A stretch of 64,000 nt of DNA from assembly GCA_902595885.1 (NCBI GenBank), contig CACJRQ010000004.1:1-64000 (forward strand). Direction: 5' to 3'. The notes beneath the pieces were generated by a model. That model was given only the letters and a program-made list of their open reading frames with translations, searched no databases and had not been told where the DNA came from. This document shows, one piece after another, positions 1 through 64,000 of this stretch (positions within the stretch are counted from its first letter, which is position 1; each line of letters begins with the position of its first letter). Origin of the DNA: an uncultured Pelagibacteraceae bacterium (lineage in GTDB: Bacteria > Pseudomonadota > Alphaproteobacteria > Pelagibacterales > Pelagibacteraceae). Position numbers and translations under genes: made by a program.

Positions 1-773
1 AAAATAACTGATGAATGAAACTTATAAAAATTATACTTTTCAAATGAATTAACTAACAAACTATTACCAAACATTTTTAAATTTAGTTTACTCAAATAAG
101 ATAAATAATCTTTAGGATAAAATAGCTGTCTATTTGGAACAAAACAATCATCCATTAAAGAATCTATAAATTTAAAATTTAATTTTTTTTTTTTTAATTT
201 TTTATAAAAATAATCTATATCTGTATTTTTTAACAAATTTCTCTGCAATGATCCTAAAAAATTCACTAAAGAACCAGGTCTATAAAAATAAAACCAAACT
301 ACTCCATTTTTTTTTAATGAATCAGAAATATTTTTTAAAGCTTTTCCAACGTGATCTACATGTTGAATAATTCCATGTAAATATACTAAATCATATTTAT
401 TTTTAGGCAATTTATCTTTGGATAAATCCAATTTTTTAGAATTAATAACGTTTACTTTTGTTTTTGTTTTTTTTTTTAAAAATTTTTTAAAATTAGAAAT
501 ATTTTTTTTTGAAATATCAAAATGATCAACTGTTTTAGGATTAAACTGCAAGAAAGCTAATGCTTCACGTCCAGAGCCGACATTCATAATATTCTTGTTG
601 TAAAATTTATTAGGATCTAATTTTAATCTTTTACAATTTTTATATATTTCTTTATTAAAAATTTGAATATTTTTTTCAGAAAAAAAATTTTTATCATAAC
701 TTAAATTGTTTGCACCAGTTGAATAATTATTATAAAAATTTTTAATATTTATTTTTTTTTTAAAATTATTCAC
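1..773 (-). CDS. Class I SAM-dependent methyltransferase (partial, C-terminus off window)
   Basis: An open frame of 257 codons runs without a stop to the left edge, so the C-terminal end is missing. A glycine-rich motif I (MNVGSGREAL) followed by an acidic FDIS strand end, then YDLVYLHGIIQHVDH and a GVVWFYF strand, match Rossmann-fold class I methyltransferases of the Methyltransf_11/25 type. The substrate cannot be told. The only suitable start is GTG at 771-773, which overlaps the ppdK stop as GTGA, so translation is probably coupled to ppdK. This start and the link to ppdK are inferred from the overlap. The function call rests on motif shape only. Confidence 0.7.
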   Translation of the reverse strand, partial: MNNFKKKINIKNFYNNYSTGANNLSYDKNFFSEKNIQIFNKEIYKNCKRLKLDPNKFYNKNIMNVGSGREALAFLQFNPKTVDHFDISKKNISNFKKFLKKKTKTKVNVINSKKLDLSKDKLPKNKYDLVYLHGIIQHVDHVGKALKNISDSLKKNGVVWFYFYRPGSLVNFLGSLQRNLLKNTDIDYFYKKLKKKKLNFKFIDSLMDDCFVPNRQLFYPKDYLSYLSKLNLKMFGNSLLVNSFEKYNFYKFHSSVI

Positions 774-3430
774 TTTTTTTTTAACTCAGCTTGTGCTGCT
801 GCTAATCTAGCAACTGGTACTCTATAAGGCGAGCAAGAAACATAATTTAATCCTACCTTAGAGCAAAAAGATATGCTATCCGGATCTCCTCCATGCTCTC
901 CACAAATACCTAATTTAAGATTTTTGTTTTCTTTAAGGCCTTTTTCTACTGCTAGTTCTACTAGATCTGAAACGCCTTCGTCTATTGAAACAAACGGGTC
1001 TACTGAAAATATTTTATTTTCTAAGTAATCATTTAAAAATTTTCCACTATCATCTCTGCTAATCCCAAAAGTAGTTTGAGTTAAATCATTCGTACCAAAA
1101 CTAAAAAATTCAGCATGTTTAGCAATTTCCTTTGCCTTTATCGCTGCCCTAGGTAATTCAATCATAGTACCTACTAAAAATTCTAATTTCAATTCATATT
1201 CTTTTTGAACCTGACTTGCAATTCTAATCACTAAATCTTTCATTATTTTTATTTCTACTTCAGTAGATACCAAAGGTATCATTATTTCTGGAAATGAAGA
1301 TTTTATTTTATTTTTTTTAAGTTCTGCCAATGCTTCAAATATTGCTCTACATTGCATTTCATAAATTTCTGGAAAGGATATTCCTAGACGACAACCTCTA
1401 TGTCCTAACATTGGATTTTGTTCATGAAGCTCCGCGATTCTTGAATCAACCTCTTTAGCTGAAAGATTAACTATCTTTGCAATTTCATCAATTTCCTTTT
1501 TTGTGCGTGGTAAAAATTCATGCAATGGTGGATCTAACAATCTTACTGTGACTGGTAATCCGCTCATAATTTTAAAAATTTCTATAAAATCTTTTCTTTG
1601 ATAAGGTAATAGTTTTTCTAAAGCTGTGGCTCTGTCTTGTTTGGTTTTTGATAATATCATTTCTCTTACGGATAAGATTCTTTCTTCGTCAAAAAACATA
1701 TGCTCGGTTCTACACAGTCCAATACCCTCTGCTCCAAAATCTTTTGCTGTTTTGGTATCTTTTGGTGTCTCTGAATTTGTCCTTACTTTTAATTTTCTGA
1801 AACTATCAGCCCACGACATTAACTTTGAAAATTCACCAGATATTTCTGGTTTCACAGTTGAAACACTTCCAGCAATAATTCTGCCAGTTGAACCGTCTAT
1901 TGTAATTACATCCCCCTCTTTAACCTCAGTTGAAGATGTTTTAAAAGATTTGTTTTCATAGTTTATATCAATTTCACTTGATCCTGATACACATGGTCTA
2001 CCCATGCCTCTTGCAACAACCGCGGCATGACTTGTCATTCCACCTCTGGCTGTCAATATTCCTTTGGCAGCATGCATTCCTTGTATATCTTCTGGTGAAG
2101 TTTCCACTCTAACTAAAATTGCATTTTGCATCATAGAAGTTAATCTTTCAGCTTCCTCAGATGTAAATACAACTTTACCACTCGCTGCCCCTGGTGATGC
2201 TGGCAAACCATTTGCTATAACATTAATTGAGCTTTTTTCATCTAAAGTAGGATGCAAAAGTGTATCTAATGAATTTGGTTCAATACGCAATACAGCTTCT
2301 TTTTTTGAAATTAATTTTTCTTTAACCATATCAACTGCAATTCTAATTGCTGATTTTGCGGTTCTTTTTCCTGATCTTGTTTGAAGCATCCATAATTTGT
2401 CACTTTCTACTGTGAACTCTACATCTTGCATATCCTTGTAATGCTTCTCTAATTTTTTTAAAATTATTTGAAGTTCTTTAAAAACTTTTGGCATAGATTC
2501 TTCCATTGATAATTCTTTTACTTTTGCATCTTGTCTAGCTTTTTTAGTAATATATTGAGGTGTCCTTGTACCAGCTACAACATCTTCACCTTGTGCATTA
2601 ATTAAATACTCACCATATATTTCATTTAATCCATTTGATGGATTTCTTGTAAACACAACTCCTGTTGCGCAATCATCACCCATATTTCCAAATACCATTG
2701 ATTGGACGTTTACTGCAGTTCCCCACTCAGCAGGAATTTGATTTAGCTTTCTGTAAACTTTTGCTCTGTTGCTTTCCCAAGATAGAAATACAGCACTTAT
2801 TGCCCCTAGCAATTGTTCATTAACATTTTGAGGGAAATCTTTTTTAGACTTTTCTTTTACAGTTCTTTTAAAGTCTTCAATTAATCCATCCCAATCATTT
2901 TCATCTAAATCTGTATCTAACAAAACACCTTTAGTAAGCTTATAATTTTCAATTAATTCCTCAAAATGATAACCTTCGACACCCATTACTACATTACTGT
3001 ACATTTGAATGAATCTTCTATAACTATCTTTAGCAAATCTTCCATTTGAAGTTTTAAGCGCTAAAGCTTTAACTGTTTTATCGTTTAGACCCAGATTTAG
3101 AATAGTATCCATCATACCTGGCATTGATACTCTTGCGCCAGAACGTACAGACAACAAAAGTGGATTTTTTAAGTCCCCAAATTTTTTAGAAACAGCTTTT
3201 TCAATTAATTTTAATTCTTTTTTAATTTGAGAAATTAAATTTTTATTTAATTTTTTTTTATCCTTGTAAAATATTTCACAAACTTTTGTAGATATTGTAA
3301 AACCAGGAGGCACTGGAAGACCCATTCTTCCCATTTCAGAAAGATTAGCACCTTTTCCTCCTAAAAAGTTTTTAGGATTTTTAATTTTTTTACTATCCTT
3401 AGAATTAAAGTTTAATATAAGTTTTTTCAT
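770..3430 (-). CDS. ppdK: Pyruvate, phosphate dikinase
   Basis: Interconverts pyruvate, ATP and phosphate with phosphoenolpyruvate, AMP and pyrophosphate in the cytoplasm. The 886-residue length is normal for the family. The N-terminal ATP-grasp region begins GGKGANLSEMGRMGLPVPPG near residue 25. The swivelling phosphohistidine domain has GGMTSHAAVVARGMGRP with the catalytic His at residue 468. The C-terminal PEP-binding barrel shows LGHRGCRLG and the late GICGEHGGD motif. The start ATG shares one base with the glyS stop (TAATG), so it is the last full gene of an sppA-glyQ-glyS-ppdK run. In SAR11 this enzyme is thought to serve gluconeogenesis or pyruvate use; that role is inferred. Confidence 0.97.
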   Translation of the reverse strand: MKKLILNFNSKDSKKIKNPKNFLGGKGANLSEMGRMGLPVPPGFTISTKVCEIFYKDKKKLNKNLISQIKKELKLIEKAVSKKFGDLKNPLLLSVRSGARVSMPGMMDTILNLGLNDKTVKALALKTSNGRFAKDSYRRFIQMYSNVVMGVEGYHFEELIENYKLTKGVLLDTDLDENDWDGLIEDFKRTVKEKSKKDFPQNVNEQLLGAISAVFLSWESNRAKVYRKLNQIPAEWGTAVNVQSMVFGNMGDDCATGVVFTRNPSNGLNEIYGEYLINAQGEDVVAGTRTPQYITKKARQDAKVKELSMEESMPKVFKELQIILKKLEKHYKDMQDVEFTVESDKLWMLQTRSGKRTAKSAIRIAVDMVKEKLISKKEAVLRIEPNSLDTLLHPTLDEKSSINVIANGLPASPGAASGKVVFTSEEAERLTSMMQNAILVRVETSPEDIQGMHAAKGILTARGGMTSHAAVVARGMGRPCVSGSSEIDINYENKSFKTSSTEVKEGDVITIDGSTGRIIAGSVSTVKPEISGEFSKLMSWADSFRKLKVRTNSETPKDTKTAKDFGAEGIGLCRTEHMFFDEERILSVREMILSKTKQDRATALEKLLPYQRKDFIEIFKIMSGLPVTVRLLDPPLHEFLPRTKKEIDEIAKIVNLSAKEVDSRIAELHEQNPMLGHRGCRLGISFPEIYEMQCRAIFEALAELKKNKIKSSFPEIMIPLVSTEVEIKIMKDLVIRIASQVQKEYELKLEFLVGTMIELPRAAIKAKEIAKHAEFFSFGTNDLTQTTFGISRDDSGKFLNDYLENKIFSVDPFVSIDEGVSDLVELAVEKGLKENKNLKLGICGEHGGDPDSISFCSKVGLNYVSCSPYRVPVARLAAAQAELKKK

Positions 3431-5496
3431 TAATGGAAGTCGATTAGAGAAAAATTAACATAATTGTTGAACGTTTTACACATCATTTGGATTAGTTCCA
3501 GCCTATTCTTCTTTATGACTGGATCATCTTCGTTCACAATTACATTGTCAAAAAAGTCAAAAACCTCTCTTTTGAGACTAGCCAAATTATCCAATGTTTG
3601 AACATAATTTTCATCTTTATTAATCCCAGAAAAATATTTCCTTAATTCACTTATTTTTTTAAATAGATTTTTTTCTAACTCAGTTTTAAAAATACCAGGG
3701 TCAGTTGTATTTGATAATTCTATATTATCATTTTTTAATTCACCATCTAAAATGTTTGAGGCTCTTTTATAGCTTGCAATAATATCTAGACCATCTGGTT
3801 TATTAATAATTTTATTTAAATGTTTAGCTTTATTAAAAATAACAACAGATTGATCTAAGCTAAAAGAACTAGTTGATGCTTTAATTATATCATTTCTAAT
3901 ATTTTCTTCCTTCATGTGATATTTTAATCTATCCATTAAGAAATCTGATAATTCATTTTGTAAAGATTGGTTATCTATTTCAAAACCTTGATCTAAATAA
4001 AGGCTTGAAGAATAATTAATTAGATCTTTTATTTTAAAATCTTTTTTATTTTCAACTATTATTCTTATCACTCCTAATGCTAATCTTCTTAGAGCATACG
4101 GATCTTTAGAACTTGTTGGCTTTTGATTTAAACCAAAAAAACCAACTAAAGTATCTATCTTATCAGCCAAAGAAAGAGCAATACTAAATGGTTTTTTTGG
4201 GACTCTTGAGCCTGAACCTATGGGTAAATATTGCTCACTTATGGCCAAAGCCAAATCTTTATCAAAACCTTGTGCAATAGCAAAATAACCTCCCATCACA
4301 CCTTGGAGTTCTGGGAATTCACCGACAAGTTCTGATAATAAATCAACTTTACAAATTGATGCTGATAATTCAACTTTTTCTTTACTAATTAAAAGTTCAT
4401 CAGAAATCATGCCACCCAATTTTCTCATTCTTTGAGCTTTATCGAAATAACTTCCTAATCCTTTAAAATAATTTATTGATTTTAAATCAGTAACTTTTTT
4501 GACCATATTTTGAGATTTATCTTTTTTCCAAAAAAATTCTGCGTCACTTAATCTTGCTTCAACTACTCTTTCATTTCCTAATTTAATTAATCCCTTTTTA
4601 TCTTTTTTATTTGCAACCACTAAAAACTCGTTGGTAATATTTTCTTTATTATCAAATATAGGAAAATATTTTTGATGGTATTGCATGGTAATAATTAATA
4701 TTTCTTTTGGAATATTTAAAAATTTCTTATCAAATTCACAAAGAAGGATATTTGGTTGATCTGTTAAGTCTACAACCTCATTAAGTAATCTAGGATTATG
4801 TTGTATCTTAATATTTTTATTTTTTAATATATTGTTGAATTTTTTTTCTATTAACTTTTTTCTTTCATTGTGATCAACGATAACATCAATTTTTTTAAAA
4901 AAACTTTTATAATTTTTAAATTCTAAGAACGACTTTTTATTTTCCTCAAATTCTTTATCAATAAAAGTTAAGTTAGAAGATGTTAGGTGATGAAAATTAA
5001 AATTTAACTTTTTTTTATCAAATACAGCTAGAATTGACTTTAATGGTCTCCCCCAATTTAGGTCAAAAGTTCCCCAATACATTGATTTTTTCCATTGGAT
5101 TTTATTTAATAATATAGGGATATATTCCTCTAGTAATTCATATGTGTACAATTTTTTTGATTTTGTCTTGAAAAAATAAAATTCTCCTTTTTCGGTTTTC
5201 TTTTGGTAGAGATCCTTTTTTAAGATTTTATTTGACCTAACAAACCCCTCCAGTGCTACCTCTGGTGACTTAATATTTGGACCTTTAATCTCCTCAGATT
5301 TTAGTAAAACATTTTTTTGAACTCCTTCAAACAATACTATTAGTCTGTTTGGTGTTGAGTATGATGAACCTTTTTTAAATAAAATTGATTTTTCTAAAAA
5401 TAAATCATTAAAACTTTTAAGTAAGTCTTCCCTTAAATTTTGTTGAAGATTTGAAGGTATTTCTTCACTAAATAATTCTAAAAAAAACTCTGACAT
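3430..5496 (-). CDS. glyS: Glycine--tRNA ligase beta subunit
   Basis: Beta subunit of the heterotetrameric bacterial glycyl-tRNA synthetase, which charges tRNA-Gly together with the GlyQ alpha subunit encoded just upstream. The 688 residues match the family. The start [15 protein letters not shown] is the conserved GlyS N-terminus (LLxExxxEELP type). The central block KVDLLSELVGEFPELQGVMGGYFA and the KPFSIALSLADKIDTLVGFF stretch are hallmark GlyS motifs in the HD-like region. The C-terminal third corresponds to the anticodon-binding domain. It abuts glyQ with overlapping stop and start codons, so the two subunits are likely made in equal amounts. Confidence 0.97.
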   Translation of the reverse strand: MSEFFLELFSEEIPSNLQQNLREDLLKSFNDLFLEKSILFKKGSSYSTPNRLIVLFEGVQKNVLLKSEEIKGPNIKSPEVALEGFVRSNKILKKDLYQKKTEKGEFYFFKTKSKKLYTYELLEEYIPILLNKIQWKKSMYWGTFDLNWGRPLKSILAVFDKKKLNFNFHHLTSSNLTFIDKEFEENKKSFLEFKNYKSFFKKIDVIVDHNERKKLIEKKFNNILKNKNIKIQHNPRLLNEVVDLTDQPNILLCEFDKKFLNIPKEILIITMQYHQKYFPIFDNKENITNEFLVVANKKDKKGLIKLGNERVVEARLSDAEFFWKKDKSQNMVKKVTDLKSINYFKGLGSYFDKAQRMRKLGGMISDELLISKEKVELSASICKVDLLSELVGEFPELQGVMGGYFAIAQGFDKDLALAISEQYLPIGSGSRVPKKPFSIALSLADKIDTLVGFFGLNQKPTSSKDPYALRRLALGVIRIIVENKKDFKIKDLINYSSSLYLDQGFEIDNQSLQNELSDFLMDRLKYHMKEENIRNDIIKASTSSFSLDQSVVIFNKAKHLNKIINKPDGLDIIASYKRASNILDGELKNDNIELSNTTDPGIFKTELEKNLFKKISELRKYFSGINKDENYVQTLDNLASLKREVFDFFDNVIVNEDDPVIKKNRLELIQMMCKTFNNYVNFSLIDFH

Positions 5497-6377
5497 TATT
5501 TTTGACTATCTAACCATACGCCTGCTGCAGATTTTGTAATGTCTCTTATTCTAGCAATATAACCTGCTCTTTGTGCAACACTGATTGCACCTCTTGCATC
5601 TAAAATATTAAACACATGGCTAGCTTTTAAACATTGATCATATGCTGGTAAAGAAATTTTTTTTTCTACCAAAGCTTTTGCCTCGGACTCATACATTTCA
5701 AACATTTTCAAAAGTATTTCTACATTTGCGTGTTCAAAATTGTATGCAGAAAATTCTTTTTCCGCTTGATGAAAAACTTCGTGATATTTTACACCTTCAT
5801 CATTCCACAATAAATCATAAACATTTTTTTCTTTTTGAGTGAACATACAAATTCTTTCTAAGCCATAAGTGATTTCAACTGATACAGGTTTACAATCAAA
5901 TCCAGCCATTTGTTGAAAATAGGTGAATTGAGTAATTTCCATTCCATCACACCATACTTCCCATCCCAATCCTGCAGCACCTAATGTTGGACTTTCCCAA
6001 TCATCTTCAACAAACCTTATATCATGATCATTATGATCTATTCCTATAGTCGATAAACTATTTAGATAAAGTTTTTTTATATTTTCAGGGGAAGGTTTAA
6101 TTAAAACTTGAAATTGATAATAGTGTTGTAACCTGTTTGGATTATCTCCATATCTTCCATCTGTAGGTCTTCTTGATGGTTGTACGTAAGCTGCTTTCCA
6201 GGGTTTAGTTCCGAGTGATCTTAAGGTAGTAGCTGGATGAAAAGTTCCTGCACCAACCTCCATATCGTAAGGCTGAAGAATAATGCATCCCTTTTTACTC
6301 CAAAATTTCTGAAGATTTAAAATTGTTTCTTGGAATGTTTGAATTTTTTTTTTTTCTTTTTTTACTTTAGAAACCAT
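5496..6377 (-). CDS. glyQ: Glycine--tRNA ligase alpha subunit
   Basis: Catalytic alpha subunit of glycyl-tRNA synthetase (class II). Highly conserved blocks include [72 protein letters not shown] and [20 protein letters not shown]. The start is uncertain. ATG at 6377 gives 293 residues and a leader length close to homologues. An upstream in-frame ATG at 6401 would add eight residues and lengthen the overlap with the S49 protease gene from 11 to 35 bp. The 6377 start is preferred because the extra residues come from the conserved tail region of the upstream gene. Confidence 0.95.
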
Positions 6378-7173
6378 ATCTTTGCCAAATTGATCTTTCA
6401 TCTAAAATATTTGCTATTTGATCTACTTGATTACTAGATGAAGAAAGTTTTTGACTTAACCATCCTTTTGATTTTTCGAATTTTTTAATAATTACATCTT
6501 CACCAAATTTCTCTTTTAATATTTCATGTGCGTTACCTATTCCATCAATCAATCCTAAATTTTTTGCTTTACTGCCTGACCAAAACTCACCCGAAAAAAG
6601 TTCTACATCAGATTTGTTTAATTTTGGTCCTCTGCTTTTTTCAACAACATCTATAAAGTCTTTATGAAGATCCAATTGAATATTTTTTAATCTTTCAATA
6701 TCCTCATTTTTTTCTTCTAAAAATGGATCAAGTGTGCTTTTATTTTTGCCAGCAGTATGAACTCTTCTTTCAACTCCAATTTTTTTTATCAACTCAGTAA
6801 ATCCAAAAGAAGAATATATCACTCCTATAGATCCAATTATTGAACTTGAATTTGCATAAATTTCGTCCCCAGCACAAGAAATCAAATAACCTCCAGAAGC
6901 TGCTACGTCTTCAGCGAATACAATAACTTTTTTTTTGTGTTTTTTTGCTTGTTGTCTAATAAAACTATAGATTAAATGAGATTGAACTGGTGATCCGCCT
7001 GGAGAATTGATTGATATAGCAACACATGCGCCTTTTTTCAGAGAAAAAGCCTTTTTAATTAGTTCTTCTTGACCCGCAAAATCAATACCTTGTTTAAATT
7101 TTCCAGCATTACCAATAACTCCACTTAATTTTAAGTGAGCAACAATTTTTTTCTTTTTAAAAAAAGAGAACAT
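6367..7173 (-). CDS. S49 family serine protease (SppA/SohB-like)
   Basis: A 268-residue member of peptidase family S49, which uses a Ser-Lys dyad. The nucleophile is probably Ser93 in EDVAASGGY, and the general base Lys143 or Lys145 in HTAGKNKST. The oxyanion strand INSPGGSP (near residue 55) and the IIGSIGVI stretch are also typical. There is no N-terminal membrane segment or signal peptide; the protein starts with a short basic stretch (FFKKKK). It is therefore a short, possibly cytoplasmic SppA like those of many alphaproteobacteria, not the membrane-anchored E. coli form. It heads the run into glyQ-glyS-ppdK and faces a polyprenyl synthase gene across 114 bp. Confidence 0.9.
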
Positions 7174-7287
7174 AAGTAAGTCTTATAGAATTATTTATTG
7201 AATATAAAGACTACTTATAATTGAAGAAAATGGTGCGTCAATTGATAAGTAATATATATAAACAAATTATACTAATTTAAAAATGTT
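7174..7287. promoter_or_regulatory. Divergent intergenic promoter region (S49 protease / polyprenyl synthase)
   Basis: This 114 bp gap separates divergent start codons and must hold promoters for both transcripts. On the plus strand a TTGATA (7242-7247) and a TATACT (7268-7273) resemble sigma-70 boxes, but the 20 bp spacing is longer than the usual 17 bp. Assignment of exact boxes is therefore tentative. No operator or riboswitch-like structure was recognised. Confidence 0.4.
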
Positions 7288-8301
7288 ATGGGAACAGTTG
7301 TACAGCTTAAAAATCAGATAAATGATTCTTATTTTAACCTTAAAGACTCGGTTGAAGAAAAACTAATTTTAACCGAAGAAAAAATAAAATCAAAATTATC
7401 TAGTGACGTACAGCTGGTTCAAAAAATGACAGATTATCATATAGAAACTGGAGGAAAAAGACTAAGAGCTTTACTAACGTTGGGTAGTGCAAAATTATGC
7501 GGTTACTCTAAAGGCTCTAGAGATATAAATTTAGCTGCGTGTGTTGAATTAATTCACAGCGCAACGTTGATGCATGATGATGTAATTGATGAAGGCACTG
7601 TTAGAAGAGGGAAAGAAACTTTAAACAAAGTTTGGGACAATCATTCGTCAGTTTTAATAGGTGATTATCTATTGAGTAGATGTTTTGAAATGATGGTAGA
7701 AGACGGAAACCTTGAAGTTTTAAAATTATTATCTTCCACTTCATCTAAAATTGCTCAAGGAGAAGTTTTGCAACTTCAACACAAAGGTGAAGTTGATATG
7801 CTGGAAGAAACATATTTAAAAATAATTTCAGCTAAAACTGCTGAGTTATTTGCAGCAGCAACTAAAGTTGGTGCAATTTTATCAGACGCAGAAAATAAAG
7901 AAAAAGATGCTTTAGAATTTTATGGAAGAAACTTGGGATTAACTTTTCAAATAGCAGATGATACACTAGACTATAATGCTGAGATTAAACTATTTGGTAA
8001 AAAAATTGGTCAAGATTTTTATGAAGGAAAAATTACCTTACCAATAATTTTACTTTTTCAAAAATTAGGAAATGATGAAAAGAAAATTTTATCAAATATG
8101 TTTAAAAAACGATTACGAACAAAAGATGACTTTAATGAAATTGTTGGTCTTATAAATAAGTATAAAATAATTAAGGAATGCTATCAAAAAGCACAGCACT
8201 ATATAAATTTAGCCTCAAATTCTTTAAGTGTATTTAAAGACTCTGAAGAAAAAAATATTCTTAAAAGATTAACATCATTTAGTTTATCAAGAAATTTTTA
8301 A
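7288..8301 (+). CDS. ispB: Polyprenyl diphosphate synthase (octaprenyl/decaprenyl type)
   Basis: Trans-prenyltransferase of 337 residues that lengthens farnesyl diphosphate with IPP to make the ubiquinone side chain. The first aspartate-rich motif is HDDVIDEGTVRRG and the second is QIADDTLDY; GGKRLRALL upstream binds the substrate pyrophosphate. The first motif has the DDxxD spacing of long-chain synthases, not the [10 protein letters not shown] of the short-chain IspA encoded at 11960. Chain length cannot be read from the sequence. It ends in a 4 bp TTAA overlap with the convergent pdxH gene, where each gene takes its stop codon from opposite strands of the same bases. Confidence 0.92.
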   Translation: MGTVVQLKNQINDSYFNLKDSVEEKLILTEEKIKSKLSSDVQLVQKMTDYHIETGGKRLRALLTLGSAKLCGYSKGSRDINLAACVELIHSATLMHDDVIDEGTVRRGKETLNKVWDNHSSVLIGDYLLSRCFEMMVEDGNLEVLKLLSSTSSKIAQGEVLQLQHKGEVDMLEETYLKIISAKTAELFAAATKVGAILSDAENKEKDALEFYGRNLGLTFQIADDTLDYNAEIKLFGKKIGQDFYEGKITLPIILLFQKLGNDEKKILSNMFKKRLRTKDDFNEIVGLINKYKIIKECYQKAQHYINLASNSLSVFKDSEEKNILKRLTSFSLSRNF

Positions 8302-8924
8302 GGACTTAATAAAGACTTTATCCATCTCCCGGAATTATCTTTATTGTATTTTAATCTCTCGTGGATTCTGTTCTCACCATCTAACCAAAATTCAATACTA
8401 TCTGGAGATAAAATCCATCCAGACCAGTGACTTGGTCTTGGTACATCTGATTTGTTGCTATATTTTTTTTTATAATCTTGTATAGATTTTAACAATTGTT
8501 CTCGAGAATTTAATTCTTCAGTTTGCTTAGAAGCCCATGCCCCTATTCTACTTTCATACGCTCTGGATGAATAATATTTATCTGCAACCTGATCAGAAAC
8601 TAATGACACCTTTCCATTAATTCTTATTTGTCTTAGGAGACTTTTCCAATGGAAACACATTGCAGCATACGGATTTTCTTTTAATTCATTTCCCTTTTGA
8701 CTATTTAAATTTGTATAATATACAAATCCATCTTTGTTGAAATCTTTAAGTAAAACCATTCTGACTGAAGGAATGTTGTTTTTATTTGACGTAGCTAAAG
8801 CAACAGCGTTTGGATCATTTGGCTCGGTTTTCTTTGCTTCCTCCATCCATTCATGAAATAATTGAATTGGATCATCTATATCAAGAAAGCAACTATTAAG
8901 ACCTAAAGAGTTTTTTTGATTCAT
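8298..8924 (-). CDS. pdxH: Pyridoxamine 5'-phosphate oxidase
   Basis: FMN-dependent oxidase of 208 residues that makes pyridoxal 5'-phosphate from PNP or PMP. Motifs include NAVALATSNKNNIPSVRMVLLKDF, the FMN-contacting YYTNLNSQKGNEL and PYAAMCFHWKSLLRQIRI, and a C-terminal FWLDGENRIHERL. PLP serves many enzymes, including the sugar-modifying DegT-family protein in the island at the right. Its start lies only 33 bp from the divergent aroC start, so the two genes share a minimal promoter region. Confidence 0.95.
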   Translation of the reverse strand: MNQKNSLGLNSCFLDIDDPIQLFHEWMEEAKKTEPNDPNAVALATSNKNNIPSVRMVLLKDFNKDGFVYYTNLNSQKGNELKENPYAAMCFHWKSLLRQIRINGKVSLVSDQVADKYYSSRAYESRIGAWASKQTEELNSREQLLKSIQDYKKKYSNKSDVPRPSHWSGWILSPDSIEFWLDGENRIHERLKYNKDNSGRWIKSLLSP

Positions 8925-8957
8925 AATTTAAACAAAATAATCTATATAATATAAATA

Positions 8958-10040
8958 ATGTCATTTAATACTTTTGGAAAGCTATTTCGTTTCACAACTT
9001 GGGGAGAGTCTCATGGGCCTGCAATTGGTTGTATTGTTGATGGTTGTCCTCCAAAGATAAATCTTAAAGAGCAAGATATTCAAATAGAATTAGACAAAAG
9101 AAAACCAGGACAATCAAAATTTACAACTCAGCGAAAAGAGGATGATAAAGTTCAAATATTGTCAGGAGTATTTGAGGGTAAAACTACAGGAACACCTATT
9201 TCTCTCATAATCTACAACAAAGATATGAGATCCAAAGATTATAGTAATATTAAAGATAAGTTCAGACCAGGTCATGCAGATTTTACTTATTTTAAAAAAT
9301 ATGGAATTAGAGACTATAGAGGTGGTGGAAGATCTTCTGCTAGAGAAACTGCAGCACGAGTTGCGGCCGGTGCAATAGCAAAAGTTGTACTTCAAAAAAA
9401 ATTAGGTAAAAAATTTAAAGTAATTGGTGCAGTAACTCAGCTAGGAATACTTGGATGTGATACAAATCAATGGAAAGATAAAGTAATTTCAAAAAATCCA
9501 TTTTTTTGTCCAGATAAATCAATGATTAAATTATGGGAAAAATATTTGCTTGGTGTAAGAAAATCAGGATCCTCATGTGGAGCAGTGATCGAAATAAGAG
9601 CAAGAGGTATCCCAGTTGGTTTAGGTGATCCAATATATTCAAAATTGGATGCTGACATAGCTTCAGGTCTAATGAGTATTAATGCAGTAAAAGGTGTAAA
9701 TATTGGTGCAGGAATGAACTCAGCACAATTAAGTGGAGAACAAAATTCAGATGAAATTTCTTCAAAAGGAAATAAATTAAAATTTAATTCAAATAAAGCA
9801 GGTGGAATTCTTGGTGGAATTTCTACGGGCCAAGAAATTGTTGCATCTTTTGCTGTCAAACCAACATCGTCAATTTTAACTAGTAGAAAAACTATAAATA
9901 AATTTGGGAAAAATACTTCTATATCTGTTAAAGGTAGACATGATCCTTGTGTAGGAATTAGAGCTGTACCAATTGGTGAAGCTATGATGAACTGTGTTTT
10001 GCTTGACCACTACTTAATGAATAAAGCCCAGTGTAGTTAG
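8958..10040 (+). CDS. aroC: Chorismate synthase
   Basis: Last enzyme of the shikimate pathway, converting EPSP to chorismate with reduced FMN. The 360-residue protein contains the three family signatures: [17 protein letters not shown] near the N-terminus, [29 protein letters not shown] in the middle, and [18 protein letters not shown] near the C-terminus. The gene is monocistronic as far as can be seen; it ends 6 bp from the convergent dxs stop, with no room for a dedicated terminator. Confidence 0.97.
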
Positions 10041-10046
10041 CTTAAA

Positions 10047-11963
10047 TTAATTTTTCACAACTCTTATTGTCTCCTTTTGAAACAAAATATCAGCAATTTT
10101 CTTAGAAATTTGAGAACTATTTAATCCAGCTTTATCGTACATTTTTTTTGGAACATCTTGTTCAATGAATTCATCTGGTAAAGTCATTGATCTAAATTTC
10201 AAACCTTTATCAAATACTCCTTTTTCAGCTAATAAATTTTTAACATGAGAACCAAAGCCACCTATTGATCCTTCTTCAACTGTTATCATGAGCTCATGTT
10301 GCTTAGCAGATTTTATTATAAGTTCTTCGTCTAAAGGCTTGGCAAACCTAGCATCTATAACTGTTGTTGAAACTCCTTTTGCTTTTAATTCCTCTGCAGC
10401 TAACTTACATTCCTCGAGTCGAGTACCAAGATTTAAAATACAAACCTGTGTTCCATTTTGAATAATTCTCCCTTTACCAATTTCAATTGTTTCATCTATT
10501 GATGGAAGATCAACACCAACTCCTGTACCTCTTGGATATCTAATTGCAGAAGGTCTGTCATTAATATGTACCGAAGTATTAATCATTTTAACTAGTTCAG
10601 CTTCATCACTTGCTGCCATGACTATAAAATTAGGCAAAGTTGATAAGTAAGTTATATCAAATGAACCAGCATGAGTTGATCCATCAGCACCAACCAATCC
10701 TGCTCTATCTATCGCAAATCTAACAGGTAAACTTTGGATGGCAACATCATGAACCACTTGATCATATGCTCTTTGTAAAAAGGTAGAATAAATTGCAGCA
10801 TATGGTTTATAACCCTCAGTTGCTAAACCTGCAGCAAAAGTTACTGCATGTTGTTCTGCTATTCCTACATCAAACATCCTACTTGGAAACTCTTTTCCAA
10901 AAACATCCATACCAGTCCCTCCTGGCATAGCCGCTGTTATTCCGACTATTTTGCTATCTTTTTTTGCGTGTTTCACTAAAGTATTAGCAAAAACTTTTGT
11001 ATAAGCTGGAAGATTAGATTTGCTCTTTAACTGTTCTCCAGTCTCAACATTAAATTTTGATACTCCATGATAATGATCATTTGCTTTTTCTGCATAAGAA
11101 TAACCCTTCCCTTTTTGAGTTTTAATATGGATCATTATAGGACCCTCATGCCTTGAATCTTTTGCATTTTTTAAAATTGGAACTAAGCTTGATAAATCAT
11201 GACCATCTATAGGACCTGCGTAATAAAAACCGAGTGAACTAAATAATGTACCTCCTGTAACTGCTGAACGGAAAAAATCCTCTGCTTTCCCTGCTTTAGC
11301 ACTAAATCTTTTTGAAAAAGCAGAAGTAATTAACTTTAATGTTTCTCTTAGACTGAAATATATTTTACCAGTGAATAATTTTGCCAAGTAAGTCCTCATT
11401 GCTCCAACTGGCTTTGCAATTGACATGTCGTTATCATTTAAAATAACAATCATTTTTGTCTTAGATGCTCCAGCATTATTCATGGCTTCGTAAGCCATAC
11501 CTGCACTAATTGCTCCATCACCAATGACAGCTATTACATTAGATGATTTATTTTCTAATTTGTTTGCTTCAGCAATTCCTAATGCTGAAGAAATAGATGT
11601 TGAACTGTGAGCTGCTCCAAATGGATCATATTCACTTTCAGATCTTTTAGTAAAACCTGATAAACCATCACCTTGTCGTAAAGTTCTAATTTTATCCTTT
11701 CTTCCAGTTAAAATTTTATGTGGATAAGATTGGTGGCCAACATCCCATATCAATTTATCATTTGGAGTGTCAAAAACGTAGTGAAGTGCGACTGTCAATT
11801 CAACCACTCCCAAACCAGCACCTAGATGACCTCCTGTTTCTGAAACAGCATCTATCATTTCCTCTCTCACTTCATCTGCAACTTTTTGTAAATTATTTTC
11901 AGAAACTTTTCTTAAATCAGATGGAAAGTTTATATCATTTAAAAATTGATAATTTTTCTTCAT
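10047..11963 (-). CDS. dxs: 1-deoxy-D-xylulose-5-phosphate synthase
   Basis: Thiamine-diphosphate enzyme that condenses pyruvate and glyceraldehyde 3-phosphate, the first step of the MEP isoprenoid pathway. The 638 residues contain [16 protein letters not shown], the TPP/Mg motif [18 protein letters not shown] with NDNDMSIA, and the transketolase pyrimidine-domain motifs [17 protein letters not shown] and [18 protein letters not shown]. It overlaps the ispA stop by 4 bp (ATGA type) and is the last gene of xseB-ispA-dxs, a classic bacterial operon. It depends on TPP, whose late synthesis steps are also encoded in this window (thiD, thiE). Confidence 0.97.
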
Positions 11964-12832
11964 TTTTTCCTATTCAAAATGTAGTCCAAGGTTTCATTAA
12001 TTTTTTTAGATCTTGAGCCATACTTACTTAAATTATTATTAACATCTTTTATTATCTTATCACAATACTTAACTGAGTCATCAAGGCCTATTAAATTTAT
12101 AAGCGTTGCCTTGCCTTTTTTTTGATCTTTTCCTGTTTTTTTTCCAGCTTCCTTAGAATTACTTTTAAGATCAATTAAGTCATCAGCTATTTGGAACAAA
12201 AGACCAATTTCTGATCCAATATTCTCAAAAAATTTAATTTCTTGAATTGTTTTTTTCTTAATTATTGCTGGAGCCGCACAACAAAAACTAAATAACATTC
12301 CTGTTTTCTTTATTTCCATTTCTAATATTTTGTTCCTTGATATTTTCTTTTTCTCATAGCTCAAATCTAAATATTGCCCACCAGCTATTCCTAAATGACC
12401 TGAACATTCTGATAATTTTTTGATTAAGTTGATTTTTATCTTTTCTTTTAATTTCAATTTAGGACTTGATAAAATTTCAAAAGCTAAAGTTAGTAATGAA
12501 TTTCCGGCTAGAACTGCTGTAGACTCTCCAAATTTAATGTGAGTTGAAGGTTTTCCTCTTCTTATATCATCATCATCCATGCATGGTAGATCGTCATGAA
12601 TTAGTGAATAAGCATGAATACATTCAACGGCCGACCCAACTATTATCAATGTTTTATAATCAATTGAAAATAATGACCCTAAGTCGATTAAGATTTTAGA
12701 TCTAATTTTTTTTCCACCTGGAAATAAACCATACTTCATGGGAGACCTTAAATGAGAATATTTTTGTGAATTAATATATTTTTTAAGAAATATATTAGTA
12801 TCCTTGGCAATTTTATTAAGCTGTTTTTTCAT
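11960..12832 (-). CDS. ispA: Farnesyl/geranylgeranyl diphosphate synthase
   Basis: Short-chain prenyl diphosphate synthase of 290 residues. The first aspartate-rich motif [17 protein letters not shown] has the two extra residues typical of bacterial type II FPP synthases; the second motif is [21 protein letters not shown] and [19 protein letters not shown] are the other conserved blocks. It makes the FPP used by the long-chain synthase at 7288 and for undecaprenyl phosphate. It overlaps xseB by 17 bp and dxs by 4 bp. Confidence 0.95.
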
Positions 12833-13064
12833 TTTTTTTAGTTATCTCTTTAATCTTTTTATTTGTTTCTTCACCTATAGATTTAAAATTTTTATAAAAT
12901 TTTTTTTCAATAATATTGTTGAGTTTTAAAAGTTCCTGATACCTCTCAACTGAATTGTTTAAATCATTTTCCCTTTCTAGAGACTCTATAATCTTATTTG
13001 CTTTTTCTGTAAGCTCCTCAACTGAGAACTGATCATAATCAGGTGGTAAAATTTTATCTTTCAT
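12816..13064 (-). CDS. xseB: Exodeoxyribonuclease VII small subunit
   Basis: An 82-residue helical protein with the XseB pattern FSVEELTEKANKIIESLE followed by the conserved SVERYQELLKL segment. It forms exonuclease VII with XseA, which is not in this window. Its place directly before ispA-dxs is the usual order in proteobacteria and supports the call. The start codon lies 17 bp from the divergent Sua5 gene, so the promoter probably reaches into that coding sequence. Confidence 0.88.
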   Translation of the reverse strand: MKDKILPPDYDQFSVEELTEKANKIIESLERENDLNNSVERYQELLKLNNIIEKKFYKNFKSIGEETNKKIKEITKKNEKTA

Positions 13065-13081
13065 ATAATAATTATTAATAC

Positions 13082-14014
13082 ATGAAATCTATTCAATCAA
13101 ATATCAAAAAAGCAAAAAAATATTTAGATAATAATCATTGTATTGCAGTACCATCTGAAACTGTTTATGGACTAGCTGCAAATGCATACTCGAATATAGC
13201 AGTTAAAAAAATATTTAATCTTAAAAAAAGACCTTTAAACAATCCGCTTATTGTCCATTACTATAATATTCAAAGACTTAAAGAAGACTGTGATATCAAC
13301 AATAATTTAGCAAAACTTTATAAAAAATTTTCTCCGGGTCCAATAACTTATATTTTAAAATTAAAAAATAACTCCAAAATATCAAAATATGTCACTAATA
13401 ATAAAAAAAGTATTGCCGTACGTTTTCCCAAACATAAATTATTCAGAAATTTACTAAAAAATTTAGATTATCCATTAGCAGCACCCAGCGCAAATATATC
13501 ATCAAGATTAAGTTCGGTTAAACCATCTGATGTAAGAGAAGAATTTGGCTCCAAAATAAAATATATTTTAAATGGTGGAAAAAGCAAAATAGGAGTTGAG
13601 TCCACAATATTGAATCTTTTAGAAAAACCCTCACTCTTAAGATATGGGGGTCTTGATACAAAAAAAATTGAAAATATTTTAAAAAAAAAATTATTAATTA
13701 ATACAAATTCAAAAAAAAAATTATCACCTGGTTTATTTCCGTTGCATTACTCACCTGGGATACCCTTAAGAATCAATGTAAAAAAACCGAAAAAAAATGA
13801 AGCTTATTTATTAATAAAAAAAAGAAAATCAAACTTAAGAAACTATTATTATTTATCCAAAGTGAAAAATATAGAAGAAGCTGCAAAGAACCTGTATTCA
13901 ACTTTAAGAAGAATAAAAAACGATGGGTTTAAACAGATTGCAGTTGAGAATATTCCAAACAAAGGTCTTGGCAAAACTATTAATGATAGATTAAAAAGAG
14001 CATCAAAATATTAA
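13082..14014 (+). CDS. L-threonylcarbamoyladenylate synthase (Sua5 type)
   Basis: Makes threonylcarbamoyl-AMP from threonine, bicarbonate and ATP for the t6A37 modification of ANN-decoding tRNAs. The N-terminal YrdC domain (about 1-200) shows CIAVPSETVYGLAANAYS, KKRPLNNPLIVH, FSPGPITYIL and PLAAPSANISSRLSSVKP. The SPGLFPLHYSPGIPL linker near residue 220 and the C-terminal domain make this the long Sua5 form of 310 residues instead of the short TsaC. It shares a base with the next gene (TAATG), although the ABC transporter there has no obvious functional tie. Confidence 0.93.
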   Translation: MKSIQSNIKKAKKYLDNNHCIAVPSETVYGLAANAYSNIAVKKIFNLKKRPLNNPLIVHYYNIQRLKEDCDINNNLAKLYKKFSPGPITYILKLKNNSKISKYVTNNKKSIAVRFPKHKLFRNLLKNLDYPLAAPSANISSRLSSVKPSDVREEFGSKIKYILNGGKSKIGVESTILNLLEKPSLLRYGGLDTKKIENILKKKLLINTNSKKKLSPGLFPLHYSPGIPLRINVKKPKKNEAYLLIKKRKSNLRNYYYLSKVKNIEEAAKNLYSTLRRIKNDGFKQIAVENIPNKGLGKTINDRLKRASKY

Positions 14015-14736
14015 TGACTAATTCTATTGAAGTAATCAATCTTTCTAAAAAATATAAAGATAAAGAAGCTGTAATGAATATAAATTTTAAAATTAACGAA
14101 AATGAAATGGTTGGTTTGTTAGGACCAAATGGATGTGGAAAAACTACAACAATTGGAATGATTTTAGGATTATTAAAACCAAGTAGTGGTGAGGTCTTAA
14201 TCAATGGAATGAATATTGAAAAAAATAAAATTTCCCTTCTTCATAAAATGAATTTTATTTCACCATACATTGAATTACCCAAAAAACTTAAGGTTAAACA
14301 AAATTTAATTGTCTATGGAAAATTATATAACATTCAAAATTTAAATGATCGAATAGATCACCTTTCAGAAAAACTTAGGTTAAAAGACCTTTTAAACAAA
14401 ATTACTGGAGAACTTTCTTCTGGACAAAAAAATAGGGTAAGTCTTGCTAAAGCTTTAATAAATGATCCAACGGTACTTTTGCTAGATGAACCTACTGCTT
14501 CATTAGATCCCGAAACAGGTGATTTCGTAAGATCTTTTTTAGAGGATTACAAAAAGGAAAAAAAAATATCAGTTTTACTTGCCTCTCACAATATGGAAGA
14601 AGTGAAAAGATTATGCAGTTCTGTTCTAATGATGAAAGATGGTTTAATAGTGGATAGAGGAACTCCTGAAGAGTTAATATCAAAATATGGAAGAAAAAAT
14701 TTAGAGGAAGTATTTTTAGAAATTGCGAGAAAATAA
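14014..14736 (+). CDS. ABC transporter ATP-binding protein
   Basis: A 240-residue ABC ATPase. Walker A is GPNGCGKTT (residues 37-45), the signature is LSSGQKNRVSLAKAL, Walker B is VLLLDEPTASLD, and the switch His is in LLASHNMEEVKRL. It pairs with the ABC-2 membrane protein that starts 3 bp after its stop. This architecture (one small ATPase plus one ABC-2 permease, no binding protein) indicates an exporter of lipid, polysaccharide or drug type. The substrate cannot be read from the sequence. Confidence 0.93.
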   Translation: MTNSIEVINLSKKYKDKEAVMNINFKINENEMVGLLGPNGCGKTTTIGMILGLLKPSSGEVLINGMNIEKNKISLLHKMNFISPYIELPKKLKVKQNLIVYGKLYNIQNLNDRIDHLSEKLRLKDLLNKITGELSSGQKNRVSLAKALINDPTVLLLDEPTASLDPETGDFVRSFLEDYKKEKKISVLLASHNMEEVKRLCSSVLMMKDGLIVDRGTPEELISKYGRKNLEEVFLEIARK

Positions 14737-14738
14737 AA

Positions 14739-15530
14739 ATGAATTTAATTAGAATTTACGGCCTTTTTTTAAGACACTTTTATTTAATAACTAGATCATT
14801 TCCAAGAATATTAGATTTAATTTATTGGCCTTCAATTCAAATTACTCTTTGGGGATTTATTTCTAATTTTTTTGCAGCTCATAGCTCTTATTACAGTGGT
14901 GCAGTAGGAGTTATTCTTTCATGTGCAATTCTGTATGATTTTTTATTTAGAACTAGTATTGGCTTTAATATGTTATTTTTGGAAGAAATTTGGAGCAGAA
15001 ATTTTACGAACCTATTTATTGCGCCTATGAAAATTAGCGAAATAATTGTCTCTCTAGTTTTTACTGCCTTAATAAGAGCATTAATTGGTTTGATCCCAGC
15101 AATACTATTAACTTCTCCACTATTTGGTATATCTTTGCTAAAACTTGGTCTTCCTTTAGCATTTCTTTTCTTAAGTCTATATTTATTTGGAATAACGCTT
15201 GGTCTGTTTGTTTCAGCAGGATTGTTAAGATTTGGACCATCTTTTGAGAATATAGCATGGTCAACCATGTTTTTATTAGCGCCCTTTGGCTGCATTTACT
15301 ATCCAGTTGAAACACTCCCGGGAATCTTTCAGTCAATTGCTTACGCACTTCCATTAGTTTATATTTTTGAAGAGACCAGAAATATTTTGGTTAATGGAAT
15401 GGTAAATTATGAAAATATCATTAATGCAATCTATCTGAACGGGTTTTATTTAATTTTGTCAATATTAGTATTTTATTACTCTTTCGACAAAGCAAGAGAT
15501 AAGGGAACTTTAATAAATATAGGTGAATAA
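14739..15530 (+). CDS. ABC-2 type transporter permease
   Basis: A 263-residue inner-membrane protein with about six hydrophobic segments and the ABC-2 family layout, including PFGCIYYPVETLPGIFQSIAYALPLVYIFE near the C-terminus, a typical ABC-2 signature region. It follows the ATPase gene by 3 bp and should form a homodimeric export channel with it. It stops just before the 3' end of the tRNA-Arg gene on the other strand. Confidence 0.9.
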   Translation: MNLIRIYGLFLRHFYLITRSFPRILDLIYWPSIQITLWGFISNFFAAHSSYYSGAVGVILSCAILYDFLFRTSIGFNMLFLEEIWSRNFTNLFIAPMKISEIIVSLVFTALIRALIGLIPAILLTSPLFGISLLKLGLPLAFLFLSLYLFGITLGLFVSAGLLRFGPSFENIAWSTMFLLAPFGCIYYPVETLPGIFQSIAYALPLVYIFEETRNILVNGMVNYENIINAIYLNGFYLILSILVFYYSFDKARDKGTLINIGE

Positions 15531-15532
15531 AC

Positions 15533-15609
15533 TGGTGCGCCTGCTAGGAGTCGAACCCAGAACCTCCTGATCCGAAGTCAGGCGCTCTATCCAGTTGAGC
15601 TACAAGCGC
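15533..15609 (-). tRNA. tRNA-Arg (anticodon UCG)
   Basis: A complete cloverleaf can be folded on the minus strand. The acceptor GCGCTTG pairs with CAGGCGC, the D stem GCTC with GAGC, the anticodon stem CCTGA with TCAGG around loop CTTCGGA, and the T stem CTGGG with CCTAG around TTCGACT. The anticodon TCG reads CGA and CGG arginine codons. The 3' CCA is encoded. The gene sits between the ABC permease (tail to tail) and rluD. No integrase or duplicated tRNA end is nearby, so it shows no sign of use as an attachment site. Confidence 0.95.
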
Positions 15610-15632
15610 ATATAGTATTAATATTATATTTT

Positions 15633-16613
15633 ATGGAAAAAAACATTAATTTTATAGTTAAACAGGATGAGAAGAATTTGAGGGTTGATGTTTTAATTAA
15701 CAAAAGAGAGGAATTAATTAGCAGAACTAGAATTAAAAATTTAATTTTGAAAGAAAAGTTAACACTAAATAATGAAATAATCAAAAGTCCGTCAAAAAAA
15801 GTCTCAATTGGTGATGCTATAAATCTTAAGATTCCAGATCCTGAAATAGCATCCCTCAAACCTTACGAATTTAACTTAGAAATAATATACGAAGATAATG
15901 ATCTATTAGTAATTAATAAACCTGCTGGAATAATCATGCATCCAGGGGCTGGAAATTATGATAAAACAATTGTTAATGCATTGATGCACTATCATAAAGA
16001 TTCTTTATCAAATATAGGTGATGAGTTAAGACCTGGTATTGTTCATAGAATTGATAAAAACACATCTGGTTTAGTTGTAATTGCAAAAAATAATGAAGCT
16101 CATGAAAATTTATCAAAGCAATTTAGTGATCATACAATCATAAGAGAGTACCAACTTTTAATATGGGGAAAATTAAGACCATCTACGGGAAGGATTGAAA
16201 CATTTATAACTCGTAGTTCAAAGAATAGGCAACTTATGGAAGTTAGTAGTTCTAAAGGAAAGAAAGCTATTACAAATTATAAAACACTTGAAATTTTTGA
16301 AAATCAGAAAACACCAACTTTAAGTTTAGTTGAATGTAAATTAGAAACAGGAAGAACACATCAGATAAGAGTTCATATGAATTATAAAGGTAATAGTATA
16401 GTTGGAGATGATAAATATAAAAAAAAATATAAAAAATTAAAAAATATTGATTTAGATATCCAAAATTCAATTACTAAATTAAATAGACAATTCCTGCATG
16501 CAAAAACTTTAGGATTTATACATCCACGAACTAAGAAAAAGATGATTTTTTCCTCACTTTTGCCACAAGATCTAAATAATATTCTAAAAATGCTTAAAAA
16601 CACTGAAGAATAA
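15633..16613 (+). CDS. rluD: RluD-family 23S rRNA pseudouridine synthase
   Basis: A 326-residue RluA/RluC/RluD family pseudouridine synthase. An N-terminal S4-like RNA-binding domain (about 15-75) precedes the catalytic domain, whose motif HRIDKNTSGLVVIAKN carries the catalytic aspartate at residue 141. LLVINKPAGIIMHPGAGN and LETGRTHQIRVHM are the other family signatures. The GNYDKTIVNAL segment favours RluD over RluC, so the likely targets are helix 69 uridines of 23S rRNA; this subfamily choice is an inference. Confidence 0.88.
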   Translation: MEKNINFIVKQDEKNLRVDVLINKREELISRTRIKNLILKEKLTLNNEIIKSPSKKVSIGDAINLKIPDPEIASLKPYEFNLEIIYEDNDLLVINKPAGIIMHPGAGNYDKTIVNALMHYHKDSLSNIGDELRPGIVHRIDKNTSGLVVIAKNNEAHENLSKQFSDHTIIREYQLLIWGKLRPSTGRIETFITRSSKNRQLMEVSSSKGKKAITNYKTLEIFENQKTPTLSLVECKLETGRTHQIRVHMNYKGNSIVGDDKYKKKYKKLKNIDLDIQNSITKLNRQFLHAKTLGFIHPRTKKKMIFSSLLPQDLNNILKMLKNTEE

Positions 16614-16654
16614 ATTATTGAAAATTAATTATAATTAATTAAATAAACAATGCT

Positions 16655-17548
16655 ATGAGCACAACAATGAGCAACAATCTGCCAACCCTTTCTAATGAAG
16701 GTGGGCTATCTGCATATTTAGAGCAGATTAAAAAATTTCCGATGTTAGCTGCAGAAGAGGAATATATGATAGCAAAAAATTGGAAAACGACTGGTAATAT
16801 TAAAGCTGCAGAAAAACTTGTCACTAGTCACTTAAGATTAGTTGCAAAAATTGCTATGGGCTACAAAGGATATGGTCTGCCAATTAATGAAATGATTTCA
16901 GAGGGAAATGTAGGTCTTATGCAAGCTGTTAAGAAATTTGAACCAGAAAAAGGTTTTAGATTGGCAACTTATGCAATGTGGTGGATAAAGGCTTCTATTC
17001 AAGAATATATTTTAAGATCTTGGAGTCTTGTGAAAATTGGAACTACTACTGCTCAAAAAAAATTATTTTTTAATTTAAAGAAAATTAAAAATCAAATTTC
17101 TCCAGAAACAGAAGGAGATTTAAGAGATGAACACGTTGATCATATAGCTAATAAGCTCGATGTAAGTAAAGAAGAAGTCGTTTCAATGAATAGAAGACTT
17201 TCTGGAAAGGAGTTCTCGCTTAATGCTCAAGTTGGAGAAGATGGTGATGAATGGCAAGACTGGTTGGTTGATAAAGAACTTGATCATGACTTAAAATTTG
17301 CTCACCACGAGGAAATGGAGCAAAGAAAAGATTTATTAAAAGACTCTATTAAAGTTCTGAATGATAGAGAAAGAGAAATTTTATACTCAAGAAGACTAAA
17401 TGATGACCCAACTACACTAGAAGATTTAAGTAAAAAATATAAAATTAGCAGAGAAAGAGTTAGACAAATAGAAAATAAAGCATTTGAAAAACTCCAAAAG
17501 CACATGCTTCTATTAGCTAAATCAAAAAATCTTTTACCCGCAAACTAA
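16655..17548 (+). CDS. rpoH: RNA polymerase sigma-32 factor
   Basis: Alternative sigma factor of 297 residues for heat-shock promoters. Region 2 is [43 protein letters not shown] (given here only as a landmark near residues 87-127), and the RpoH box is [13 protein letters not shown]. Region 4 ends with the helix-turn-helix [26 protein letters not shown]11 genomes are described as having very few sigma factors, RpoD and RpoH being the main pair, so this is a central stress regulator. Its stop overlaps the convergent purA stop by 4 bp. A second in-frame ATG lies four codons after the chosen start. Confidence 0.95.
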
Positions 17549-18837
17549 ACTTCAAAAGGGTTTTCAATTAAAATAGTATCATCTCTTTCTGGACTAGTTG
17601 AGATACTTGATACTTTTGTACCAATAAAATCTTCAACAGCAAAAATATATTTTTTTGCATTTTCAGGTAATGAATCCAGATTTTTAACTCCATTTGTAGA
17701 AACTTTCCAACCTGGAAAAGTCTCATAAATTGGTTTTATTTTTATTTGGTCTTCTACAGCAGCAGGTAAATAATCTAATCTTTTACCATCAAGCTCATAA
17801 GCAACACACATTTTAATTTCATCTAATTCATCGAGTACATCTAATTTCGTTAAAGCGATACCATCAATGCCTGAAACTTTAATAGTTTGCCTTACCAAAA
17901 CACCATCAAACCATCCGCATCTTCTTTTTCTACTTGTAACAGTTCCAAATTCTTTTCCACGTGTTCCTAAAAGTTCACCAACATCATCTGTTAACTCTGT
18001 AGGAAAAGGACCTTCCCCAACTCTTGTTGTATAAGCTTTTGTAATTCCAAGAACATAATTAATCGAATTAGGGCCACAACCAGTTCCTGTAGCTGCGTTT
18101 GAGGCAACAGTATTAGATGAAGTTACAAAAGGATAAGTTCCATGATCTACATCAAGTAAAATACCTTGGGCTCCTTCGAATAAAATTTTCTTTTTTTGTT
18201 TTTTAAATTGATCAATCTTTAGCCAAACTGGCTGAGAAAATTCTAATATTTTGGGTGCCATTTTTAGTAAATCAGATTTAAGCTGATCTTTTTCAAAAAT
18301 TTTTTTTCCTAGGCCTTTTCTAATTGCATTATGATGAACTAGTACAGAGTTGAGTCTTTGATCTAAATTTTTTTCAGATCTTAGATCCATAACTCTTATA
18401 GATCTTCTGCCAACTTTATCTTCATATGCTGGTCCAATTCCACGTCTTGTAGTTCCTATTTTGCTTTTTCCTGCTGCATCCTCTCTAATCTCATCCATTT
18501 CTCTATGAAAAGGCAAAATTAAATTTGCGGACTCCGAAATAATAAAATTATTTACATTTACTTCTACACCTTTAGATTTTATTTCTTCTATTTCCTCTAA
18601 TAAAGCCCATGGATCTACGACAACTCCGTTTCCAATAATTGATATTTTGCCTTTTCTAACTATTCCAGATGGCAATAATCTCAATTTATAAGTAACACCA
18701 TCAATCACTAAAGTATGACCAGCATTGTGACCTCCTTGGAATCTTATTACTACATCCGCCTGTTCAGATAACCAATCAACAATTTTTCCTTTGCCTTCGT
18801 CACCCCATTGAGATCCAACAACGACTATATTTTTCAT
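17545..18837 (-). CDS. purA: Adenylosuccinate synthase
   Basis: GTP-dependent conversion of IMP and aspartate to adenylosuccinate in AMP synthesis. The 430-residue protein starts with [17 protein letters not shown] (P-loop and catalytic Asp), followed by [48 protein letters not shown] and [13 protein letters not shown]. Length and motifs are normal. It overlaps the upstream thiD stop by one base, so it closes a run of minus-strand genes that begins at or beyond folP. Confidence 0.97.
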
Positions 18838-19649
18838 TATTTAAATTTTCTGTTTAATTTTAAGGAAGTGAGATGGTTAATTGGGCCATGACCTTTTCCA
18901 TATTTCGGGTTTGATTTAATTGCAGAATTTACATACTTAATTCCTAGCTCACAAGATTTCTTTACTGTTTTTCCACATGATAAAAAAGTTGTAACTGAGC
19001 TAGATAATGTACAACCTGTACCATGGGTATTCTTTGTTTTATGACGCTCGCTTTTGAAGATCTTTATGTCTTTTTTGTTTATTAAAATATCTAATACATT
19101 TTTATGTTTTAAATGACCACCTTTTATAAGTACATTTTTGGCTCCTAATCCAATAAGTTTATTAGCAGCAAAAATCATATCCTCTTTTGTTATAATTGTT
19201 GTTTTAGTCAAAATTTCTGCCTCTGGGATATTGGGGGTAATAAGTGAAACTTTTTTAATTAATTTTAATTTTAATAATTGAATAGCTTTACTATCTATAA
19301 GTTTAGCCCCTCCTTTAGCAACCATAACTGGATCTAATACGATTTTTTTAACTTTAATTACATCCAGGGCTTTCAGTACCATTCTAATAACCTCTAAAGA
19401 ATGTAGCATACCAATTTTTATTGCATCAGGTCTTATGTCTTTGCAACTATAAATAATTTGATTAAAAATTTCTTTTGGATTAATTCCAACAATTGATTTT
19501 ACACCTGTGGTATTTTGAGAAGTAACTGCTGTTATTGCTGTCATTGCATATGAGCCAAGAGCAGTAACAGTTTTTATATCAGCTTGAATACCTGCTCCAC
19601 CAGATGAATCAGATCCTGCAATAATTAAAATTTTAGACTTTGGTTTCAA
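18837..19649 (-). CDS. thiD: Hydroxymethylpyrimidine/phosphomethylpyrimidine kinase
   Basis: Phosphorylates HMP and HMP-P to HMP-PP, the pyrimidine half of thiamine. The 270 residues carry the ribokinase-fold signature [17 protein letters not shown] at the N-terminus, [13 protein letters not shown] in the middle, and the anion-hole motif [16 protein letters not shown] at the C-terminus. SAR11 bacteria are known to lack ThiC and to need external HMP, so ThiD would act on imported precursor. ThiE, which joins HMP-PP to the thiazole, is encoded at 38589. It abuts purA and glmM. Confidence 0.93.
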
Positions 19650-19650
19650 T

Positions 19651-20982
19651 TTATTTAATTTTTTTCGTAATCATGTTTACGCATTTATATAGTAGATCTT
19701 TATTTTCACTTTCTCCCATTACTCTAATTTTAGATTCTGTTCCTGATTTTCTTACTAAAATTCTTCCATTACCCTTGATTAATTTATCTGCATTTTTTAT
19801 AATTTTTTTTATCTCTGGTTTATTAATTATATTTTTATCTTTAACTTCGATATTTTCTAAAAGCTGAGGTGTTTTCTTAAATTGATCAAAAAAATCACTT
19901 GCCCTTTTTCCTTTTCTTAAAGCAAAAAGAGCCTCTAAAGCTACTAGCAAACCATCTCCTGTAGTTGCAAATTTACCTAAAATAATATGTCCCGATTGTT
20001 CACCACCTAAATTAAAATTATATTTCTGCATTTTTTCTTTAACATATCTATCTCCAACATTTGCCCTTAGAAATTTTATTCCTTTTGATTTAAAATACTT
20101 TTCTAACCCATAATTTGACATTAATGTTCCAACAACTCCCCCTTTTAACATTTTTTTGTTTTTCCATCTTGTTGCTAAAGCAGCTATAATTTGATCTCCA
20201 TCTATTATATTGCTTTTTTCATCACACATTATAATTCTATCAGCATCTCCATCTAAAGATATTCCAATATGTGCTTTATATTTTTTTACAGCAGATCTAA
20301 TGTTTCTTGGAAAAGTTGATCCACATTTTTTATTAATGTTTAAACCATTTGGTTTAATTCCTATTGCTATGACTTTAGCTCCTAATGATTTCAATAATTC
20401 AGGACCTGCCTTATAACCAGCACCATTTGCACAATCAATTACTATTCTTAGTCCTCTTAAATTGAACTCTTTAGTGAAATTTTTTTTTAATATTTTAATA
20501 TATTTTTTGGTACCTGTTTCTAATCTTTTAACTCTTCCTAATTTTTCAGAATGCGAAAGGTTTTTTGAGATTTTTTTGTCTATAAGTCCCTCAATTTTTT
20601 TTTCTATTTTATCTGATAATTTCATTCCATCAGGACCAAATAATTTTAAACCGTTGTCAAAATGTGGATTGTGAGAAGCGGTGATCATTATACCCATATT
20701 AGCTTTCATTTCTTTTGTTAGCATAGCCAAACCATTAGTTGGTAAGGGTCCAAGGGTATAAACATGCATACCGGCTGAAGCTAAACCTGAAACAAGAGCT
20801 GGCTCAAGTGTATATCCTGATAATCTTGTATCTTTTGCAATTATTGCTGTTTGTTTTCTTTTTTTTTGAGATTTAAAGTATGTTCCGCTAGCAAGTCCAA
20901 ATTTAAAGAACATATCTCCATTTATATATTTACTATTAACCGCTCCTCTTATTCCATCTGTGCCAAAATATTTTTTTGTCAT
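19651..20982 (-). CDS. glmM: Phosphoglucosamine mutase
   Basis: Interconverts glucosamine 6- and 1-phosphate on the route to UDP-GlcNAc for peptidoglycan and surface sugars. The 443 residues show FGTDGIRGAVN at the N-terminus, the phosphoserine loop MITASHNPHFDNG (Ser103), the metal loop SLDGDADRIIMCD, the sugar-binding GGEQSGHII, and RKSGTESKIRVM at the C-terminus. These are the GlmM versions of the phosphohexomutase motifs. UDP-GlcNAc would feed the WecA-like and TviB-like enzymes of the island. It overlaps the folP stop by one base. Confidence 0.95.
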   Translation of the reverse strand: MTKKYFGTDGIRGAVNSKYINGDMFFKFGLASGTYFKSQKKRKQTAIIAKDTRLSGYTLEPALVSGLASAGMHVYTLGPLPTNGLAMLTKEMKANMGIMITASHNPHFDNGLKLFGPDGMKLSDKIEKKIEGLIDKKISKNLSHSEKLGRVKRLETGTKKYIKILKKNFTKEFNLRGLRIVIDCANGAGYKAGPELLKSLGAKVIAIGIKPNGLNINKKCGSTFPRNIRSAVKKYKAHIGISLDGDADRIIMCDEKSNIIDGDQIIAALATRWKNKKMLKGGVVGTLMSNYGLEKYFKSKGIKFLRANVGDRYVKEKMQKYNFNLGGEQSGHIILGKFATTGDGLLVALEALFALRKGKRASDFFDQFKKTPQLLENIEVKDKNIINKPEIKKIIKNADKLIKGNGRILVRKSGTESKIRVMGESENKDLLYKCVNMITKKIK

Positions 20983-22034
20983 TAATTTTTGACTATCTCG
21001 TTAAAAACTTTAATACCTTGCTTAACTTCATTAACATCATGAATTCTTAAAATCTGAATTCCTTGCATTAAAAGATATATTGAAGAAGCCATGGTTCCAC
21101 CGATCTTTGTTTTACTATCATTTTTTTTTGATATATCTTTAATAAATCTTTTTCTTGAATTCCCTACTAGTATAGGAAAACCTAATGAATGAAAAATAGA
21201 AACACCTCTTATAAGATTCATATTATGTTTCAAATTTTTTCCAAATCCAATTCCTGGATCTAAAATTATATTATTGTGTTTAATACCTTTAGATCGTATT
21301 AACCTAATCTTATCTTCAAAATAATCATATATATCTAATAATTCATTTTTATATTTCGCTTTCTTTTGCATATTTTCAGGTGTCCCAACTGAATGCTGTA
21401 TTACAAATGGAATTTTATATTTTTTTAAAATATTTATTGTTTTAGGATCATAACTTAATCCTGAAACATCGTTAATAAGTTTAACTCCTATTCTGATGCC
21501 ATTTTCCATAATTCTGGACTTTCTTGTGTCTAAAGATATTGGTATTTTTTTTACAATTAATTTTAATATCTTATTAATTCTATTCCATTCTTGCTTTTCT
21601 TTTACAGGCTTTGATCCTGGTCTTGTAGACTCACCACCAACATCTATTATAGATGCACCACTTTTGTATAAACTAATGGCATGAGTGATGCCCTTATTTT
21701 TTTTATTAAATTTTCCTCCATCCGAAAAACTGTCGGGTGTAAGATTTAAAACTCCCAAAATATTTGGAATTTTTTTAAAATTAAAATTAGAAAAATTTTT
21801 CTTTTTTGAATTTATTTTTTTAATATCTGCACTTATTTTTTTTTTTAAGTTATTCGGTAATTTATTGATTTGATTAATTGAAATTCTTCTGATCTTTTTT
21901 CTTGTAATAATCTCAACATGGTCAAAAGATATTTCTTTAATCTGATGTAATGGAATAGATTTTTTTTTATTTACTAAAATTTTAGATTGATTACCAAAGT
22001 AGAAATTACACGCTCTTGTGTAATATCTTTGCAT
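20982..22034 (-). CDS. folP: Dihydropteroate synthase
   Basis: Joins p-aminobenzoate to the pterin diphosphate in folate synthesis. The TIM-barrel core starts near residue 92 with GVLNLTPDSFSDGGKF, followed by IIDVGGESTRPGSKPV, LINDVSGLSYD, PFVIQHSVG and LDPGIGFGKNLKHN. The 350-residue length comes from an extra basic N-terminal region of about 85 residues that has no motif I recognise; similar leaders occur in other alphaproteobacterial FolP proteins. The gene follows ftsH by 6 bp. Confidence 0.94.
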   Translation of the reverse strand: MQRYYTRACNFYFGNQSKILVNKKKSIPLHQIKEISFDHVEIITRKKIRRISINQINKLPNNLKKKISADIKKINSKKKNFSNFNFKKIPNILGVLNLTPDSFSDGGKFNKKNKGITHAISLYKSGASIIDVGGESTRPGSKPVKEKQEWNRINKILKLIVKKIPISLDTRKSRIMENGIRIGVKLINDVSGLSYDPKTINILKKYKIPFVIQHSVGTPENMQKKAKYKNELLDIYDYFEDKIRLIRSKGIKHNNIILDPGIGFGKNLKHNMNLIRGVSIFHSLGFPILVGNSRKRFIKDISKKNDSKTKIGGTMASSIYLLMQGIQILRIHDVNEVKQGIKVFNEIVKN

Positions 22035-22040
22035 TATTTA

Positions 22041-23948
22041 TTAGTGAACAATTTTAGGTTTCAAGCCCATAGCACCCAAAGCTGAGTCTTGATCATCTTT
22101 TGTTTCTGGATCATCTAAAACTTTATCTTTAGGATATAAATTTTTATTGATTATATTCTCTATTTCTTCACCAGTTAATGTTTCGTATGTTATTAGAGCT
22201 TTAGCGATTTTATGTAAATCATCTATTTTTTCTGTCAGAATTTTCTTAGCTTGGTTATATCCTTCATCAACAAGTTTTCTTATTTCTTTATCAATTTTTT
22301 GAGCAACTTCCTCTGAAACAGATTGAGTTTGAGTAACCGATCTTCCTAGGAATACCTCTTCTTGATTTTCTCCATATTCTACTGGGCCCATTTCTTCACT
22401 CATGCCGTATTTTGTCACCATGGCTCTTGCAAGTTGTGTAGCTTGATTAATATCTGAACCACTTCCACCACCTGCACCTGTAGATATATTGTCTTTTCCA
22501 AAAATTAGTTCTTCAGCAACTCTACCTCCAAAACAAACTGCCAATCTTGCTTTTAAATATTTTATCGAGTAACCATGTTTATCTCTTTCTGGTAAATTCA
22601 TTACCATTCCAAGAGCTCTTCCTCTTGGTATAATAGTAGCTTTATGTATTGGGTCATAGCTCGGCATATTAAATGAAACTAGAGCGTGACCACCTTCGTG
22701 ATATGCTGTCAATTTTTTCTCGTCCTCAGTCATAACCATTGAACGTCTTTCAGCACCCATCATTACTTTGTCTTTTGCTTCTTCAAATTCTATTAATGTA
22801 ACTATTCTTTTATTTTTTCTTGCAGCTAATAAAGCTGCTTCATTAACAAGATTTGCAAGGTCTGCTCCTGAAAAACCAGGTGTACCTCTAGCAATAGTTC
22901 TCAAATTAACATCTGGAGACATTTTAATTTTTTTCACATGAACTTTTAAAATTTTTTCTCTTCCAATTATATCAGGGTTAGAAACAACCACTTGTCTATC
23001 AAATCGACCTGGCCTTAATAAAGCTGGATCAAGTACATCAGGCCTATTTGTTGCTGCAATAATAATAACACCTTCATTGGTATCAAATCCATCCATTTCA
23101 ACTAATAACTGATTTAAAGTTTGTTCTCTCTCATCATTACCACCTCCTAAACCAGCTCCTCTGCTTCTTCCAACCGCATCAATTTCATCAATAAAAATTA
23201 TACATGGTGAATTTTTCTTGCCTTGCTCAAACATATCTCTCACTCTTGAAGCTCCAACTCCAACAAACATTTCAACAAAATCTGAACCTGATATTGTAAA
23301 AAACGGTACCCCAGCTTCACCTGCTATAGCTCTTGCTAATAATGTTTTACCTGTACCCGGAGGTCCAACAAGCAAAGCTCCTCTTGGAATTTTACCACCT
23401 AATCTACTAAATTTTTTTGGATCTTTTAAAAATTCAACTATCTCCTCAACTTCTTCCTTTGCTTCTTCTACTCCAGCTACGTCATTAAATGTAACTTTGC
23501 CTTTAAGCTCATTCATCATTTTGGCTTTAGATTTTCCAAAACCCATGGCTCCACCTTTTCCACCCTGCATCTGTCTCATGAAAAAAATCCAAACAGCTAT
23601 GAGTAATAACATTGGGAACCAGGAAAGAAGAACTCCAAATAATGACGGCATCTTTTCCTCTAAAGGTGCTGCCGATATACTGACACCTTTGTCAGATAAT
23701 TTTTCAATTAAATTTGGATCATTTGGCGCATAAGTTGAAAATGAATTACCATTAGAATAAACACCTTTAATATTATTTCCTTGGATTTCAACTCTAAGCA
23801 CTTCTCCATTTTCAACTGATGTTAAGAATTCTGAAAATATTACTTTATCCCCACCTCTAATGTTAGGTTGAGGATTTTTAAACATATTATAAAGACCTAT
23901 AGTTAAAAAAACTATTATTCCCCACATTGCCAGATTTTTTAAGTTCAT
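22041..23948 (-). CDS. ftsH: ATP-dependent zinc metalloprotease FtsH
   Basis: Membrane-bound AAA+ protease of 635 residues for quality control and, in proteobacteria, turnover of sigma-32 (encoded here at 16655). Two N-terminal membrane segments (about 6-24 and 103-123) flank a periplasmic region. The AAA domain has Walker A GPPGTGKT at 195-202, Walker [10 protein letters not shown], and the second region of homology ending LRPGRFDR. The zinc site HEGGH is at 417-421. The substrate-gripping FVG pore loop is also present. It lies between tilS and folP. Confidence 0.97.
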
Positions 23949-24011
23949 ATCTTTAAAATAAGAATTATTATTAAATTAACAAGTGACAAAATATCAAAGA
24001 TTTCATCAAAT

Positions 24012-25040
24012 TTAACGTTCTTTTGATACTATAATTGTCTTATTTACCCTTTTAATTAAACAATTTCCAAGTGTAGTTTTTGTTAAACTATTATTTTTAA
24101 TTTCTTTAATAATTTTAACAATTTTTTTTCCTCTAACAGGATAATATTTTTTACCAACTTGCTGAATTACTTTTGTAAATGACCTAAATATGACTTCCTC
24201 TGGATTTTTAAAAAAATTGTTATTTAGTAAAATTGTTTTATTTTTTTGATTAACAATTGAATTATTATCTAAGTTTCTCTTTACAAAAAATTTTATTGAC
24301 TCGTTTGCAAGTTTTAAATTTTTTATAGTTAAGTTAAATTTTTCTAAATCTAAACCATCAGATTGTAAATATTTTATCAAATGTCTAATCTTAACTCTTT
24401 TGAACTGCTCGTCATTATTTGATGGATCTTGAATAAAAGTTCCAAAAACTTTTTTTGCAATATATTTTAAATCTTTTTTAGAAAAATTTAGCAAAGGTCT
24501 AATTAAATTTATATTTTGTTCTTTAGAACTTTTGCTAAAAGAGGCAATACCATTTAAGCCACTGCCTCTCAATATTCTTATAAAAAAGTTTTCATATAAA
24601 TCATCTTTTTGATGACCTAATAAAATATTATTTATTTTTAGTTTTTTTGATTGGTTTATTAAAAGAGCATACCTTTTTTCTCTAGCGATTGACTGAATAT
24701 TATTTTTAGGTTTTTTGCCAATCCAATTTAAAATTTTCAAATTACAGTCTAATTTTTTTAACAATTTTTTTACAAATTTAGCTTCTTTTGAGGAGTTTTT
24801 TCTTAATTTATGATCAACAATAAAATAGGTTACTTCAAGAGATTTTTTAATCGAATACACTTTAGATAAAAAAGATAAAGCCAAACTATCTGGGCCACCT
24901 GATACTGCAACAATAAAATTCTCTTTTATTTTTAAATTTTTTTCAAACTTTTTATAAATTTGAAAAGTTTTTTTGTCTTTTAAATTATTTATTATAAACT
25001 TATGAGTCTTGCTTGATACACTCAAATTTTTTAGACTCAT
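24012..25040 (-). CDS. tilS: tRNA(Ile)-lysidine synthetase
   Basis: Converts C34 of tRNA-Ile(CAU) to lysidine so that AUA is read as isoleucine, a vital step in an AT-rich genome where AUA is common. The PP-loop AVSGGPDSLAL and VDHKLRKNSSKEA, GHQKDDLYENFFIRILRGSGLNG and RPLLNFSKKDL are family motifs. The start is uncertain: ATG at 25040 gives 342 residues and overlaps cpoB by 41 bp, while ATG at 25073 gives 353 residues and a 74 bp overlap. Neither has a clear Shine-Dalgarno. The shorter one is preferred only because it overlaps less. Confidence 0.9.
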   Translation of the reverse strand: MSLKNLSVSSKTHKFIINNLKDKKTFQIYKKFEKNLKIKENFIVAVSGGPDSLALSFLSKVYSIKKSLEVTYFIVDHKLRKNSSKEAKFVKKLLKKLDCNLKILNWIGKKPKNNIQSIAREKRYALLINQSKKLKINNILLGHQKDDLYENFFIRILRGSGLNGIASFSKSSKEQNINLIRPLLNFSKKDLKYIAKKVFGTFIQDPSNNDEQFKRVKIRHLIKYLQSDGLDLEKFNLTIKNLKLANESIKFFVKRNLDNNSIVNQKNKTILLNNNFFKNPEEVIFRSFTKVIQQVGKKYYPVRGKKIVKIIKEIKNNSLTKTTLGNCLIKRVNKTIIVSKER

Positions 25041-26004
25041 ATTTTGCTTTTTGTATAACAGATTGACTTGCATCAGGATATTGTAATTCTACACCATTTA
25101 TCATTTTGCAACCTTGATCTTTTTCACCAATCTGAACCATTGATACTCCAAGTTTTAACAAATTGATTGGAGCTTTTTTTCCTTTTGGATATTTTTGATA
25201 ACCTTCTAAATAAGCAGAAGCAGCATCAGTGTATAGTTGTCTTATTCTAAATGTTTCAGCATACCAATACTGAGCGCTACCTGCTAATTCATCATCAGGA
25301 TTAGATAAAACAAACTCTCTGAAGGCTCTTTCTGCAGTACTATAATCTCCTACCTTTAGGAAACTTGTTGCAAACTCGTATTGTTCTTTTGGCGCTAGGT
25401 CTTGAGGTAATAACTTTTCCTCTGTTTGAAATGTTTCTGTTACAATAGATGCGGTAGTTTCTACAGACTGAATTTGTTGAGAAGTTTCTGTAGTTTCTGT
25501 ATCCTTGTATGAAATTGTACCTAAATCTTGTGGCTGAGAGCTTCCAGGTAAAACATTTTTTTCATCAATCTTTGGTATAGAACTTAATTGTTTATCTGAA
25601 CTTTTAATATTACCTGAACTTATATTGGTCTCAATTTCTTGAAACCTAATTTGATTATCAGCTTGAATTTTAGATAATCGAGTTGAAAGTTTATCTAATT
25701 TAAAATTAATCTCTTCAAATTTATTTGTAAGTTCTCTGAATTGATCCTCAACTTCAGATAATTTTAATAAATGTCTTGTAAGTACATCCTCAGAATTCTG
25801 ATTTAAATTTGACTCATTATCATTGCTTTTAGATTGCAATTCAATTGACCCTGAATACACCGCCCTTTCAAGTGTTTTAAGATCGTTCTTTAAATCTTCT
25901 AAGATTTGATAAATATTATGGTTATCTGCTAAAGAAAAATTAATAAAAAACAAATTAAAACATAGAAATAATTTTAAAATTACTAATTTAAATAACAGCC
26001 TCAT
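25000..26004 (-). CDS. cpoB: Tol-Pal system protein CpoB (YbgF)
   Basis: Periplasmic protein of 334 residues that links Tol-Pal action to cell wall synthesis at division. It has a signal peptide (hydrophobic stretch about 5-25, then SLADN), a coiled-coil region (about 30-125), a low-complexity Ser/Thr/Gln/Glu linker, and C-terminal TPR repeats starting near APKEQYEFATSFLKVGDYSTA. The domain order matches YbgF/CpoB. It follows pal, but a hairpin terminator at 26040-26080 separates the two, so its expression may differ from the core tol genes. It overlaps tilS. Confidence 0.9.
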   Translation of the reverse strand: MRLLFKLVILKLFLCFNLFFINFSLADNHNIYQILEDLKNDLKTLERAVYSGSIELQSKSNDNESNLNQNSEDVLTRHLLKLSEVEDQFRELTNKFEEINFKLDKLSTRLSKIQADNQIRFQEIETNISSGNIKSSDKQLSSIPKIDEKNVLPGSSQPQDLGTISYKDTETTETSQQIQSVETTASIVTETFQTEEKLLPQDLAPKEQYEFATSFLKVGDYSTAERAFREFVLSNPDDELAGSAQYWYAETFRIRQLYTDAASAYLEGYQKYPKGKKAPINLLKLGVSMVQIGEKDQGCKMINGVELQYPDASQSVIQKAKYESKKFECIKQDS

Positions 26005-26039
26005 TAATTTTAGATTTATGTTTATAATAATGGCAAAAT

Positions 26040-26081
26040 AAAGACCCTGAAGTCAGTAATATGTTTAGGGTCTTTATTTTT
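26040..26081. terminator. Hairpin terminator between pal and cpoB
   Basis: The perfect 9 bp inverted repeat AAAGACCCT (26040-26048) and AGGGTCTTT (26067-26075) encloses an 18 bp loop. A T-rich tract follows on the plus strand (ATTTTTT), and a shorter one (ATTTT) on the minus strand, where pal and cpoB are transcribed. It is one of the few clear intrinsic-terminator-like hairpins in the window. It probably attenuates tol-pal transcription into cpoB. Strength on the minus strand is uncertain. Confidence 0.65.
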
Positions 26082-26095
26082 TAATTTTTAAATAA

Positions 26096-26590
26096 CTAAT
26101 TTGCTTTAACAGTTACTGATCTTCTATTTTTTGACCAAGCCAATGGATTTGAACCAGAGTCAACTGGTCTCTCTTTACCATAACTTAATACAGTAATTCT
26201 GTCTGATGATATTCCATAAGTCATTAAATAATCCTTAGCGGCATTAGCTCTTCTTTCACCTAGCGCTAAGTTGTACTCTCTAGTGCCTCTTTCATCAGCA
26301 TGTCCTTCAAGAACTACATTTATACCTGGATTTTTTCTTAGCCAAGCAGCTTGAGCTCTCAAAGTTTCTCTAGATGCAGTAGTTAAAATTGACTCATTTG
26401 TTGCAAAGAATACTCTATCAGGAACTCCGTCGGCTAAATATTCAACAGTGTCTGTTCCTGTATAAACATCACCTTGCATCTGACCTTCGATTTTACCTAT
26501 TGATGCTTCTTTCTTAGTTGCACATGCAGATAATACTAGGCAAGCTGTTAATACTAAAAGTGTGTTTTTAAAAATTTTGCTTAATCTCAT
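26096..26590 (-). CDS. pal: Peptidoglycan-associated lipoprotein Pal
   Basis: Outer-membrane lipoprotein of 164 residues that binds peptidoglycan and TolB. With the start at ATG 26590 it has a short basic N-terminus, a hydrophobic core and the lipobox LSAC, with Cys23 as the lipidated residue. The OmpA-like domain includes FFATNESIL, VVLEGHADERGTREYNLALG (peptidoglycan-binding Asp/Arg region), GERRANAAKDYL and SYGKERPVD. AAGGAG lies about nine bases before this ATG. The longer open frame to 26653 has no such site and would bury the lipoprotein signal, so it is not used. Confidence 0.95.
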   Translation of the reverse strand: MRLSKIFKNTLLVLTACLVLSACATKKEASIGKIEGQMQGDVYTGTDTVEYLADGVPDRVFFATNESILTTASRETLRAQAAWLRKNPGINVVLEGHADERGTREYNLALGERRANAAKDYLMTYGISSDRITVLSYGKERPVDSGSNPLAWSKNRRSVTVKAN

Positions 26591-26688
26591 TAAATTGCTC
26601 CTTGCTGCTAATTTCAATTTAGTAACTTTTTCACATGTAAATAGAGGTTTCAAGTCTAAAAATCAAGAAATTTAAATTAATTAATCTA

Positions 26689-28032
26689 TTAATTGCTTAA
26701 TAATGATGACCATGATGGGTCAGATGCATCTGATGGAGTCCTTATTTGGCGCTCATTATAACCAGTTAAATCAATAGACCACAATTTAGCTGAAAAGCCC
26801 TCACCTTTTGCGTTAGTTTTTGTTTCTCTATAAAAAATTAATACTCTTCCATTAGGTGACCAGGATGGAGCTTCTTGATAATAATTTTCTGTTAACAATC
26901 TCTCGCCACTACCGTCAGTTCTCATAACACCTATATAAAATTTTCCTTTATGTAATTTTGTAAATGCAATTAAATCTCCTCTTGGTGACCATACTGGTGT
27001 TCCATATAGACCATTGCCAAATGAAATTCTTTTTACTTCGCTACCATCATTTTTCATTACATAAATTTGTTGATAACCGCTTCTATCAGAATTAAATGTT
27101 ATATATTTTCCATCTGGAGAATAAGATGGTGAAGTATCAATTGATGGATGATTAGTAATTTTTTCAACAATTCTATTTTCTAAATTCATAGTATAAATAT
27201 CAGACTTACCATCTTTAGCAAAACTCATAATAATTTTTTTACCATCAGGTGAAAACCTTGGAGCAAACGTCATACCTGGGAAGTCTCCAACAACTTCTTG
27301 GGTGCCTGTTTCTATATCGAGTAGATAAACTCTTGGCATATTTTTAAAATAAGATAAATAAGTTACCATTTGACTTGTGGGATTAAAACGAGGAGTTAAA
27401 ACCAACTCATTTCCAAGAGTTAAAAATTTATTGTTAGCACCATCTTGATCCATAATTGCTAATTTTTTTATTCTTTGTGTTTTAGGTCCTTCCTCTGCTA
27501 CATAAATTATTCTTGTGTCAAAATATCCCTTTTCTCCAGTTAACCTTTCGTAAACTTTATCAGATATAATATGACCTACTCTTCTCCAATTATTAGGAAC
27601 TGTAGTAAATGCTAACGCCATCATTTCCTTAGCAGCTAAAACATCCCACAATCTAAATTCCACTCTTAACTTATCCTCAATATAACTTACTTTGCCAGTA
27701 ATTAATGCTTGCGCTTTAATTAAGTTCCAATCTTCAAATCTTGGTTTTAAATTTGCAATTTCAGGAGCTTGAAGAAAAGCTTTTTTGTCTAATGGATTAA
27801 ACAAGCCTGAAGTTCTTAAATTATTTTCTACAATATTTGATATCTCTGAACCTATATTTTCCTTTTTAAGTAATTTTTCAAAATTTGATCTCGAATTTTC
27901 ATCTATAGATAAGGGTGAAACTGCTAACGGGAGAGGATTTAAGTTTCCTCTTGTAATATCTACTTCAATTAGCGCATAAACATTAGAAGTAATTGAAATT
28001 AAAAAAATAATTAAAAAATTTCTTATTATCAT
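26689..28032 (-). CDS. tolB: Tol-Pal system translocation protein TolB
   Basis: Periplasmic beta-propeller protein of 447 residues that links Pal to TolA. An N-terminal signal peptide ([19 protein letters not shown]) is followed by the TolB N-domain with the LNPLPLAV segment that corresponds to the TolA/TolR-interacting region. WD40-like repeats follow, with [28 protein letters not shown] and [12 protein letters not shown]. It lies between tolA and pal in canonical order, with 9 bp and 98 bp spacing. Confidence 0.96.
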
Positions 28033-28041
28033 AATAGTATA

Positions 28042-28905
28042 CTAACCCTCTAACATTTCTCTTGCATCAAAATTTAATTGTAATTCTTTCCATCTTTCAT
28101 AACCGGTAGTCGGAACTCTTAATGGTTGACACAATTTAACAGCTCTTAGAGCACTTTCTGCTAAAACTTTGTAAAATCCTTGTCCTGGTTTATTCATTCT
28201 TGCGTGATCTAAAATCTCAGTTTTTGAGACCGTACCATCAGGTTTTAATTTTAATTTGATTCTTACTAATAAATTTTCGTTATATGGTAAACCCAAAGGT
28301 ATACTCCAACATCCGAAAATTTGAGCTTTTAAAGCATCTTCCTCGCTTAAAGTAAGTCCACTAGTTTCTATATTTCTATCTTGGTCTTGCGTGATATTTT
28401 TATTATCTTTTAAAACTTCTCCGCTATCCTCCTTTGATTTATCTATTAATGCAGCAATATTATTTGGATCAAATAAATCTTTTTTTTCAAACTCTGATAC
28501 TTGTTTAACCTCATTGTCTACTTTTTCTGGATTTTGTTTTTTTTCCTCTTTTGTCTCAATTTTTTTCACTTTTTTTTCAGGAAGTGGAATTGCTTCAGGA
28601 GCTTGATTTTCAATCTTTTTATTATTTTTCTCTGGTGATACAACGGTTTTTGTTTTTGTTTTTTTTACTTTCTTTGGTGGCGCTTGCTCTGATACAAGTT
28701 TTTTTTCTTTCTCTTTAACCTTCTCAATTATTTTCTTAGCTTTTGGTGCATAAGGAACATTTGTTTTTTCTGCTATTTGAATCAATTCGACAGAGACTAT
28801 TGGTGGTATGTCTAGAGGTTTTTTGGTCAAAAATGGTAAACTCATTGCAGTAATAAAAATTAATAAAGCATGTAAAACTGAAGAAACGATAATGCTTCTA
28901 TTCAC
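28042..28905 (-). CDS. tolA: Tol-Pal system protein TolA
   Basis: Energy-transducing protein of 287 residues spanning the periplasm. One N-terminal membrane segment (about 5-27) is followed by a long Lys/Glu/Pro-rich middle region (about 45-150). A small TonB/TolA-type C-terminal domain includes IFGCWSIPLGLPYNENLLVRIKLKLKPDG. Its place between tolR and tolB supports the name; the middle region is too low in complexity to align well. Confidence 0.92.
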   Translation of the reverse strand: MNRSIIVSSVLHALLIFITAMSLPFLTKKPLDIPPIVSVELIQIAEKTNVPYAPKAKKIIEKVKEKEKKLVSEQAPPKKVKKTKTKTVVSPEKNNKKIENQAPEAIPLPEKKVKKIETKEEKKQNPEKVDNEVKQVSEFEKKDLFDPNNIAALIDKSKEDSGEVLKDNKNITQDQDRNIETSGLTLSEEDALKAQIFGCWSIPLGLPYNENLLVRIKLKLKPDGTVSKTEILDHARMNKPGQGFYKVLAESALRAVKLCQPLRVPTTGYERWKELQLNFDAREMLEG

Positions 28906-28910
28906 TCTAA

Positions 28911-29330
28911 CTACCTTTGTTTATATGGTTCTGAAATCAATGCTACTTTAGTGAAGCCAGATCCTGACAATAATCCCATTATTTCCAGAACTCTTCCGTA
29001 GTTAATTGTCTTATCGCCTCTTACATAAATTCTGGTATCAGTTCTATTTTTTGAGACTGCTAAAACCTTTGCAATAATATTGTCATATTCAACTTTTGCC
29101 TCTTGAATAAAAATTTCACCTTTTGCATTAATTGATAATGTTAGAGGTTCTGTTTCTTCAGGAAGAGAGTCGGCTGAACTTTCGGGTAAATCTACTTGAA
29201 CTCCAACTGTTAACAATGGTGCAGTTACCATAAAAATAATTAAAAGAACCAACATTACATCTACGAAAGGAGTAACATTTATTTCACTCATTGGTTCTTT
29301 GGAAGAAGAGCGATTTAATTTAAATGCCAT
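28911..29330 (-). CDS. tolR: Tol-Pal system protein TolR
   Basis: ExbD/TolR-family inner-membrane protein of 139 residues. The single membrane helix carries the family signature SEINVTPFVDVMLVLLIIF, whose aspartate takes part in proton flow with TolQ. The C-terminal periplasmic domain ends in VLEIMGLLSGSGFTKVALISE. It starts directly after the tolQ stop. Confidence 0.95.
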   Translation of the reverse strand: MAFKLNRSSSKEPMSEINVTPFVDVMLVLLIIFMVTAPLLTVGVQVDLPESSADSLPEETEPLTLSINAKGEIFIQEAKVEYDNIIAKVLAVSKNRTDTRIYVRGDKTINYGRVLEIMGLLSGSGFTKVALISEPYKQR

Positions 29331-30005
29331 TTAAATAATTGTTAAAAATCTTTTAGAAAAATTTTCTAATTTTTCAGAATATTTTTTTGCATCATTATTA
29401 AATTTGTTATAGGCAACTACTGCTGGTATTGCTGCGAGTAGACCAAGTGCAGTAGCAAATAAAGCCTCTGCTATTCCAGGCGCAACAATAGCAAGACTTG
29501 TGTTCCTAGATATTGCTATAGATTGAAATGAATTCATAATTCCCCAAACGGTACCAAATAAACCTATAAATGGAGCTGTTGAACCTACAGTCGCTAAAAA
29601 AGTAAATCCTTTTTCAATTTTACTCATTTGTTTTTCAATTCCAGCTTCAAGTGATGCGCTCATTCTTTCACTAATATTTGTCCTTGATTTCTTTTTTAAT
29701 AATCCTTCCATAGCATCTTGAAAAACAAGTGACATTGGATCTTCAAGTTTACTTGGTAGACTATTATAAAAAGTTTCAGCAGATTTAGAATTCCAAAATT
29801 TTTCCTCAAATTCCTCTGAAGATTTTATTATCTTTTTGAATAAACGAAATTTATCAATAATCACAGCCCATGAATATACTGAGCACAAAATTAAAATTAT
29901 CATCACAGATTTTACAACTATGTCTGCTCTAAAAAATAAACTAAGTAATGAAAAATCAGTATTTGTACCTAATTCAACTGTTTTTGCTGCAATATCTGCT
30001 TCCAT
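29331..30005 (-). CDS. tolQ: Tol-Pal system protein TolQ
   Basis: MotA/TolQ/ExbB-family proton channel of 224 residues. Three hydrophobic segments are seen (about 32-52, 134-156 and 170-192). The last two contain the conserved TVGSTAPFIGLFGTVWGIM and ALFATALGLLAAIPAVVAYN. With TolR it drives TolA for outer-membrane constriction. The gene usually found just upstream in other proteobacteria, the thioesterase ybgC, is absent; ruvC stands there instead. Confidence 0.95.
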   Translation of the reverse strand: MEADIAAKTVELGTNTDFSLLSLFFRADIVVKSVMIILILCSVYSWAVIIDKFRLFKKIIKSSEEFEEKFWNSKSAETFYNSLPSKLEDPMSLVFQDAMEGLLKKKSRTNISERMSASLEAGIEKQMSKIEKGFTFLATVGSTAPFIGLFGTVWGIMNSFQSIAISRNTSLAIVAPGIAEALFATALGLLAAIPAVVAYNKFNNDAKKYSEKLENFSKRFLTII

Positions 30006-30058
30006 TCTTACTCATCACACTTAAATGTGTCATGATTTTGACTATTAAATTAAATTGA

Positions 30059-30553
30059 TTATTGTTCTTTTTTATAAGTTTCAAAGAAAAAACTGGCTAT
30101 TAGAATAGCATCTGCCTTGTTGTTATCTTTCTTTTTTGACAATTGTGCTGAAAAATACGGAAAAACTTCAATAGCTCTTGTTCTGCTCGCATCTTTTTCT
30201 GAATTAATGAGGTTAAAATATTTTTTCCACTTAGCAGGCCTAACATAAAAAACAGGTAAACGCATTGCGCTACATATGCCTTTCAAAATACCAAAAGATT
30301 GACCAAAATTAAACATACTAGTAACGCCTTGACCTGGCATTGCAGAAACTTGTTCAATTACAACCTTTATATTTTTTTTATCAATTTTGTTTATCCTTTC
30401 GCTTATTTCATTAAATATTTGAGCGCCATTAACTTGTCTCTTATTCTTCTTACCGTCTGTCATAGTTGGCATTTCAATGACGTCTTTTATTACCCCATCC
30501 TCAAAAAAACAGATAGATCCTGAAATGCCTGGATCAATTCCTATAATCAACAT
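30059..30553 (-). CDS. ruvC: Crossover junction endodeoxyribonuclease RuvC
   Basis: Holliday junction resolvase of 164 residues. The catalytic acidic residues are visible in IIGIDPGISG (first Asp), VVIEQVSAMPGQG (Glu) and the C-terminal DNNKADAILIA (Asp pair). ATG at 30551-30553 is chosen; it shares a base with the yebC stop (TGATG). An in-frame TTG one codon earlier is less likely. ruvA and ruvB, often adjacent, are not in this window. Confidence 0.92.
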   Translation of the reverse strand: MLIIGIDPGISGSICFFEDGVIKDVIEMPTMTDGKKNKRQVNGAQIFNEISERINKIDKKNIKVVIEQVSAMPGQGVTSMFNFGQSFGILKGICSAMRLPVFYVRPAKWKKYFNLINSEKDASRTRAIEVFPYFSAQLSKKKDNNKADAILIASFFFETYKKEQ

Positions 30554-31278
30554 CAAATACCACCTAAATTAACGTTTGAATAAACGTTCTGCACATCATC
30601 GTCTTCCTCAAGAGTTTCTAAAAAATTTACCACACTATTTTTGTTATCATTACTAACGTCAACACTATTTAATGGAACCCATTCAATTTCTGTAGAAATA
30701 AAATTTACAATAATTTTCTCTAAATTTTTTTTTACATTATATATCTCGCTAATTTGACACTGAACTTCGTGATAATCATCATAGGACAAACATTCATCTG
30801 CTCCAGATTCAATTGCTAAATCTAAAATTTTTTCGTCAGAAATCTCTTTTTTATCAATTTTGATTATACCTAATTGTTGAAAATTGTGAGAAGCAGAACC
30901 TTGGGTTCCCAAGCTCCCTCCACTTTTTTGAAAAATAGTTCTAATATTTGATGCAGTTCTATTTTTGTTGTCTGTTAAAGTTTCAATTATAACAGCAATC
31001 TTTTCCGGTCCAAATCCCTCATATCTTAAATTTTCAAAATTTACTCCTGTTGCTGCAGAGGATTTGTCAATTGCTCTTTCAATATTCTCTTTCGGCATAT
31101 TTGCAGATCTAGCAGCCTGTACTGCAGATCTTAGTCTAGGGTTCATTGCTGGATCTTTGTCACCAAGTTTTGCTGCAACGGTAATCTCTTTAGATAATTT
31201 TGAAAATATCTTTGATCTTTGCTTATCAGCTTTACCTTTTTTATGTTTTATTCCTGCCCAATGTGAATGTCCTGCCAT
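30553..31278 (-). CDS. YebC/PmpR family DNA-binding protein
   Basis: A 241-residue member of the YebC/PmpR (TACO1) family, known as a regulator and as a factor that helps ribosomes through difficult stretches such as polyproline. The N-terminus MAGHSHWAGIKHKKGKADKQRSKIFSKL is the family signature, followed by PRLRSAVQAARSANMPKENIERAI and NRTASNIRTIFQKSGG. Its place directly before ruvC is the standard proteobacterial order. Confidence 0.95.
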   Translation of the reverse strand: MAGHSHWAGIKHKKGKADKQRSKIFSKLSKEITVAAKLGDKDPAMNPRLRSAVQAARSANMPKENIERAIDKSSAATGVNFENLRYEGFGPEKIAVIIETLTDNKNRTASNIRTIFQKSGGSLGTQGSASHNFQQLGIIKIDKKEISDEKILDLAIESGADECLSYDDYHEVQCQISEIYNVKKNLEKIIVNFISTEIEWVPLNSVDVSNDNKNSVVNFLETLEEDDDVQNVYSNVNLGGI

Positions 31279-31283
31279 AATCT

Positions 31284-32087
31284 TTAAATATTTTTTAGTT
31301 GATCTCCGTAAACATAGCTTTTGATATCTATTGCTAGTCCTGTTTTTATATCACAATCTACTATAACACCACACAAAGTGGCATCTCCAGTAGCGGGAAA
31401 GTGTTTCACTGAACTCTTTTTTAAAAATCTATTCAAGGAATTTTCTTTATTCATTCCAATCACTGAATCATAATCCCCACACATGCCTGCATCGGTTTGA
31501 TATCCAGTGCCATTATTAAGTATTCTGGCATCATTTGTTGGAATATGAGTATGGGTTCCAACCACGAGAGTTGCCTTTCCATCAAATAGATGTCCTATAG
31601 CATTTTTTTCGCTAGTAATTTCACCATGGAAATCAACTACAAGTAAATCAAAATCCTTTTTCATTTCATTTTCTTTTAAAAATTTTTGAGAAGCTTCAAA
31701 AACATCTTCACACTTTTTCATAAAAACGTTGCCCATCAAATTAAGAACTCCAATTTTTATATCATTCTTTGTTTTATAAATCTGAAAACCTTTTCCTGGT
31801 GCAGGTTCAAATAAATTTTTAGGTCTTAATAATCTTTCTTCTTTATCAATAAATTCCATAATTTCTTTTTGATCCCAAACATGATTTCCAGTTGTGATAA
31901 CATCAACTCCACAATTAAAAAAATCCCTACATATTTCTTTAGTTAACCCCACACCTTGAGCTGCTGCATTTTCACCGTTTACTATTACAAAATCGATTTT
32001 GTTTTTATCAATTTCATTTAATAAATTACTTGATAATTTAGAACATCCTGAAATTCCAACAACATCTCCTAAAAATAAAATTCTCAT
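31284..32087 (-). CDS. YmdB-family metallophosphoesterase
   Basis: A 267-residue calcineurin-like phosphoesterase of the YmdB type, known in Bacillus and Deinococcus as a cyclic-nucleotide phosphodiesterase. Metal ligands are seen in ILFLGDVVG (Asp), VNGENAA (Asn/Glu), TTGNHVWDQKE (Asn/His), VDFHGEITSEK and GTHTHIPTND. The physiological substrate is not known here. It overlaps the fau stop by 4 bp (ATGA) and precedes yebC by 5 bp. Confidence 0.9.
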   Translation of the reverse strand: MRILFLGDVVGISGCSKLSSNLLNEIDKNKIDFVIVNGENAAAQGVGLTKEICRDFFNCGVDVITTGNHVWDQKEIMEFIDKEERLLRPKNLFEPAPGKGFQIYKTKNDIKIGVLNLMGNVFMKKCEDVFEASQKFLKENEMKKDFDLLVVDFHGEITSEKNAIGHLFDGKATLVVGTHTHIPTNDARILNNGTGYQTDAGMCGDYDSVIGMNKENSLNRFLKKSSVKHFPATGDATLCGVIVDCDIKTGLAIDIKSYVYGDQLKNI

Positions 32088-32629
32088 TGTATAATTTTTT
32101 TCTCAGTTATTATTAAATCAAGTTTCTTATCATACTTGTTGATAGGTATTTTTTTTATCTCCTGGTATGAAAATCCTAACCCAATTTTAAATATTTGTTT
32201 AATTTTAGATACTTTTTCTAAATAACGATCATAAAATCCTCCCCCATAGCCTAATCTATTCAAATCATCATCATAAGCTACTAAAGGAACAAATATTATA
32301 TCTGGGTAAATTTTCTTTCCTAAAGTAGGCTCAGCAATTCCATACTTATTAATTTTTAAAGGATCTTTATTTGTCCATTCAAAAAAATCCATTTGGTTAT
32401 TTTCTCTAATTATTGGTAAGGAAATATTTGCCTTTTTGTTTCTTAAAAAATAAAGCATATCCAAATCATCAATCTCATGATTACAAGGGTAATACCCTCC
32501 TACATTTTTGAAATTAATTTTATTTTTTTTTAAAAATCGATAAATTTTGTCAGGATTGAGACTAAGTTTTTTATTCAAATTTTTTTTTCTAAGATTTAAA
32601 ATTTTACTTCTCAGCTTAGATTTACTCAC
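32084..32629 (-). CDS. fau: 5-formyltetrahydrofolate cyclo-ligase
   Basis: A 181-residue enzyme of the 5-FTHF cyclo-ligase family, which returns 5-formyl-THF to the active folate pool using ATP. The diagnostic C-terminal block is VPLVAYDDDLNRLGYGGGFYDRYL, which forms the ATP and folate site; the N-terminus is basic and starts SKLRSKILNLRKKNL. In many proteobacteria zapA, 6S RNA and this gene are neighbours. Here zapA is adjacent, but only 4 bp separates the two, so no 6S RNA gene lies between them. Confidence 0.92.
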   Translation of the reverse strand: MSKSKLRSKILNLRKKNLNKKLSLNPDKIYRFLKKNKINFKNVGGYYPCNHEIDDLDMLYFLRNKKANISLPIIRENNQMDFFEWTNKDPLKINKYGIAEPTLGKKIYPDIIFVPLVAYDDDLNRLGYGGGFYDRYLEKVSKIKQIFKIGLGFSYQEIKKIPINKYDKKLDLIITEKKIIQ

Positions 32630-32633
32630 AGAC

Positions 32634-33080
32634 CTACTTTGAAATGTTTTCTAATTTTGCTTTTTTTACAAAATTTGATATTTGATCAGCTGCTTCATCA
32701 ATTAAATTTTCGTATTTTTTTTGATTATCGTCAATTTCTTGTTTTAAATTTTCATGATCAAGATTTAGTTTTTCAATTTCAAATTCTTTTGTGTCCCTAT
32801 AATCGTAAATTAGAGATTTTAGTTCTTTAAATTTTTTTGATAGATCATTTAATTCTTCTTTTTTTTGATCTACTTTTTTCTTAGTTTCGTAATATTCATC
32901 CATTATTTTTACAGCTGTAATTAATAATAATTTATTTTCACCTAGATTTCCCAAATCATTTTTTAAATTATTAAACTTTTTGTTAATCTGAATTAACAAT
33001 TCTTCTAAGTGCTCCTCTTGTCCATCTTCACAAGCGAGCAAAAACTCTTTATTATTAAATTTTATACTTACATTTGCCAT
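32634..33080 (-). CDS. zapA: Cell division protein ZapA
   Basis: FtsZ-ring bundling protein. The N-terminal ZapA domain is seen in MANVSIKFNNKEFLLACEDGQEE and in NLGENKLLLITAVKIMDEYYE, which matches the conserved helix. The protein is 148 residues, longer than the usual 100-110, owing to an extended C-terminal coiled coil rich in Lys, Glu and Asp. It overlaps the upstream coiled-coil gene by 13 bp. Confidence 0.88.
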   Translation of the reverse strand: MANVSIKFNNKEFLLACEDGQEEHLEELLIQINKKFNNLKNDLGNLGENKLLLITAVKIMDEYYETKKKVDQKKEELNDLSKKFKELKSLIYDYRDTKEFEIEKLNLDHENLKQEIDDNQKKYENLIDEAADQISNFVKKAKLENISK

Positions 33081-33391
33081 TTATCTATTTCATCCAACAG
33101 TGTGTCAGTTTCTTGATTAAGTTCGTCAATTTTTTCAGAAAATTCAATTTGTTTTCTTTCTTCCAACTTTTCTTTATTTTTTAAATCCTCAAGTTTTTTT
33201 GATAGATTTTCATGTTCCTCGAGTAACGTTTTATATTTTTCTTCAATCTGTGTTTTTTCAATTTCTAATTGATTTTGTTTTGTGCTTAAATTTTCGATAT
33301 TTTTTTGTAATTCAGGATTTGTTAGATCTAAATTTTTTAATTCTTCTAATGCAATATTTAATTTTTTTTCTTTTTCGTTTATAGAATTCAT
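33068..33391 (-). CDS. Small coiled-coil protein upstream of zapA
   Basis: A 107-residue protein predicted to be almost entirely coiled coil, with heptad-like Leu/Ile spacing and a strongly charged Lys/Glu composition. It has no signal peptide, membrane segment or catalytic motif. It overlaps zapA by 13 bp, so it is probably made together with ZapA. Small coiled-coil proteins (DUF4164-like) occur before zapA and next to tkt-gap in other alphaproteobacteria, and by position this may be the SAR11 counterpart. A role in the divisome, similar to ZapB, is a guess from context only. Confidence 0.7.
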   Translation of the reverse strand: MNSINEKEKKLNIALEELKNLDLTNPELQKNIENLSTKQNQLEIEKTQIEEKYKTLLEEHENLSKKLEDLKNKEKLEERKQIEFSEKIDELNQETDTLLDEIDKWQM

Positions 33392-33444
33392 ATATATATG
33401 TTTATATTATTAAATAGATTCTTCTTAGTCTAGTCAGGATAATT

Positions 33445-35403
33445 TTGAGCAAACTACACAATGATTTAGCTAATTGCATCAGATTTTTATCGATTGATGC
33501 TGTTCAAAGAGCAAATTCAGGTCACCCAGGAATGCCAATGGGTATGGCAGATGTTGCAACAGTGTTATTCAAAAATTTTTTAAGATTTAATCCAAAGAAT
33601 CCAGATTGGTTAAATAGAGATAGATTTGTTTTGTCTGCTGGTCATGGTTCTATGCTTTTATATTCTTTGCTTTACCTAACTGGATATAAAAGCATATCAA
33701 TTAATAATATTAAAAAATTTAGGCAGCTTAATTCTATTTGTGCTGGACATCCTGAATATCATCCGAAAACAGGTATTGAAACTACAACAGGTCCTCTTGG
33801 ACAAGGTATATCTAATGCAGTTGGTTTTGCAATAGCTGAAGAAATTTTAAAAAATAAATTTGGTAAAGATTTAATTAATCACAAAACTTATGTTTTAGCT
33901 GGAGATGGATGCTTAATGGAAGGAATAAGTCATGAAGCGATGAGTTTAGCGGGACATTTAAAACTTAAAAATTTAGTTATGCTATTTGATAACAATTCAA
34001 TTTCAATTGATGGTCCAACAAATCTTGCGGTTTCAGATAATTTTAAAAAAAGATTTGAAGGATATGGTTGGGATTATATTTCTATCAACGGTCATAATGA
34101 AAAAGAAATTTTTAAAGCACTAAAAAAAGTTCAAAAAGCTAAAAAACCTACTGTGATTTCATGTAAAACAAAGATTGGATATGGTTCACCGAATAAATCA
34201 GGAAAAGCATCGTCCCATGGAAGTCCATTGGGAGTAGATGAAATCAAGCTTGTAAGAAAAGCCTTAAATTGGAAAACCAAACCTTTTGATATCCCAAATA
34301 AAATTTTAAATGAATGGAGAAAAATTGGCCAAAGAGGTAAGATTTTAGAAAAAAAATGGAACAAAATATTAATAAGAAAAAAAATAAAATTTAATCAAAC
34401 TTTAAAAAATAACTTTACCACAGCGCTTAAGAAAGAAAAAGAGAATGCAATAAAAGAGCCAAAAAGTTTAGCTACTAGAAAATGTTCAGAAATGACATTG
34501 AATGCATTAACGAAACAAAAAAATAATTTAATTGGTGGCTCTGCTGATTTAGCAGGATCAAATAATACAAAAACTAAAAACCATAAAATAATTAAACCTG
34601 GAGATTTTACTGGTGACTACATTCACTACGGAGTGAGAGAACACGCAATGAGTGGAGTTATGAATGGTATCGCACTTCACAGTAATCTAATTCCTTATGG
34701 AGGTACTTTTTTAATATTTTCTGATTATTGTAAACCTTCTATTAGATTGTCGGCATTAATGAAAAAAAGAGTTATTTATGTAATGACTCATGACTCTATT
34801 GGGCTCGGAGAAGATGGCCCTACCCATCAACCTATAGAACAGCTTTCAGGCTTACGTGCTATACCTAACTTAAATGTATTCAGACCTGCAGACAGAATTG
34901 AAACTATCGAGTGTTGGGAACATGCATTAAAAAGCTCAAAAACACCTAGCGTGCTATCTTTAACAAGACAAAATTTAAATCCAGTAAGAAAAACATACCC
35001 AAATAAAAACTTATGCTCATTAGGAGCTTACGAGGTTTTAAGAACAAGTAAAAAAATTCATCTAACAATATTAGCAAGTGGATCTGAAGTTAATCTAGCG
35101 TTAGAGGTTAGCCATAAATTAGCCAAAGATAAAATATATTCCAAAGTGATATCAATGCCTTGTATGGAACTTTTTGAATTACAGTCAAAATCTTATAAAA
35201 GTAAAATTTTAGAAGAAACAAAATTTAAAATATCGATTGAAGCTGGATCAAGCGATTATTGGAAAAAATATGTGGGTGATAACGGTATTGCTTTTGGAAT
35301 TGATGAATTCGGAAAAAGTGCACCCTATAAAGATATTTATAAATATTTTGGACTAGAGAGTACAAACATTAAAAATATCACTAAAAAATTATTAAATAAA
35401 TAA
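33445..35403 (+). CDS. tkt: Transketolase
   Basis: TPP enzyme of the non-oxidative pentose phosphate pathway, 652 residues. Motifs include LSIDAVQRANSGHPGMPMGMAD, LSAGHGSMLLYSLLYLTGY, the TPP/metal motif GDGCLMEGISHEAMSLAGH with LFDNNSISIDG, DYIHYGVREHAMSGVMNGIA and MTHDSIGLGEDGPTHQPIEQL. The start is TTG at 33445 with AGGAT about seven bases upstream; no ATG lies nearby in frame. It begins the plus-strand series tkt-gap-pgk-fba, and in SAR11 probably feeds carbon between pentoses and the gluconeogenic trioses. Confidence 0.96.
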   Translation: MSKLHNDLANCIRFLSIDAVQRANSGHPGMPMGMADVATVLFKNFLRFNPKNPDWLNRDRFVLSAGHGSMLLYSLLYLTGYKSISINNIKKFRQLNSICAGHPEYHPKTGIETTTGPLGQGISNAVGFAIAEEILKNKFGKDLINHKTYVLAGDGCLMEGISHEAMSLAGHLKLKNLVMLFDNNSISIDGPTNLAVSDNFKKRFEGYGWDYISINGHNEKEIFKALKKVQKAKKPTVISCKTKIGYGSPNKSGKASSHGSPLGVDEIKLVRKALNWKTKPFDIPNKILNEWRKIGQRGKILEKKWNKILIRKKIKFNQTLKNNFTTALKKEKENAIKEPKSLATRKCSEMTLNALTKQKNNLIGGSADLAGSNNTKTKNHKIIKPGDFTGDYIHYGVREHAMSGVMNGIALHSNLIPYGGTFLIFSDYCKPSIRLSALMKKRVIYVMTHDSIGLGEDGPTHQPIEQLSGLRAIPNLNVFRPADRIETIECWEHALKSSKTPSVLSLTRQNLNPVRKTYPNKNLCSLGAYEVLRTSKKIHLTILASGSEVNLALEVSHKLAKDKIYSKVISMPCMELFELQSKSYKSKILEETKFKISIEAGSSDYWKKYVGDNGIAFGIDEFGKSAPYKDIYKYFGLESTNIKNITKKLLNK

Positions 35404-35404
35404 A

Positions 35405-36412
35405 ATGACAATTAAAATTGGAATTAATGGAATGGGACGGATTGGTCGTATGGTTGTTAGATCAATTATCGAAAGTAAAAATAAATATTTAAAAATTAAT
35501 CATATAAACAATAGGTCAAATTCAGAAACTACATCTAAATTAATCAAATATGATTCAATACATGGAAAATTAAATGCTGATTTAGATCATGATCCAAATC
35601 ATTTAATAATTAATAAAAATAAAATTACATTTTCTCAAGAAACAAAAATTGAAGACATAAATTGGAAAAAACATGATGTTGATTATGTTTTTGAGTGTAC
35701 TGGAAAATTTAATTCGAAAGAAAAACTTCTTGCTCATATAGAAAATGGTGCAAAAAAGGTGATCGTTTCTGCTCCATGTAAAAATGCTGATAAAACAATA
35801 GTATTTGGTGTTAATGAAAATATAATTACTAAAGAGGATAAAATAATATCCGCTGCTTCGTGCACAACCAATTGTCTAGCACCAGTAACAAGTGTTCTTG
35901 ATAAAAAATTTGAAATTGAAAAAGGTTTTATGACTACAATTCATGCTTTTACTAGCGATCAAAGAATTTTAGATAATTCTCACAAAGATCCAAGAAGGGC
36001 AAGATCTGCGAGTCAATCAATAGTTCCTACCTCAACAGGAGCTTCGAAAGCAATAGGAGAAATAATACCAAACCTCAAAGGAAAACTAGAAGGTATCGCG
36101 ATGAGAGTTCCTACTCCTAATGTTTCTCTTGTCGAATTAGTTTTTTGTACAAAAAAAGATATTAGTATAAAAAAAATTAATAATGCCTTTGAACAAGCGT
36201 CAAAAAATAAATTAAAAAAAATCTTAGAAGTTACTCATGAAAAATTAGTATCTATAGATTTTAATCATCATCCTGCTTCTGCAATAGTAGATGCTTCTTT
36301 AACAAATGTAGTTGGAAGCAATATGGGTAAAATATCAGCCTGGTATGATAATGAATGGGGTTTTTCTAATAGGATGTGTGATATTGCCGAAACTTTGCAT
36401 AAAATCTCTTAA
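35405..36412 (+). CDS. gap: Glyceraldehyde-3-phosphate dehydrogenase (type I)
   Basis: NAD(P)-dependent enzyme of 335 residues. It has the Rossmann start IGINGMGRIGRMVVRS and the catalytic SAASCTTNCLAP with the active Cys at residue 153. STGASKAIGEIIPNLKGKLEGIAMRVPTPNVS and WYDNEWGFSNRM follow. It lies 1 bp after tkt, and its stop overlaps the pgk start by one base (TAATG), indicating one transcript. Cofactor preference cannot be judged with confidence. Confidence 0.96.
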   Translation: MTIKIGINGMGRIGRMVVRSIIESKNKYLKINHINNRSNSETTSKLIKYDSIHGKLNADLDHDPNHLIINKNKITFSQETKIEDINWKKHDVDYVFECTGKFNSKEKLLAHIENGAKKVIVSAPCKNADKTIVFGVNENIITKEDKIISAASCTTNCLAPVTSVLDKKFEIEKGFMTTIHAFTSDQRILDNSHKDPRRARSASQSIVPTSTGASKAIGEIIPNLKGKLEGIAMRVPTPNVSLVELVFCTKKDISIKKINNAFEQASKNKLKKILEVTHEKLVSIDFNHHPASAIVDASLTNVVGSNMGKISAWYDNEWGFSNRMCDIAETLHKIS

Positions 36413-37599
36413 TGAGAAGTATTATAAATGAAAAAAATCTAAACAATAAAAAAATATTATTAAGACTAGATTTAAATGTTCCTTTAGATAAAGGAAAAAT
36501 AACAGACACAACAAGAATCAATAAAATTCTTCCTACTTTAAATTTTTTAATAAAAGAAAAAGCTAAAATTATAATTTTATCCCACGTAGGAAGACCAAAA
36601 GGTAAAATTGTTAAAGAATTTTCTCTAGAACCAGTTCGAGAAGAGTTACAAAAAAAATTAAATATGAGTGTAAAACTTCTTACTGAAAATATAAAAGAAA
36701 TCAAAAATAAAAACTTCTTCGACAAATATAATGAAGAAATTTTGATTTTAGATAATATTAGATTTTATTCTGAAGAGGAAGATAATGATACTAATTTTGC
36801 AAAACACTTATCATGTCTTGGGGATATATATGTAAATGATGCTTTTTCTTGTTCACATCGAGCGCACGCTTCTATTCATCAGATTCCAAAATTCTTACCC
36901 TCTTTCTCTGGACTTCAGCTAGACCTGGAAGTCGATGCTCTTACAAAAATCACATCTAAAATTATTAGGCCTATAACTTGTATAATTGGTGGGTCCAAAA
37001 TTTCTACTAAAATTAATGTTTTTAAAAATCTAATTACTAAATTTGATAACATTATAGTTGTAGGTGGTATGGCCAACAATTTTATTGAATTTTTCGGAAA
37101 TAATGTTGGAAAATCTATTAAAGAAAAAGATTGTAATCTTATATTAGAAGAAATTATATCTCTTGCTAAAAAAGAAGAATGTAAAATAATTTTTCCAGAA
37201 GATGTAATTGTATCTAATAATTTGAATGGATCTCCTCAAAAAAAAGATTTGAATGAAATTTCGCCAGATGAGATGATATTAGATATAGGTCCAAAAACTA
37301 TAGATAAAATATCAAAAATTATTGATAAAAGTAAAACTATACTTTGGAATGGACCTGCAGGATATTTTGAAAATCCAAATTTTGCTAATGGAAGTGTTCA
37401 AATAGCTAAAAAAATAATTGAAAATAATAAAATAAATAAAATTTTTTCAGTTGCCGGTGGTGGAGACACAGTTTCTTTACTAAATAATTTAAATGCTGTT
37501 AATGAATTTAATTTTGTTTCAACTGCAGGTGGAGCTTTTTTAGAATATCTTGAAGGTAAAAAGCTTCCTGGTATAACCGCATTAAATCGAAATGTCTGA
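36412..37599 (+). CDS. pgk: Phosphoglycerate kinase
   Basis: A 395-residue kinase that interconverts 1,3-bisphosphoglycerate and 3-phosphoglycerate. Family motifs are KILLRLDLNVPLDKGKITD, ILSHVGRPKG, NDAFSCSHRAHAS, GGSKISTKI and the C-terminal nucleotide site FSVAGGGDTVSLLN with FVSTAGGAFLEYLEG. It overlaps fba by 8 bp. Confidence 0.96.
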   Translation: MRSIINEKNLNNKKILLRLDLNVPLDKGKITDTTRINKILPTLNFLIKEKAKIIILSHVGRPKGKIVKEFSLEPVREELQKKLNMSVKLLTENIKEIKNKNFFDKYNEEILILDNIRFYSEEEDNDTNFAKHLSCLGDIYVNDAFSCSHRAHASIHQIPKFLPSFSGLQLDLEVDALTKITSKIIRPITCIIGGSKISTKINVFKNLITKFDNIIVVGGMANNFIEFFGNNVGKSIKEKDCNLILEEIISLAKKEECKIIFPEDVIVSNNLNGSPQKKDLNEISPDEMILDIGPKTIDKISKIIDKSKTILWNGPAGYFENPNFANGSVQIAKKIIENNKINKIFSVAGGGDTVSLLNNLNAVNEFNFVSTAGGAFLEYLEGKKLPGITALNRNV

Positions 37600-38599
37600 A
37601 TTAAATAAAATAGCGCTTAGAATAATTTCTGATGGTAAGGGAATACTTGCAGCTGATGAAAGTAATGCAACCATGACAAAAAGACTTGAAGCTGTAAATG
37701 TCAAATCAAACCCAGAAAACAGACTCTTATTCAGAGAAATACTTTTCTCATCAGAGGGAATGAAAGATTTTATTGGTGGTGTGATACTTTACGATGAAAC
37801 TATAAATCAAATTTCAAGCAAAGGAAAATCAATACCTGATTTAATATCTGCATCTGGCGCAGTGCCCGGAATTAAAGTTGATACTGGCGCAAAAGATTTA
37901 GCAAATTCAAGCCAAGAAAAAATTACGGAGGGTTTGGACGGACTTAGAGATAGATTAAAAAAATATTATGATCTTGGAGCAAGATTTACAAAATGGAGAG
38001 GTGTCTATTCTATTGGTGAAAAATATCCAAGTAAACTAGCAATTAGTAGTAATGCTCATGCACTTGCTAGGTACTCTGCGCTAGTTCAAGAAAGTGGAAT
38101 GGTTCCAATAGTAGAGCCTGAGGTACTGATGGATGGAAACCATTCTGCTGAAGTTTGTTTAAATAAAACATCAGAGGTTATTAAAAAATGTTTTGAGGAA
38201 CTAATTTTACACAAAGTAGATCTCTCTGGTATTATATTAAAACCAAATATGATTTTGTCTGGTAGTCTATCAAAAGATAAAATTTCTAATGAAGAGGTTT
38301 CCACCAAAACGTTAGAATGCTTAAAAAATTCTGTACCAAGTGAAGTTCCTGGAATAGCTTTTTTATCTGGAGGGCAATCTGAAATAGAGTCTACAAAAAA
38401 TTTAAATTTAATAAATAATAACAATAATACAAATTTTATAATGACCTATTCATATGGAAGAGCTCTTCAACAAAGTGCTTTAAAAGTTTGGTCTAAAAAT
38501 ATTAAAGATATAGTGTCAACTCAAAATACTTTTAATCATAGAGCTAAAATGTGTACCTTAGCTGCTCAAGGAAAATGGTCAATCGAACTTGAGAATTAA
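37592..38599 (+). CDS. Fructose-bisphosphate aldolase, class I
   Basis: A Schiff-base (class I) aldolase of 335 residues, the animal/plant-like type that also occurs in SAR11 and some other alphaproteobacteria. The N-terminus GKGILAADESNATMTKRL and the VILYDETI strand are typical. The KWRGVY motif binds phosphate, and the catalytic lysine is Lys217 in GIILKPNMILSG. GIAFLSGGQSE and FSYGRALQQSALKVW-like segments complete the barrel. With no metal needed, it fits an iron- and zinc-poor habitat. It overlaps pgk and thiE. Confidence 0.95.
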   Translation: MSELNKIALRIISDGKGILAADESNATMTKRLEAVNVKSNPENRLLFREILFSSEGMKDFIGGVILYDETINQISSKGKSIPDLISASGAVPGIKVDTGAKDLANSSQEKITEGLDGLRDRLKKYYDLGARFTKWRGVYSIGEKYPSKLAISSNAHALARYSALVQESGMVPIVEPEVLMDGNHSAEVCLNKTSEVIKKCFEELILHKVDLSGIILKPNMILSGSLSKDKISNEEVSTKTLECLKNSVPSEVPGIAFLSGGQSEIESTKNLNLINNNNNTNFIMTYSYGRALQQSALKVWSKNIKDIVSTQNTFNHRAKMCTLAAQGKWSIELEN

Positions 38600-39203
38600 T
38601 AAAAAAAAATTTATTTATCTTATTTCTCCAAATAAAATACCTAATACTTTCTATAACAATCTAAAATTGATTTTAAAAACTGGAAAAGTAAGTTTTTTTC
38701 AGCTTAGACTTAAAAATTATTCTAAGAATAAAAAAATTAAAATTGGAGAAAAAATTAAAAATATTTGTAAAAAAAATAAAGTAAAATTTATAATTAATGA
38801 TGATCCCTTTCTAGCTCTAAAATTAGATGCTGATGGTTGTCATTTAGGTCAAAAAGACATGGATATCAATTTAGCAAAGAAATTACTTAATAAAAAAATT
38901 ATAGGAATTACTTGTCATAATTCTATGAATTTAGCAAAAAAAGCCATTAAAGCTAAAGCTGATTACATAGCCTTTGGAGCTTTTAATCTATCTAAAACTA
39001 AAAAAACTAAGTATGTAGCCCCTTTAAAGATTTTAAATAAAGTTAAAAAATTTACAGAAATTCCAATAGTAGCTATAGGAGGAATTAATTCTGATAATTA
39101 TAAAAATCTATTATTGAACAAAGCCAATTTTTTAGCTATCTCAGGCTACATTTGGAAAAATAAAAAATACAAACCATTAAAAGCAATAGAAAGATTAAAA
39201 TGA
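38589..39203 (+). CDS. thiE: Thiamine-phosphate synthase
   Basis: Joins HMP-PP and the thiazole phosphate into thiamine phosphate. The 204-residue TIM barrel has FFQLRLKNYSKN (substrate Gln/Arg), FIINDDPFLALKLDADGCHLGQKDMD (Mg and pyrophosphate site), GITCHNSMNLAKKA, DYIAFGAFNLSKTKK and IPIVAIGGINSDNY. The start is TTG at 38589 (11 bp overlap with fba); the frame has no ATG near the N-terminus. Together with thiD at 18837 this supplies TPP for transketolase and DXP synthase in the same window. Confidence 0.9.
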   Translation: MRINKKKFIYLISPNKIPNTFYNNLKLILKTGKVSFFQLRLKNYSKNKKIKIGEKIKNICKKNKVKFIINDDPFLALKLDADGCHLGQKDMDINLAKKLLNKKIIGITCHNSMNLAKKAIKAKADYIAFGAFNLSKTKKTKYVAPLKILNKVKKFTEIPIVAIGGINSDNYKNLLLNKANFLAISGYIWKNKKYKPLKAIERLK

Positions 39204-39760
39204 AAATAAATGCTGGAGAAATTAGAGTTGGAATGCTTTTAGAATATAAAAATGATTTGTGGCAGGTATTAAAAACTCAACATGTAAAACCAGGAAAAGG
39301 TGGTGCATTCGCACAAGTTGAGATGAAAAGTGTAAATAAAAATACGAAATTAAATGAGAGATTTAGATCTAATGAAACAGTTGAAAAAGCTTCTTTAGAG
39401 GAAACAACTTTTAATTATCTCTATAGTGATGAAATCAATTATTTCTTTATGGATCCAAAATCTTTTGAACAGATAGAAATTAAAAAAGAAATGATTGGTG
39501 AAAAAGGGAAGTTTTTAATAGAAAATCTTGAAGTCTCTGTAAGTTTTTATAATGAAAACCCTATTTCAATTGAACTACCTAACCAAGTAAAATGTAAAAT
39601 TGATAAAACAGATGTGGCTCTAAAAGGTCAGACTGTATCTTCATCTTACAAACCTGCTACTCTTAATAATGGTTTAAACATACAAGTCCCTCCATTTATA
39701 GAAGTGGGTGATGAAGTCATAGTTGATACTAGAAATTTAGAATACGTTAAAAAAATTTAA
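39200..39760 (+). CDS. efp: Translation elongation factor P
   Basis: Ribosome rescue factor for polyproline stalls, 186 residues. The KOW-like N-domain has the tip loop HVKPGKGGAFAQVEMK, in which Lys33 corresponds to the residue that is beta-lysylated in E. coli. The C-terminal OB domains end GDEVIVDTRNLEYVKKI. The start ATG overlaps the thiE stop by 4 bp (ATGA). The modifying enzymes EpmA/EpmB were not seen in this window. Confidence 0.97.
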   Translation: MKINAGEIRVGMLLEYKNDLWQVLKTQHVKPGKGGAFAQVEMKSVNKNTKLNERFRSNETVEKASLEETTFNYLYSDEINYFFMDPKSFEQIEIKKEMIGEKGKFLIENLEVSVSFYNENPISIELPNQVKCKIDKTDVALKGQTVSSSYKPATLNNGLNIQVPPFIEVGDEVIVDTRNLEYVKKI

Positions 39761-39762
39761 AA

Positions 39763-40503
39763 ATGATCTCTATATCCTCAAATCTTAATATAATGATCAA
39801 AGCAGCTGAGAAAGCTTCTAAGTCAATGATAAGAGATTTTGGGGAGGTTGAAAAATTGCAGGTATCTAAAAAAGGTCCTTACGATTTTGTCACAAAAACT
39901 GATAAGTATGTAGAAAAAATTTTGATTGAAGAACTTTCTAAAGCAAAAAAAAATTACTCTTTTATTTCAGAAGAAACTGGCGAGATAAACAATAAAGATA
40001 AAGAAAATATTTGGGTTATAGATCCTATCGATGGAACAACTAATTTTCTTCATGGAATACCACATTTTGCAATTTGTATTGCTCTTCAATCTAAAGGAGT
40101 AATAGTCAGTGGTTTAATTTTTGATCCTGTAAAAGATGAAATGTATTTTTCAGAAAGAAATAAAGGTGCCTTTATGAACAATCAAAGATTAAGAGTATCT
40201 AAAAAGAACTCAATAGAAAACTGCTTATTTTCTAGTAATCAAGAAGGAGTTAAGTTTAGTGATTTAAATACAAGATGCACTGGATGTGCTGCATTAGATT
40301 TGGCTTATGTAGCTTCTGGAAGATTAGATGGTTTTTTTCACAATAAAATTAATCTTTGGGATGTTGCTGCTGGATCTTTGATGATTGAAGAAGCTGGTGG
40401 CATCGTAAATGACTTATCAAAATTTGAGATAAATAACATTAATATCAGGGCCGCAAGTGGAGCTATTAATGAAAAAATGCTTAAAAAATTAGAGAACTTT
40501 TAA
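39763..40503 (+). CDS. suhB: Inositol-1-monophosphatase family protein
   Basis: A Mg-dependent sugar-phosphate phosphatase of 246 residues, 2 bp after efp. Both family signatures are present: the metal site [21 protein letters not shown] with the preceding EETGEIN glutamate, and the C-terminal [19 protein letters not shown]. In proteobacteria SuhB also acts in rRNA antitermination and processing. Whether the enzyme activity or that role matters here is unknown. The position next to ribosomal and elongation factor genes fits either. Confidence 0.92.
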
Positions 40504-40538
40504 TTGTGTTCTCAAATTCTTTTGCTATAAGTCTCGTT

Positions 40539-40769
40539 ATGAAAAAAGACGTACATCCAAACTACCATAAGATAAAAGTCGAAATGACTGATGGAACTCA
40601 ATTTGAAACTAAATCAACTTGGGGATCGGAGGGAGATTTATTAAAATTAGAAATAGATCCAAAATCACATGCTGCTTGGACAGGTGGAAAGCAAAAATTA
40701 ATGGACAAGGGAAGAATTAGTAAGTTTAACAAGAAGTTCCAAAATTTTAAATCAGATAATAAAAAATAA
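40539..40769 (+). CDS. rpmE: 50S ribosomal protein L31 (zinc-free form)
   Basis: A 76-residue L31 with [26 protein letters not shown] and [15 protein letters not shown] near the expected places. There is no cysteine in the protein, so this is the C-minus form that cannot bind the structural zinc of classical L31. ATG at 40539 aligns with the family start; the open frame to GTG at 40506 would add eleven hydrophobic residues not seen in L31 proteins. Confidence 0.95.
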
Positions 40770-40770
40770 A

Positions 40771-41352
40771 ATGTCAAATGCACCTTTAATGCCAATGGCG
40801 ACTGCTGTTTGGTTAGTTGAAAATACCACTCTAACTTTTAAACAAATAGCAGATTTCTGCAAACTCCATGAAGTTGAAATTCAGGGAATAGCAGATGGAG
40901 AAGTCGCTAAAGGTATAAAAGCTTACAACCCAATTATATCTGGTCAACTTTCAAGAGAAGAAATTGAATTATCTTCTAATGATGAAAACCGTCCATTACA
41001 AATTAAAAGTAATGACATAGAGATATCTAATAGTGAAAAAAAAATAAAAAAATATATTCCTCTTTCAAAAAGACAAGACAAGCCAGACTCTGCATTATGG
41101 TTAATTAAACAACATAATATACTTAAGGACTCTCAGATAGCTAAATTAGTAGGAATAACTAAAAATTCTGTAACATCAATTAGAAATAAGAGTTATTGGA
41201 ATTACAATAATCTTAATCCTAAAGATCCCGTTGCATTAAATTTATTTACTCAAAAGGATTTAGTAGATGCTATCGAAAAAGCAGAGAGAAGAATAAAGAG
41301 AGAAAGAAAAGAAAAAGAAAAGCAGAATAAGGCAAATCTTGCAACAATATAA
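40771..41352 (+). CDS. DUF1013 family protein (TrcR-like cell-cycle regulator)
   Basis: A 193-residue alphaproteobacterial protein of the DUF1013 family. The N-terminus carries MPMATAVWLVENTTLTFKQIADFCKLHEVEIQGIADGE (residues about 7-45), which is nearly invariant in the family and looks like a helix-turn-helix. A second helix-turn-helix-like segment is SALWLIKQHNILKDSQIAKLVGITKNSVTSIR. The C-terminus is highly charged. In Caulobacter the homologue has been called TrcR, a cell-cycle transcription regulator; transferring that role to SAR11, which lacks much of the CtrA circuit, is an inference. Its stop codon overlaps the start of a 22-codon ORF leading to rpsU. Confidence 0.88.
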   Translation: MSNAPLMPMATAVWLVENTTLTFKQIADFCKLHEVEIQGIADGEVAKGIKAYNPIISGQLSREEIELSSNDENRPLQIKSNDIEISNSEKKIKKYIPLSKRQDKPDSALWLIKQHNILKDSQIAKLVGITKNSVTSIRNKSYWNYNNLNPKDPVALNLFTQKDLVDAIEKAERRIKRERKEKEKQNKANLATI

Positions 41353-41420
41353 TGAATAAAATAAATAGACATAAATTTATAAAAGTGATAATGAACCACT
41401 CTTTTGGAGGTAGTTATTAA
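41352..41420 (+). CDS. Possible 22-codon leader ORF before rpsU
   Basis: ATG at 41352 shares a base with the DUF1013 stop (TAATG). The frame reads 22 codons to TAA at 41418-41420, ending NHSFGGSY. An internal in-frame ATG at 41391 would give a nine-residue peptide. The stop overlaps the proposed ATT start of rpsU by one base (41416-41418), and the rpsU Shine-Dalgarno GGAGG lies inside the last codons. Ribosomes finishing this ORF would therefore sit on the rpsU start, a coupling or attenuation layout. It may instead be chance open sequence; no known family was recognised. Confidence 0.45.
   Translation: MNKINRHKFIKVIMNHSFGGSY
41406..41410 (+). promoter_or_regulatory. Strong Shine-Dalgarno (GGAGG) deciding the rpsU start
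   Basis: GGAGG is one of the best anti-16S matches in the window, where most genes have weak or no Shine-Dalgarno. Its 5-base distance to ATT at 41416 is ideal for initiation. It lies within the TTG-started version of the rpsU frame, which argues against TTG at 41404 being the true start. Confidence 0.7.
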
Positions 41421-41610
41421 AATAGAAGTTAAAGATAATAATGTTGAACAAGCTTTGAGAGTTTTAAAAAGAAAACTTCAAAGAGATGGTTTTTTTAAAG
41501 TAATAAAACTTAAAAATACCTATGAAAAACCCTCCGAAAAGAAAAAAAGAATTCTTCAAGAAAATATTAAAAGAGTTAAAAAGTTAAATAAACTTAAAAA
41601 TAGAATTTAA
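41416..41610 (+). CDS. rpsU: 30S ribosomal protein S21, probable AUU start
   Basis: Small basic 30S protein of 64 residues. The core DNNVEQALRVLKRKLQRDGFF and KNTYEKPSEKKKR match S21, ending in a basic tail. No ATG or GTG start exists: in-frame stop TGA at 41392 limits the frame, and only TTG (41404), ATT (41416) or ATA (41422) remain. ATT gives a protein that aligns residue for residue with the canonical S21 N-terminus and follows GGAGG by five bases. It lies 8 bp before the initiator tRNA gene. Confidence 0.85.
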   Translation: MKIEVKDNNVEQALRVLKRKLQRDGFFKVIKLKNTYEKPSEKKKRILQENIKRVKKLNKLKNRI

Positions 41611-41618
41611 AAAAATAT

Positions 41619-41695
<77 letters not shown>

Positions 41696-41701
41696 ATTAA
41701 A

Positions 41702-42400
41702 TTAAATTTTAAATTTAGATTTTTTACTATCAACTAGAAATGCTTTGACTGTTTCAATTGTCAATTGATTAAATGATTTTCCAAACTTTTGTATTTTTTC
41801 AATAATTGATGGTGGAATAGTTATTATATGGCATCCTAATTTTTTTGCTTGTAGGTAATTGTAAGGCTCTCTTACACTAGCCCATAAAATTTCAACATTT
41901 TTAAATTTTTTTGCCATTTTAATACTTTTAATAAATTCTGGAATGGGATCTTTTCCAGTATCACTAGTTCTGCCTGCAAAAATAGATATTATTACTTTAG
42001 TTTTTTTATTGATGTTTTTTAAAATTTTTTCTGTCTGTTTTGCTGTATAAACAGCAGTGATATTTAATTTTATATTTTTTGTGTTTAATTCTTTTATAAC
42101 TTTACCAGTAAATTTATTTTTTGAATTAACCACTGGAACTTTTACATAAACATTTTTGCCCCATTTGTTTATTTTTATTCCTTGATTAATCATAGAATTA
42201 AATTCATCTGCAAATACTTCAAAAGAAATTGGTTTATTTTTGCATACTTTAAGTATTTGTTTTGAATATGACTTGTAATCTTTTGCACCTGCTTTACGCA
42301 TTAAACTGGGATTTGTTGTAAATCCTTTTACAATTTTTTTATTATTAAATTTTTTAATAAGATTTAAATCAGCGATATCACAAAAGATTTTTGTTCTCAT
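41702..42400 (-). CDS. Transaldolase / fructose-6-phosphate aldolase family protein
   Basis: A 232-residue class I aldolase of the short transaldolase family (MipB/FSA-like size rather than the 317-residue TalB). The start MRTKIFCDIADL and GFTTNPSLMRKAG are typical. The Schiff-base lysine is Lys87 in NVYVKVPVV. IKLNITAVYTAKQ and SIFAGRTSDTG follow. As transketolase is encoded at 33445, the likely role is the transaldolase step of the pentose phosphate pathway, but true transaldolase and F6P aldolase activity cannot be separated by sight. Confidence 0.85.
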   Translation of the reverse strand: MRTKIFCDIADLNLIKKFNNKKIVKGFTTNPSLMRKAGAKDYKSYSKQILKVCKNKPISFEVFADEFNSMINQGIKINKWGKNVYVKVPVVNSKNKFTGKVIKELNTKNIKLNITAVYTAKQTEKILKNINKKTKVIISIFAGRTSDTGKDPIPEFIKSIKMAKKFKNVEILWASVREPYNYLQAKKLGCHIITIPPSIIEKIQKFGKSFNQLTIETVKAFLVDSKKSKFKI

Positions 42401-42406
42401 TAAATA

Positions 42407-43804
42407 CTATAAATTCTTTGTTATATCCTCAGTCATTTTTTTTGCATCAGCGAATAACATTAGAGTATTTTCTTTATAAAATAAATCGTTATCAATACCA
42501 GCATAACCAGGTGATAAACTTCTTTTTACAAATAAAACAGATTTACATTTTTCAACATCTAAGACGGGCATGCCATATATTGGGCTTTGTGGATCTGTTT
42601 TTGCAACTGGATTTGTTACATCATTTGCACCTATAACAAATGCAACATCGGCATTGGCAAAATCATTATTTATTTCCTCTAATTCAAATACTTCATCATA
42701 AGGAACATTAGCTTCAGCTAATAAAACATTCATATGCCCAGGCATTCTTCCAGCAACAGGATGAATTGCATAAGAAACTTTAATATCATTTTTCTTTAAA
42801 GTATCGACCATCTCTCTTAGTGCGTGCTGAGCTTGTGCAACAGCCATTCCATATCCTGGGACTATTATAACAGATGAAGCATTTTTCATTAAAAAAGCAG
42901 CATCATCTGCATTGCCACTTTTGACTGGCCTTTGCTCTTTAGTTGAATTGGTAACTGAATCATCTGTAGCTCCAAATCCACCTAAAATTACATTAAAGAA
43001 TGAACGGTTCATGCCTTTGCACATTATATATGAAAGTATTGCTCCTGATGAACCAACTAATGCTCCAGTAATAATTAAAGCTGTATTTTCTAAAGTAAAA
43101 CCAATCCCAGCTGCTGCCCAACCCGAATAAGAATTAAGCATAGAAATTACTACTGGCATATCTGCACCACCGATTGGGATGATTAAAAGAAAACCAATTA
43201 AGAAAGAAATAGTTAAAAGTATCCAAAATAAATTAGATGATTGAGTAGAACATAATAAATAAATTAAAACTATTATTGAAATCAAAATAATTGCATTAAC
43301 AAGATGTTGGCCTTTAAACGTAATTGGTGATCCAGACATTATTCCTTGTAATTTTAGAAAAGCAATTACTGAGCCAGAGAATGTTACTGCTCCAACAGCA
43401 GCACCAATAGACATTTCAATCAAACTACCAAGTTTAATATTGCCTGGGGTACCTAGATTAAACGCTTCAGGATTTAAAAAAGCAGATATTGCAACAAAAA
43501 CAGCCGCAAGTCCAACTAGACTATGAAAACCAGCAACCAATTCTGGCATAGCCGTCATTGGTATTCTATAAGCTATAAAAGCTCCAATAGATCCACCTGC
43601 TAAAATAAATATTAGTACAAATATAAATCCAGTAGAAAAATTACCTGTAGATAAAAATGTTACAGTAATAGCAATGACCATTCCCAAAATACCAAACAGA
43701 TTACCCTGCCTTGATGTTTCTGGTGATGACAAGCCTCTTAAAGCAAGAATAAATAATACACCTGAAACTAAATAAAAAATTGCAGATAAGTTTGCAGATA
43801 TCAT
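42407..43804 (-). CDS. pntB: NAD(P) transhydrogenase subunit beta
   Basis: Proton-translocating transhydrogenase domain II/III protein of 465 residues. About nine membrane helices fill residues 1-260. The C-terminal NADP-binding domain III includes VIIVPGYGMAVAQAQHALREM, YAIHPVAGRMPGHMNVLLAEANVPYD, FVIGANDVTNPVAKTDPQSPIYGMPVLDVEK and KRSLSPGYAGIDNDLFY, all diagnostic. It makes NADPH from NADH using the proton gradient. It overlaps pntAB by one base. Confidence 0.97.
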   Translation of the reverse strand: MISANLSAIFYLVSGVLFILALRGLSSPETSRQGNLFGILGMVIAITVTFLSTGNFSTGFIFVLIFILAGGSIGAFIAYRIPMTAMPELVAGFHSLVGLAAVFVAISAFLNPEAFNLGTPGNIKLGSLIEMSIGAAVGAVTFSGSVIAFLKLQGIMSGSPITFKGQHLVNAIILISIIVLIYLLCSTQSSNLFWILLTISFLIGFLLIIPIGGADMPVVISMLNSYSGWAAAGIGFTLENTALIITGALVGSSGAILSYIMCKGMNRSFFNVILGGFGATDDSVTNSTKEQRPVKSGNADDAAFLMKNASSVIIVPGYGMAVAQAQHALREMVDTLKKNDIKVSYAIHPVAGRMPGHMNVLLAEANVPYDEVFELEEINNDFANADVAFVIGANDVTNPVAKTDPQSPIYGMPVLDVEKCKSVLFVKRSLSPGYAGIDNDLFYKENTLMLFADAKKMTEDITKNL

Positions 43805-44115
43805 TATTTTTTATCCTTTTTCTTTTTTTTATACATTGCCAACATTCTTTGAGTAACGAGGAAACCTCCAAAAATATTAATTGCTGCTAAAGCTATAGCT
43901 AAAAATCCAAAAATACTTGAAGTATTAAATACTGTGTTTGAGTTCCCAGACAAACCTGCAATTATAGCTCCAACAATAATGACAGATGAAATTGCGTTAG
44001 TAACAGACATTAAAGGTGTGTGTAACGATGGAGTAACACTCCATACAACATAATATCCCACAAATATTGAAAGGATAAATATACTTAATCTAAATATTAA
44101 AGGATCTATTTCCAT
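43804..44115 (-). CDS. pntAB: NAD(P) transhydrogenase subunit alpha, part 2
   Basis: A 103-residue membrane protein with three to four helices, the separate alpha-2 subunit (membrane domain II part) found in alphaproteobacteria. The segment FVGYYVVWSVTPSLHTPLMSVTNAISSVI is diagnostic. The C-terminus is a short basic tail. It sits between pntAA and pntB with spacing of 3 bp and a one-base overlap. Confidence 0.95.
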   Translation of the reverse strand: MEIDPLIFRLSIFILSIFVGYYVVWSVTPSLHTPLMSVTNAISSVIIVGAIIAGLSGNSNTVFNTSSIFGFLAIALAAINIFGGFLVTQRMLAMYKKKKKDKK

Positions 44116-44118
44116 GAT

Positions 44119-45207
44119 TTATTTAATTAACGTATTTTCTATAATTTCATCTTCTAAATTTATATTTATTTTTTTGCTTTCTTTATCAAACAAATTATCA
44201 ACAAAATTAAAAACATTTTTTGCATATAAATTTGAGGCGGAAACAGGCAGTTTATTCAAAATATTACTTTCGCCCATAATTTTTACTCCATTTTTTTCAA
44301 TAATTTTATCCACTTCCGTAAATGCAGTATTGCCCCCTTGAATTGCTGCCAAGTCATAAATAACAGATCCTGATTGCATATTTTCAATCATTTTATCTTT
44401 TATTATTACGGGAGCTTTTTTACCCGGTATCAAAGCTGTACAAATTACAATGTCAATTTTTTTTAAAGTTTCGAATAAAAGTTCTTCTTGTTTTTTTTTA
44501 AAATCATCGGAGGCTTCTTTTGCATAACCACCCTCTGTTTCTAAATTTTCTGACCCCTCTACAGTTAAAAATTTACCACCTAAACTTTCAACTTGTTCTT
44601 TTGATGCCATTCTTACATCAGTAGCAAAAACTATACCGCCCATCCTCTTAGCTGTTGCAATCGCTTGTAATCCAGCCACACCTGCGCCAACAACTAAAAT
44701 CTTTGCAGCTGGAACTGTACCTGCTGCTGTCATCATCATTGGTATAGCTTTTTCAAAATTTGCAAAGGACTCTATAACAGCTTTATAACCAGCAAGATTT
44801 GCCTGTGAGGACAAAATATCCATGGATTGAGCTCTGGTAATTCTTGGAAGTAATTCTAATGAGAATATATTAATTTTTTTTTTAATTAAACTTTCTAATT
44901 TTTCTTTATTATTATATGGGTTTAACACTCCTATTAGTGTCATGTTTTCTTTTATATTTAAAGTTTTGTCATCTGACAGCATTCCAAGTTGAACTACTAT
45001 GTCTGAAGAATTTAAGACTTCTGTTTCATCTTTTAAAATATTGACACCAAGATCTTTGTAATACTCATCTTTTATTCCAAGATGAGAAGCGTAATTTTCA
45101 CTTAAACATACCTCAAATCCAAGAGAAGAATATTTTTTTACTATCTCTGGGGTTATAGCAATTCTTTTTTCAATATTTTGATTTTCTGAAATTGACCCAA
45201 TTCTCAT
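44119..45207 (-). CDS. pntAA: NAD(P) transhydrogenase subunit alpha, part 1
   Basis: Soluble NAD(H)-binding domain I of the transhydrogenase, 362 residues, related to alanine dehydrogenase. Motifs include EKRIAITPEIVKKYSSLGFEV, LLPRITRAQSMDILSSQANLAGYKAV, the Rossmann loop VVGAGVAGLQAIATAKRMGGIVFATDVR, and the mobile loop GGYAKEASDDF. First of the three pnt genes; a 9 bp gap separates it from the small membrane protein gene upstream. Confidence 0.96.
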   Translation of the reverse strand: MRIGSISENQNIEKRIAITPEIVKKYSSLGFEVCLSENYASHLGIKDEYYKDLGVNILKDETEVLNSSDIVVQLGMLSDDKTLNIKENMTLIGVLNPYNNKEKLESLIKKKINIFSLELLPRITRAQSMDILSSQANLAGYKAVIESFANFEKAIPMMMTAAGTVPAAKILVVGAGVAGLQAIATAKRMGGIVFATDVRMASKEQVESLGGKFLTVEGSENLETEGGYAKEASDDFKKKQEELLFETLKKIDIVICTALIPGKKAPVIIKDKMIENMQSGSVIYDLAAIQGGNTAFTEVDKIIEKNGVKIMGESNILNKLPVSASNLYAKNVFNFVDNLFDKESKKININLEDEIIENTLIK

Positions 45208-45216
45208 TAATAAACC

Positions 45217-45327
45217 TTACAATAAGAATAACGCCATTAATACCAAAACACCTATAACAGCGACAGTTCCCCACAGAACAAATTTAGTAAAATTATTCCA
45301 AGTTTTTTTATGGTTTTCATTATCCAT
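45217..45327 (-). CDS. 36-residue membrane protein, aa3-type cytochrome oxidase subunit IV-like
   Basis: ATG at 45325-45327 opens a 36-codon frame. The protein has a polar N-terminus (MDNENHKKTW), then FTKFVLWGTVAVIG leading into one hydrophobic helix that reaches the C-terminus. This is the form of the small subunit IV of alphaproteobacterial aa3 cytochrome c oxidases (PF07835-like), which has one helix and a conserved W-G-T turn before it, and which is often encoded next to pnt genes. The call rests on pattern and context, without a search. It lies 5 bp after rpmJ. Confidence 0.75.
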   Translation of the reverse strand: MDNENHKKTWNNFTKFVLWGTVAVIGVLVLMALFLL

Positions 45328-45332
45328 AAAAA

Positions 45333-45458
45333 TTATTTTTGTCTTGCTTTAAATTTTGGATTAGTTTTATTAATAATGTAAACTCTACCTCGTCTTCTTA
45401 CAAGTTTAGAGTTTAAATCTCTTTTCTTAATTGATTTAAGTGAACTTTTAATTTTCAT
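45333..45458 (-). CDS. rpmJ: 50S ribosomal protein L36 (zinc-free form)
   Basis: A 41-residue ribosomal protein with [28 protein letters not shown] and the C-terminal FKARQK, matching the alphaproteobacterial L36. It has no cysteine or histidine, so the CxxC...CxxxxH zinc site of classical L36 is absent. The ATG at 45458 is 15 bp downstream of the 5S rRNA 3' end, so it may be cotranscribed with the rRNA. Confidence 0.93.
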
Positions 45459-45473
45459 AAATTTTTTAAGTTA

Positions 45474-45590
45474 GCCTGGCAATGACCTACTCTTCCATGC
45501 CTTAAGACAAAGTACCATTGGCGCAGAAAGGCTTGACTTCCGAGTTCGGAATGGGATCGGGTATTGCCCTTTCGCAATAATTACCAGGCG
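45474..45590 (-). rRNA. rrf: 5S ribosomal RNA
   Basis: About 117 bases read on the minus strand. GCCTGGTAAT at the 5' end pairs with ATTGCCAGGC at the 3' end to form helix I. The middle has the conserved CCCGATCCCATTCCGAACTCGGAAG loop region and GGCATGGAAGAGTAGG near the 3' end. No 23S gene lies upstream; the next 18 kb upstream are polysaccharide genes. Such a separated 5S is a known feature of SAR11 genomes, where hypervariable region 2 lies between 23S and 5S. The exact ends are set from helix I and may be off by one or two bases. Confidence 0.95.
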
Positions 45591-45716
45591 GAGACGTTAT
45601 ATAGATTAAAATAAATTTGTAAACTCAAATAAATCTTAATTTTATTAAATTTTAGATTTATATGTGTATTAAGAGTGATGTATAGTTAAATTATTTACTA
45701 ATAAATTGATTACAAA
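45591..45716. promoter_or_regulatory. Divergent region between 5S rRNA and the island's first gene
   Basis: This 126 bp AT-rich gap separates the 5S rRNA (minus) from the first island gene (plus). The next minus-strand gene upstream ends at 46561 and faces the plus-strand gene, so 5S most likely has its own promoter here. Minus-strand boxes such as TTTACA followed by TATATA just before 5S can be seen but have poor spacing, so no firm assignment is made. Confidence 0.45.
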
Positions 45717-46571
45717 TTGAAAAAAATACTATTTACAGGTTCTAAAGGGGACATAGGCAAATTCTTATCAAAGGAACTAAGAAAAAAATATAAAGTACAT
45801 ACAATCAATACAGATTTAACAAAAAAAATCCCAAAAATATTAAATATGGACTATGTCTTACATTTTGCAGGAACAGTCAAACCTAAGGATAATTTCAAAG
45901 ACCCAATAAAAGTTTTTGAAAATAATATTATTTCAACATTAAATTTAATCAATTCTTTGAAAAAATTAAAAAAAAAACCAATATTTATTTTCGCAAGTAG
46001 CTCTCAAGTTGCAAACGATTATTTAAATTTTAGTAAACATAAAAAAAATTTTGATGAAAAAATACCACTTATGTTAAATAATAATAATCCACAATCAAGC
46101 TATGGTTATAGTAAAATATTTTGTGAAAAAATTGTTCAGATGAGTGGCTTGAATTATATAATTTTAAGAATATTTAATATTTATGGAATAAGAAAAAAAA
46201 ACGATTTTTTTAATGATATATTTGATCAATTAAAATCTTCAAAAAAAATTAAAATATACAACTCAAAAATAAATCTTAGTTGGCTACATATTAAAGATCT
46301 TTGTGATGCAATATTAAAAATTATGGAAACAAGAAAAACAACTAATCAAATAATTAATTTAGGAGGAGAAAAATCTTTTTCAAATTTAGAACTTGCAAAA
46401 AAAATAATTAAAATTCTTAAAATTAAAATAAAAATCTTTAAGGTAAAATCATCCAAAAATAAAAATAAAATTTATAAAAGTGCACCAAATTTAAATAAAA
46501 TTAAAGTTTTAACTAAATGGAAACCTAAAATAAGTTTAAATGATGGAATAAAAAGTTTTTTTAATGTTTAA
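45717..46571 (+). CDS. NAD(P)-dependent sugar epimerase/dehydratase/reductase (extended SDR)
   Basis: A 284-residue short-chain dehydrogenase of the NDP-sugar type. The nucleotide loop is FTGSKGDIGKFL (GxxGxxG), the catalytic pair is in SYGYSKIFCEK (YxxxK), and RIFNIYG follows. It is shorter than 4,6-dehydratases and fits a reductase or epimerase acting late on a keto-sugar. As the neighbouring cassette makes a CDP-4-keto-deoxysugar, it could be the final reductase, but this is a guess. The start is TTG at 45717, with no upstream ATG in frame near the GxxGxxG motif. It converges with the next gene (11 bp overlap). Confidence 0.75.
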   Translation: MKKILFTGSKGDIGKFLSKELRKKYKVHTINTDLTKKIPKILNMDYVLHFAGTVKPKDNFKDPIKVFENNIISTLNLINSLKKLKKKPIFIFASSSQVANDYLNFSKHKKNFDEKIPLMLNNNNPQSSYGYSKIFCEKIVQMSGLNYIILRIFNIYGIRKKNDFFNDIFDQLKSSKKIKIYNSKINLSWLHIKDLCDAILKIMETRKTTNQIINLGGEKSFSNLELAKKIIKILKIKIKIFKVKSSKNKNKIYKSAPNLNKIKVLTKWKPKISLNDGIKSFFNV

Positions 46572-47448
46572 AATTTTTTTTAAAATTTGAAATATAATTT
46601 TTTAGATCAATCCTTCCTAACCTTTTTTTAATTTTATTATTTAAAGAAATTTTTGTTAAAGCAGATGCATATCTTTCCCCTTTTCTTGCAGGTAAAAATT
46701 TTATATTTTTTTTAAACATTTTTGCTACTTGAATAATTGAATAACTTTTATTGCTATAAATACTGTAATGACTGTTTGTTTTTTTTTTCCATGCTTCAAA
46801 ACATACTAAAATAGTATCATCAATATGAGTAAATCTTCTTGTTTGTGTTCCTGGCTTAACAACTGTTATATGTTTTTTATTTTTAAATTGATTTTCAAAA
46901 ATTCCAATTACTGTTGCCATATTTCCTGAACAAATTTGGTTTGGACCATAAACATTATAAAAATAAATTATTTCATATTTAAAATTAAACCATTGTTTTA
47001 AATTATTTAATAATTCTAAATTTTTTGCTTTTGTAAAAGCATAAGGTGAAAGATTTTTATCATTACCAGAATTTCCTAAACTAGCTGAAGTTGCGGAATA
47101 AATTAAACGTATTTTATTTTTTAAACAAAAATTAATGACGGAATTTGTCCCAACACTATTTGATTTCAAGCATTTTTTTATATTTAAAAAACTTTGATAT
47201 ATTCTTGAAAATTCTCCAAAATGAAAAACAGACTCCACTTTATTTGGATGTTTGATTAATTTATCTATATTTACTGTATTTGCCTTTAAATATTTAACTC
47301 TTTTATTTGGAATGTGATTTAGCTTAGAACCTGAACTGTAATCATCAATACTTAATAAATTAAAATTTGTTTTTTTTAGTAAAAATTTAATTAAATTTGA
47401 TCCAATAAAACCAGCTCCACCGGTAATAACGATTATTTTTTTATTCAT
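46561..47448 (-). CDS. NAD-dependent epimerase/dehydratase (extended SDR)
   Basis: A 295-residue NDP-sugar SDR with a perfect GGAGFIGSNLIKFLL nucleotide loop, the SATSASLGNSG strand, the YAFTKAKNLELL catalytic YxxxK, and FYNVYGPNQ. This pattern is closest to UDP-glucose/UDP-GlcNAc 4-epimerases and related enzymes. Substrate cannot be set. The gene is the last of the minus-strand island series and lies 33 bp after the O-antigen ligase-like gene. Confidence 0.8.
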   Translation of the reverse strand: MNKKIIVITGGAGFIGSNLIKFLLKKTNFNLLSIDDYSSGSKLNHIPNKRVKYLKANTVNIDKLIKHPNKVESVFHFGEFSRIYQSFLNIKKCLKSNSVGTNSVINFCLKNKIRLIYSATSASLGNSGNDKNLSPYAFTKAKNLELLNNLKQWFNFKYEIIYFYNVYGPNQICSGNMATVIGIFENQFKNKKHITVVKPGTQTRRFTHIDDTILVCFEAWKKKTNSHYSIYSNKSYSIIQVAKMFKKNIKFLPARKGERYASALTKISLNNKIKKRLGRIDLKNYISNFKKNFKH

Positions 47449-47481
47449 ATAAAAACGAATATCTTACTTTAGAAAATTATT

Positions 47482-48777
47482 TTAATTTTTATTTATTATG
47501 TTTTGATTTTTAAGGTATGAAAAAAATAAAGCAATACATAAAAAATTAAACATAGATAAATTATTATTGAAAAAATTACCTGAAGGCACAAAAGGAAATA
47601 AATTAACCAATGCAGATATAATCAAGACAATCGAACTTAAATCAAAATTGTTTAAATTTTTGAGATAAGATTTTAAGAAAGTAAAATAATATTTAATTAA
47701 ATATAAATAAAAAAGTAATAATAATAAAAAAACGAATATACCACATTCTGCAAGAATTTGGATGAAAAGATTGTGAGGATGATTATAACAATTATAGTGA
47801 TTTATTGATTTAGCCTTATATTTTAAATTCTCACAACTGTGCCTAAAATTATTTGGTCCAACACCAAAATATTTATTATCATTAAAAATATTTAATGATG
47901 TATTATATAGTTTTTCGTGGTGAGGTGAGAAAAAGAATAATCCTTTTTTTTCAAAAAAATATCCTGGTTTTTTATTTGAAAGACCTAATTCAATTATAGT
48001 TTGATCCACTACTCTCTTTTTTATATCTGAATTTATAAAAATAATCGATGAAAAAACAATTATAAAAGACAAAAAAATAATAGAAATATTTTTTTTATTA
48101 TCACTAATTAAAAAATATAAAAACAAATAAATAATAAATAAAAATAGTGGAGTTCTATCTCCAGATAGGATTATTATTAAACCTGAAATAAAAAAAATTA
48201 AAAAAATTAATAAATTTTCATATTTTTTATGCAATTTAAATAAACTAACACAAAACAAAATAATTGGAAAAATTCTTAAGATATAAGAGCCTAAAATATA
48301 TTCGTCATTAAAAAAACTAGCTATTCTGTGAACATTCTCTTTAACTGGGAAGCCAATTAAATTAAACTTAAACGTAAATTGAAATAAAGTATCTATTAAT
48401 AATAAAACAAAAGTAAAAAATGTAGTTAAAAACAAATATTTAAAAATAAAAGCATAATTTTCTACTAAATAACAAATAACCAAAAAGTATAAAAAAAATC
48501 TTAAATAAAATAGTGATGATTTTAGAGACCATAATAGATAATCAGATAATAATGATGAGATAATAATTAAAAAATAAAATGTTAAAAAAAAGATAAGATA
48601 ATTTTTGTATTTCTTTAATTCAAAGCTTTTTACTTTAAAAATTAAAAACAAAAGTGAACTTGTTATTATAATAAAATCTGGAATTGCTGGACCTAAAACT
48701 AAAGATGGTATAAAAATAATAAATCCATAAAAAAAATATTTGTCAATTAAACCATTTATTTTAGTTAAATCTGTCAT
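47482..48777 (-). CDS. O-antigen ligase/polymerase family membrane protein
   Basis: A 431-residue integral membrane protein with about eleven hydrophobic segments. The large periplasmic loop carries FGVGPNNFRHSCENL and ends in YNHPHNLFIQILAECGIF, the Wzy_C/WaaL motif with the conserved His-Asn pair before a helix. GDRTPLFLF lies in an earlier helix-loop. Such proteins either join the finished O-chain to lipid A core or polymerise repeat units. The PHN motif supports the ligase family; which activity applies is open. It overlaps the next gene by 17 bp. Confidence 0.8.
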   Translation of the reverse strand: MTDLTKINGLIDKYFFYGFIIFIPSLVLGPAIPDFIIITSSLLFLIFKVKSFELKKYKNYLIFFLTFYFLIIISSLLSDYLLWSLKSSLFYLRFFLYFLVICYLVENYAFIFKYLFLTTFFTFVLLLIDTLFQFTFKFNLIGFPVKENVHRIASFFNDEYILGSYILRIFPIILFCVSLFKLHKKYENLLIFLIFFISGLIIILSGDRTPLFLFIIYLFLYFLISDNKKNISIIFLSFIIVFSSIIFINSDIKKRVVDQTIIELGLSNKKPGYFFEKKGLFFFSPHHEKLYNTSLNIFNDNKYFGVGPNNFRHSCENLKYKAKSINHYNCYNHPHNLFIQILAECGIFVFLLLLLFYLYLIKYYFTFLKSYLKNLNNFDLSSIVLIISALVNLFPFVPSGNFFNNNLSMFNFLCIALFFSYLKNQNIINKN

Positions 48778-50029
48778 TTCTTAAAAAATTTCGTATAATT
48801 ATTTTATGAAAACTATATGCAGATAAAAGAATTAAAATTGGCTCTAATGTAATTACTTTAAATCTTCCTTGATAATAAAATATTAAACTAAAAAGTAGTA
48901 GTGATAAAAAAAGGTACAAAATCCAAGAATATTTATTAAAATTATTTAACAATATTATTATCAAACCCAAATAACCAAAAATCATAATTGGAGATGACAA
49001 AATTATACTTAGCAACCAAGTATTATAATCATACCATGATTTATGCAAACCGGGTGTAAAAAATCTTTTAAAATTAAAAATTAAAAGTTCTTTTGACTTT
49101 TGGGGATTTTCCTTTATCCATTTTAATCCTTCTTCAAAATAAATTTTTTGAACTTCACTTGGGGAAGATTTTAAAATTTTATCCTCTAAAGTATTAAAAA
49201 TTTTATAATCAACATTTTTTAATCTTTTTGCCTCATCTGAGTCTATTTTAGGAGTTTTTATATGATTTACATAAGCATCTTCATTATGTCCTAAAATAAA
49301 TAATCCACCAAAACCATTTGAACTAAAAACATAAACTCCATTTACTTTTAAATTGTATAAACCGTAGGGCAAAGTAGATAAAAAACAAATACTAGAGAAT
49401 AAAATGATATGAAATATTTTTTTTTTTAAATCATTATATTTTAAAAAGAAAATAACTAGGGGTATGAATAATGAAAAAATTAATATATGTGATTTTGTCA
49501 AAAATGTTAGAGAAAATATAAGTGCAGAAATAATTAAATTTTTAAGATTAAAATTTTTCAAATACATTGAAAAATAAAACATAAAAATAATTAAAAAAGA
49601 TTGAAACCAAATATCTTGGGTAAATGCACCTACATACCAAAAAGTAAATGGATAAAAACAAAATATAATTAAAGCAAAACTAGAAACTTTTTTGTTTTTA
49701 AATAATATCAAGCCTAATTTATAAAAATAAATTGCAGAAATTGATGTAATTGATACCTGACTTAATTCTAAAACTATTTCCCAGTAATCTCCAAAAATAA
49801 ATTTAACTATTGCTTGATAATATGTAAAAAAAGGAGATGTTATAAAAAGAGGTCTTAATAAATTAAAATTCCCTCTCAAAACTGCGTCACTCTGTTCTGA
49901 GTACCAATATGAGTCGGGTTGCAGCTCATAATTGTCATAATTACTAAATATTAAAAAAAAATATCTTACAAAGAAAAAAGACGCAAAAATAATAAGGTTT
50001 ATTTTACTTGGTGATAATTTATTTCTCAT
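48761..50029 (-). CDS. GT-C fold glycosyltransferase (ArnT/PMT, GT39-like)
   Basis: A 422-residue membrane protein with about ten hydrophobic segments. The first periplasmic loop has acidic residues in LQPDSYWYSEQSDAVLRGNF, the layout of polyprenyl-phosphate-sugar-dependent GT-C enzymes. YPFTFWYVGAFTQDIWF is a second typical loop. It probably adds a sugar from undecaprenyl phosphate to lipid A, glycan or protein in the periplasm. The family is supported; acceptor and sugar are unknown. It is divergent from the quinoprotein gene across 50 bp. Confidence 0.72.
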   Translation of the reverse strand: MRNKLSPSKINLIIFASFFFVRYFFLIFSNYDNYELQPDSYWYSEQSDAVLRGNFNLLRPLFITSPFFTYYQAIVKFIFGDYWEIVLELSQVSITSISAIYFYKLGLILFKNKKVSSFALIIFCFYPFTFWYVGAFTQDIWFQSFLIIFMFYFSMYLKNFNLKNLIISALIFSLTFLTKSHILIFSLFIPLVIFFLKYNDLKKKIFHIILFSSICFLSTLPYGLYNLKVNGVYVFSSNGFGGLFILGHNEDAYVNHIKTPKIDSDEAKRLKNVDYKIFNTLEDKILKSSPSEVQKIYFEEGLKWIKENPQKSKELLIFNFKRFFTPGLHKSWYDYNTWLLSIILSSPIMIFGYLGLIIILLNNFNKYSWILYLFLSLLLFSLIFYYQGRFKVITLEPILILLSAYSFHKIIIRNFLRNDRFN

Positions 50030-50079
50030 TATACTTTATTTTTATATTAAATTTTATTAATTAAGTCGTCTGTTAAAAA

Positions 50080-52428
50080 ATGCATTTTATTAAAAAAAAA
50101 ATTAATTTATTTTTTTATGTTATTTTTTTATTTCTCATAATTCTAAGTATCATTATTCATAATAATTGCAATTTTAACAGGTTAATTAATGTTATTACAG
50201 ATTATAATTATAATTACGCTTATTATTCATGCAAAAAACTTTCAAAATATAATTTGAAAAATTTTATAAAAGATAAAATATCAAATACGTATTTTGAAAA
50301 TGTAATAAGAAGCATTAATAAAAACCAAATCAAAAAATCTTATACTTTCCTAAAAAAAAATAATGAAATAATTAACTATGATATTAATAAAGATAAAATT
50401 CCTCAAAAAATTTTAGGAATTAAAAATGATATTAATCCATTCTTAAAAGAAAAAAATATAATAAATGATGATGAGGAAATAACCTGGAAAAGATCTCATG
50501 GAGGTTATAAAAATTTAAAATACAACAAATCTTCAAATCCAATAAATATAAATAATGTTGAAAATTTAACTTTAGAATGGTCTTACGATAGCATTGATCT
50601 TACAAGTAAACATAAGCTTGATAATGTGGAAGCTAATCCAATATTTCATAACGGAAAAATTTTCTCAGTAACCGCTGATAGAAAATTAGTTGCATTAAAT
50701 GCATCTAGTGGAGAGCTGTTATGGAAAAAGCAAGGTTTACTAACTCCTGCTAGGAGAGGTTTTTTATTAGATCAAGAAAAAGATAAATCCTATATATACA
50801 TCAATATTGGTGAGGCTATTGCCAAAATAAATTCTGCTAATGGAGTTTTAGACAAAAAATTTGGTAAAGAGGGAATTTTATATTCTGTAAATTCACCTAC
50901 ACCTCCAATAATTTATAAAAATAAACTCTATATAGTTACTTCTACAAAAATAATTACATTTGATAAAAATTCTGGAAAATTTTTAGAAAATATTCAAATT
51001 CATCCTAAAAATAAGGAATTTTCAAGAGGAGCTGTTGTTTGGGGTGGAAATGCATTTGATGAAGAAAAAGGGTATCTTTATGTAGTAACTGGGAATCCAA
51101 GACCTGCTTTGATTGGAATTAATAGACCAGGCCAAAATAAAAATGCAAATTCACTTGTTGCTATTGATGTAAACAAATCAAAAATAATTTGGTCCTTTCA
51201 AGATGTATTTCATGATTTATGGGATTTTGACATATCATCTCCACCTATAATTTCAGATTTAAAAATTAATAATAAGTATTTAGAAACTATAATAATATCA
51301 ACTAAAACTGGAAATACATATATTTTTGAGAGAAACACTGGAAATTCTTTTTTTGATTTAGATTTTAAAAAAACAATTCCATCAAACATACCTGGTGAAA
51401 AAGCTTTTCCATATCAAAGATATAATTCACTACCTGAAAAATTAATCAATATTGAATATAATCAGAATAGTTTTGATAAATTAAATAAAAATAAGCAAAA
51501 ATATATCAAAAATATTTTAAAAGACTCTTCTGCGGGGTGGTTTAATCCACCTGAAATTGGAAAAAAAACAATTATATTTGGCCTACATGGAGGTGCTACA
51601 TGGATGGGTTCTGCATATGATCCTATAAAGCAAGTTATTTTTACGCCTGTAGTAAATATCCCTTGGGTTCTTAAAGTAGAAGGAAAAACACTAGAGACAT
51701 CAATTCCATCGAATTTAAAAAAATTAAATAAAATATATCTTCAAAAATGTTCATCTTGTCACGGAAAGAACCGAAATGGTAATTTTGATCCAGAGTCTAA
51801 AAAAAATGTTGAAATCTTAAATGATTATATTCCCAGTTTAATTGGACATTCTCTGTCATTAGATAGAAATTTATATAGTGAATTATACAATTTAGACCGA
51901 ATTAAAAAAATTCACAAAAATATAAAAGTTAACAATCTTGAATTAGAAAAAATTAAAGAACTATTTATTAAACTTGATAAATATCTGCTGGATAATAATA
52001 AACTATTTTTAAGATATTATTGGTATAAATTTTTAGATCAAGAAAATTATCCTGCATCAAACCCTCCATGGGGAGAAATAATTGCTCTTGATGTATTATC
52101 TGGAAAAATTAAATGGAAAACAAAAAATGGTGAAATAAAAAATTATGAAAAAGGTATCTTTAGTGGAAGTCCTAGTTATGGAGGTCTTTCTTTATCATCA
52201 GGAGAAATATTATTTTCTACTGGAACAAATGATAAAAAGGTTTACGCGATTAACTCAAATAATGGTAAGATTTTATGGGATTACAAAATGGATGCTGCTG
52301 GTTCAGCGCCACCATTACTTTATAACATAAATGGTAAACAATATCTGACTGTTATTTCCAGCGGAGGTTTGTTTAGTGAATACAAAGAAAAAGCTTCTAA
52401 AATTTACACTTTTTCAATCAAAAATTAA
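50080..52428 (+). CDS. PQQ-dependent sugar/alcohol dehydrogenase with inserted cytochrome c domain
   Basis: A 782-residue quinoprotein. An N-terminal signal anchor (about 8-27) and a linker precede the beta-propeller from about residue 150. HDLWDFD (378-384) and STKTGN (Lys409) match the catalytic Asp and PQQ-contacting Lys regions of glucose-dehydrogenase-type quinoproteins. FSRGAVVWGGNAFDEEKGYLYVVTGNP, GGATWMGSAYDP and W-motifs such as SGKIKWKTKNG mark propeller blades. A haem c domain with C557-S-S-C560-H561 is inserted before the last blades, as in some membrane quinoproteins. No methionine occurs from 557 to 736, so the usual His/Met haem ligation is impossible. It is one of two plus-strand genes in the island. 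Substrate unknown. Confidence 0.85.
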   Translation: MHFIKKKINLFFYVIFLFLIILSIIIHNNCNFNRLINVITDYNYNYAYYSCKKLSKYNLKNFIKDKISNTYFENVIRSINKNQIKKSYTFLKKNNEIINYDINKDKIPQKILGIKNDINPFLKEKNIINDDEEITWKRSHGGYKNLKYNKSSNPININNVENLTLEWSYDSIDLTSKHKLDNVEANPIFHNGKIFSVTADRKLVALNASSGELLWKKQGLLTPARRGFLLDQEKDKSYIYINIGEAIAKINSANGVLDKKFGKEGILYSVNSPTPPIIYKNKLYIVTSTKIITFDKNSGKFLENIQIHPKNKEFSRGAVVWGGNAFDEEKGYLYVVTGNPRPALIGINRPGQNKNANSLVAIDVNKSKIIWSFQDVFHDLWDFDISSPPIISDLKINNKYLETIIISTKTGNTYIFERNTGNSFFDLDFKKTIPSNIPGEKAFPYQRYNSLPEKLINIEYNQNSFDKLNKNKQKYIKNILKDSSAGWFNPPEIGKKTIIFGLHGGATWMGSAYDPIKQVIFTPVVNIPWVLKVEGKTLETSIPSNLKKLNKIYLQKCSSCHGKNRNGNFDPESKKNVEILNDYIPSLIGHSLSLDRNLYSELYNLDRIKKIHKNIKVNNLELEKIKELFIKLDKYLLDNNKLFLRYYWYKFLDQENYPASNPPWGEIIALDVLSGKIKWKTKNGEIKNYEKGIFSGSPSYGGLSLSSGEILFSTGTNDKKVYAINSNNGKILWDYKMDAAGSAPPLLYNINGKQYLTVISSGGLFSEYKEKASKIYTFSIKN

Positions 52429-53387
52429 AATAAACTTAAATTATTTCTGTACCATAAAATAGTTTTTTTTAATCCTTGAGTAATATTTACTTTTGGATAC
52501 CATTTAAGTTCTCTTTTAATCTTATTATAGTTTAATTTTTGTCTTTTAATTTCTATTTTTGAATTATTCAATATTATTGGTTTTAGATGACTCTTATTTA
52601 ATATCTTTTTAATATTATTTACCAGATTAATAACTTTAAAATTTTCCTTTGAACCTACGTTATATATATATAATTTTTGTTTTCTTTTCTTCATATGGTT
52701 CATCAGAGTTATATAAGCTCTAGCAACATCACCAACATAAAGATAATCTCTAATTAATTTACCATTAGATCTTAATATTGGTTTTTTATTTCTCAAATAA
52801 GATGTAATTACATGTGGTATAAGTCTATCAGTATTAAAATCACCTGGACCATAAATATTACCAGATCTAACAATACCAATATTTAATTGATAAGTTTTTG
52901 AGTAAGTTTGTACAATTAAGTCTGAGGATGATTTAGAAACATCATATGGAAAATCTCCCTCTAAAGGAAAATTTTCGTAGTATTCTTTTTTTTTAAGTTC
53001 ACCATATGCTTTATCAGAGGAACTATAAATAAAATTTATGCTTTTATTTAAATCTTTTATCGCTTCCAAAATATTAATTGTTCCCATAATATTTGAATTA
53101 AAGGTTTTATATGGATTGTTGTAAGCTTCTAAAACTTGAGTAACAGCACCAAGATGAAAAACTGTTGATATCTTATATTTTTTCAGTATTGAAAAAATTT
53201 TTTTTTTGTTAGTAAAGTCAATTTTTAAAAATTTAACTTTTTTTAAATGTTGTTTAAAAGTTTGAATTTTTTTTTTTGATTTGTCTTTATCTACTATAAT
53301 TACAAAATTATTTTTATTTTTTAATAATTGATTTACAACTTCACGCCCTAAGATTCCTAGTCCACCTGTTACTATTATATTATTCAT
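52425..53387 (-). CDS. CDP-glucose 4,6-dehydratase-like SDR
   Basis: A 320-residue extended SDR with GGLGILGREVVNQL as nucleotide loop, VFHLGAVTQVLEAYNNPYKTFNSNIMGT, SSSDKAYG, the catalytic YDVSKSSSDL, and the RSGNIYGPGDFNTDRLIPHVI and IRDYLYVGDVARAYI blocks. This resembles the short RfbG branch of NDP-sugar 4,6-dehydratases (SDK near the active site, DRLIP). RfbF and RfbH-like genes two and three genes upstream support CDP-glucose as substrate. GDP- or UDP-sugar use is not excluded. Its stop shares the four bases TTAA with the convergent quinoprotein stop. Confidence 0.75.
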   Translation of the reverse strand: MNNIIVTGGLGILGREVVNQLLKNKNNFVIIVDKDKSKKKIQTFKQHLKKVKFLKIDFTNKKKIFSILKKYKISTVFHLGAVTQVLEAYNNPYKTFNSNIMGTINILEAIKDLNKSINFIYSSSDKAYGELKKKEYYENFPLEGDFPYDVSKSSSDLIVQTYSKTYQLNIGIVRSGNIYGPGDFNTDRLIPHVITSYLRNKKPILRSNGKLIRDYLYVGDVARAYITLMNHMKKRKQKLYIYNVGSKENFKVINLVNNIKKILNKSHLKPIILNNSKIEIKRQKLNYNKIKRELKWYPKVNITQGLKKTILWYRNNLSLF

Positions 53388-54103
53388 GAATGTTTAAAAT
53401 AAGAATTTAATATTGTTTTTAATATCATTGAACCATCTTTAAATGCCCTAAGTTTTTTACCTTCTTTAAATGTTCTTGGATTATAATCAACATCAAATTC
53501 AGAAATTTGAGCTTTATTTTTTGCAAAAATAGACAAAACTTCAAACTCATAATCAAACTCATTTTGAGAAAAAATGTAATTATCATAGAATTTTCTTCTA
53601 AAAATCTTGGTTGCGCAGGCTGTATCTCTTATTTTTTGACCATAAAGAATATTAAAAATAAATGAAATAAATCTTACACCATAAAAATTTTTTTTATAAA
53701 TAAATTGATTATTCTCATGAATTCTATTTCCTATTAAAAAATCGATATTTTTTTGATCTTGTATTTTTTTAAAACCTTTGATTAAATCATCTAAAAAATA
53801 CTCATCTATATCAAAAATAACTATATATTGTTTTTTAGAATGTTTAATTGCCTCTTTAATTGATCCACCTTTTCCTAAATTTTTTGAATTAAATATAAAT
53901 TTTAATTTTGGATAATTTTTTTCTAAATCTTTTAAATATTCTGTCGTACCATCATCAGATTTGTTATCGCAAATAATTATTTCAAATTCATATTCAATAT
54001 AAGAAAGATCATTTAAAAAATTAACAAATTTTGTTTTTAAAATATTTATCTCGTTATAAAAACAACAAACAATTGAAAAAGATGATTTATGCATTATTTT
54101 CAA
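53384..54103 (-). CDS. Glycosyltransferase family 2
   Basis: A 239-residue GT-A enzyme of the dolichol-phosphate-mannose-synthase type. FSIVCCFYNEINIL, IIICDNKSDDGTTEYL, NLGKGGSIKEAIKHS and the metal-binding VIFDIDEYF are in order, and IRDTACATKIFRRKFY is the typical acceptor-side block. It may make a polyprenyl-phosphate-linked sugar for the GT-C enzyme at 48761, since this subfamily is known for that; this is inference. It overlaps both neighbours. Confidence 0.85.
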   Translation of the reverse strand: MKIMHKSSFSIVCCFYNEINILKTKFVNFLNDLSYIEYEFEIIICDNKSDDGTTEYLKDLEKNYPKLKFIFNSKNLGKGGSIKEAIKHSKKQYIVIFDIDEYFLDDLIKGFKKIQDQKNIDFLIGNRIHENNQFIYKKNFYGVRFISFIFNILYGQKIRDTACATKIFRRKFYDNYIFSQNEFDYEFEVLSIFAKNKAQISEFDVDYNPRTFKEGKKLRAFKDGSMILKTILNSYFKHS

Positions 54104-55292
54104 TTAAGAAATTTTTAATAGTTTTATGAATATAATTGATTTGTGAAAGAGTTAATCCCTGATGACATCCAATCAACAGTCCATGTCTCATAATATAATC
54201 AGAGTTTTTTAAATAATTTAATTGATTTTGTTTTGAAATTAAATTTTCAAATGCTGGATGACGTAAAATATTACCACTAAATATTGGTCTTGTTTGAATG
54301 TGTTTGTTTTCTAAATAAATTTGAAGTTTTTTTCTATCAAACAATTTATTTTTTTTTAATATTATTGGATAAGCTAAAAAATTAGTTTTTACCTTTTTTT
54401 TTATTTCAGGGACAATAAAATACCTATTAAATTTAAGAAAAAACTTTTTATGTAAATTAAAATTACTGTTCCTGATTTTTGAAAAATGACTGAATTTTTT
54501 TAATTGCTCTAAACCAAAAGCAGCTCCTATTTCAGAAGGTTCAAAATTATAACCAACTTCCTGGAAAACAAATTTTCTATCAAAATCATAACCTTTTAAT
54601 TTAACGTTTAATCTTTTCTTAATATTTTCTGAGTCTTTTATTAAAGTTGAAGCTCTTCCCCAACTTCTCAATACTTTTGATCTTAAATAATGTTTTTTGT
54701 TATTTGTTAAGAAAATTCCACCATTTCCAGCACAACTTATTACATGGGAACCATAAAAACTGGTAATAGAAATATCGCTATAACTTCCAGTTGTTCTTTT
54801 TCCAATTTTTGCACCGAGTGTATCTGCAGAATCCTCAATTATCTTTAAATTATACTTCTTAGCAATTTTATTTAATTTAAACCAGTCTGGTATATTACCA
54901 ATTAGATTTGGTATTAATATTGCTTTGGTTTTATTATTTATTTTTCTTTCAATTAATCTTACATCTATTTGCAAGCTTTCTATTTCTATATCAACAAAAA
55001 CTGGAATAAGATCATTAAGTAGAATAGAAGAAACTGCTGTTCCGAAATTTAAACCAGGGGTGATAACTTCACTTCCTTTTGGTAAATCTAAAACTTTTAA
55101 AGCTAAAATTAAAGCTGAAGTACCTGAATTAACCATTAAAGCGTATTTTTTTGAGAAATACTTTGCAATTTTTTTTTCAAATAAATCTACATTTTTACCC
55201 ATCTGTGTGGATTTTTTTAATGTTTTTAATACTGCATTTATTTCTTTATTGTCGTAAACATTTTTTCCATAAGAAATTTTCGTTATAGCCAT
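54087..55292 (-). CDS. DegT/DnrJ/EryC1 family sugar dehydrase (ColD/RfbH-like, active-site Lys replaced by His)
   Basis: A 401-residue fold-type I PLP protein. NSGTSALILALKVL, DSADTLGAKI (PLP ring Asp) and FVFQEVGYNFEPSEIGAAFGLEQL are family motifs. Where aminotransferases have the PLP-binding Lys, this one has His183 in ITSFYGSHVISCAG. That swap marks the 3-dehydrases ColD and RfbH (E1), which remove the 3-hydroxyl instead of adding an amino group. The cysteines that hold the [2Fe-2S] cluster in RfbH are missing (the WGRAST region has none), so a ColD-like, cluster-free mechanism is likelier. With RfbF and RfbG it should yield a CDP-4-keto-3,6-dideoxyhexose; the exact sugar is inferred. Confidence 0.78.
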   Translation of the reverse strand: MAITKISYGKNVYDNKEINAVLKTLKKSTQMGKNVDLFEKKIAKYFSKKYALMVNSGTSALILALKVLDLPKGSEVITPGLNFGTAVSSILLNDLIPVFVDIEIESLQIDVRLIERKINNKTKAILIPNLIGNIPDWFKLNKIAKKYNLKIIEDSADTLGAKIGKRTTGSYSDISITSFYGSHVISCAGNGGIFLTNNKKHYLRSKVLRSWGRASTLIKDSENIKKRLNVKLKGYDFDRKFVFQEVGYNFEPSEIGAAFGLEQLKKFSHFSKIRNSNFNLHKKFFLKFNRYFIVPEIKKKVKTNFLAYPIILKKNKLFDRKKLQIYLENKHIQTRPIFSGNILRHPAFENLISKQNQLNYLKNSDYIMRHGLLIGCHQGLTLSQINYIHKTIKNFLIENNA

Positions 55293-55975
55293 GGAGCATT
55301 CCTTTTCATTATTAAATTACTTAAATAATTTTTATCTCTTAAAGTATCCATTGGATGCCAAAAATTACTGTGTTTATATGCCATAAGTTGTTTATCGTCA
55401 GCCAATTTAACTAATGGCTCTCTTTCAAAAATACAATTAGTTTTATCTTCTATATATTTAAAAATTTTCTTGTTAAGTACAAAAAAACCGCCATTTATCC
55501 ATCCCTCAGATAAAATGTCTTTCTCTTTAAATTTCACAACTAAATTTTTTTTAATTGTTAGGTGGCCAAACCTTGGTAAAGGTCTAACAGCACTTAGAGT
55601 AGCAATTTTTTTATTTTTAATATGAAACTTCATAAGTTTATTAATATTAATATCTGATAAACCATCACCATAAGTCATAAAAAAATTCTCATCATTTTCT
55701 AGATATTTTTTAACTCTTAGTAGTCTAGATCCAGATTGTGTTTTCAATCCAGTATTACAGACCTTGATATTTTTATTGTTTTTAAAATATTTTTTAATTA
55801 TTTCTTTTTTATAGCCTGAACAAATAACAACTTCTTTAACATTAAATTTTTCATAATAATTTATGATATGCTGAATAATTGGAATTTTTCCAATTTTAAC
55901 CATTGGCTTAGGTATTTTTCGAGTTTCTTCTGATAATCTCGTACCCAAACCTCCTGCTAATATAACTAATTTCAT
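55283..55975 (-). CDS. rfbF: Glucose-1-phosphate cytidylyltransferase-like nucleotidyltransferase
   Basis: A 230-residue nucleotidyltransferase. The N-terminal LAGGLGTRLSEETRKIPKPMVKIG is the RfbF form of the sugar nucleotidyltransferase signature. RLLRVKKYLENDENFFMTYGDGLSDI, LSAVRPLPRFGHLTI, INGGFFVLNKKIF, FEREPLVKLADDKQLMAYKH and WHPMDTLRDKNYL also match glucose-1-phosphate cytidylyltransferase closely. It is about 25 residues shorter than the Salmonella enzyme, missing a middle insertion. It overlaps the DegT-family gene by 10 bp and should supply CDP-glucose to the pathway. Confidence 0.85.
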   Translation of the reverse strand: MKLVILAGGLGTRLSEETRKIPKPMVKIGKIPIIQHIINYYEKFNVKEVVICSGYKKEIIKKYFKNNKNIKVCNTGLKTQSGSRLLRVKKYLENDENFFMTYGDGLSDININKLMKFHIKNKKIATLSAVRPLPRFGHLTIKKNLVVKFKEKDILSEGWINGGFFVLNKKIFKYIEDKTNCIFEREPLVKLADDKQLMAYKHSNFWHPMDTLRDKNYLSNLIMKRNAPWL

Positions 55976-55995
55976 ATTCTATATTATAATTAAGT

Positions 55996-57429
55996 TTAAA
56001 ATTGATTGGTTAGGTAATTATACAAAATTGCTGAATATTCATATAAAATTATACCTTTTTTATTTGATTTTTCAAAAAATCTTAATTTATTTGAAGGCCA
56101 ATCAACTGTTTGATGAAAATTAATACTTATATCATCAGAATATTTATTCCATATTAATTTTACTCTTTTTGTAAGATATGGTGATGAAACAAAAAATACT
56201 TCGTCAATATTTTTGCTAATGAGTCTATTGTATAAATATTCTAAATTTTTTGATGAACTTCCTAAATCTTGATAAATAATTTCAATTTTTTCTTTATTAA
56301 CACCTCTTGATTGTAGCAAATTTTCAATTATTCTCTGCTCCGTTATAACTTGTATTCTACCCAGTATATAAATATTAATATCATTATTATATTTTAAAAT
56401 ATTTTGTAAGTCTGTATATCTATATTTGTAACCTTGATTAACATAACTTTCCCATTCATGACCAGAATAAATTACAACAGTATCAATTTTTTTATTATCG
56501 AGAGTTTCAACAAGTAAATTATTACCTAGTAATTTAAATAATGGTGAAAAAAATATAAGATATATAATAAAGAAAATACCAAGTACAAATTGTCTAAAAT
56601 TTATTTTGAAAAAGTTTAGTAATTTTTTTAACAAAGGTCTAATTGACTTATATGCAATGCTGAATAAAAAAATGTAAATGTTTATGAAATTTTTTTTATT
56701 TAAATACATGCTGCTTATTAAATTAATAGATTTAATTGTTTGAAAATTATAATCTGAATGAAGACTTTTTGACCTCCTTCTTATAAATACAAGTGGTTTA
56801 ATTTCATAAATGAAATTAGAATTATAAGTTTTCAAAATATTAAACCAAAGTTCTAAATCTTCTATACCAACAAAATTGACAGATGTATTAAATCTAAGTT
56901 TCTTAAATATACTTCTGTGAATTACTGCTGAAGAAAAAGCAATCGGATTATATAAAAAAAGCCACTCTCTATTTTTCTTGATTAGGTATGAGAAAATAAT
57001 TTGTAGAATAGTTCTAAAATAATATATGGAAGAATTTAAAACTTTTTTATTTTTAAAATACTTACAATTTGTAAAAAAAAGTTTTGTGGAATTTTTAATT
57101 TTTGATACTTGATACTCGAGTTTATTATTCATCCAGATATCATCAGAGTCTAAAAATGCTATATATTCACTTTTACATTTTTTTATTCCAAAATTTCTGG
57201 GTATAGCTGCTGATGAACTATTTTTTTTTAATTTATATAATTTAATTTTATTTTTATATTTTTTTGCGTATTTTTTACATATTTCAAATGTCTTATCAGT
57301 TGAACAATCATCTACAATAATGATTTTATAATTCTTATATGTTTGATTTAGTACAGAATTGATCGTTTCTTTAATATACTTTTCAGAATTAAATGTTGTG
57401 ATTAACACATCTATAGAAATTGACTTCAT
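55996..57429 (-). CDS. GT2 glycosyltransferase fused to a membrane segment and a DUF218 (YdcF/ElyC-like) domain
   Basis: A 477-residue fusion. Residues 1 to about 230 are a GT-A glycosyltransferase: VLITTFNSEKYIKETINSVLNQTYKNYKIIIVDDCSTDKT, AIPRNFGIKKCKSEYIAFLDSDDIW with the DSDD metal site, and GIEDLELWFNIL. Hydrophobic stretches lie near 243-262 and 279-300. From about 313, IDTVVIYSGHEWES, IYILGRIQVITEQRIIENLLQSRGV, LGSSSKNLEYL and VFFVSSPYLTKRVKLIW follow the DUF218 pattern. DUF218 proteins such as ElyC and SanA are linked to envelope polymer metabolism. I do not recall this fusion as standard. The GT would be cytoplasmic; the side of the DUF218 domain depends on whether one or two helices cross. 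Confidence 0.75.
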   Translation of the reverse strand: MKSISIDVLITTFNSEKYIKETINSVLNQTYKNYKIIIVDDCSTDKTFEICKKYAKKYKNKIKLYKLKKNSSSAAIPRNFGIKKCKSEYIAFLDSDDIWMNNKLEYQVSKIKNSTKLFFTNCKYFKNKKVLNSSIYYFRTILQIIFSYLIKKNREWLFLYNPIAFSSAVIHRSIFKKLRFNTSVNFVGIEDLELWFNILKTYNSNFIYEIKPLVFIRRRSKSLHSDYNFQTIKSINLISSMYLNKKNFINIYIFLFSIAYKSIRPLLKKLLNFFKINFRQFVLGIFFIIYLIFFSPLFKLLGNNLLVETLDNKKIDTVVIYSGHEWESYVNQGYKYRYTDLQNILKYNNDINIYILGRIQVITEQRIIENLLQSRGVNKEKIEIIYQDLGSSSKNLEYLYNRLISKNIDEVFFVSSPYLTKRVKLIWNKYSDDISINFHQTVDWPSNKLRFFEKSNKKGIILYEYSAILYNYLTNQF

Positions 57430-57445
57430 TAAAAGAACTTTTTTA

Positions 57446-58453
57446 TCATTTTGCTACTTTGTGTTTATTAAATTTATAAATTACTAATAAATAAATTAAT
57501 AAAAATATAGAGATTGAAATTAAACTATTATTGAAAATTTTTAATAAAATAAATGGAAGAACAAAACTAAAGATAATAATTATTATTGAAAAATTTCCTT
57601 TAAATTTATCTAAAATAATATGATGAAAATGATTTTTATCTGGTAAAAAAGGATTTTTATTTTCTAATATTCTTGCAAAGTACAATCTTACAGTATCAAC
57701 AATAGGGAAAATTAAAATTGTAGCAATTTCATCGCTTTTTATATTTAAATAGTTATGATTATTTATTATTATTAAAGAAAAAATAAATGACATTAAGTAA
57801 GTACCTCCATCACCTAAAAAAGCTTTGCCTTGAAAATTTTTAATTGCAAAAAACAGAATTGATATTATTAGAAAAAATAGGAAAAAATTAAATTCTAAAC
57901 TTTTACTAAATAAATAAATTATTAAAAAAAAATAAAATGAAACAGATTGTAAATTTGTTCCATCAAACATATTCATAGATATAACAAAAACTAAAATACA
58001 ACAAAATGTAAAGAGAAAACTAATTTTATTTAAAAGAATTTTTTCATTTAAAAAACTTAAATTTAGCTCTTCAACTAAAACACTTTTATTAAAATATAAA
58101 AAATTAAAAATAAAAATAGACAGTAAAACTAATCTAACATTTGGAGAAGAGTCAAACTTATCGTCATACAAACCTAATAAAAAAATAAAAGTAAAAGTTA
58201 AAAAAAAAGATAATCCTACTTTTATATTTTCGATCATTAAAATAGATCTAAGCGAATTATCAAGAAAAGAAATATAAATGAAGAAGAAGAAAATATTAGT
58301 ATATATAATTATACCACCCATAATTGGTGTGGGCTCACTATGAATTTTTCTTTTTGAGGGGTAATCATAAATATTAATAAATTTTGATATTCTTTCATAA
58401 ATAAGGAAAAACAGTATATTCAAAGCTAAAGTTAAAATTATTAACTTTTCCAT
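57446..58453 (-). CDS. Undecaprenyl-phosphate N-acetylhexosamine-1-phosphate transferase (WecA/MraY superfamily)
   Basis: A 335-residue integral membrane enzyme with about ten helices. KRKIHSEPTPIMGGIIIY, LGLYDDKFDSSPNVR (the Asp-Asp catalytic site), MNMFDGTNLQS, FLGDGGTYLMSF and PIVDTVRLYFARILENKNPFLPDKNHFHHIIL match WecA-type transferases, the last being the sugar-recognition HIH-like loop. It should start each polysaccharide unit by moving GlcNAc-1-P or a related sugar phosphate to undecaprenyl phosphate. It overlaps the dioxygenase-like gene by 13 bp. Confidence 0.9.
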   Translation of the reverse strand: MEKLIILTLALNILFFLIYERISKFINIYDYPSKRKIHSEPTPIMGGIIIYTNIFFFFIYISFLDNSLRSILMIENIKVGLSFFLTFTFIFLLGLYDDKFDSSPNVRLVLLSIFIFNFLYFNKSVLVEELNLSFLNEKILLNKISFLFTFCCILVFVISMNMFDGTNLQSVSFYFFLIIYLFSKSLEFNFFLFFLIISILFFAIKNFQGKAFLGDGGTYLMSFIFSLIIINNHNYLNIKSDEIATILIFPIVDTVRLYFARILENKNPFLPDKNHFHHIILDKFKGNFSIIIIIFSFVLPFILLKIFNNSLISISIFLLIYLLVIYKFNKHKVAK

Positions 58454-59187
58454 TGTATTTTCTCTTTATTCAAAAATAAATAATCCAATAACGGAAATTT
58501 TGGTTCTAGATGAAATTGCTTCTGATAAAGTTTTTTATCTTTTGTCCAATTAAAACTTGGATTTAACTGAAGCATTATTTGAGAACGTGGTTTTGATTTA
58601 GGGTTTCCCGCTTTATGAAAGCACTCATTAGGATTTAACATTAAAAGATCACTCTCTTTTCCTGTGAAAATAAAAGATTTCTTTTTATTCATTATGTTAA
58701 CATTTTTCTTCGAACTAGTTTTATCATAAATTTGTATGCCCCCATCTCTCGATCCAATTTTTTGTAACGGAACAATTAATTTAATTATATTTTTACTAAA
58801 AGCTTTGTCTTTATGCCAATGATTTGCATACCAACCACTATTTTGGTCTTTTATTTTTATATTATAAGTTTTGTATGCCAGAATAAAATTAATATCAAAT
58901 TTTGACCCTAACTTTTTTTCAAGTATTTCTCTTAAATTATTTTTTATAAACAAAGTAAAAATAATTTCATCTAAATCTTTTTTTCCAAGTATATATTTTT
59001 TTAAATATTTGTTTTTTGAAATAGTTTTTTTCTTGTTGAGATTAATATTAAGTTTATTTTTTAACTTTATAATTTCATAACCCTTTTTAATAAAAGGATT
59101 ATTTTTATTAAATGATTTTTTTTTAAATAAAATATTTTCAATATTAGTGGCAAAATAATTATAAAGATTAAAAAAAAAATTTAACAT
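58441..59187 (-). CDS. Fe(II)/2-oxoglutarate dioxygenase-like protein (phytanoyl-CoA dioxygenase type)
   Basis: A 248-residue cytoplasmic protein. ANHWHKDKAF gives His125 and Asp127, NPNECFHKAGNPKSKPRSQIML gives His191 and Arg201: the HxD...H iron triad and 2-oxoglutarate Arg of the PhyH-like jelly-roll dioxygenases, in the right order and spacing. GGIQIYDK and SDLLMLNP are the strands between. Placed between the WecA-like and TviB-like genes, it may hydroxylate a sugar, lipid carrier or other envelope component; the substrate is unknown. The first 100 residues are basic and poorly conserved in type. Confidence 0.65.
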   Translation of the reverse strand: MLNFFFNLYNYFATNIENILFKKKSFNKNNPFIKKGYEIIKLKNKLNINLNKKKTISKNKYLKKYILGKKDLDEIIFTLFIKNNLREILEKKLGSKFDINFILAYKTYNIKIKDQNSGWYANHWHKDKAFSKNIIKLIVPLQKIGSRDGGIQIYDKTSSKKNVNIMNKKKSFIFTGKESDLLMLNPNECFHKAGNPKSKPRSQIMLQLNPSFNWTKDKKLYQKQFHLEPKFPLLDYLFLNKEKIQWKS

Positions 59188-59191
59188 AAAA

Positions 59192-60454
59192 TTAGAGTGT
59201 AATAGTATTTTTATAATCGAAAATATTTTTTAAATCAAAAACAATCTTATATTTAGAAAATTTAGTAATTTTTTTTAAACCCATTTTTTTAAAATAATCA
59301 TGGCCTACTGCAACTAAAACGGAGTCAAATTTTTTTTTAGGTAGTTTATTTTTAATTGTAAGACCTTTTTTTTTTAGCTGATCAATTTGATCCATTAAAA
59401 ATGGATCAAAAATTTCATATTTAATTTTCTTTCTATTAATAATTTTAATTATATCAAATATTAAAGAGTTCCTATAATCATTACAATTTTCCTTAAATGT
59501 AAGACCTAATATAAGTAAACTTTTTAAACTTTTACTTGTTTTATTCTTAAAATATTTATCTAATTTATTGATTACAAAATTTGGCATTTCATTATTCAAT
59601 CTTCTGCCAGATAAAATAATTTTAGGATTATATTTTTTTTTTTTTGCAATACTTGCTAAATAATAAGGATCTACTCCAATACAATGACCTCCGACTAGTC
59701 CTGGTTTAAAATCTAAAAAATTCCATTTAGTATTTGCGGCTTTTAGTACATCGTATGTATTGATTTCAAGCTTATCAAAAATCTTTGAGAGTTCATTTAT
59801 AAAAGCTATATTAATATCTCTTTGTGAATTTTCGATTACTTTTGCTGCTTCCGCGACTTTTATAGAACTAGCAACAAATGTTCCTGCTTTAATAGTTTTT
59901 TTATAAACATGATTAATTGTTTTCAAAATATTTGGAGAAGAACCAGAGACAACTTTTATTATATTTTGAATTTTTCTTTTTTTATCACCAGGATTAATTC
60001 TTTCTGGAGAGTAGCCACAATGAAAATCTTTTTTATATTTTAACTTAGAAAATTTTTCCAAAATTGGTACACAAATATTTTCGGTTACACCTGGATACAC
60101 AGTAGATTCAAAAACTACAATAGAATCTGGTTTTAATATTTTGCCTACACTTTGTGTTGCATACTTTAAATTTCTTAAATCTGGATTTTTATTCTTGTGA
60201 ATAGGAGTTGGGACAGCGATTATAAAAAAATTACAATCATCTAATAATTTAATGTTATTTGTAAATGAAATATTTTTAATTTTAGCGATTTCTTTTCTAG
60301 TAAATTCTAATGTTTGGTCATAACCATTGCATAAATTATCAATTCTTTTTTTATTAATATCAAAACCTTTTACCTTAAATTTTTTACTCAAACAGATAGC
60401 TAGAGGCAGTCCAACGTAACCTAGTCCTATCACGCCTATTTTAATTTTTTTCAT
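59192..60454 (-). CDS. UDP-N-acetyl-hexosamine 6-dehydrogenase (TviB/WbpA-like)
   Basis: A 420-residue NAD-dependent nucleotide sugar dehydrogenase that oxidises C6 to the uronate. It has IGVIGLGYVGLPLAICLSKKF at the N-terminus, FFIIAVPTPI, ESTVYPGVTEN and YSPERINPGD. The catalytic GLVGGHCIGVDPYYLA carries Cys258, and the C-terminal domain includes ILGLTFKENCNDYRNS. The VGGHCIGVDPYYL form and SGRRLNNEMP favour the UDP-GlcNAc (TviB/WbpA) branch over UDP-glucose dehydrogenases. It should make an acidic amino sugar for the polymer. It overlaps the upstream gene by 14 bp. Confidence 0.88.
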   Translation of the reverse strand: MKKIKIGVIGLGYVGLPLAICLSKKFKVKGFDINKKRIDNLCNGYDQTLEFTRKEIAKIKNISFTNNIKLLDDCNFFIIAVPTPIHKNKNPDLRNLKYATQSVGKILKPDSIVVFESTVYPGVTENICVPILEKFSKLKYKKDFHCGYSPERINPGDKKRKIQNIIKVVSGSSPNILKTINHVYKKTIKAGTFVASSIKVAEAAKVIENSQRDINIAFINELSKIFDKLEINTYDVLKAANTKWNFLDFKPGLVGGHCIGVDPYYLASIAKKKKYNPKIILSGRRLNNEMPNFVINKLDKYFKNKTSKSLKSLLILGLTFKENCNDYRNSLIFDIIKIINRKKIKYEIFDPFLMDQIDQLKKKGLTIKNKLPKKKFDSVLVAVGHDYFKKMGLKKITKFSKYKIVFDLKNIFDYKNTITL

Positions 60455-61745
60455 TTTGAAAATATTTTTTAATTTTATTAAAAAAACTTTTGAGTTCTAC
60501 TTCTGAATTTTGCTCAAAAAAATTTTCAATATTGGTAAATGCATATCCTTTACTATCATGCATACCATTTTTTAATGCAACAAATGATATAAATTTTTTA
60601 AAATTAATTATTTTATCTTCAAAATTAACCTCAAATTTATTTTGAATTTCATGTGGATATGTTAAAGTTACAAATAGTGATTTGTTCCTAATATCTAGTT
60701 CTTCAAACAATTTATTTCCATTCATATCCTTAAGTTTACTTAGCTTTTCATGTGCATCTTTGGTCTCTTGATTATTACTGAACTCAATTAAAAAATCTCT
60801 AGTCATTCTAGATTTTGTATTTTTATATTTTATATTTAAAGTATCTAAAAAAAAACTTGGATTATTTATTCTATAATAATATTTTTTATACTTATATGGA
60901 ACTTGAGTTAATCCAGTTAAAACTAGAAAATTTTTATTTAATTTTAAATAATCACCAATTATTTCATTATAAAAAAATAAAGTATCCCTAAAAGGATCTT
61001 CATTTTTTTTTATATACCATTCAGGGTTTTTATCTCCGTCAAAATTTTCAAGGTTGAAAAAATAATGATGCTGTATGTGCGCCGCACCATTAAAAAAAAC
61101 ACTACTAAAATTTGTAATATTATTCTTTAAATTGTTAAGATAAATTTCATGTAAAAGAAATTCTAAAAGAAATACCCTGTACCATTTTTTAAAAAAAATT
61201 TTTGATAAAATTTTAAATAAATAAAAATATTTTTTAAACCTCACAAACTTTAAAATAGAGATAATAATTATTAAATAATTTAATAAACCAACCTTTCTCT
61301 GTGAGTTATTATTAATTACCTCTGACAAACATTTTGAAATTAAATTATTAAAATAATTCTTGTCTCCTGTAGTTTTCGTCCATGGATCTGAGATAAAGAA
61401 AGCAGGGCTATTTAATCTGTTAACTGTATTCATTGGACAGATAGCACCAACTCTGTATCCTAAATTTTCTATTTTTTCATAGATTTGCTCATCTTGTAAA
61501 TTTTCTACATCTCCTAATCTAAAAATTTTATGTTCAGCAGCAGACTTACCAGTATTTAAAGTAACCCATTGAATCCATGGTTCAAGAGATTCATATTTTA
61601 TTTCTGAACTTGTGTGACAATTACTTGATTTGATTAAATTATTTAAATTAACCAGGTTATATTTTTCTATGTAATATTTTGCATAATCAAAATTAAGCTC
61701 ATTTAATTGAATTAATAGTAAATTTTTTTCTTGATTATTTCGCAT
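60441..61745 (-). CDS. Alkaline-phosphatase-superfamily-like protein of unknown function
   Basis: A 434-residue protein I do not recognise as a named enzyme. The start LLLIQLNELNFDYAKYY and the later EPWIQWVTLNTGKSAAEHKIFRLGD (residues 55-79) resemble the metal strand and TG..p..HGI block of phosphodiesterase-type alkaline phosphatases. The C-terminal LKNGMHDSKGYAF resembles their late metal loop. Yet the Thr/Ser nucleophile position is taken by Glu-Pro, and the first metal Asp by Asn or Glu. It may be a non-hydrolytic member or act differently. One weakly hydrophobic stretch lies near residue 150-175. Context suggests polysaccharide modification. Confidence 0.5.
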   Translation of the reverse strand: MRNNQEKNLLLIQLNELNFDYAKYYIEKYNLVNLNNLIKSSNCHTSSEIKYESLEPWIQWVTLNTGKSAAEHKIFRLGDVENLQDEQIYEKIENLGYRVGAICPMNTVNRLNSPAFFISDPWTKTTGDKNYFNNLISKCLSEVINNNSQRKVGLLNYLIIIISILKFVRFKKYFYLFKILSKIFFKKWYRVFLLEFLLHEIYLNNLKNNITNFSSVFFNGAAHIQHHYFFNLENFDGDKNPEWYIKKNEDPFRDTLFFYNEIIGDYLKLNKNFLVLTGLTQVPYKYKKYYYRINNPSFFLDTLNIKYKNTKSRMTRDFLIEFSNNQETKDAHEKLSKLKDMNGNKLFEELDIRNKSLFVTLTYPHEIQNKFEVNFEDKIINFKKFISFVALKNGMHDSKGYAFTNIENFFEQNSEVELKSFFNKIKKYFQNEKN

Positions 61746-62874
61746 TATAAACTTTTTGATAAATTTTTAAGTGTTTATTAATTATACTTTTAATATCAAA
61801 ATATTGTTTTGCTATAGAAAAACTGTTTTTGGAAAATTTTTCTCTAATAGTTTTAGATTTTATTAATATTTCTAATTTTTTTATGAGTAAATTTATATTT
61901 TTAACTGGTACTTTGTATCCATTATATCCACTCTTTACCACTAAATGACAACCTGGAATTTTTGTAGTTACAATTGGAAGTCCCTTAGCACAGGCGTCAA
62001 TTAAAGCCTTGGGTGTTCCTTCTCTATAAGTTGGCAAACATACAATTTTAGATTTATAAAAAAAATGGTCAATATTGGGAGTATAGTTTAGAAAGGATAC
62101 AATATTTTTTTTTTCTATTTTTTTTAAATATTTCAAATTTAGATTTGTAGGATTATCACTAACATAAGATCCTACAGCTAAAAATTTCCAATTATTATAT
62201 TTTTTTTTTAAATACTTTGCTGCTTCAATAAATTCTATTATTCCTTTATGAATTAAAATTCTAGAGGGAAATAAAACTATATTTTTTTTTTTAACACTTT
62301 TTTTAATATTTTTTATTTTTACTCCTGAACCATTAAGTATTGAAATATCTTTTTTATTTAAATTAAAATTTTTTATTAAATAATTAAAGTCAAATTTATT
62401 TTGCACAATTATATGTTTTTTTCTATTTAGAAAAATTATTCTTAATAAAAATTTAATTATTATTTTTAAACTTTGTGTTTTTATATTGCTAGTTTCTGTA
62501 AAAATATATCCAAATCCAGAGAAAGCAATAACTATAGATTTTTTTATTAAGAAACAACATAAACCAGATAATATAATTGCTTTCATTGAAGCTGAATGAA
62601 TTAAATCTGGATTTAGTTTTTTAATAAATTTGTAAGTGTAAAAAAGAGTTTTTATTGATTTAAATAAATTTATATTTGCAGAATTAAAATCTAGAACATT
62701 TGATTTAATCTCATTTTTTTTTAATTGTTTTGCAGCATATTTTTCCATAATTTTATCATTACTTTTTCCTGTAAGAAGATGGACTTCATGACCATTTCTT
62801 TTCATATTTAAAGCTATTGGTAACCTGTGAGAAACAAAAAAAGGTCTATGATTTATTAAATATAATATTTTCAT
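61735..62874 (-). CDS. Glycosyltransferase family 4
   Basis: A 379-residue GT-B enzyme. The start ILYLINHRPFFVSHRLPIALNMKRNGHEVHLLTGK is the common form of WbpT/PglA-like transferases. NGSGVKIKN, VLFPSRILIHKGIIEFIEAAKYL, and the nucleotide-sugar site LPTYREGTPKALIDACAKGLPIVTT (the EGxPxxLxEA-like motif) follow. It likely adds the second sugar on undecaprenyl diphosphate. It overlaps the membrane protein gene upstream by 29 bp and the next gene by 11 bp. Confidence 0.9.
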   Translation of the reverse strand: MKILYLINHRPFFVSHRLPIALNMKRNGHEVHLLTGKSNDKIMEKYAAKQLKKNEIKSNVLDFNSANINLFKSIKTLFYTYKFIKKLNPDLIHSASMKAIILSGLCCFLIKKSIVIAFSGFGYIFTETSNIKTQSLKIIIKFLLRIIFLNRKKHIIVQNKFDFNYLIKNFNLNKKDISILNGSGVKIKNIKKSVKKKNIVLFPSRILIHKGIIEFIEAAKYLKKKYNNWKFLAVGSYVSDNPTNLNLKYLKKIEKKNIVSFLNYTPNIDHFFYKSKIVCLPTYREGTPKALIDACAKGLPIVTTKIPGCHLVVKSGYNGYKVPVKNINLLIKKLEILIKSKTIREKFSKNSFSIAKQYFDIKSIINKHLKIYQKVYNAK

Positions 62875-64000
62875 TTTTATGATTTAATATTTCTTCTCTC
62901 ATGATTAAAATTAGTGGAATTATCATTGTAATTTTATATCTATAAATTGCCATATCATTTATAACAAACATGCCTACTGACAAATTTAAAATAAAGAAGA
63001 AAGTGATAAAAAAGATTGACTTTAAATAATTATATTTAAATAAAATTATAGAATAAAATATAAACAATATTAATAATAAATAATTCTCAATAATAAAAAA
63101 ATTTAAAAAGATACTATTACTTTTACTAAATGTTGGGGTTAAGATTGCATTAAAAATATCTTTGATCATTGGAATTAGAATGTAATTATGACTATACAAT
63201 CTTATTTCTTTAGTTACATCACCTTCCATATGATAGCCCATTTTCATTTGATTTACTTTTTCGATAAATAAATAAACATATTCTGTTGTAGATGAGAAAT
63301 TACCTATAAAAATGATTGCTACAACCAAAGTAGAAATTACAAATAAAAATTTAAATAAATTTTCTATAGATCTAGAGATTTTATTTTCTGAAAAGTAATA
63401 AAATACAAAAATATAAAATATTGAAAAAATAATCATGATTATTATTAATTCATTTCTTAGTAAGGTTAAAACACACAGAGAAATTATAAAATATATTAGT
63501 TTTCTTTGTAAAATAAAAAACATACATAAATGAAAAAAAACAAGAATATATATTTCTTTGAGTCCAACAGATGAATAAATTAAAATAGATGGTAATACTA
63601 ATATTAAATAATAATAATAATAACTTTCATCTTTTTTGAGTTTTTGTTGATGAGTAATTTGGTAGATAAACCAAGCAATAAAAATAAATTTTCCAAAAAA
63701 TCCCAAACTTCTAACAGTTTCAACAAACGGCATCGGAATTGAGGCTATGAAAACACTTGTAAATCTAACAGGTTTATATCTTTCTCCAATAATATTGTCG
63801 AATCTAGATAAAAATGCCTCAAAATCACCTCTAGACAATTCTGCAATTATTGAAAAATAATTATCTCTTATTAAACTTACACTTAGTATATATTTTGCTT
63901 GATCAGGAAAAACATTAAAATCAAAAAATACATCATTTCCAAAAAGCGGCGTTGATGAAAATAATATTAAAATTATAAATCCGGGCTTATTAATTAAATT
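62846..64000 (-). CDS. Polytopic membrane protein, possible Wzy-type polysaccharide polymerase (partial, N-terminus off window)
   Basis: The frame is open to the right edge, so the N-terminus is missing; at least 384 residues are visible. A TTG at 63838 is only an internal codon: upstream codons continue a sensible protein with LFSSTPLFGNDVFFDFNVFPDQAKYI. Ten or so hydrophobic segments, a long loop (about FLSRFDNIIGERYKPVRFT) and a position beside glycosyltransferases suggest the Wzy or EpsG-like polymerase class, which has little sequence conservation. SYYYYYL near 63610 is encoded by a short TAT repeat. The functional call is by topology and context only. Confidence 0.6.
   Translation of the reverse strand, partial: NLINKPGFIILILFSSTPLFGNDVFFDFNVFPDQAKYILSVSLIRDNYFSIIAELSRGDFEAFLSRFDNIIGERYKPVRFTSVFIASIPMPFVETVRSLGFFGKFIFIAWFIYQITHQQKLKKDESYYYYYLILVLPSILIYSSVGLKEIYILVFFHLCMFFILQRKLIYFIISLCVLTLLRNELIIIMIIFSIFYIFVFYYFSENKISRSIENLFKFLFVISTLVVAIIFIGNFSSTTEYVYLFIEKVNQMKMGYHMEGDVTKEIRLYSHNYILIPMIKDIFNAILTPTFSKSNSIFLNFFIIENYLLLILFIFYSIILFKYNYLKSIFFITFFFILNLSVGMFVINDMAIYRYKITMIIPLILIMREEILNHKNENIIFNKS

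Follow-up and report, generated by a model that had tools for sequence, protein, structure and literature searches.

A SAR11 quinohaemoprotein family with an inserted haem c domain and a probable histidine in place of the distal methionine

Introduction

SAR11 bacteria rank among the most numerous cells of the ocean and have few optional genes. In the 64,000-nucleotide stretch of Pelagibacteraceae DNA analysed here (the window), which is part of contig C4 of a genome of 1.1 Mb that is about 84% complete, one gene encodes a PQQ-type propeller protein with an inserted haem c domain that has no usable methionine. This locus raises the question of which residue could hold the haem iron on its distal side, and whether the propeller may still act as a PQQ-dependent dehydrogenase.

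Gene and domain organization

The gene and its parts lie at the following window positions.

50080..52428, + strand: quinohaemoprotein gene, 782 aa (open reading frame listing, Pfam, NCBIfam and SAR11 search)
50101..50157, + strand: membrane anchor at the N-terminus, a hydrophobic stretch of 19 residues (8-26; hydropathy 2.97; model helix 2-30)
50470..51684, + strand: first part of the propeller, residues 131-535 (Pfam PQQ match at 136-536; structural matches)
51685..52050, + strand: inserted haem c domain, residues ~536-657 (alignment of SAR11 and outside relatives)
51748..51762, + strand: CSSCH haem c attachment site, residues 557-561, with His561 as predicted proximal ligand
52051..52425, + strand: last part of the propeller, residues 658-782 (Pfam and structural match)

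The open reading frame, its motifs and their coordinates are as given in a preliminary description of this DNA, which had correctly reported the CSSCH site and the absence of methionine from residues 557 to 736; the only methionines in the 782-aa protein are residues 1, 509 and 737. The Pfam PQQ propeller match is very strong (E = 1.5e-86; 291.9 bits against a gathering score of 26.7), and the cytochrome c matches at CSSCH are weak, being sub-threshold in Pfam. Taken together with the recurrence of a haem c insert at this position in 15 other SAR11 relatives, these matches indicate that the insert is more than a chance occurrence.

The nearest NCBIfam family is TIGR03074, the membrane-bound glucose/quinate/shikimate type. 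The label 'glucose-dehydrogenase-like' names the closest curated family and no more, as the score of 212 bits falls far below the curated cut-off of 832.65. The N-terminus has one strong hydrophobic stretch (residues 8-26) rather than the approximately five membrane helices of TIGR03074. Conservation in the core haem clade extends to two cysteines after the anchor, Cys30 (window 50167-50169) and Cys51 (50230-50232), which perhaps form a disulfide; the pair is missing in L023, L024, L090, L120 and L121.

An AlphaFold model built with two sequences was too poor for use (pLDDT 40). A second model, built with nine sequences and leaving out 14 other SAR11 haem sequences, reached a mean pLDDT of 67 and a pTM of 0.71, with a good propeller. 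Residues 131-782 of this model gave best structural matches, at Z scores of 28-30, to sorbose dehydrogenase, PedH, XoxF, methanol dehydrogenase and quinohaemoprotein alcohol dehydrogenases.

Distribution and phylogeny

The protein had been suggested to be specific to this strain. Relatives were found, however, in 36 of the 397 genomes of the order, 14 of which carry the haem domain. Two forms occur in SAR11, one with a haem c domain before the last part of the propeller and a shorter one without it, mostly of 660-700 residues. The 16 haem sequences aligned here come from the 14 genomes, a second copy in one of them, and L042; the window protein is included. In a propeller tree that included 13 of the haem sequences and was computed by a quick method, with haem columns excluded and midpoint rooting, these 13 group in a single clade (SH-aLRT 99) whose neighbours are the haemless copies of SAR11; the outside sequences all fall elsewhere. 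Within the named genome collection the only relative is on the Pelagibacteraceae contig AG-325-K03; it is 57% identical and syntenic, in a gene order nearly identical to that of the window. In-frame stops interrupt the search matches L020, L024 and L031, which may point to decay or misassembly of some SAR11 copies. Scans of the viral collection with single proteins gave no match. Nothing points to a phage origin: phage records yielded few matches, to Gcd-like genes at less than 30% identity.

Outside SAR11, a haem insert at the same place was found in Spirosoma, Emticicia, two Sphingobium plasmids, one Pseudomonadota genome and two viral-collection contigs. The proteins of Emticicia (WP_015026272.1), Spirosoma (WP_232563247.1) and Sphingobium (BDX59929.1) share with SAR11 the order of propeller, haem c domain and last propeller part. 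Next to the Sphingobium gene on L077 (L077:1-3860) are genes for an oxidoreductase, a protein annotated as AP endonuclease and a separate cytochrome c, and this neighbourhood is a possible sugar-oxidation cluster. In the type II quinohaemoprotein alcohol dehydrogenases (1kv9, 1kb0), too, a single chain holds a propeller and one haem c of class I, but their haem domain is C-terminal and has an MP motif, whereas that of SAR11 is inserted. The architecture is of an already known kind, and what is new in SAR11 is the probable switch of ligand, the loss of the metal loop and the spread of the gene through the group. No description of a SAR11 inserted-haem quinoprotein family was found in the literature searched.

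The haem domain and its distal ligand

Two histidines had been put forward as the sixth ligand of the haem.

51913..51915, + strand: His612 (KKIHKN), proposed distal haem ligand, present in 16/16 (alignment)
51847..51849, + strand: His590 (LIGHSL), rejected candidate, present in 4/16 (alignment)

The haem domains of the 16 SAR11 sequences are divergent, with a mean pairwise identity of 32% and a lowest value of 22%. Only ten columns are invariant (Y553, C557, C560, H561, G562, G567, P585, G589, H612 and D633), and His612 is the sole common haem-ligand residue among them besides the histidine of CxxCH. The alignment contains no conserved methionine or lysine column in the haem domain. This bears out the earlier view that the domain lacks a usable methionine and that the histidine of KKIHKN is a candidate ligand. 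The histidine of LIGHSL, kept in just four of the 16 sequences, was discarded, and a lysine ligand was rejected for want of a conserved column.

His612 lies in the segment where the outside relatives carry their methionine ligand, a few columns before the methionine itself. Every outside relative with the inserted haem keeps an ordinary methionine motif there (GxGxMPxF-like in the Bacteroidota and sphingomonad proteins), whereas SAR11 has histidine. It had been asked earlier whether the methionine is missing in all homologues. SAR11 has no conserved methionine, the outside relatives all have the motif, and one SAR11 copy, on L120 (8001 bases), has a KGMP methionine. After its CQSCH site this 720-aa copy contains both the conserved histidine (FNYSHSY) and, a few residues further on, the methionine of KGMP, and from its sequence it is an apparent intermediate of the switch.

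His612 is thus probably the distal ligand, and from the alignment His561/His612 ligation is the most likely arrangement in the SAR11 haem copies. Because the outside relatives share the same insert with an ordinary methionine motif, the inserted haem itself is not new; the change from methionine to histidine is the SAR11 feature. The simplest account would be that SAR11 inherited an inserted-haem quinoprotein, in which the ligand then moved from methionine to a histidine a few residues upstream.

A precedent for such ligation is MtoD of Sideroxydans lithotrophicus, a class I cytochrome c with a bis-His haem and a potential of +155 mV at pH 7 (PMC4412085). The SAR11 domain is proposed as a counterpart from its sequence; MtoD, however, is a free-standing 11 kDa shuttle with no PQQ domain (PMC4412085). 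His561/His612 ligation should give a lower potential than that of the His/Met relatives, although, given MtoD, the potential need not be very low.

The propeller active site

The following parts of the propeller bear on PQQ and metal binding.

51211..51231, + strand: HDLWDFD, residues 378-384, in which D382 corresponds to Gcd D466 (catalytic) and D384 is the second Asp of D-x-D
51298..51315, + strand: STKTGN, residues 407-412, in which K409 corresponds to Gcd K493
50755..50757, + strand: Arg226, at the alignment position of Arg266 in E. coli Gcd; the same in every group
51040..51042, + strand: Trp321, at the alignment position of Trp404 in Gcd, where the residue stacks on PQQ; the same in every group
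50923..50964, + strand: shortened hairpin, residues 282-295, a clade-wide loop deletion in which the Gcd D354/N355 region is gone

E. coli Gcd, a TIGR03074 protein, is from the closest curated family. The window protein keeps the equivalents of its R266, W404, D463, D466, D468 and K493, and we take the aligned residues to have the roles of their counterparts in Gcd and methanol dehydrogenase. It differs from Gcd in having a haem c and in lacking both the multi-helix membrane domain and the D354/N355 loop. R226, W321, N339, D384 and K409 are invariant in all 16 SAR11 haem sequences.

The catalytic blocks HDLWDFD and STKTGN are present as first described, but the site around them is altered. Between fixed columns the hairpin measures 28-33 aa in 32 of 32 aligned SAR11 sequences, against 38-40 aa in almost every outside sequence (Spirosoma has 34), so that 8-12 residues are missing from the hairpin holding the Gcd D354/N355 metal ligands. 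In the Bacteroidota and sphingomonad proteins, which differ from SAR11 also in the N-terminal anchor present on the SAR11 side, the acidic residue of this loop is mostly kept. Moreover, the catalytic Asp is not invariant: D382 is replaced by Asn in four of the 16 haem copies (L015, L019, L021 and L022), and Asn stands at the Gcd D466 position in all 19 aligned haemless copies, the Asp at +2 being invariant. Loss of the PQQ-contacting residues had been named at the outset as contrary evidence; the pocket residues are kept, while the metal-ligand loop is lost. Since the loop is absent throughout the SAR11 clade and D382 is Asn in these haem and haemless copies, full dehydrogenase chemistry is not certain. 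The haemless copies (L004, L005 and L025-L041) may not be ordinary dehydrogenases.

The window copy, with D382-F-D384, has the D-x-D pattern of lanthanide-type PQQ dehydrogenases, which one study of ocean PQQ enzymes read as lanthanide binding (PMC11996626). This is only a lead, because the second Asp occurs in E. coli Gcd as well and the motif alone is not decisive.

Supply of PQQ and haem assembly

Neither the pqqC nor the pqqE model gave a match above the cut-off in 22 gene-bearing SAR11 genomes, among them two single-contig ones. The PqqE-like SAR11 matches were all below the cut-off, occurred also in all 14 control genomes and look like general radical-SAM matches. As a control, the pqqC search scored above the cut-off in three of eight other Pseudomonadota. 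PQQ, if used, must therefore come from outside the cell. The absence of synthesis genes is in itself not telling, since five of the eight outside genomes with related propellers are likewise without pqqC above the cut-off. A TonB-type receptor is absent in G000 and G012, and six of the eight genomes tested lack one. Genes for haem c assembly are present.

Genomic setting

In the window the gene is surrounded by genes for an O-antigen ligase, a glycosyltransferase, a DegT aminotransferase and a nucleotidyl transferase, and its place in a polysaccharide island had been taken to suggest oxidation of a periplasmic sugar or alcohol. Apart from the window, such surroundings are seen for L042 and a few more copies; the rest lie among housekeeping genes at many different sites. 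This setting is not conserved across SAR11 genomes, and a polysaccharide function by neighbourhood was rejected. The gene behaves like a single gene in variable slots, and its substrate is not readable from its neighbours. One slot is recurrent: in at least seven SAR11 genomes the gene is beside, or within two genes of, what are presumably cinA-like (IIGNEILSGRTQDTNT) and GGCT-like (MLYFAYGSNLNHFQMKRRC) genes near genes that we take to be purB/purC. Haem and haemless copies alike occupy it (L079, L083, L084, L086, L087, L089 and L092).

Alternative explanations and proposed mechanism

The haem could instead be five-coordinate or water-ligated, with His612 conserved for the fold or for contact with the propeller, and the site would then be ligand-reactive rather than a plain relay. 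This was already raised in the preliminary description, and it would fit the absence of methionine, the rebuilding of the region relative to the outside relatives and a model that does not fix the geometry. Most of the haem domain is below pLDDT 50, giving a plausible order of helices but no His-iron geometry. In this low-confidence model one helix (544-561) ends in CSSCH, a second (605-611) stands just before His612 and a C-terminal one (619-633) follows, so that the loop 611-619 with His612 may occupy the usual place of the class I distal ligand. His612 is invariant although the 16 sequences average 32% identity, and it is placed just ahead of the C-terminal helix, in the loop from which class I cytochromes take their distal ligand. 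This argues against an open site, which we regard as unlikely. Ordinary His/Met ligation by a methionine reaching over from the propeller is more improbable still. Met737 is methionine in 11 of the 16 haem members, but it is Leu or Ile in four (one more is truncated), and the haemless copies have Met or Leu at this position too; Met509 is kept in only four and replaced in the other 12. Neither residue is kept in all haem members, which counts against a ligand from another domain.

A further alternative concerns the propeller, which may no longer use PQQ; the protein would then have some other periplasmic job, and its haem domain would carry electrons or act as a sensor. The deletion of the metal-ligand loop in all 32 SAR11 sequences, the Asn at D382 in many copies and the lack of PQQ synthesis genes above the cut-off would agree with this. 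However, a fold alone would not require R226, W321, N339, D384 and K409 all to be invariant; in the window copy D382 is retained as well, and the outside propeller genomes without pqqC weaken the argument from synthesis genes. We consider such a loss of PQQ rather unlikely, if somewhat less so than an open haem site.

The account that we favour, and hold to be reasonably probable as a whole, is that of a membrane-anchored periplasmic SAR11 quinohaemoprotein with scavenged PQQ and a His561/His612 haem relay. The propeller would bind scavenged PQQ with a metal and oxidize an alcohol or a sugar-like substrate in the periplasm. Electrons would pass from PQQ to the c-type haem in the domain inserted before the last propeller blades, its iron ligated by His612 and the CSSCH histidine, His561, rather than by a His/Met pair, and from there to the respiratory chain. 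A bolder version, which is possible but rather doubtful, is that both redox sites have been rebuilt in this SAR11 family, with a bis-His haem c and a metal/PQQ site that lacks the acidic loop ligand, possibly uses D-x-D with a lanthanide or another metal, and takes its PQQ from seawater.

Significance

The probable change from a methionine to a histidine ligand, together with an apparent intermediate in which both residues occur, makes this family a natural setting for testing the effect of such a switch on electron flow in a quinohaemoprotein. Use of scavenged PQQ would imply that some SAR11 depend on their neighbours for this cofactor. If the protein is a periplasmic dehydrogenase, SAR11 could draw electrons from alcohols or sugars dissolved around the cell without having to take them up.

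Follow-up and report, generated by a model that had tools for sequence, protein, structure and literature searches.

A SAR11 glycosyltransferase joined to a divergent DUF218 domain by one membrane helix

Systems close to the protein reported here have been described in E. coli and, for its glycosyltransferase (GT) part, in B. subtilis. ElyC and SanA are DUF218 controllers of E. coli envelope polymer synthesis with no settled reaction or ligand. ElyC is reported to act together with cyclic ECA in lowering ECA-PG post-transcriptionally, and the proposed signal that it reads is the cyclic ECA of the periplasm (PMC8609368, PMC12212991); SanA acts in the periplasm, and its residues T125, H149 and E182 are each essential (PMC12176290). 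The present protein is like ElyC in being a membrane-bound, (by prediction) periplasmic DUF218 protein tied to a WecA-started polysaccharide, and like the bitopic SanA in carrying a transmembrane (TM) helix closely before the DUF218 domain; however, ElyC is encoded on its own and has two TM helices, and neither ElyC nor SanA has a GT. YdcF of E. coli (structure 3ca8), the top fold match found here, differs further in being described as cytoplasmic and in lacking both TM helix and GT. TuaG and TuaH, the B. subtilis teichuronic acid glycosyltransferases, provide the best NCBIfam models for the two kinds of GT involved (GT2 and GT-B, respectively), but the fusions score far under the equivalog cut-offs and the matching models span the GT part only. 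A glycosyltransferase joined to DUF218 by one membrane helix is a new architecture of known families; no such fusion was apparent from titles, abstracts and passages of openly available papers that mention both DUF218 and glycosyltransferase, and the architecture may have been listed before.

The window, i.e., the whole stretch of 64,000 nucleotides analysed, belongs to a SAR11 genome of ~1.1 Mb whose pntA sRNA and gene order fit Pelagibacter; all features below lie on its minus strand unless stated otherwise. A preliminary description, made from the letters and their reading frames, had claimed a fusion of GT, membrane segment and DUF218, without giving a strand, and had suggested profile searches, topology prediction and a survey of other genomes as checks. 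The gene is a single minus-strand frame (55996-57429) that runs from ATG to stop without an internal stop and encodes 477 aa, in the order GT2 domain, one TM helix (about residues 282-300) and divergent DUF218 domain (residues 310-477), an architecture matched in 12 other SAR11 genomes. The claimed fusion is therefore confirmed by the intact frame, the GT2 domain, the predicted TM helix and the family evidence for DUF218. In the predicted structure of the full-length protein (mean pLDDT 81), a long helix likewise leads into a domain of alternating alpha and beta elements.

The N-terminal part (residues 1-245; 56695..57429) is a TuaG-like GT2 catalytic domain of the GT-A type. Residues 8-178 match Glycos_transf_2 (PF00535) in the whole-protein Pfam scan with E 5.3e-35 and 121.3 bits vs. 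a cut-off of 23.3, and the acidic metal motif DSDD occupies residues 94-97, which bears out the intact GT-A domain proposed earlier. The TuaG model NF047683 gives E 1.1e-32 and 113.7 bits vs. an equivalog cut-off of 400 bits, so the protein does not qualify as a TuaG equivalog. Matching solved GT2 structures comprise TarP, TarS and heparosan synthase, and GT2 structures dominate the fold search with the full-length model.

As for the membrane part, hydrophobic segments had been noted after the GT; a single strong TM segment stands out by hydropathy, at residues 282-300 (56530..56586; hydropathy 2.28), which follows a K/R-rich stretch and has a net charge of +4 on its N-side and 0 on its C-side, and the model has a continuous helix at residues 248-293 and a second one at 297-304. 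Hydropathy and charge thus predict one TM helix with the N-terminus inside and the C-terminus outside, and relatives of the fusion have the same pattern. By the positive-inside charge, the GT is predicted to be cytoplasmic and the DUF218 domain periplasmic, so the GT's immediate product would be across the membrane from DUF218 until it is flipped.

The C-terminal domain (55999..56502) is divergent, and the window's module (i.e., TM helix plus DUF218) has the second weakest HMM score among 13. The whole-protein Pfam scan at E<=1 did not list DUF218, and the C-terminal piece alone gave a borderline match to PF02698 (E 3e-4, 21.1 bits, cut-off 27.6 bits), so the question was settled by the family. 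PF02698 is matched by all ten scanned family members, with E values down to 2.4e-15; its cut-off is passed by the modules of eight relatives (34.7 to 56.6 bits), and in two of the relatives (L042 and L096) both curated cut-offs, for GT and for DUF218, are passed within one reading frame. In hhalign comparisons with stand-alone DUF218 proteins of the SAR11 order, the module-family profile reached E 6.9e-17 and the window domain alone 4.8e-6; against an HMM of these stand-alone proteins the window domain scored 19.1 bits, the best of 2,000 shuffles 10.1. With the DUF218 model (pLDDT 77), no plain Foldseek match reached E<=0.001 and the top 50 were free of DUF218 proteins, and the module profile found nothing relevant among sequences of solved structures. 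Of the chains that VIA-align re-aligned with the same model, YdcF ranked first (Z 12.4 over 154 residues, 3.7 A, 13% identity), the next match having Z 10.5. Together, relatives, profile comparison and predicted model secure the divergent tail as a DUF218 fold. The ElyC equivalog model PRK10494 was absent among the NCBIfam matches of the window protein, which has a single TM helix vs. ElyC's two. The same genome also encodes a separate, ElyC-like stand-alone DUF218 protein (L008:1264-2028; G000:C8:33511-34011).

With the survey of other genomes, there are 13 SAR11 genomes, all within one genus, in which a glycosyltransferase ends in the module. Four carriers have a TuaG-like GT2 (the window, L040, L042 and L096) and eight a GT-B (L015, L041, L043, L045, L046, L049, L097 and L098), the GT-B domain being TuaH-like in all three members tested (L041, L045 and L098); the remaining one (L044) is truncated by a contig end, and its N-terminal part, 186 aa long, matches nothing in Pfam. 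Not counting the window's own genome, the module is present in 7 genomes of a 397-genome sample of the order and in 9 of an overlapping 399-genome sample of the genus. When 297 genomes of the order were surveyed with PF02698, all DUF218 matches other than the fusions lay in frames of <=277 aa. Class and phylum samples, searched with the module profile, gave no GT fusion among the matches, as judged by frame length; this profile detects ordinary DUF218 proteins less readily, so fusions may exist elsewhere. These matches were short frames or, in one distant genome of the same class (L070), a DUF218 behind a long repeat-like N-terminal part, which is another DUF218 architecture. Viral contigs scanned for the module by sequence and alignment yielded no relatives. 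When the whole protein was searched against genome contigs, seven loci matched its N-terminal GT2 part only. Two weak matches of the order survey were discarded, their frames being assigned by eye as HemD-like (L048) and as an unrelated, dinucleotide-binding-like one (L047).

Phylogenetically, the fused modules group together in a single clade, separate from the stand-alone DUF218 proteins of the SAR11 order (UFBoot/SH-aLRT 99/98; 97/92 in a larger tree that also included the E. coli proteins), and they do not group with SanA and YgjQ. Within this clade, there is no clean split between GT2 and GT-B carriers, with three partner-label changes and many weak branches. The module has therefore probably changed GT partners at least once.

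The residues that SanA requires are mostly, but not fully, retained. The positions of T125 and H149 hold Thr and His in all 18 aligned stand-alone proteins of the SAR11 order as well as in SanA, ElyC and YgjQ, and C and M in the alignment of YdcF. Among the fused modules, Thr is found in 10/13, His in 10/13 and Glu in 13/13, the full triad in nine, with one more having Ser for Thr. The window copy has S392 (56254..56256) at the T125 position, L419 (56173..56175) at the H149 position and E464 (56038..56040) at the E182 position, and therefore does not have the SanA-type triad, although it keeps the SG motif and R422. The pairing of E464 with E182 comes from profile alignment (hhalign vs. SanA and YgjQ) and the E-x-x-A/G motif, MAFFT not having aligned the two. 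Triads are also altered in L096 (Ser for Thr), L098 (Leu for Thr, Ser for His) and L015 (Leu for His). The L419 codon, CTT, is one base from CAT, so an assembly error at this base is conceivable, but two other members are also without the His. Given that SanA needs the His that Leu replaces here, the window copy would be a poor choice for a substrate assay and intact-triad relatives, such as L041 and L097, better ones.

The fusion is part of a polysaccharide island located past the 5S rRNA gene (45474..45588; Rfam RF00001) and pntA/pntB, as in HVR2 of Pelagibacter, a region flanked by 5S and 23S genes (PMC2217521); the 5S gene thus serves as a boundary landmark of an HVR2-type surface-polysaccharide island. 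Directly upstream of the fusion, at a spacing of 16 bp, is a gene for a polyprenyl-phosphate sugar-1-phosphate transferase of the WecA/MraY type (57446..58453; PF00953, E 2.7e-11), which is likely co-transcribed. The island also holds a UDP-sugar dehydrogenase of the TuaD/WecC type (59192..60454; PF03721, PF00984, PF03720), which recurs near fusions, a Wzy_C O-antigen ligase/polymerase-like protein (47482..48777; PF04932, E 1.9e-15), a DegT aminotransferase, a sugar nucleotidyltransferase and epimerases. Similar kinds of genes recur around the fused relatives, with Wzy_C or Wzx adjacent in several loci. The association with WecA-like genes is not exclusive, one locus (L050) having none on its contig. 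In SAR11 genomes generally, a second WecA-like gene is common, of the island kind that scores more weakly. In control loci, i.e., GT2 relatives in fusion-free genomes, 6 of 11 have a tail-less GT2 of 246-254 aa beside a WecA-like gene; hence, the adjacency belongs to the GT2 as much as to the fusion, and the tail is an optional addition to a lipid-linked glycan step. Three other genes may be mentioned: a 434-aa frame without Pfam match (60441-61745) with homologues of ~40-44% identity in the islands of L049, L051, L055 and L058, a 248-aa frame without Pfam match (58441-59187) that recurs near fusions in L049, L051, L056 and L058, and, inside the island but on the plus strand, opposite to most neighbours, a beta-propeller dehydrogenase of the PQQ type that carries the haem motif CxxCH (50080-52428).

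Taken together, we tentatively favor the view, which we regard as quite possible but short of probable, that the fusion is a bitopic enzyme of polysaccharide assembly that carries its own control module in the periplasm. In the cytoplasm, the GT would extend by one sugar the undecaprenyl-PP-sugar that the neighbouring WecA-like enzyme produces, an acceptor suggested by gene adjacency; on the periplasmic face, the DUF218 module would meet the lipid-linked glycan once this has been flipped, or else the polymer or the free carrier. The module may then adjust flux through the pathway, as proposed for ElyC with enterobacterial common antigen, the closest precedent, except that here it would be wired to a GT of the pathway, with the signal passing, conjecturally, through the TM helix. 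In most members the module may also perform SanA-type chemistry; in the window copy, binding, sensing or docking is likelier than catalysis because the triad His is gone, and this copy is most likely a periplasmic sensor or control module. One module clade carried by two unrelated GT folds, the N-in/C-out charge pattern, the neighbours (WecA-like transferase, Wzy_C, Wzx and UDP-sugar dehydrogenase), the tail-less GT2 relatives beside WecA-like genes and the roles of ElyC and SanA all support this view. The proposal that the fusion reveals the DUF218 substrate, as the lipid-linked product of the transferase, thus survives in part. The tie to lipid-linked glycan assembly stands, given the polysaccharide island; however, the charge pattern probably puts the module and the immediate product of the GT on opposite sides of the membrane, and two GT folds share the module, so the common factor should not be the particular sugar product of one GT. 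It would rather be something shared, e.g., one of the three candidates just named for the periplasmic face. A bolder extension, which we consider rather unlikely, is a mobile TM-DUF218 cassette joined C-terminally to whichever GT serves a given SAR11 surface polysaccharide, acting as a cross-membrane feedback sensor or editor of its own flipped product (i.e., a one-protein ElyC loop).

Alternatively, the proposed substrate idea can be kept with its topology corrected: the DUF218 domain would be a periplasmic enzyme that hydrolyses or transfers the flipped undecaprenyl-linked glycan or carrier in the pathway of its GT. Thr/Ser, His and Glu, the residues essential in SanA, are kept in 10/13 modules, and Wzy_C and the WecA-like transferase are close by, but the His is absent from the window copy, L015 and L098, DUF218 proteins have no demonstrated reaction, and several GT types bear the same module, making this possible yet on the unlikely side. 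Less likely again is a mere membrane tether or scaffold, in which TM-DUF218 anchors a peripheral GT and docks to Wzx/Wzy, with DUF218 as a binding domain only; the movement of the module between GTs, the Wzy_C or Wzx genes adjacent in several loci and the altered triads fit this, whereas the triad retained in most members and the island GT2 relatives of ~250 aa that manage without the module do not. It is doubtful that the window's tail is decaying or neutral (i.e., that the fusion once mattered and its DUF218 part is losing function), even with Leu one base away from the triad His, Ser for Thr and the low HMM score, given a frame intact to the last residue, the preserved E464, SG motif and R422, and a fold that is still recognisable. 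Finally, chance resemblance to DUF218, or a sequencing or assembly error joining two genes, can be dismissed in spite of the window copy's sub-threshold Pfam score, since 13 genomes share the architecture in continuous frames, relatives pass the curated cut-offs and the fold matches.

The fused family bears on DUF218 proteins more broadly. That one module occurs on two GT folds narrows the search for a DUF218 ligand to a periplasmic-side feature common to lipid-linked glycan pathways, and, for comparison, the family offers one module in natural forms that keep the triad and in others that lack it. SAR11 are among the ocean's most abundant bacteria, and it is the polysaccharide island holding this fusion that sets their cell surface.
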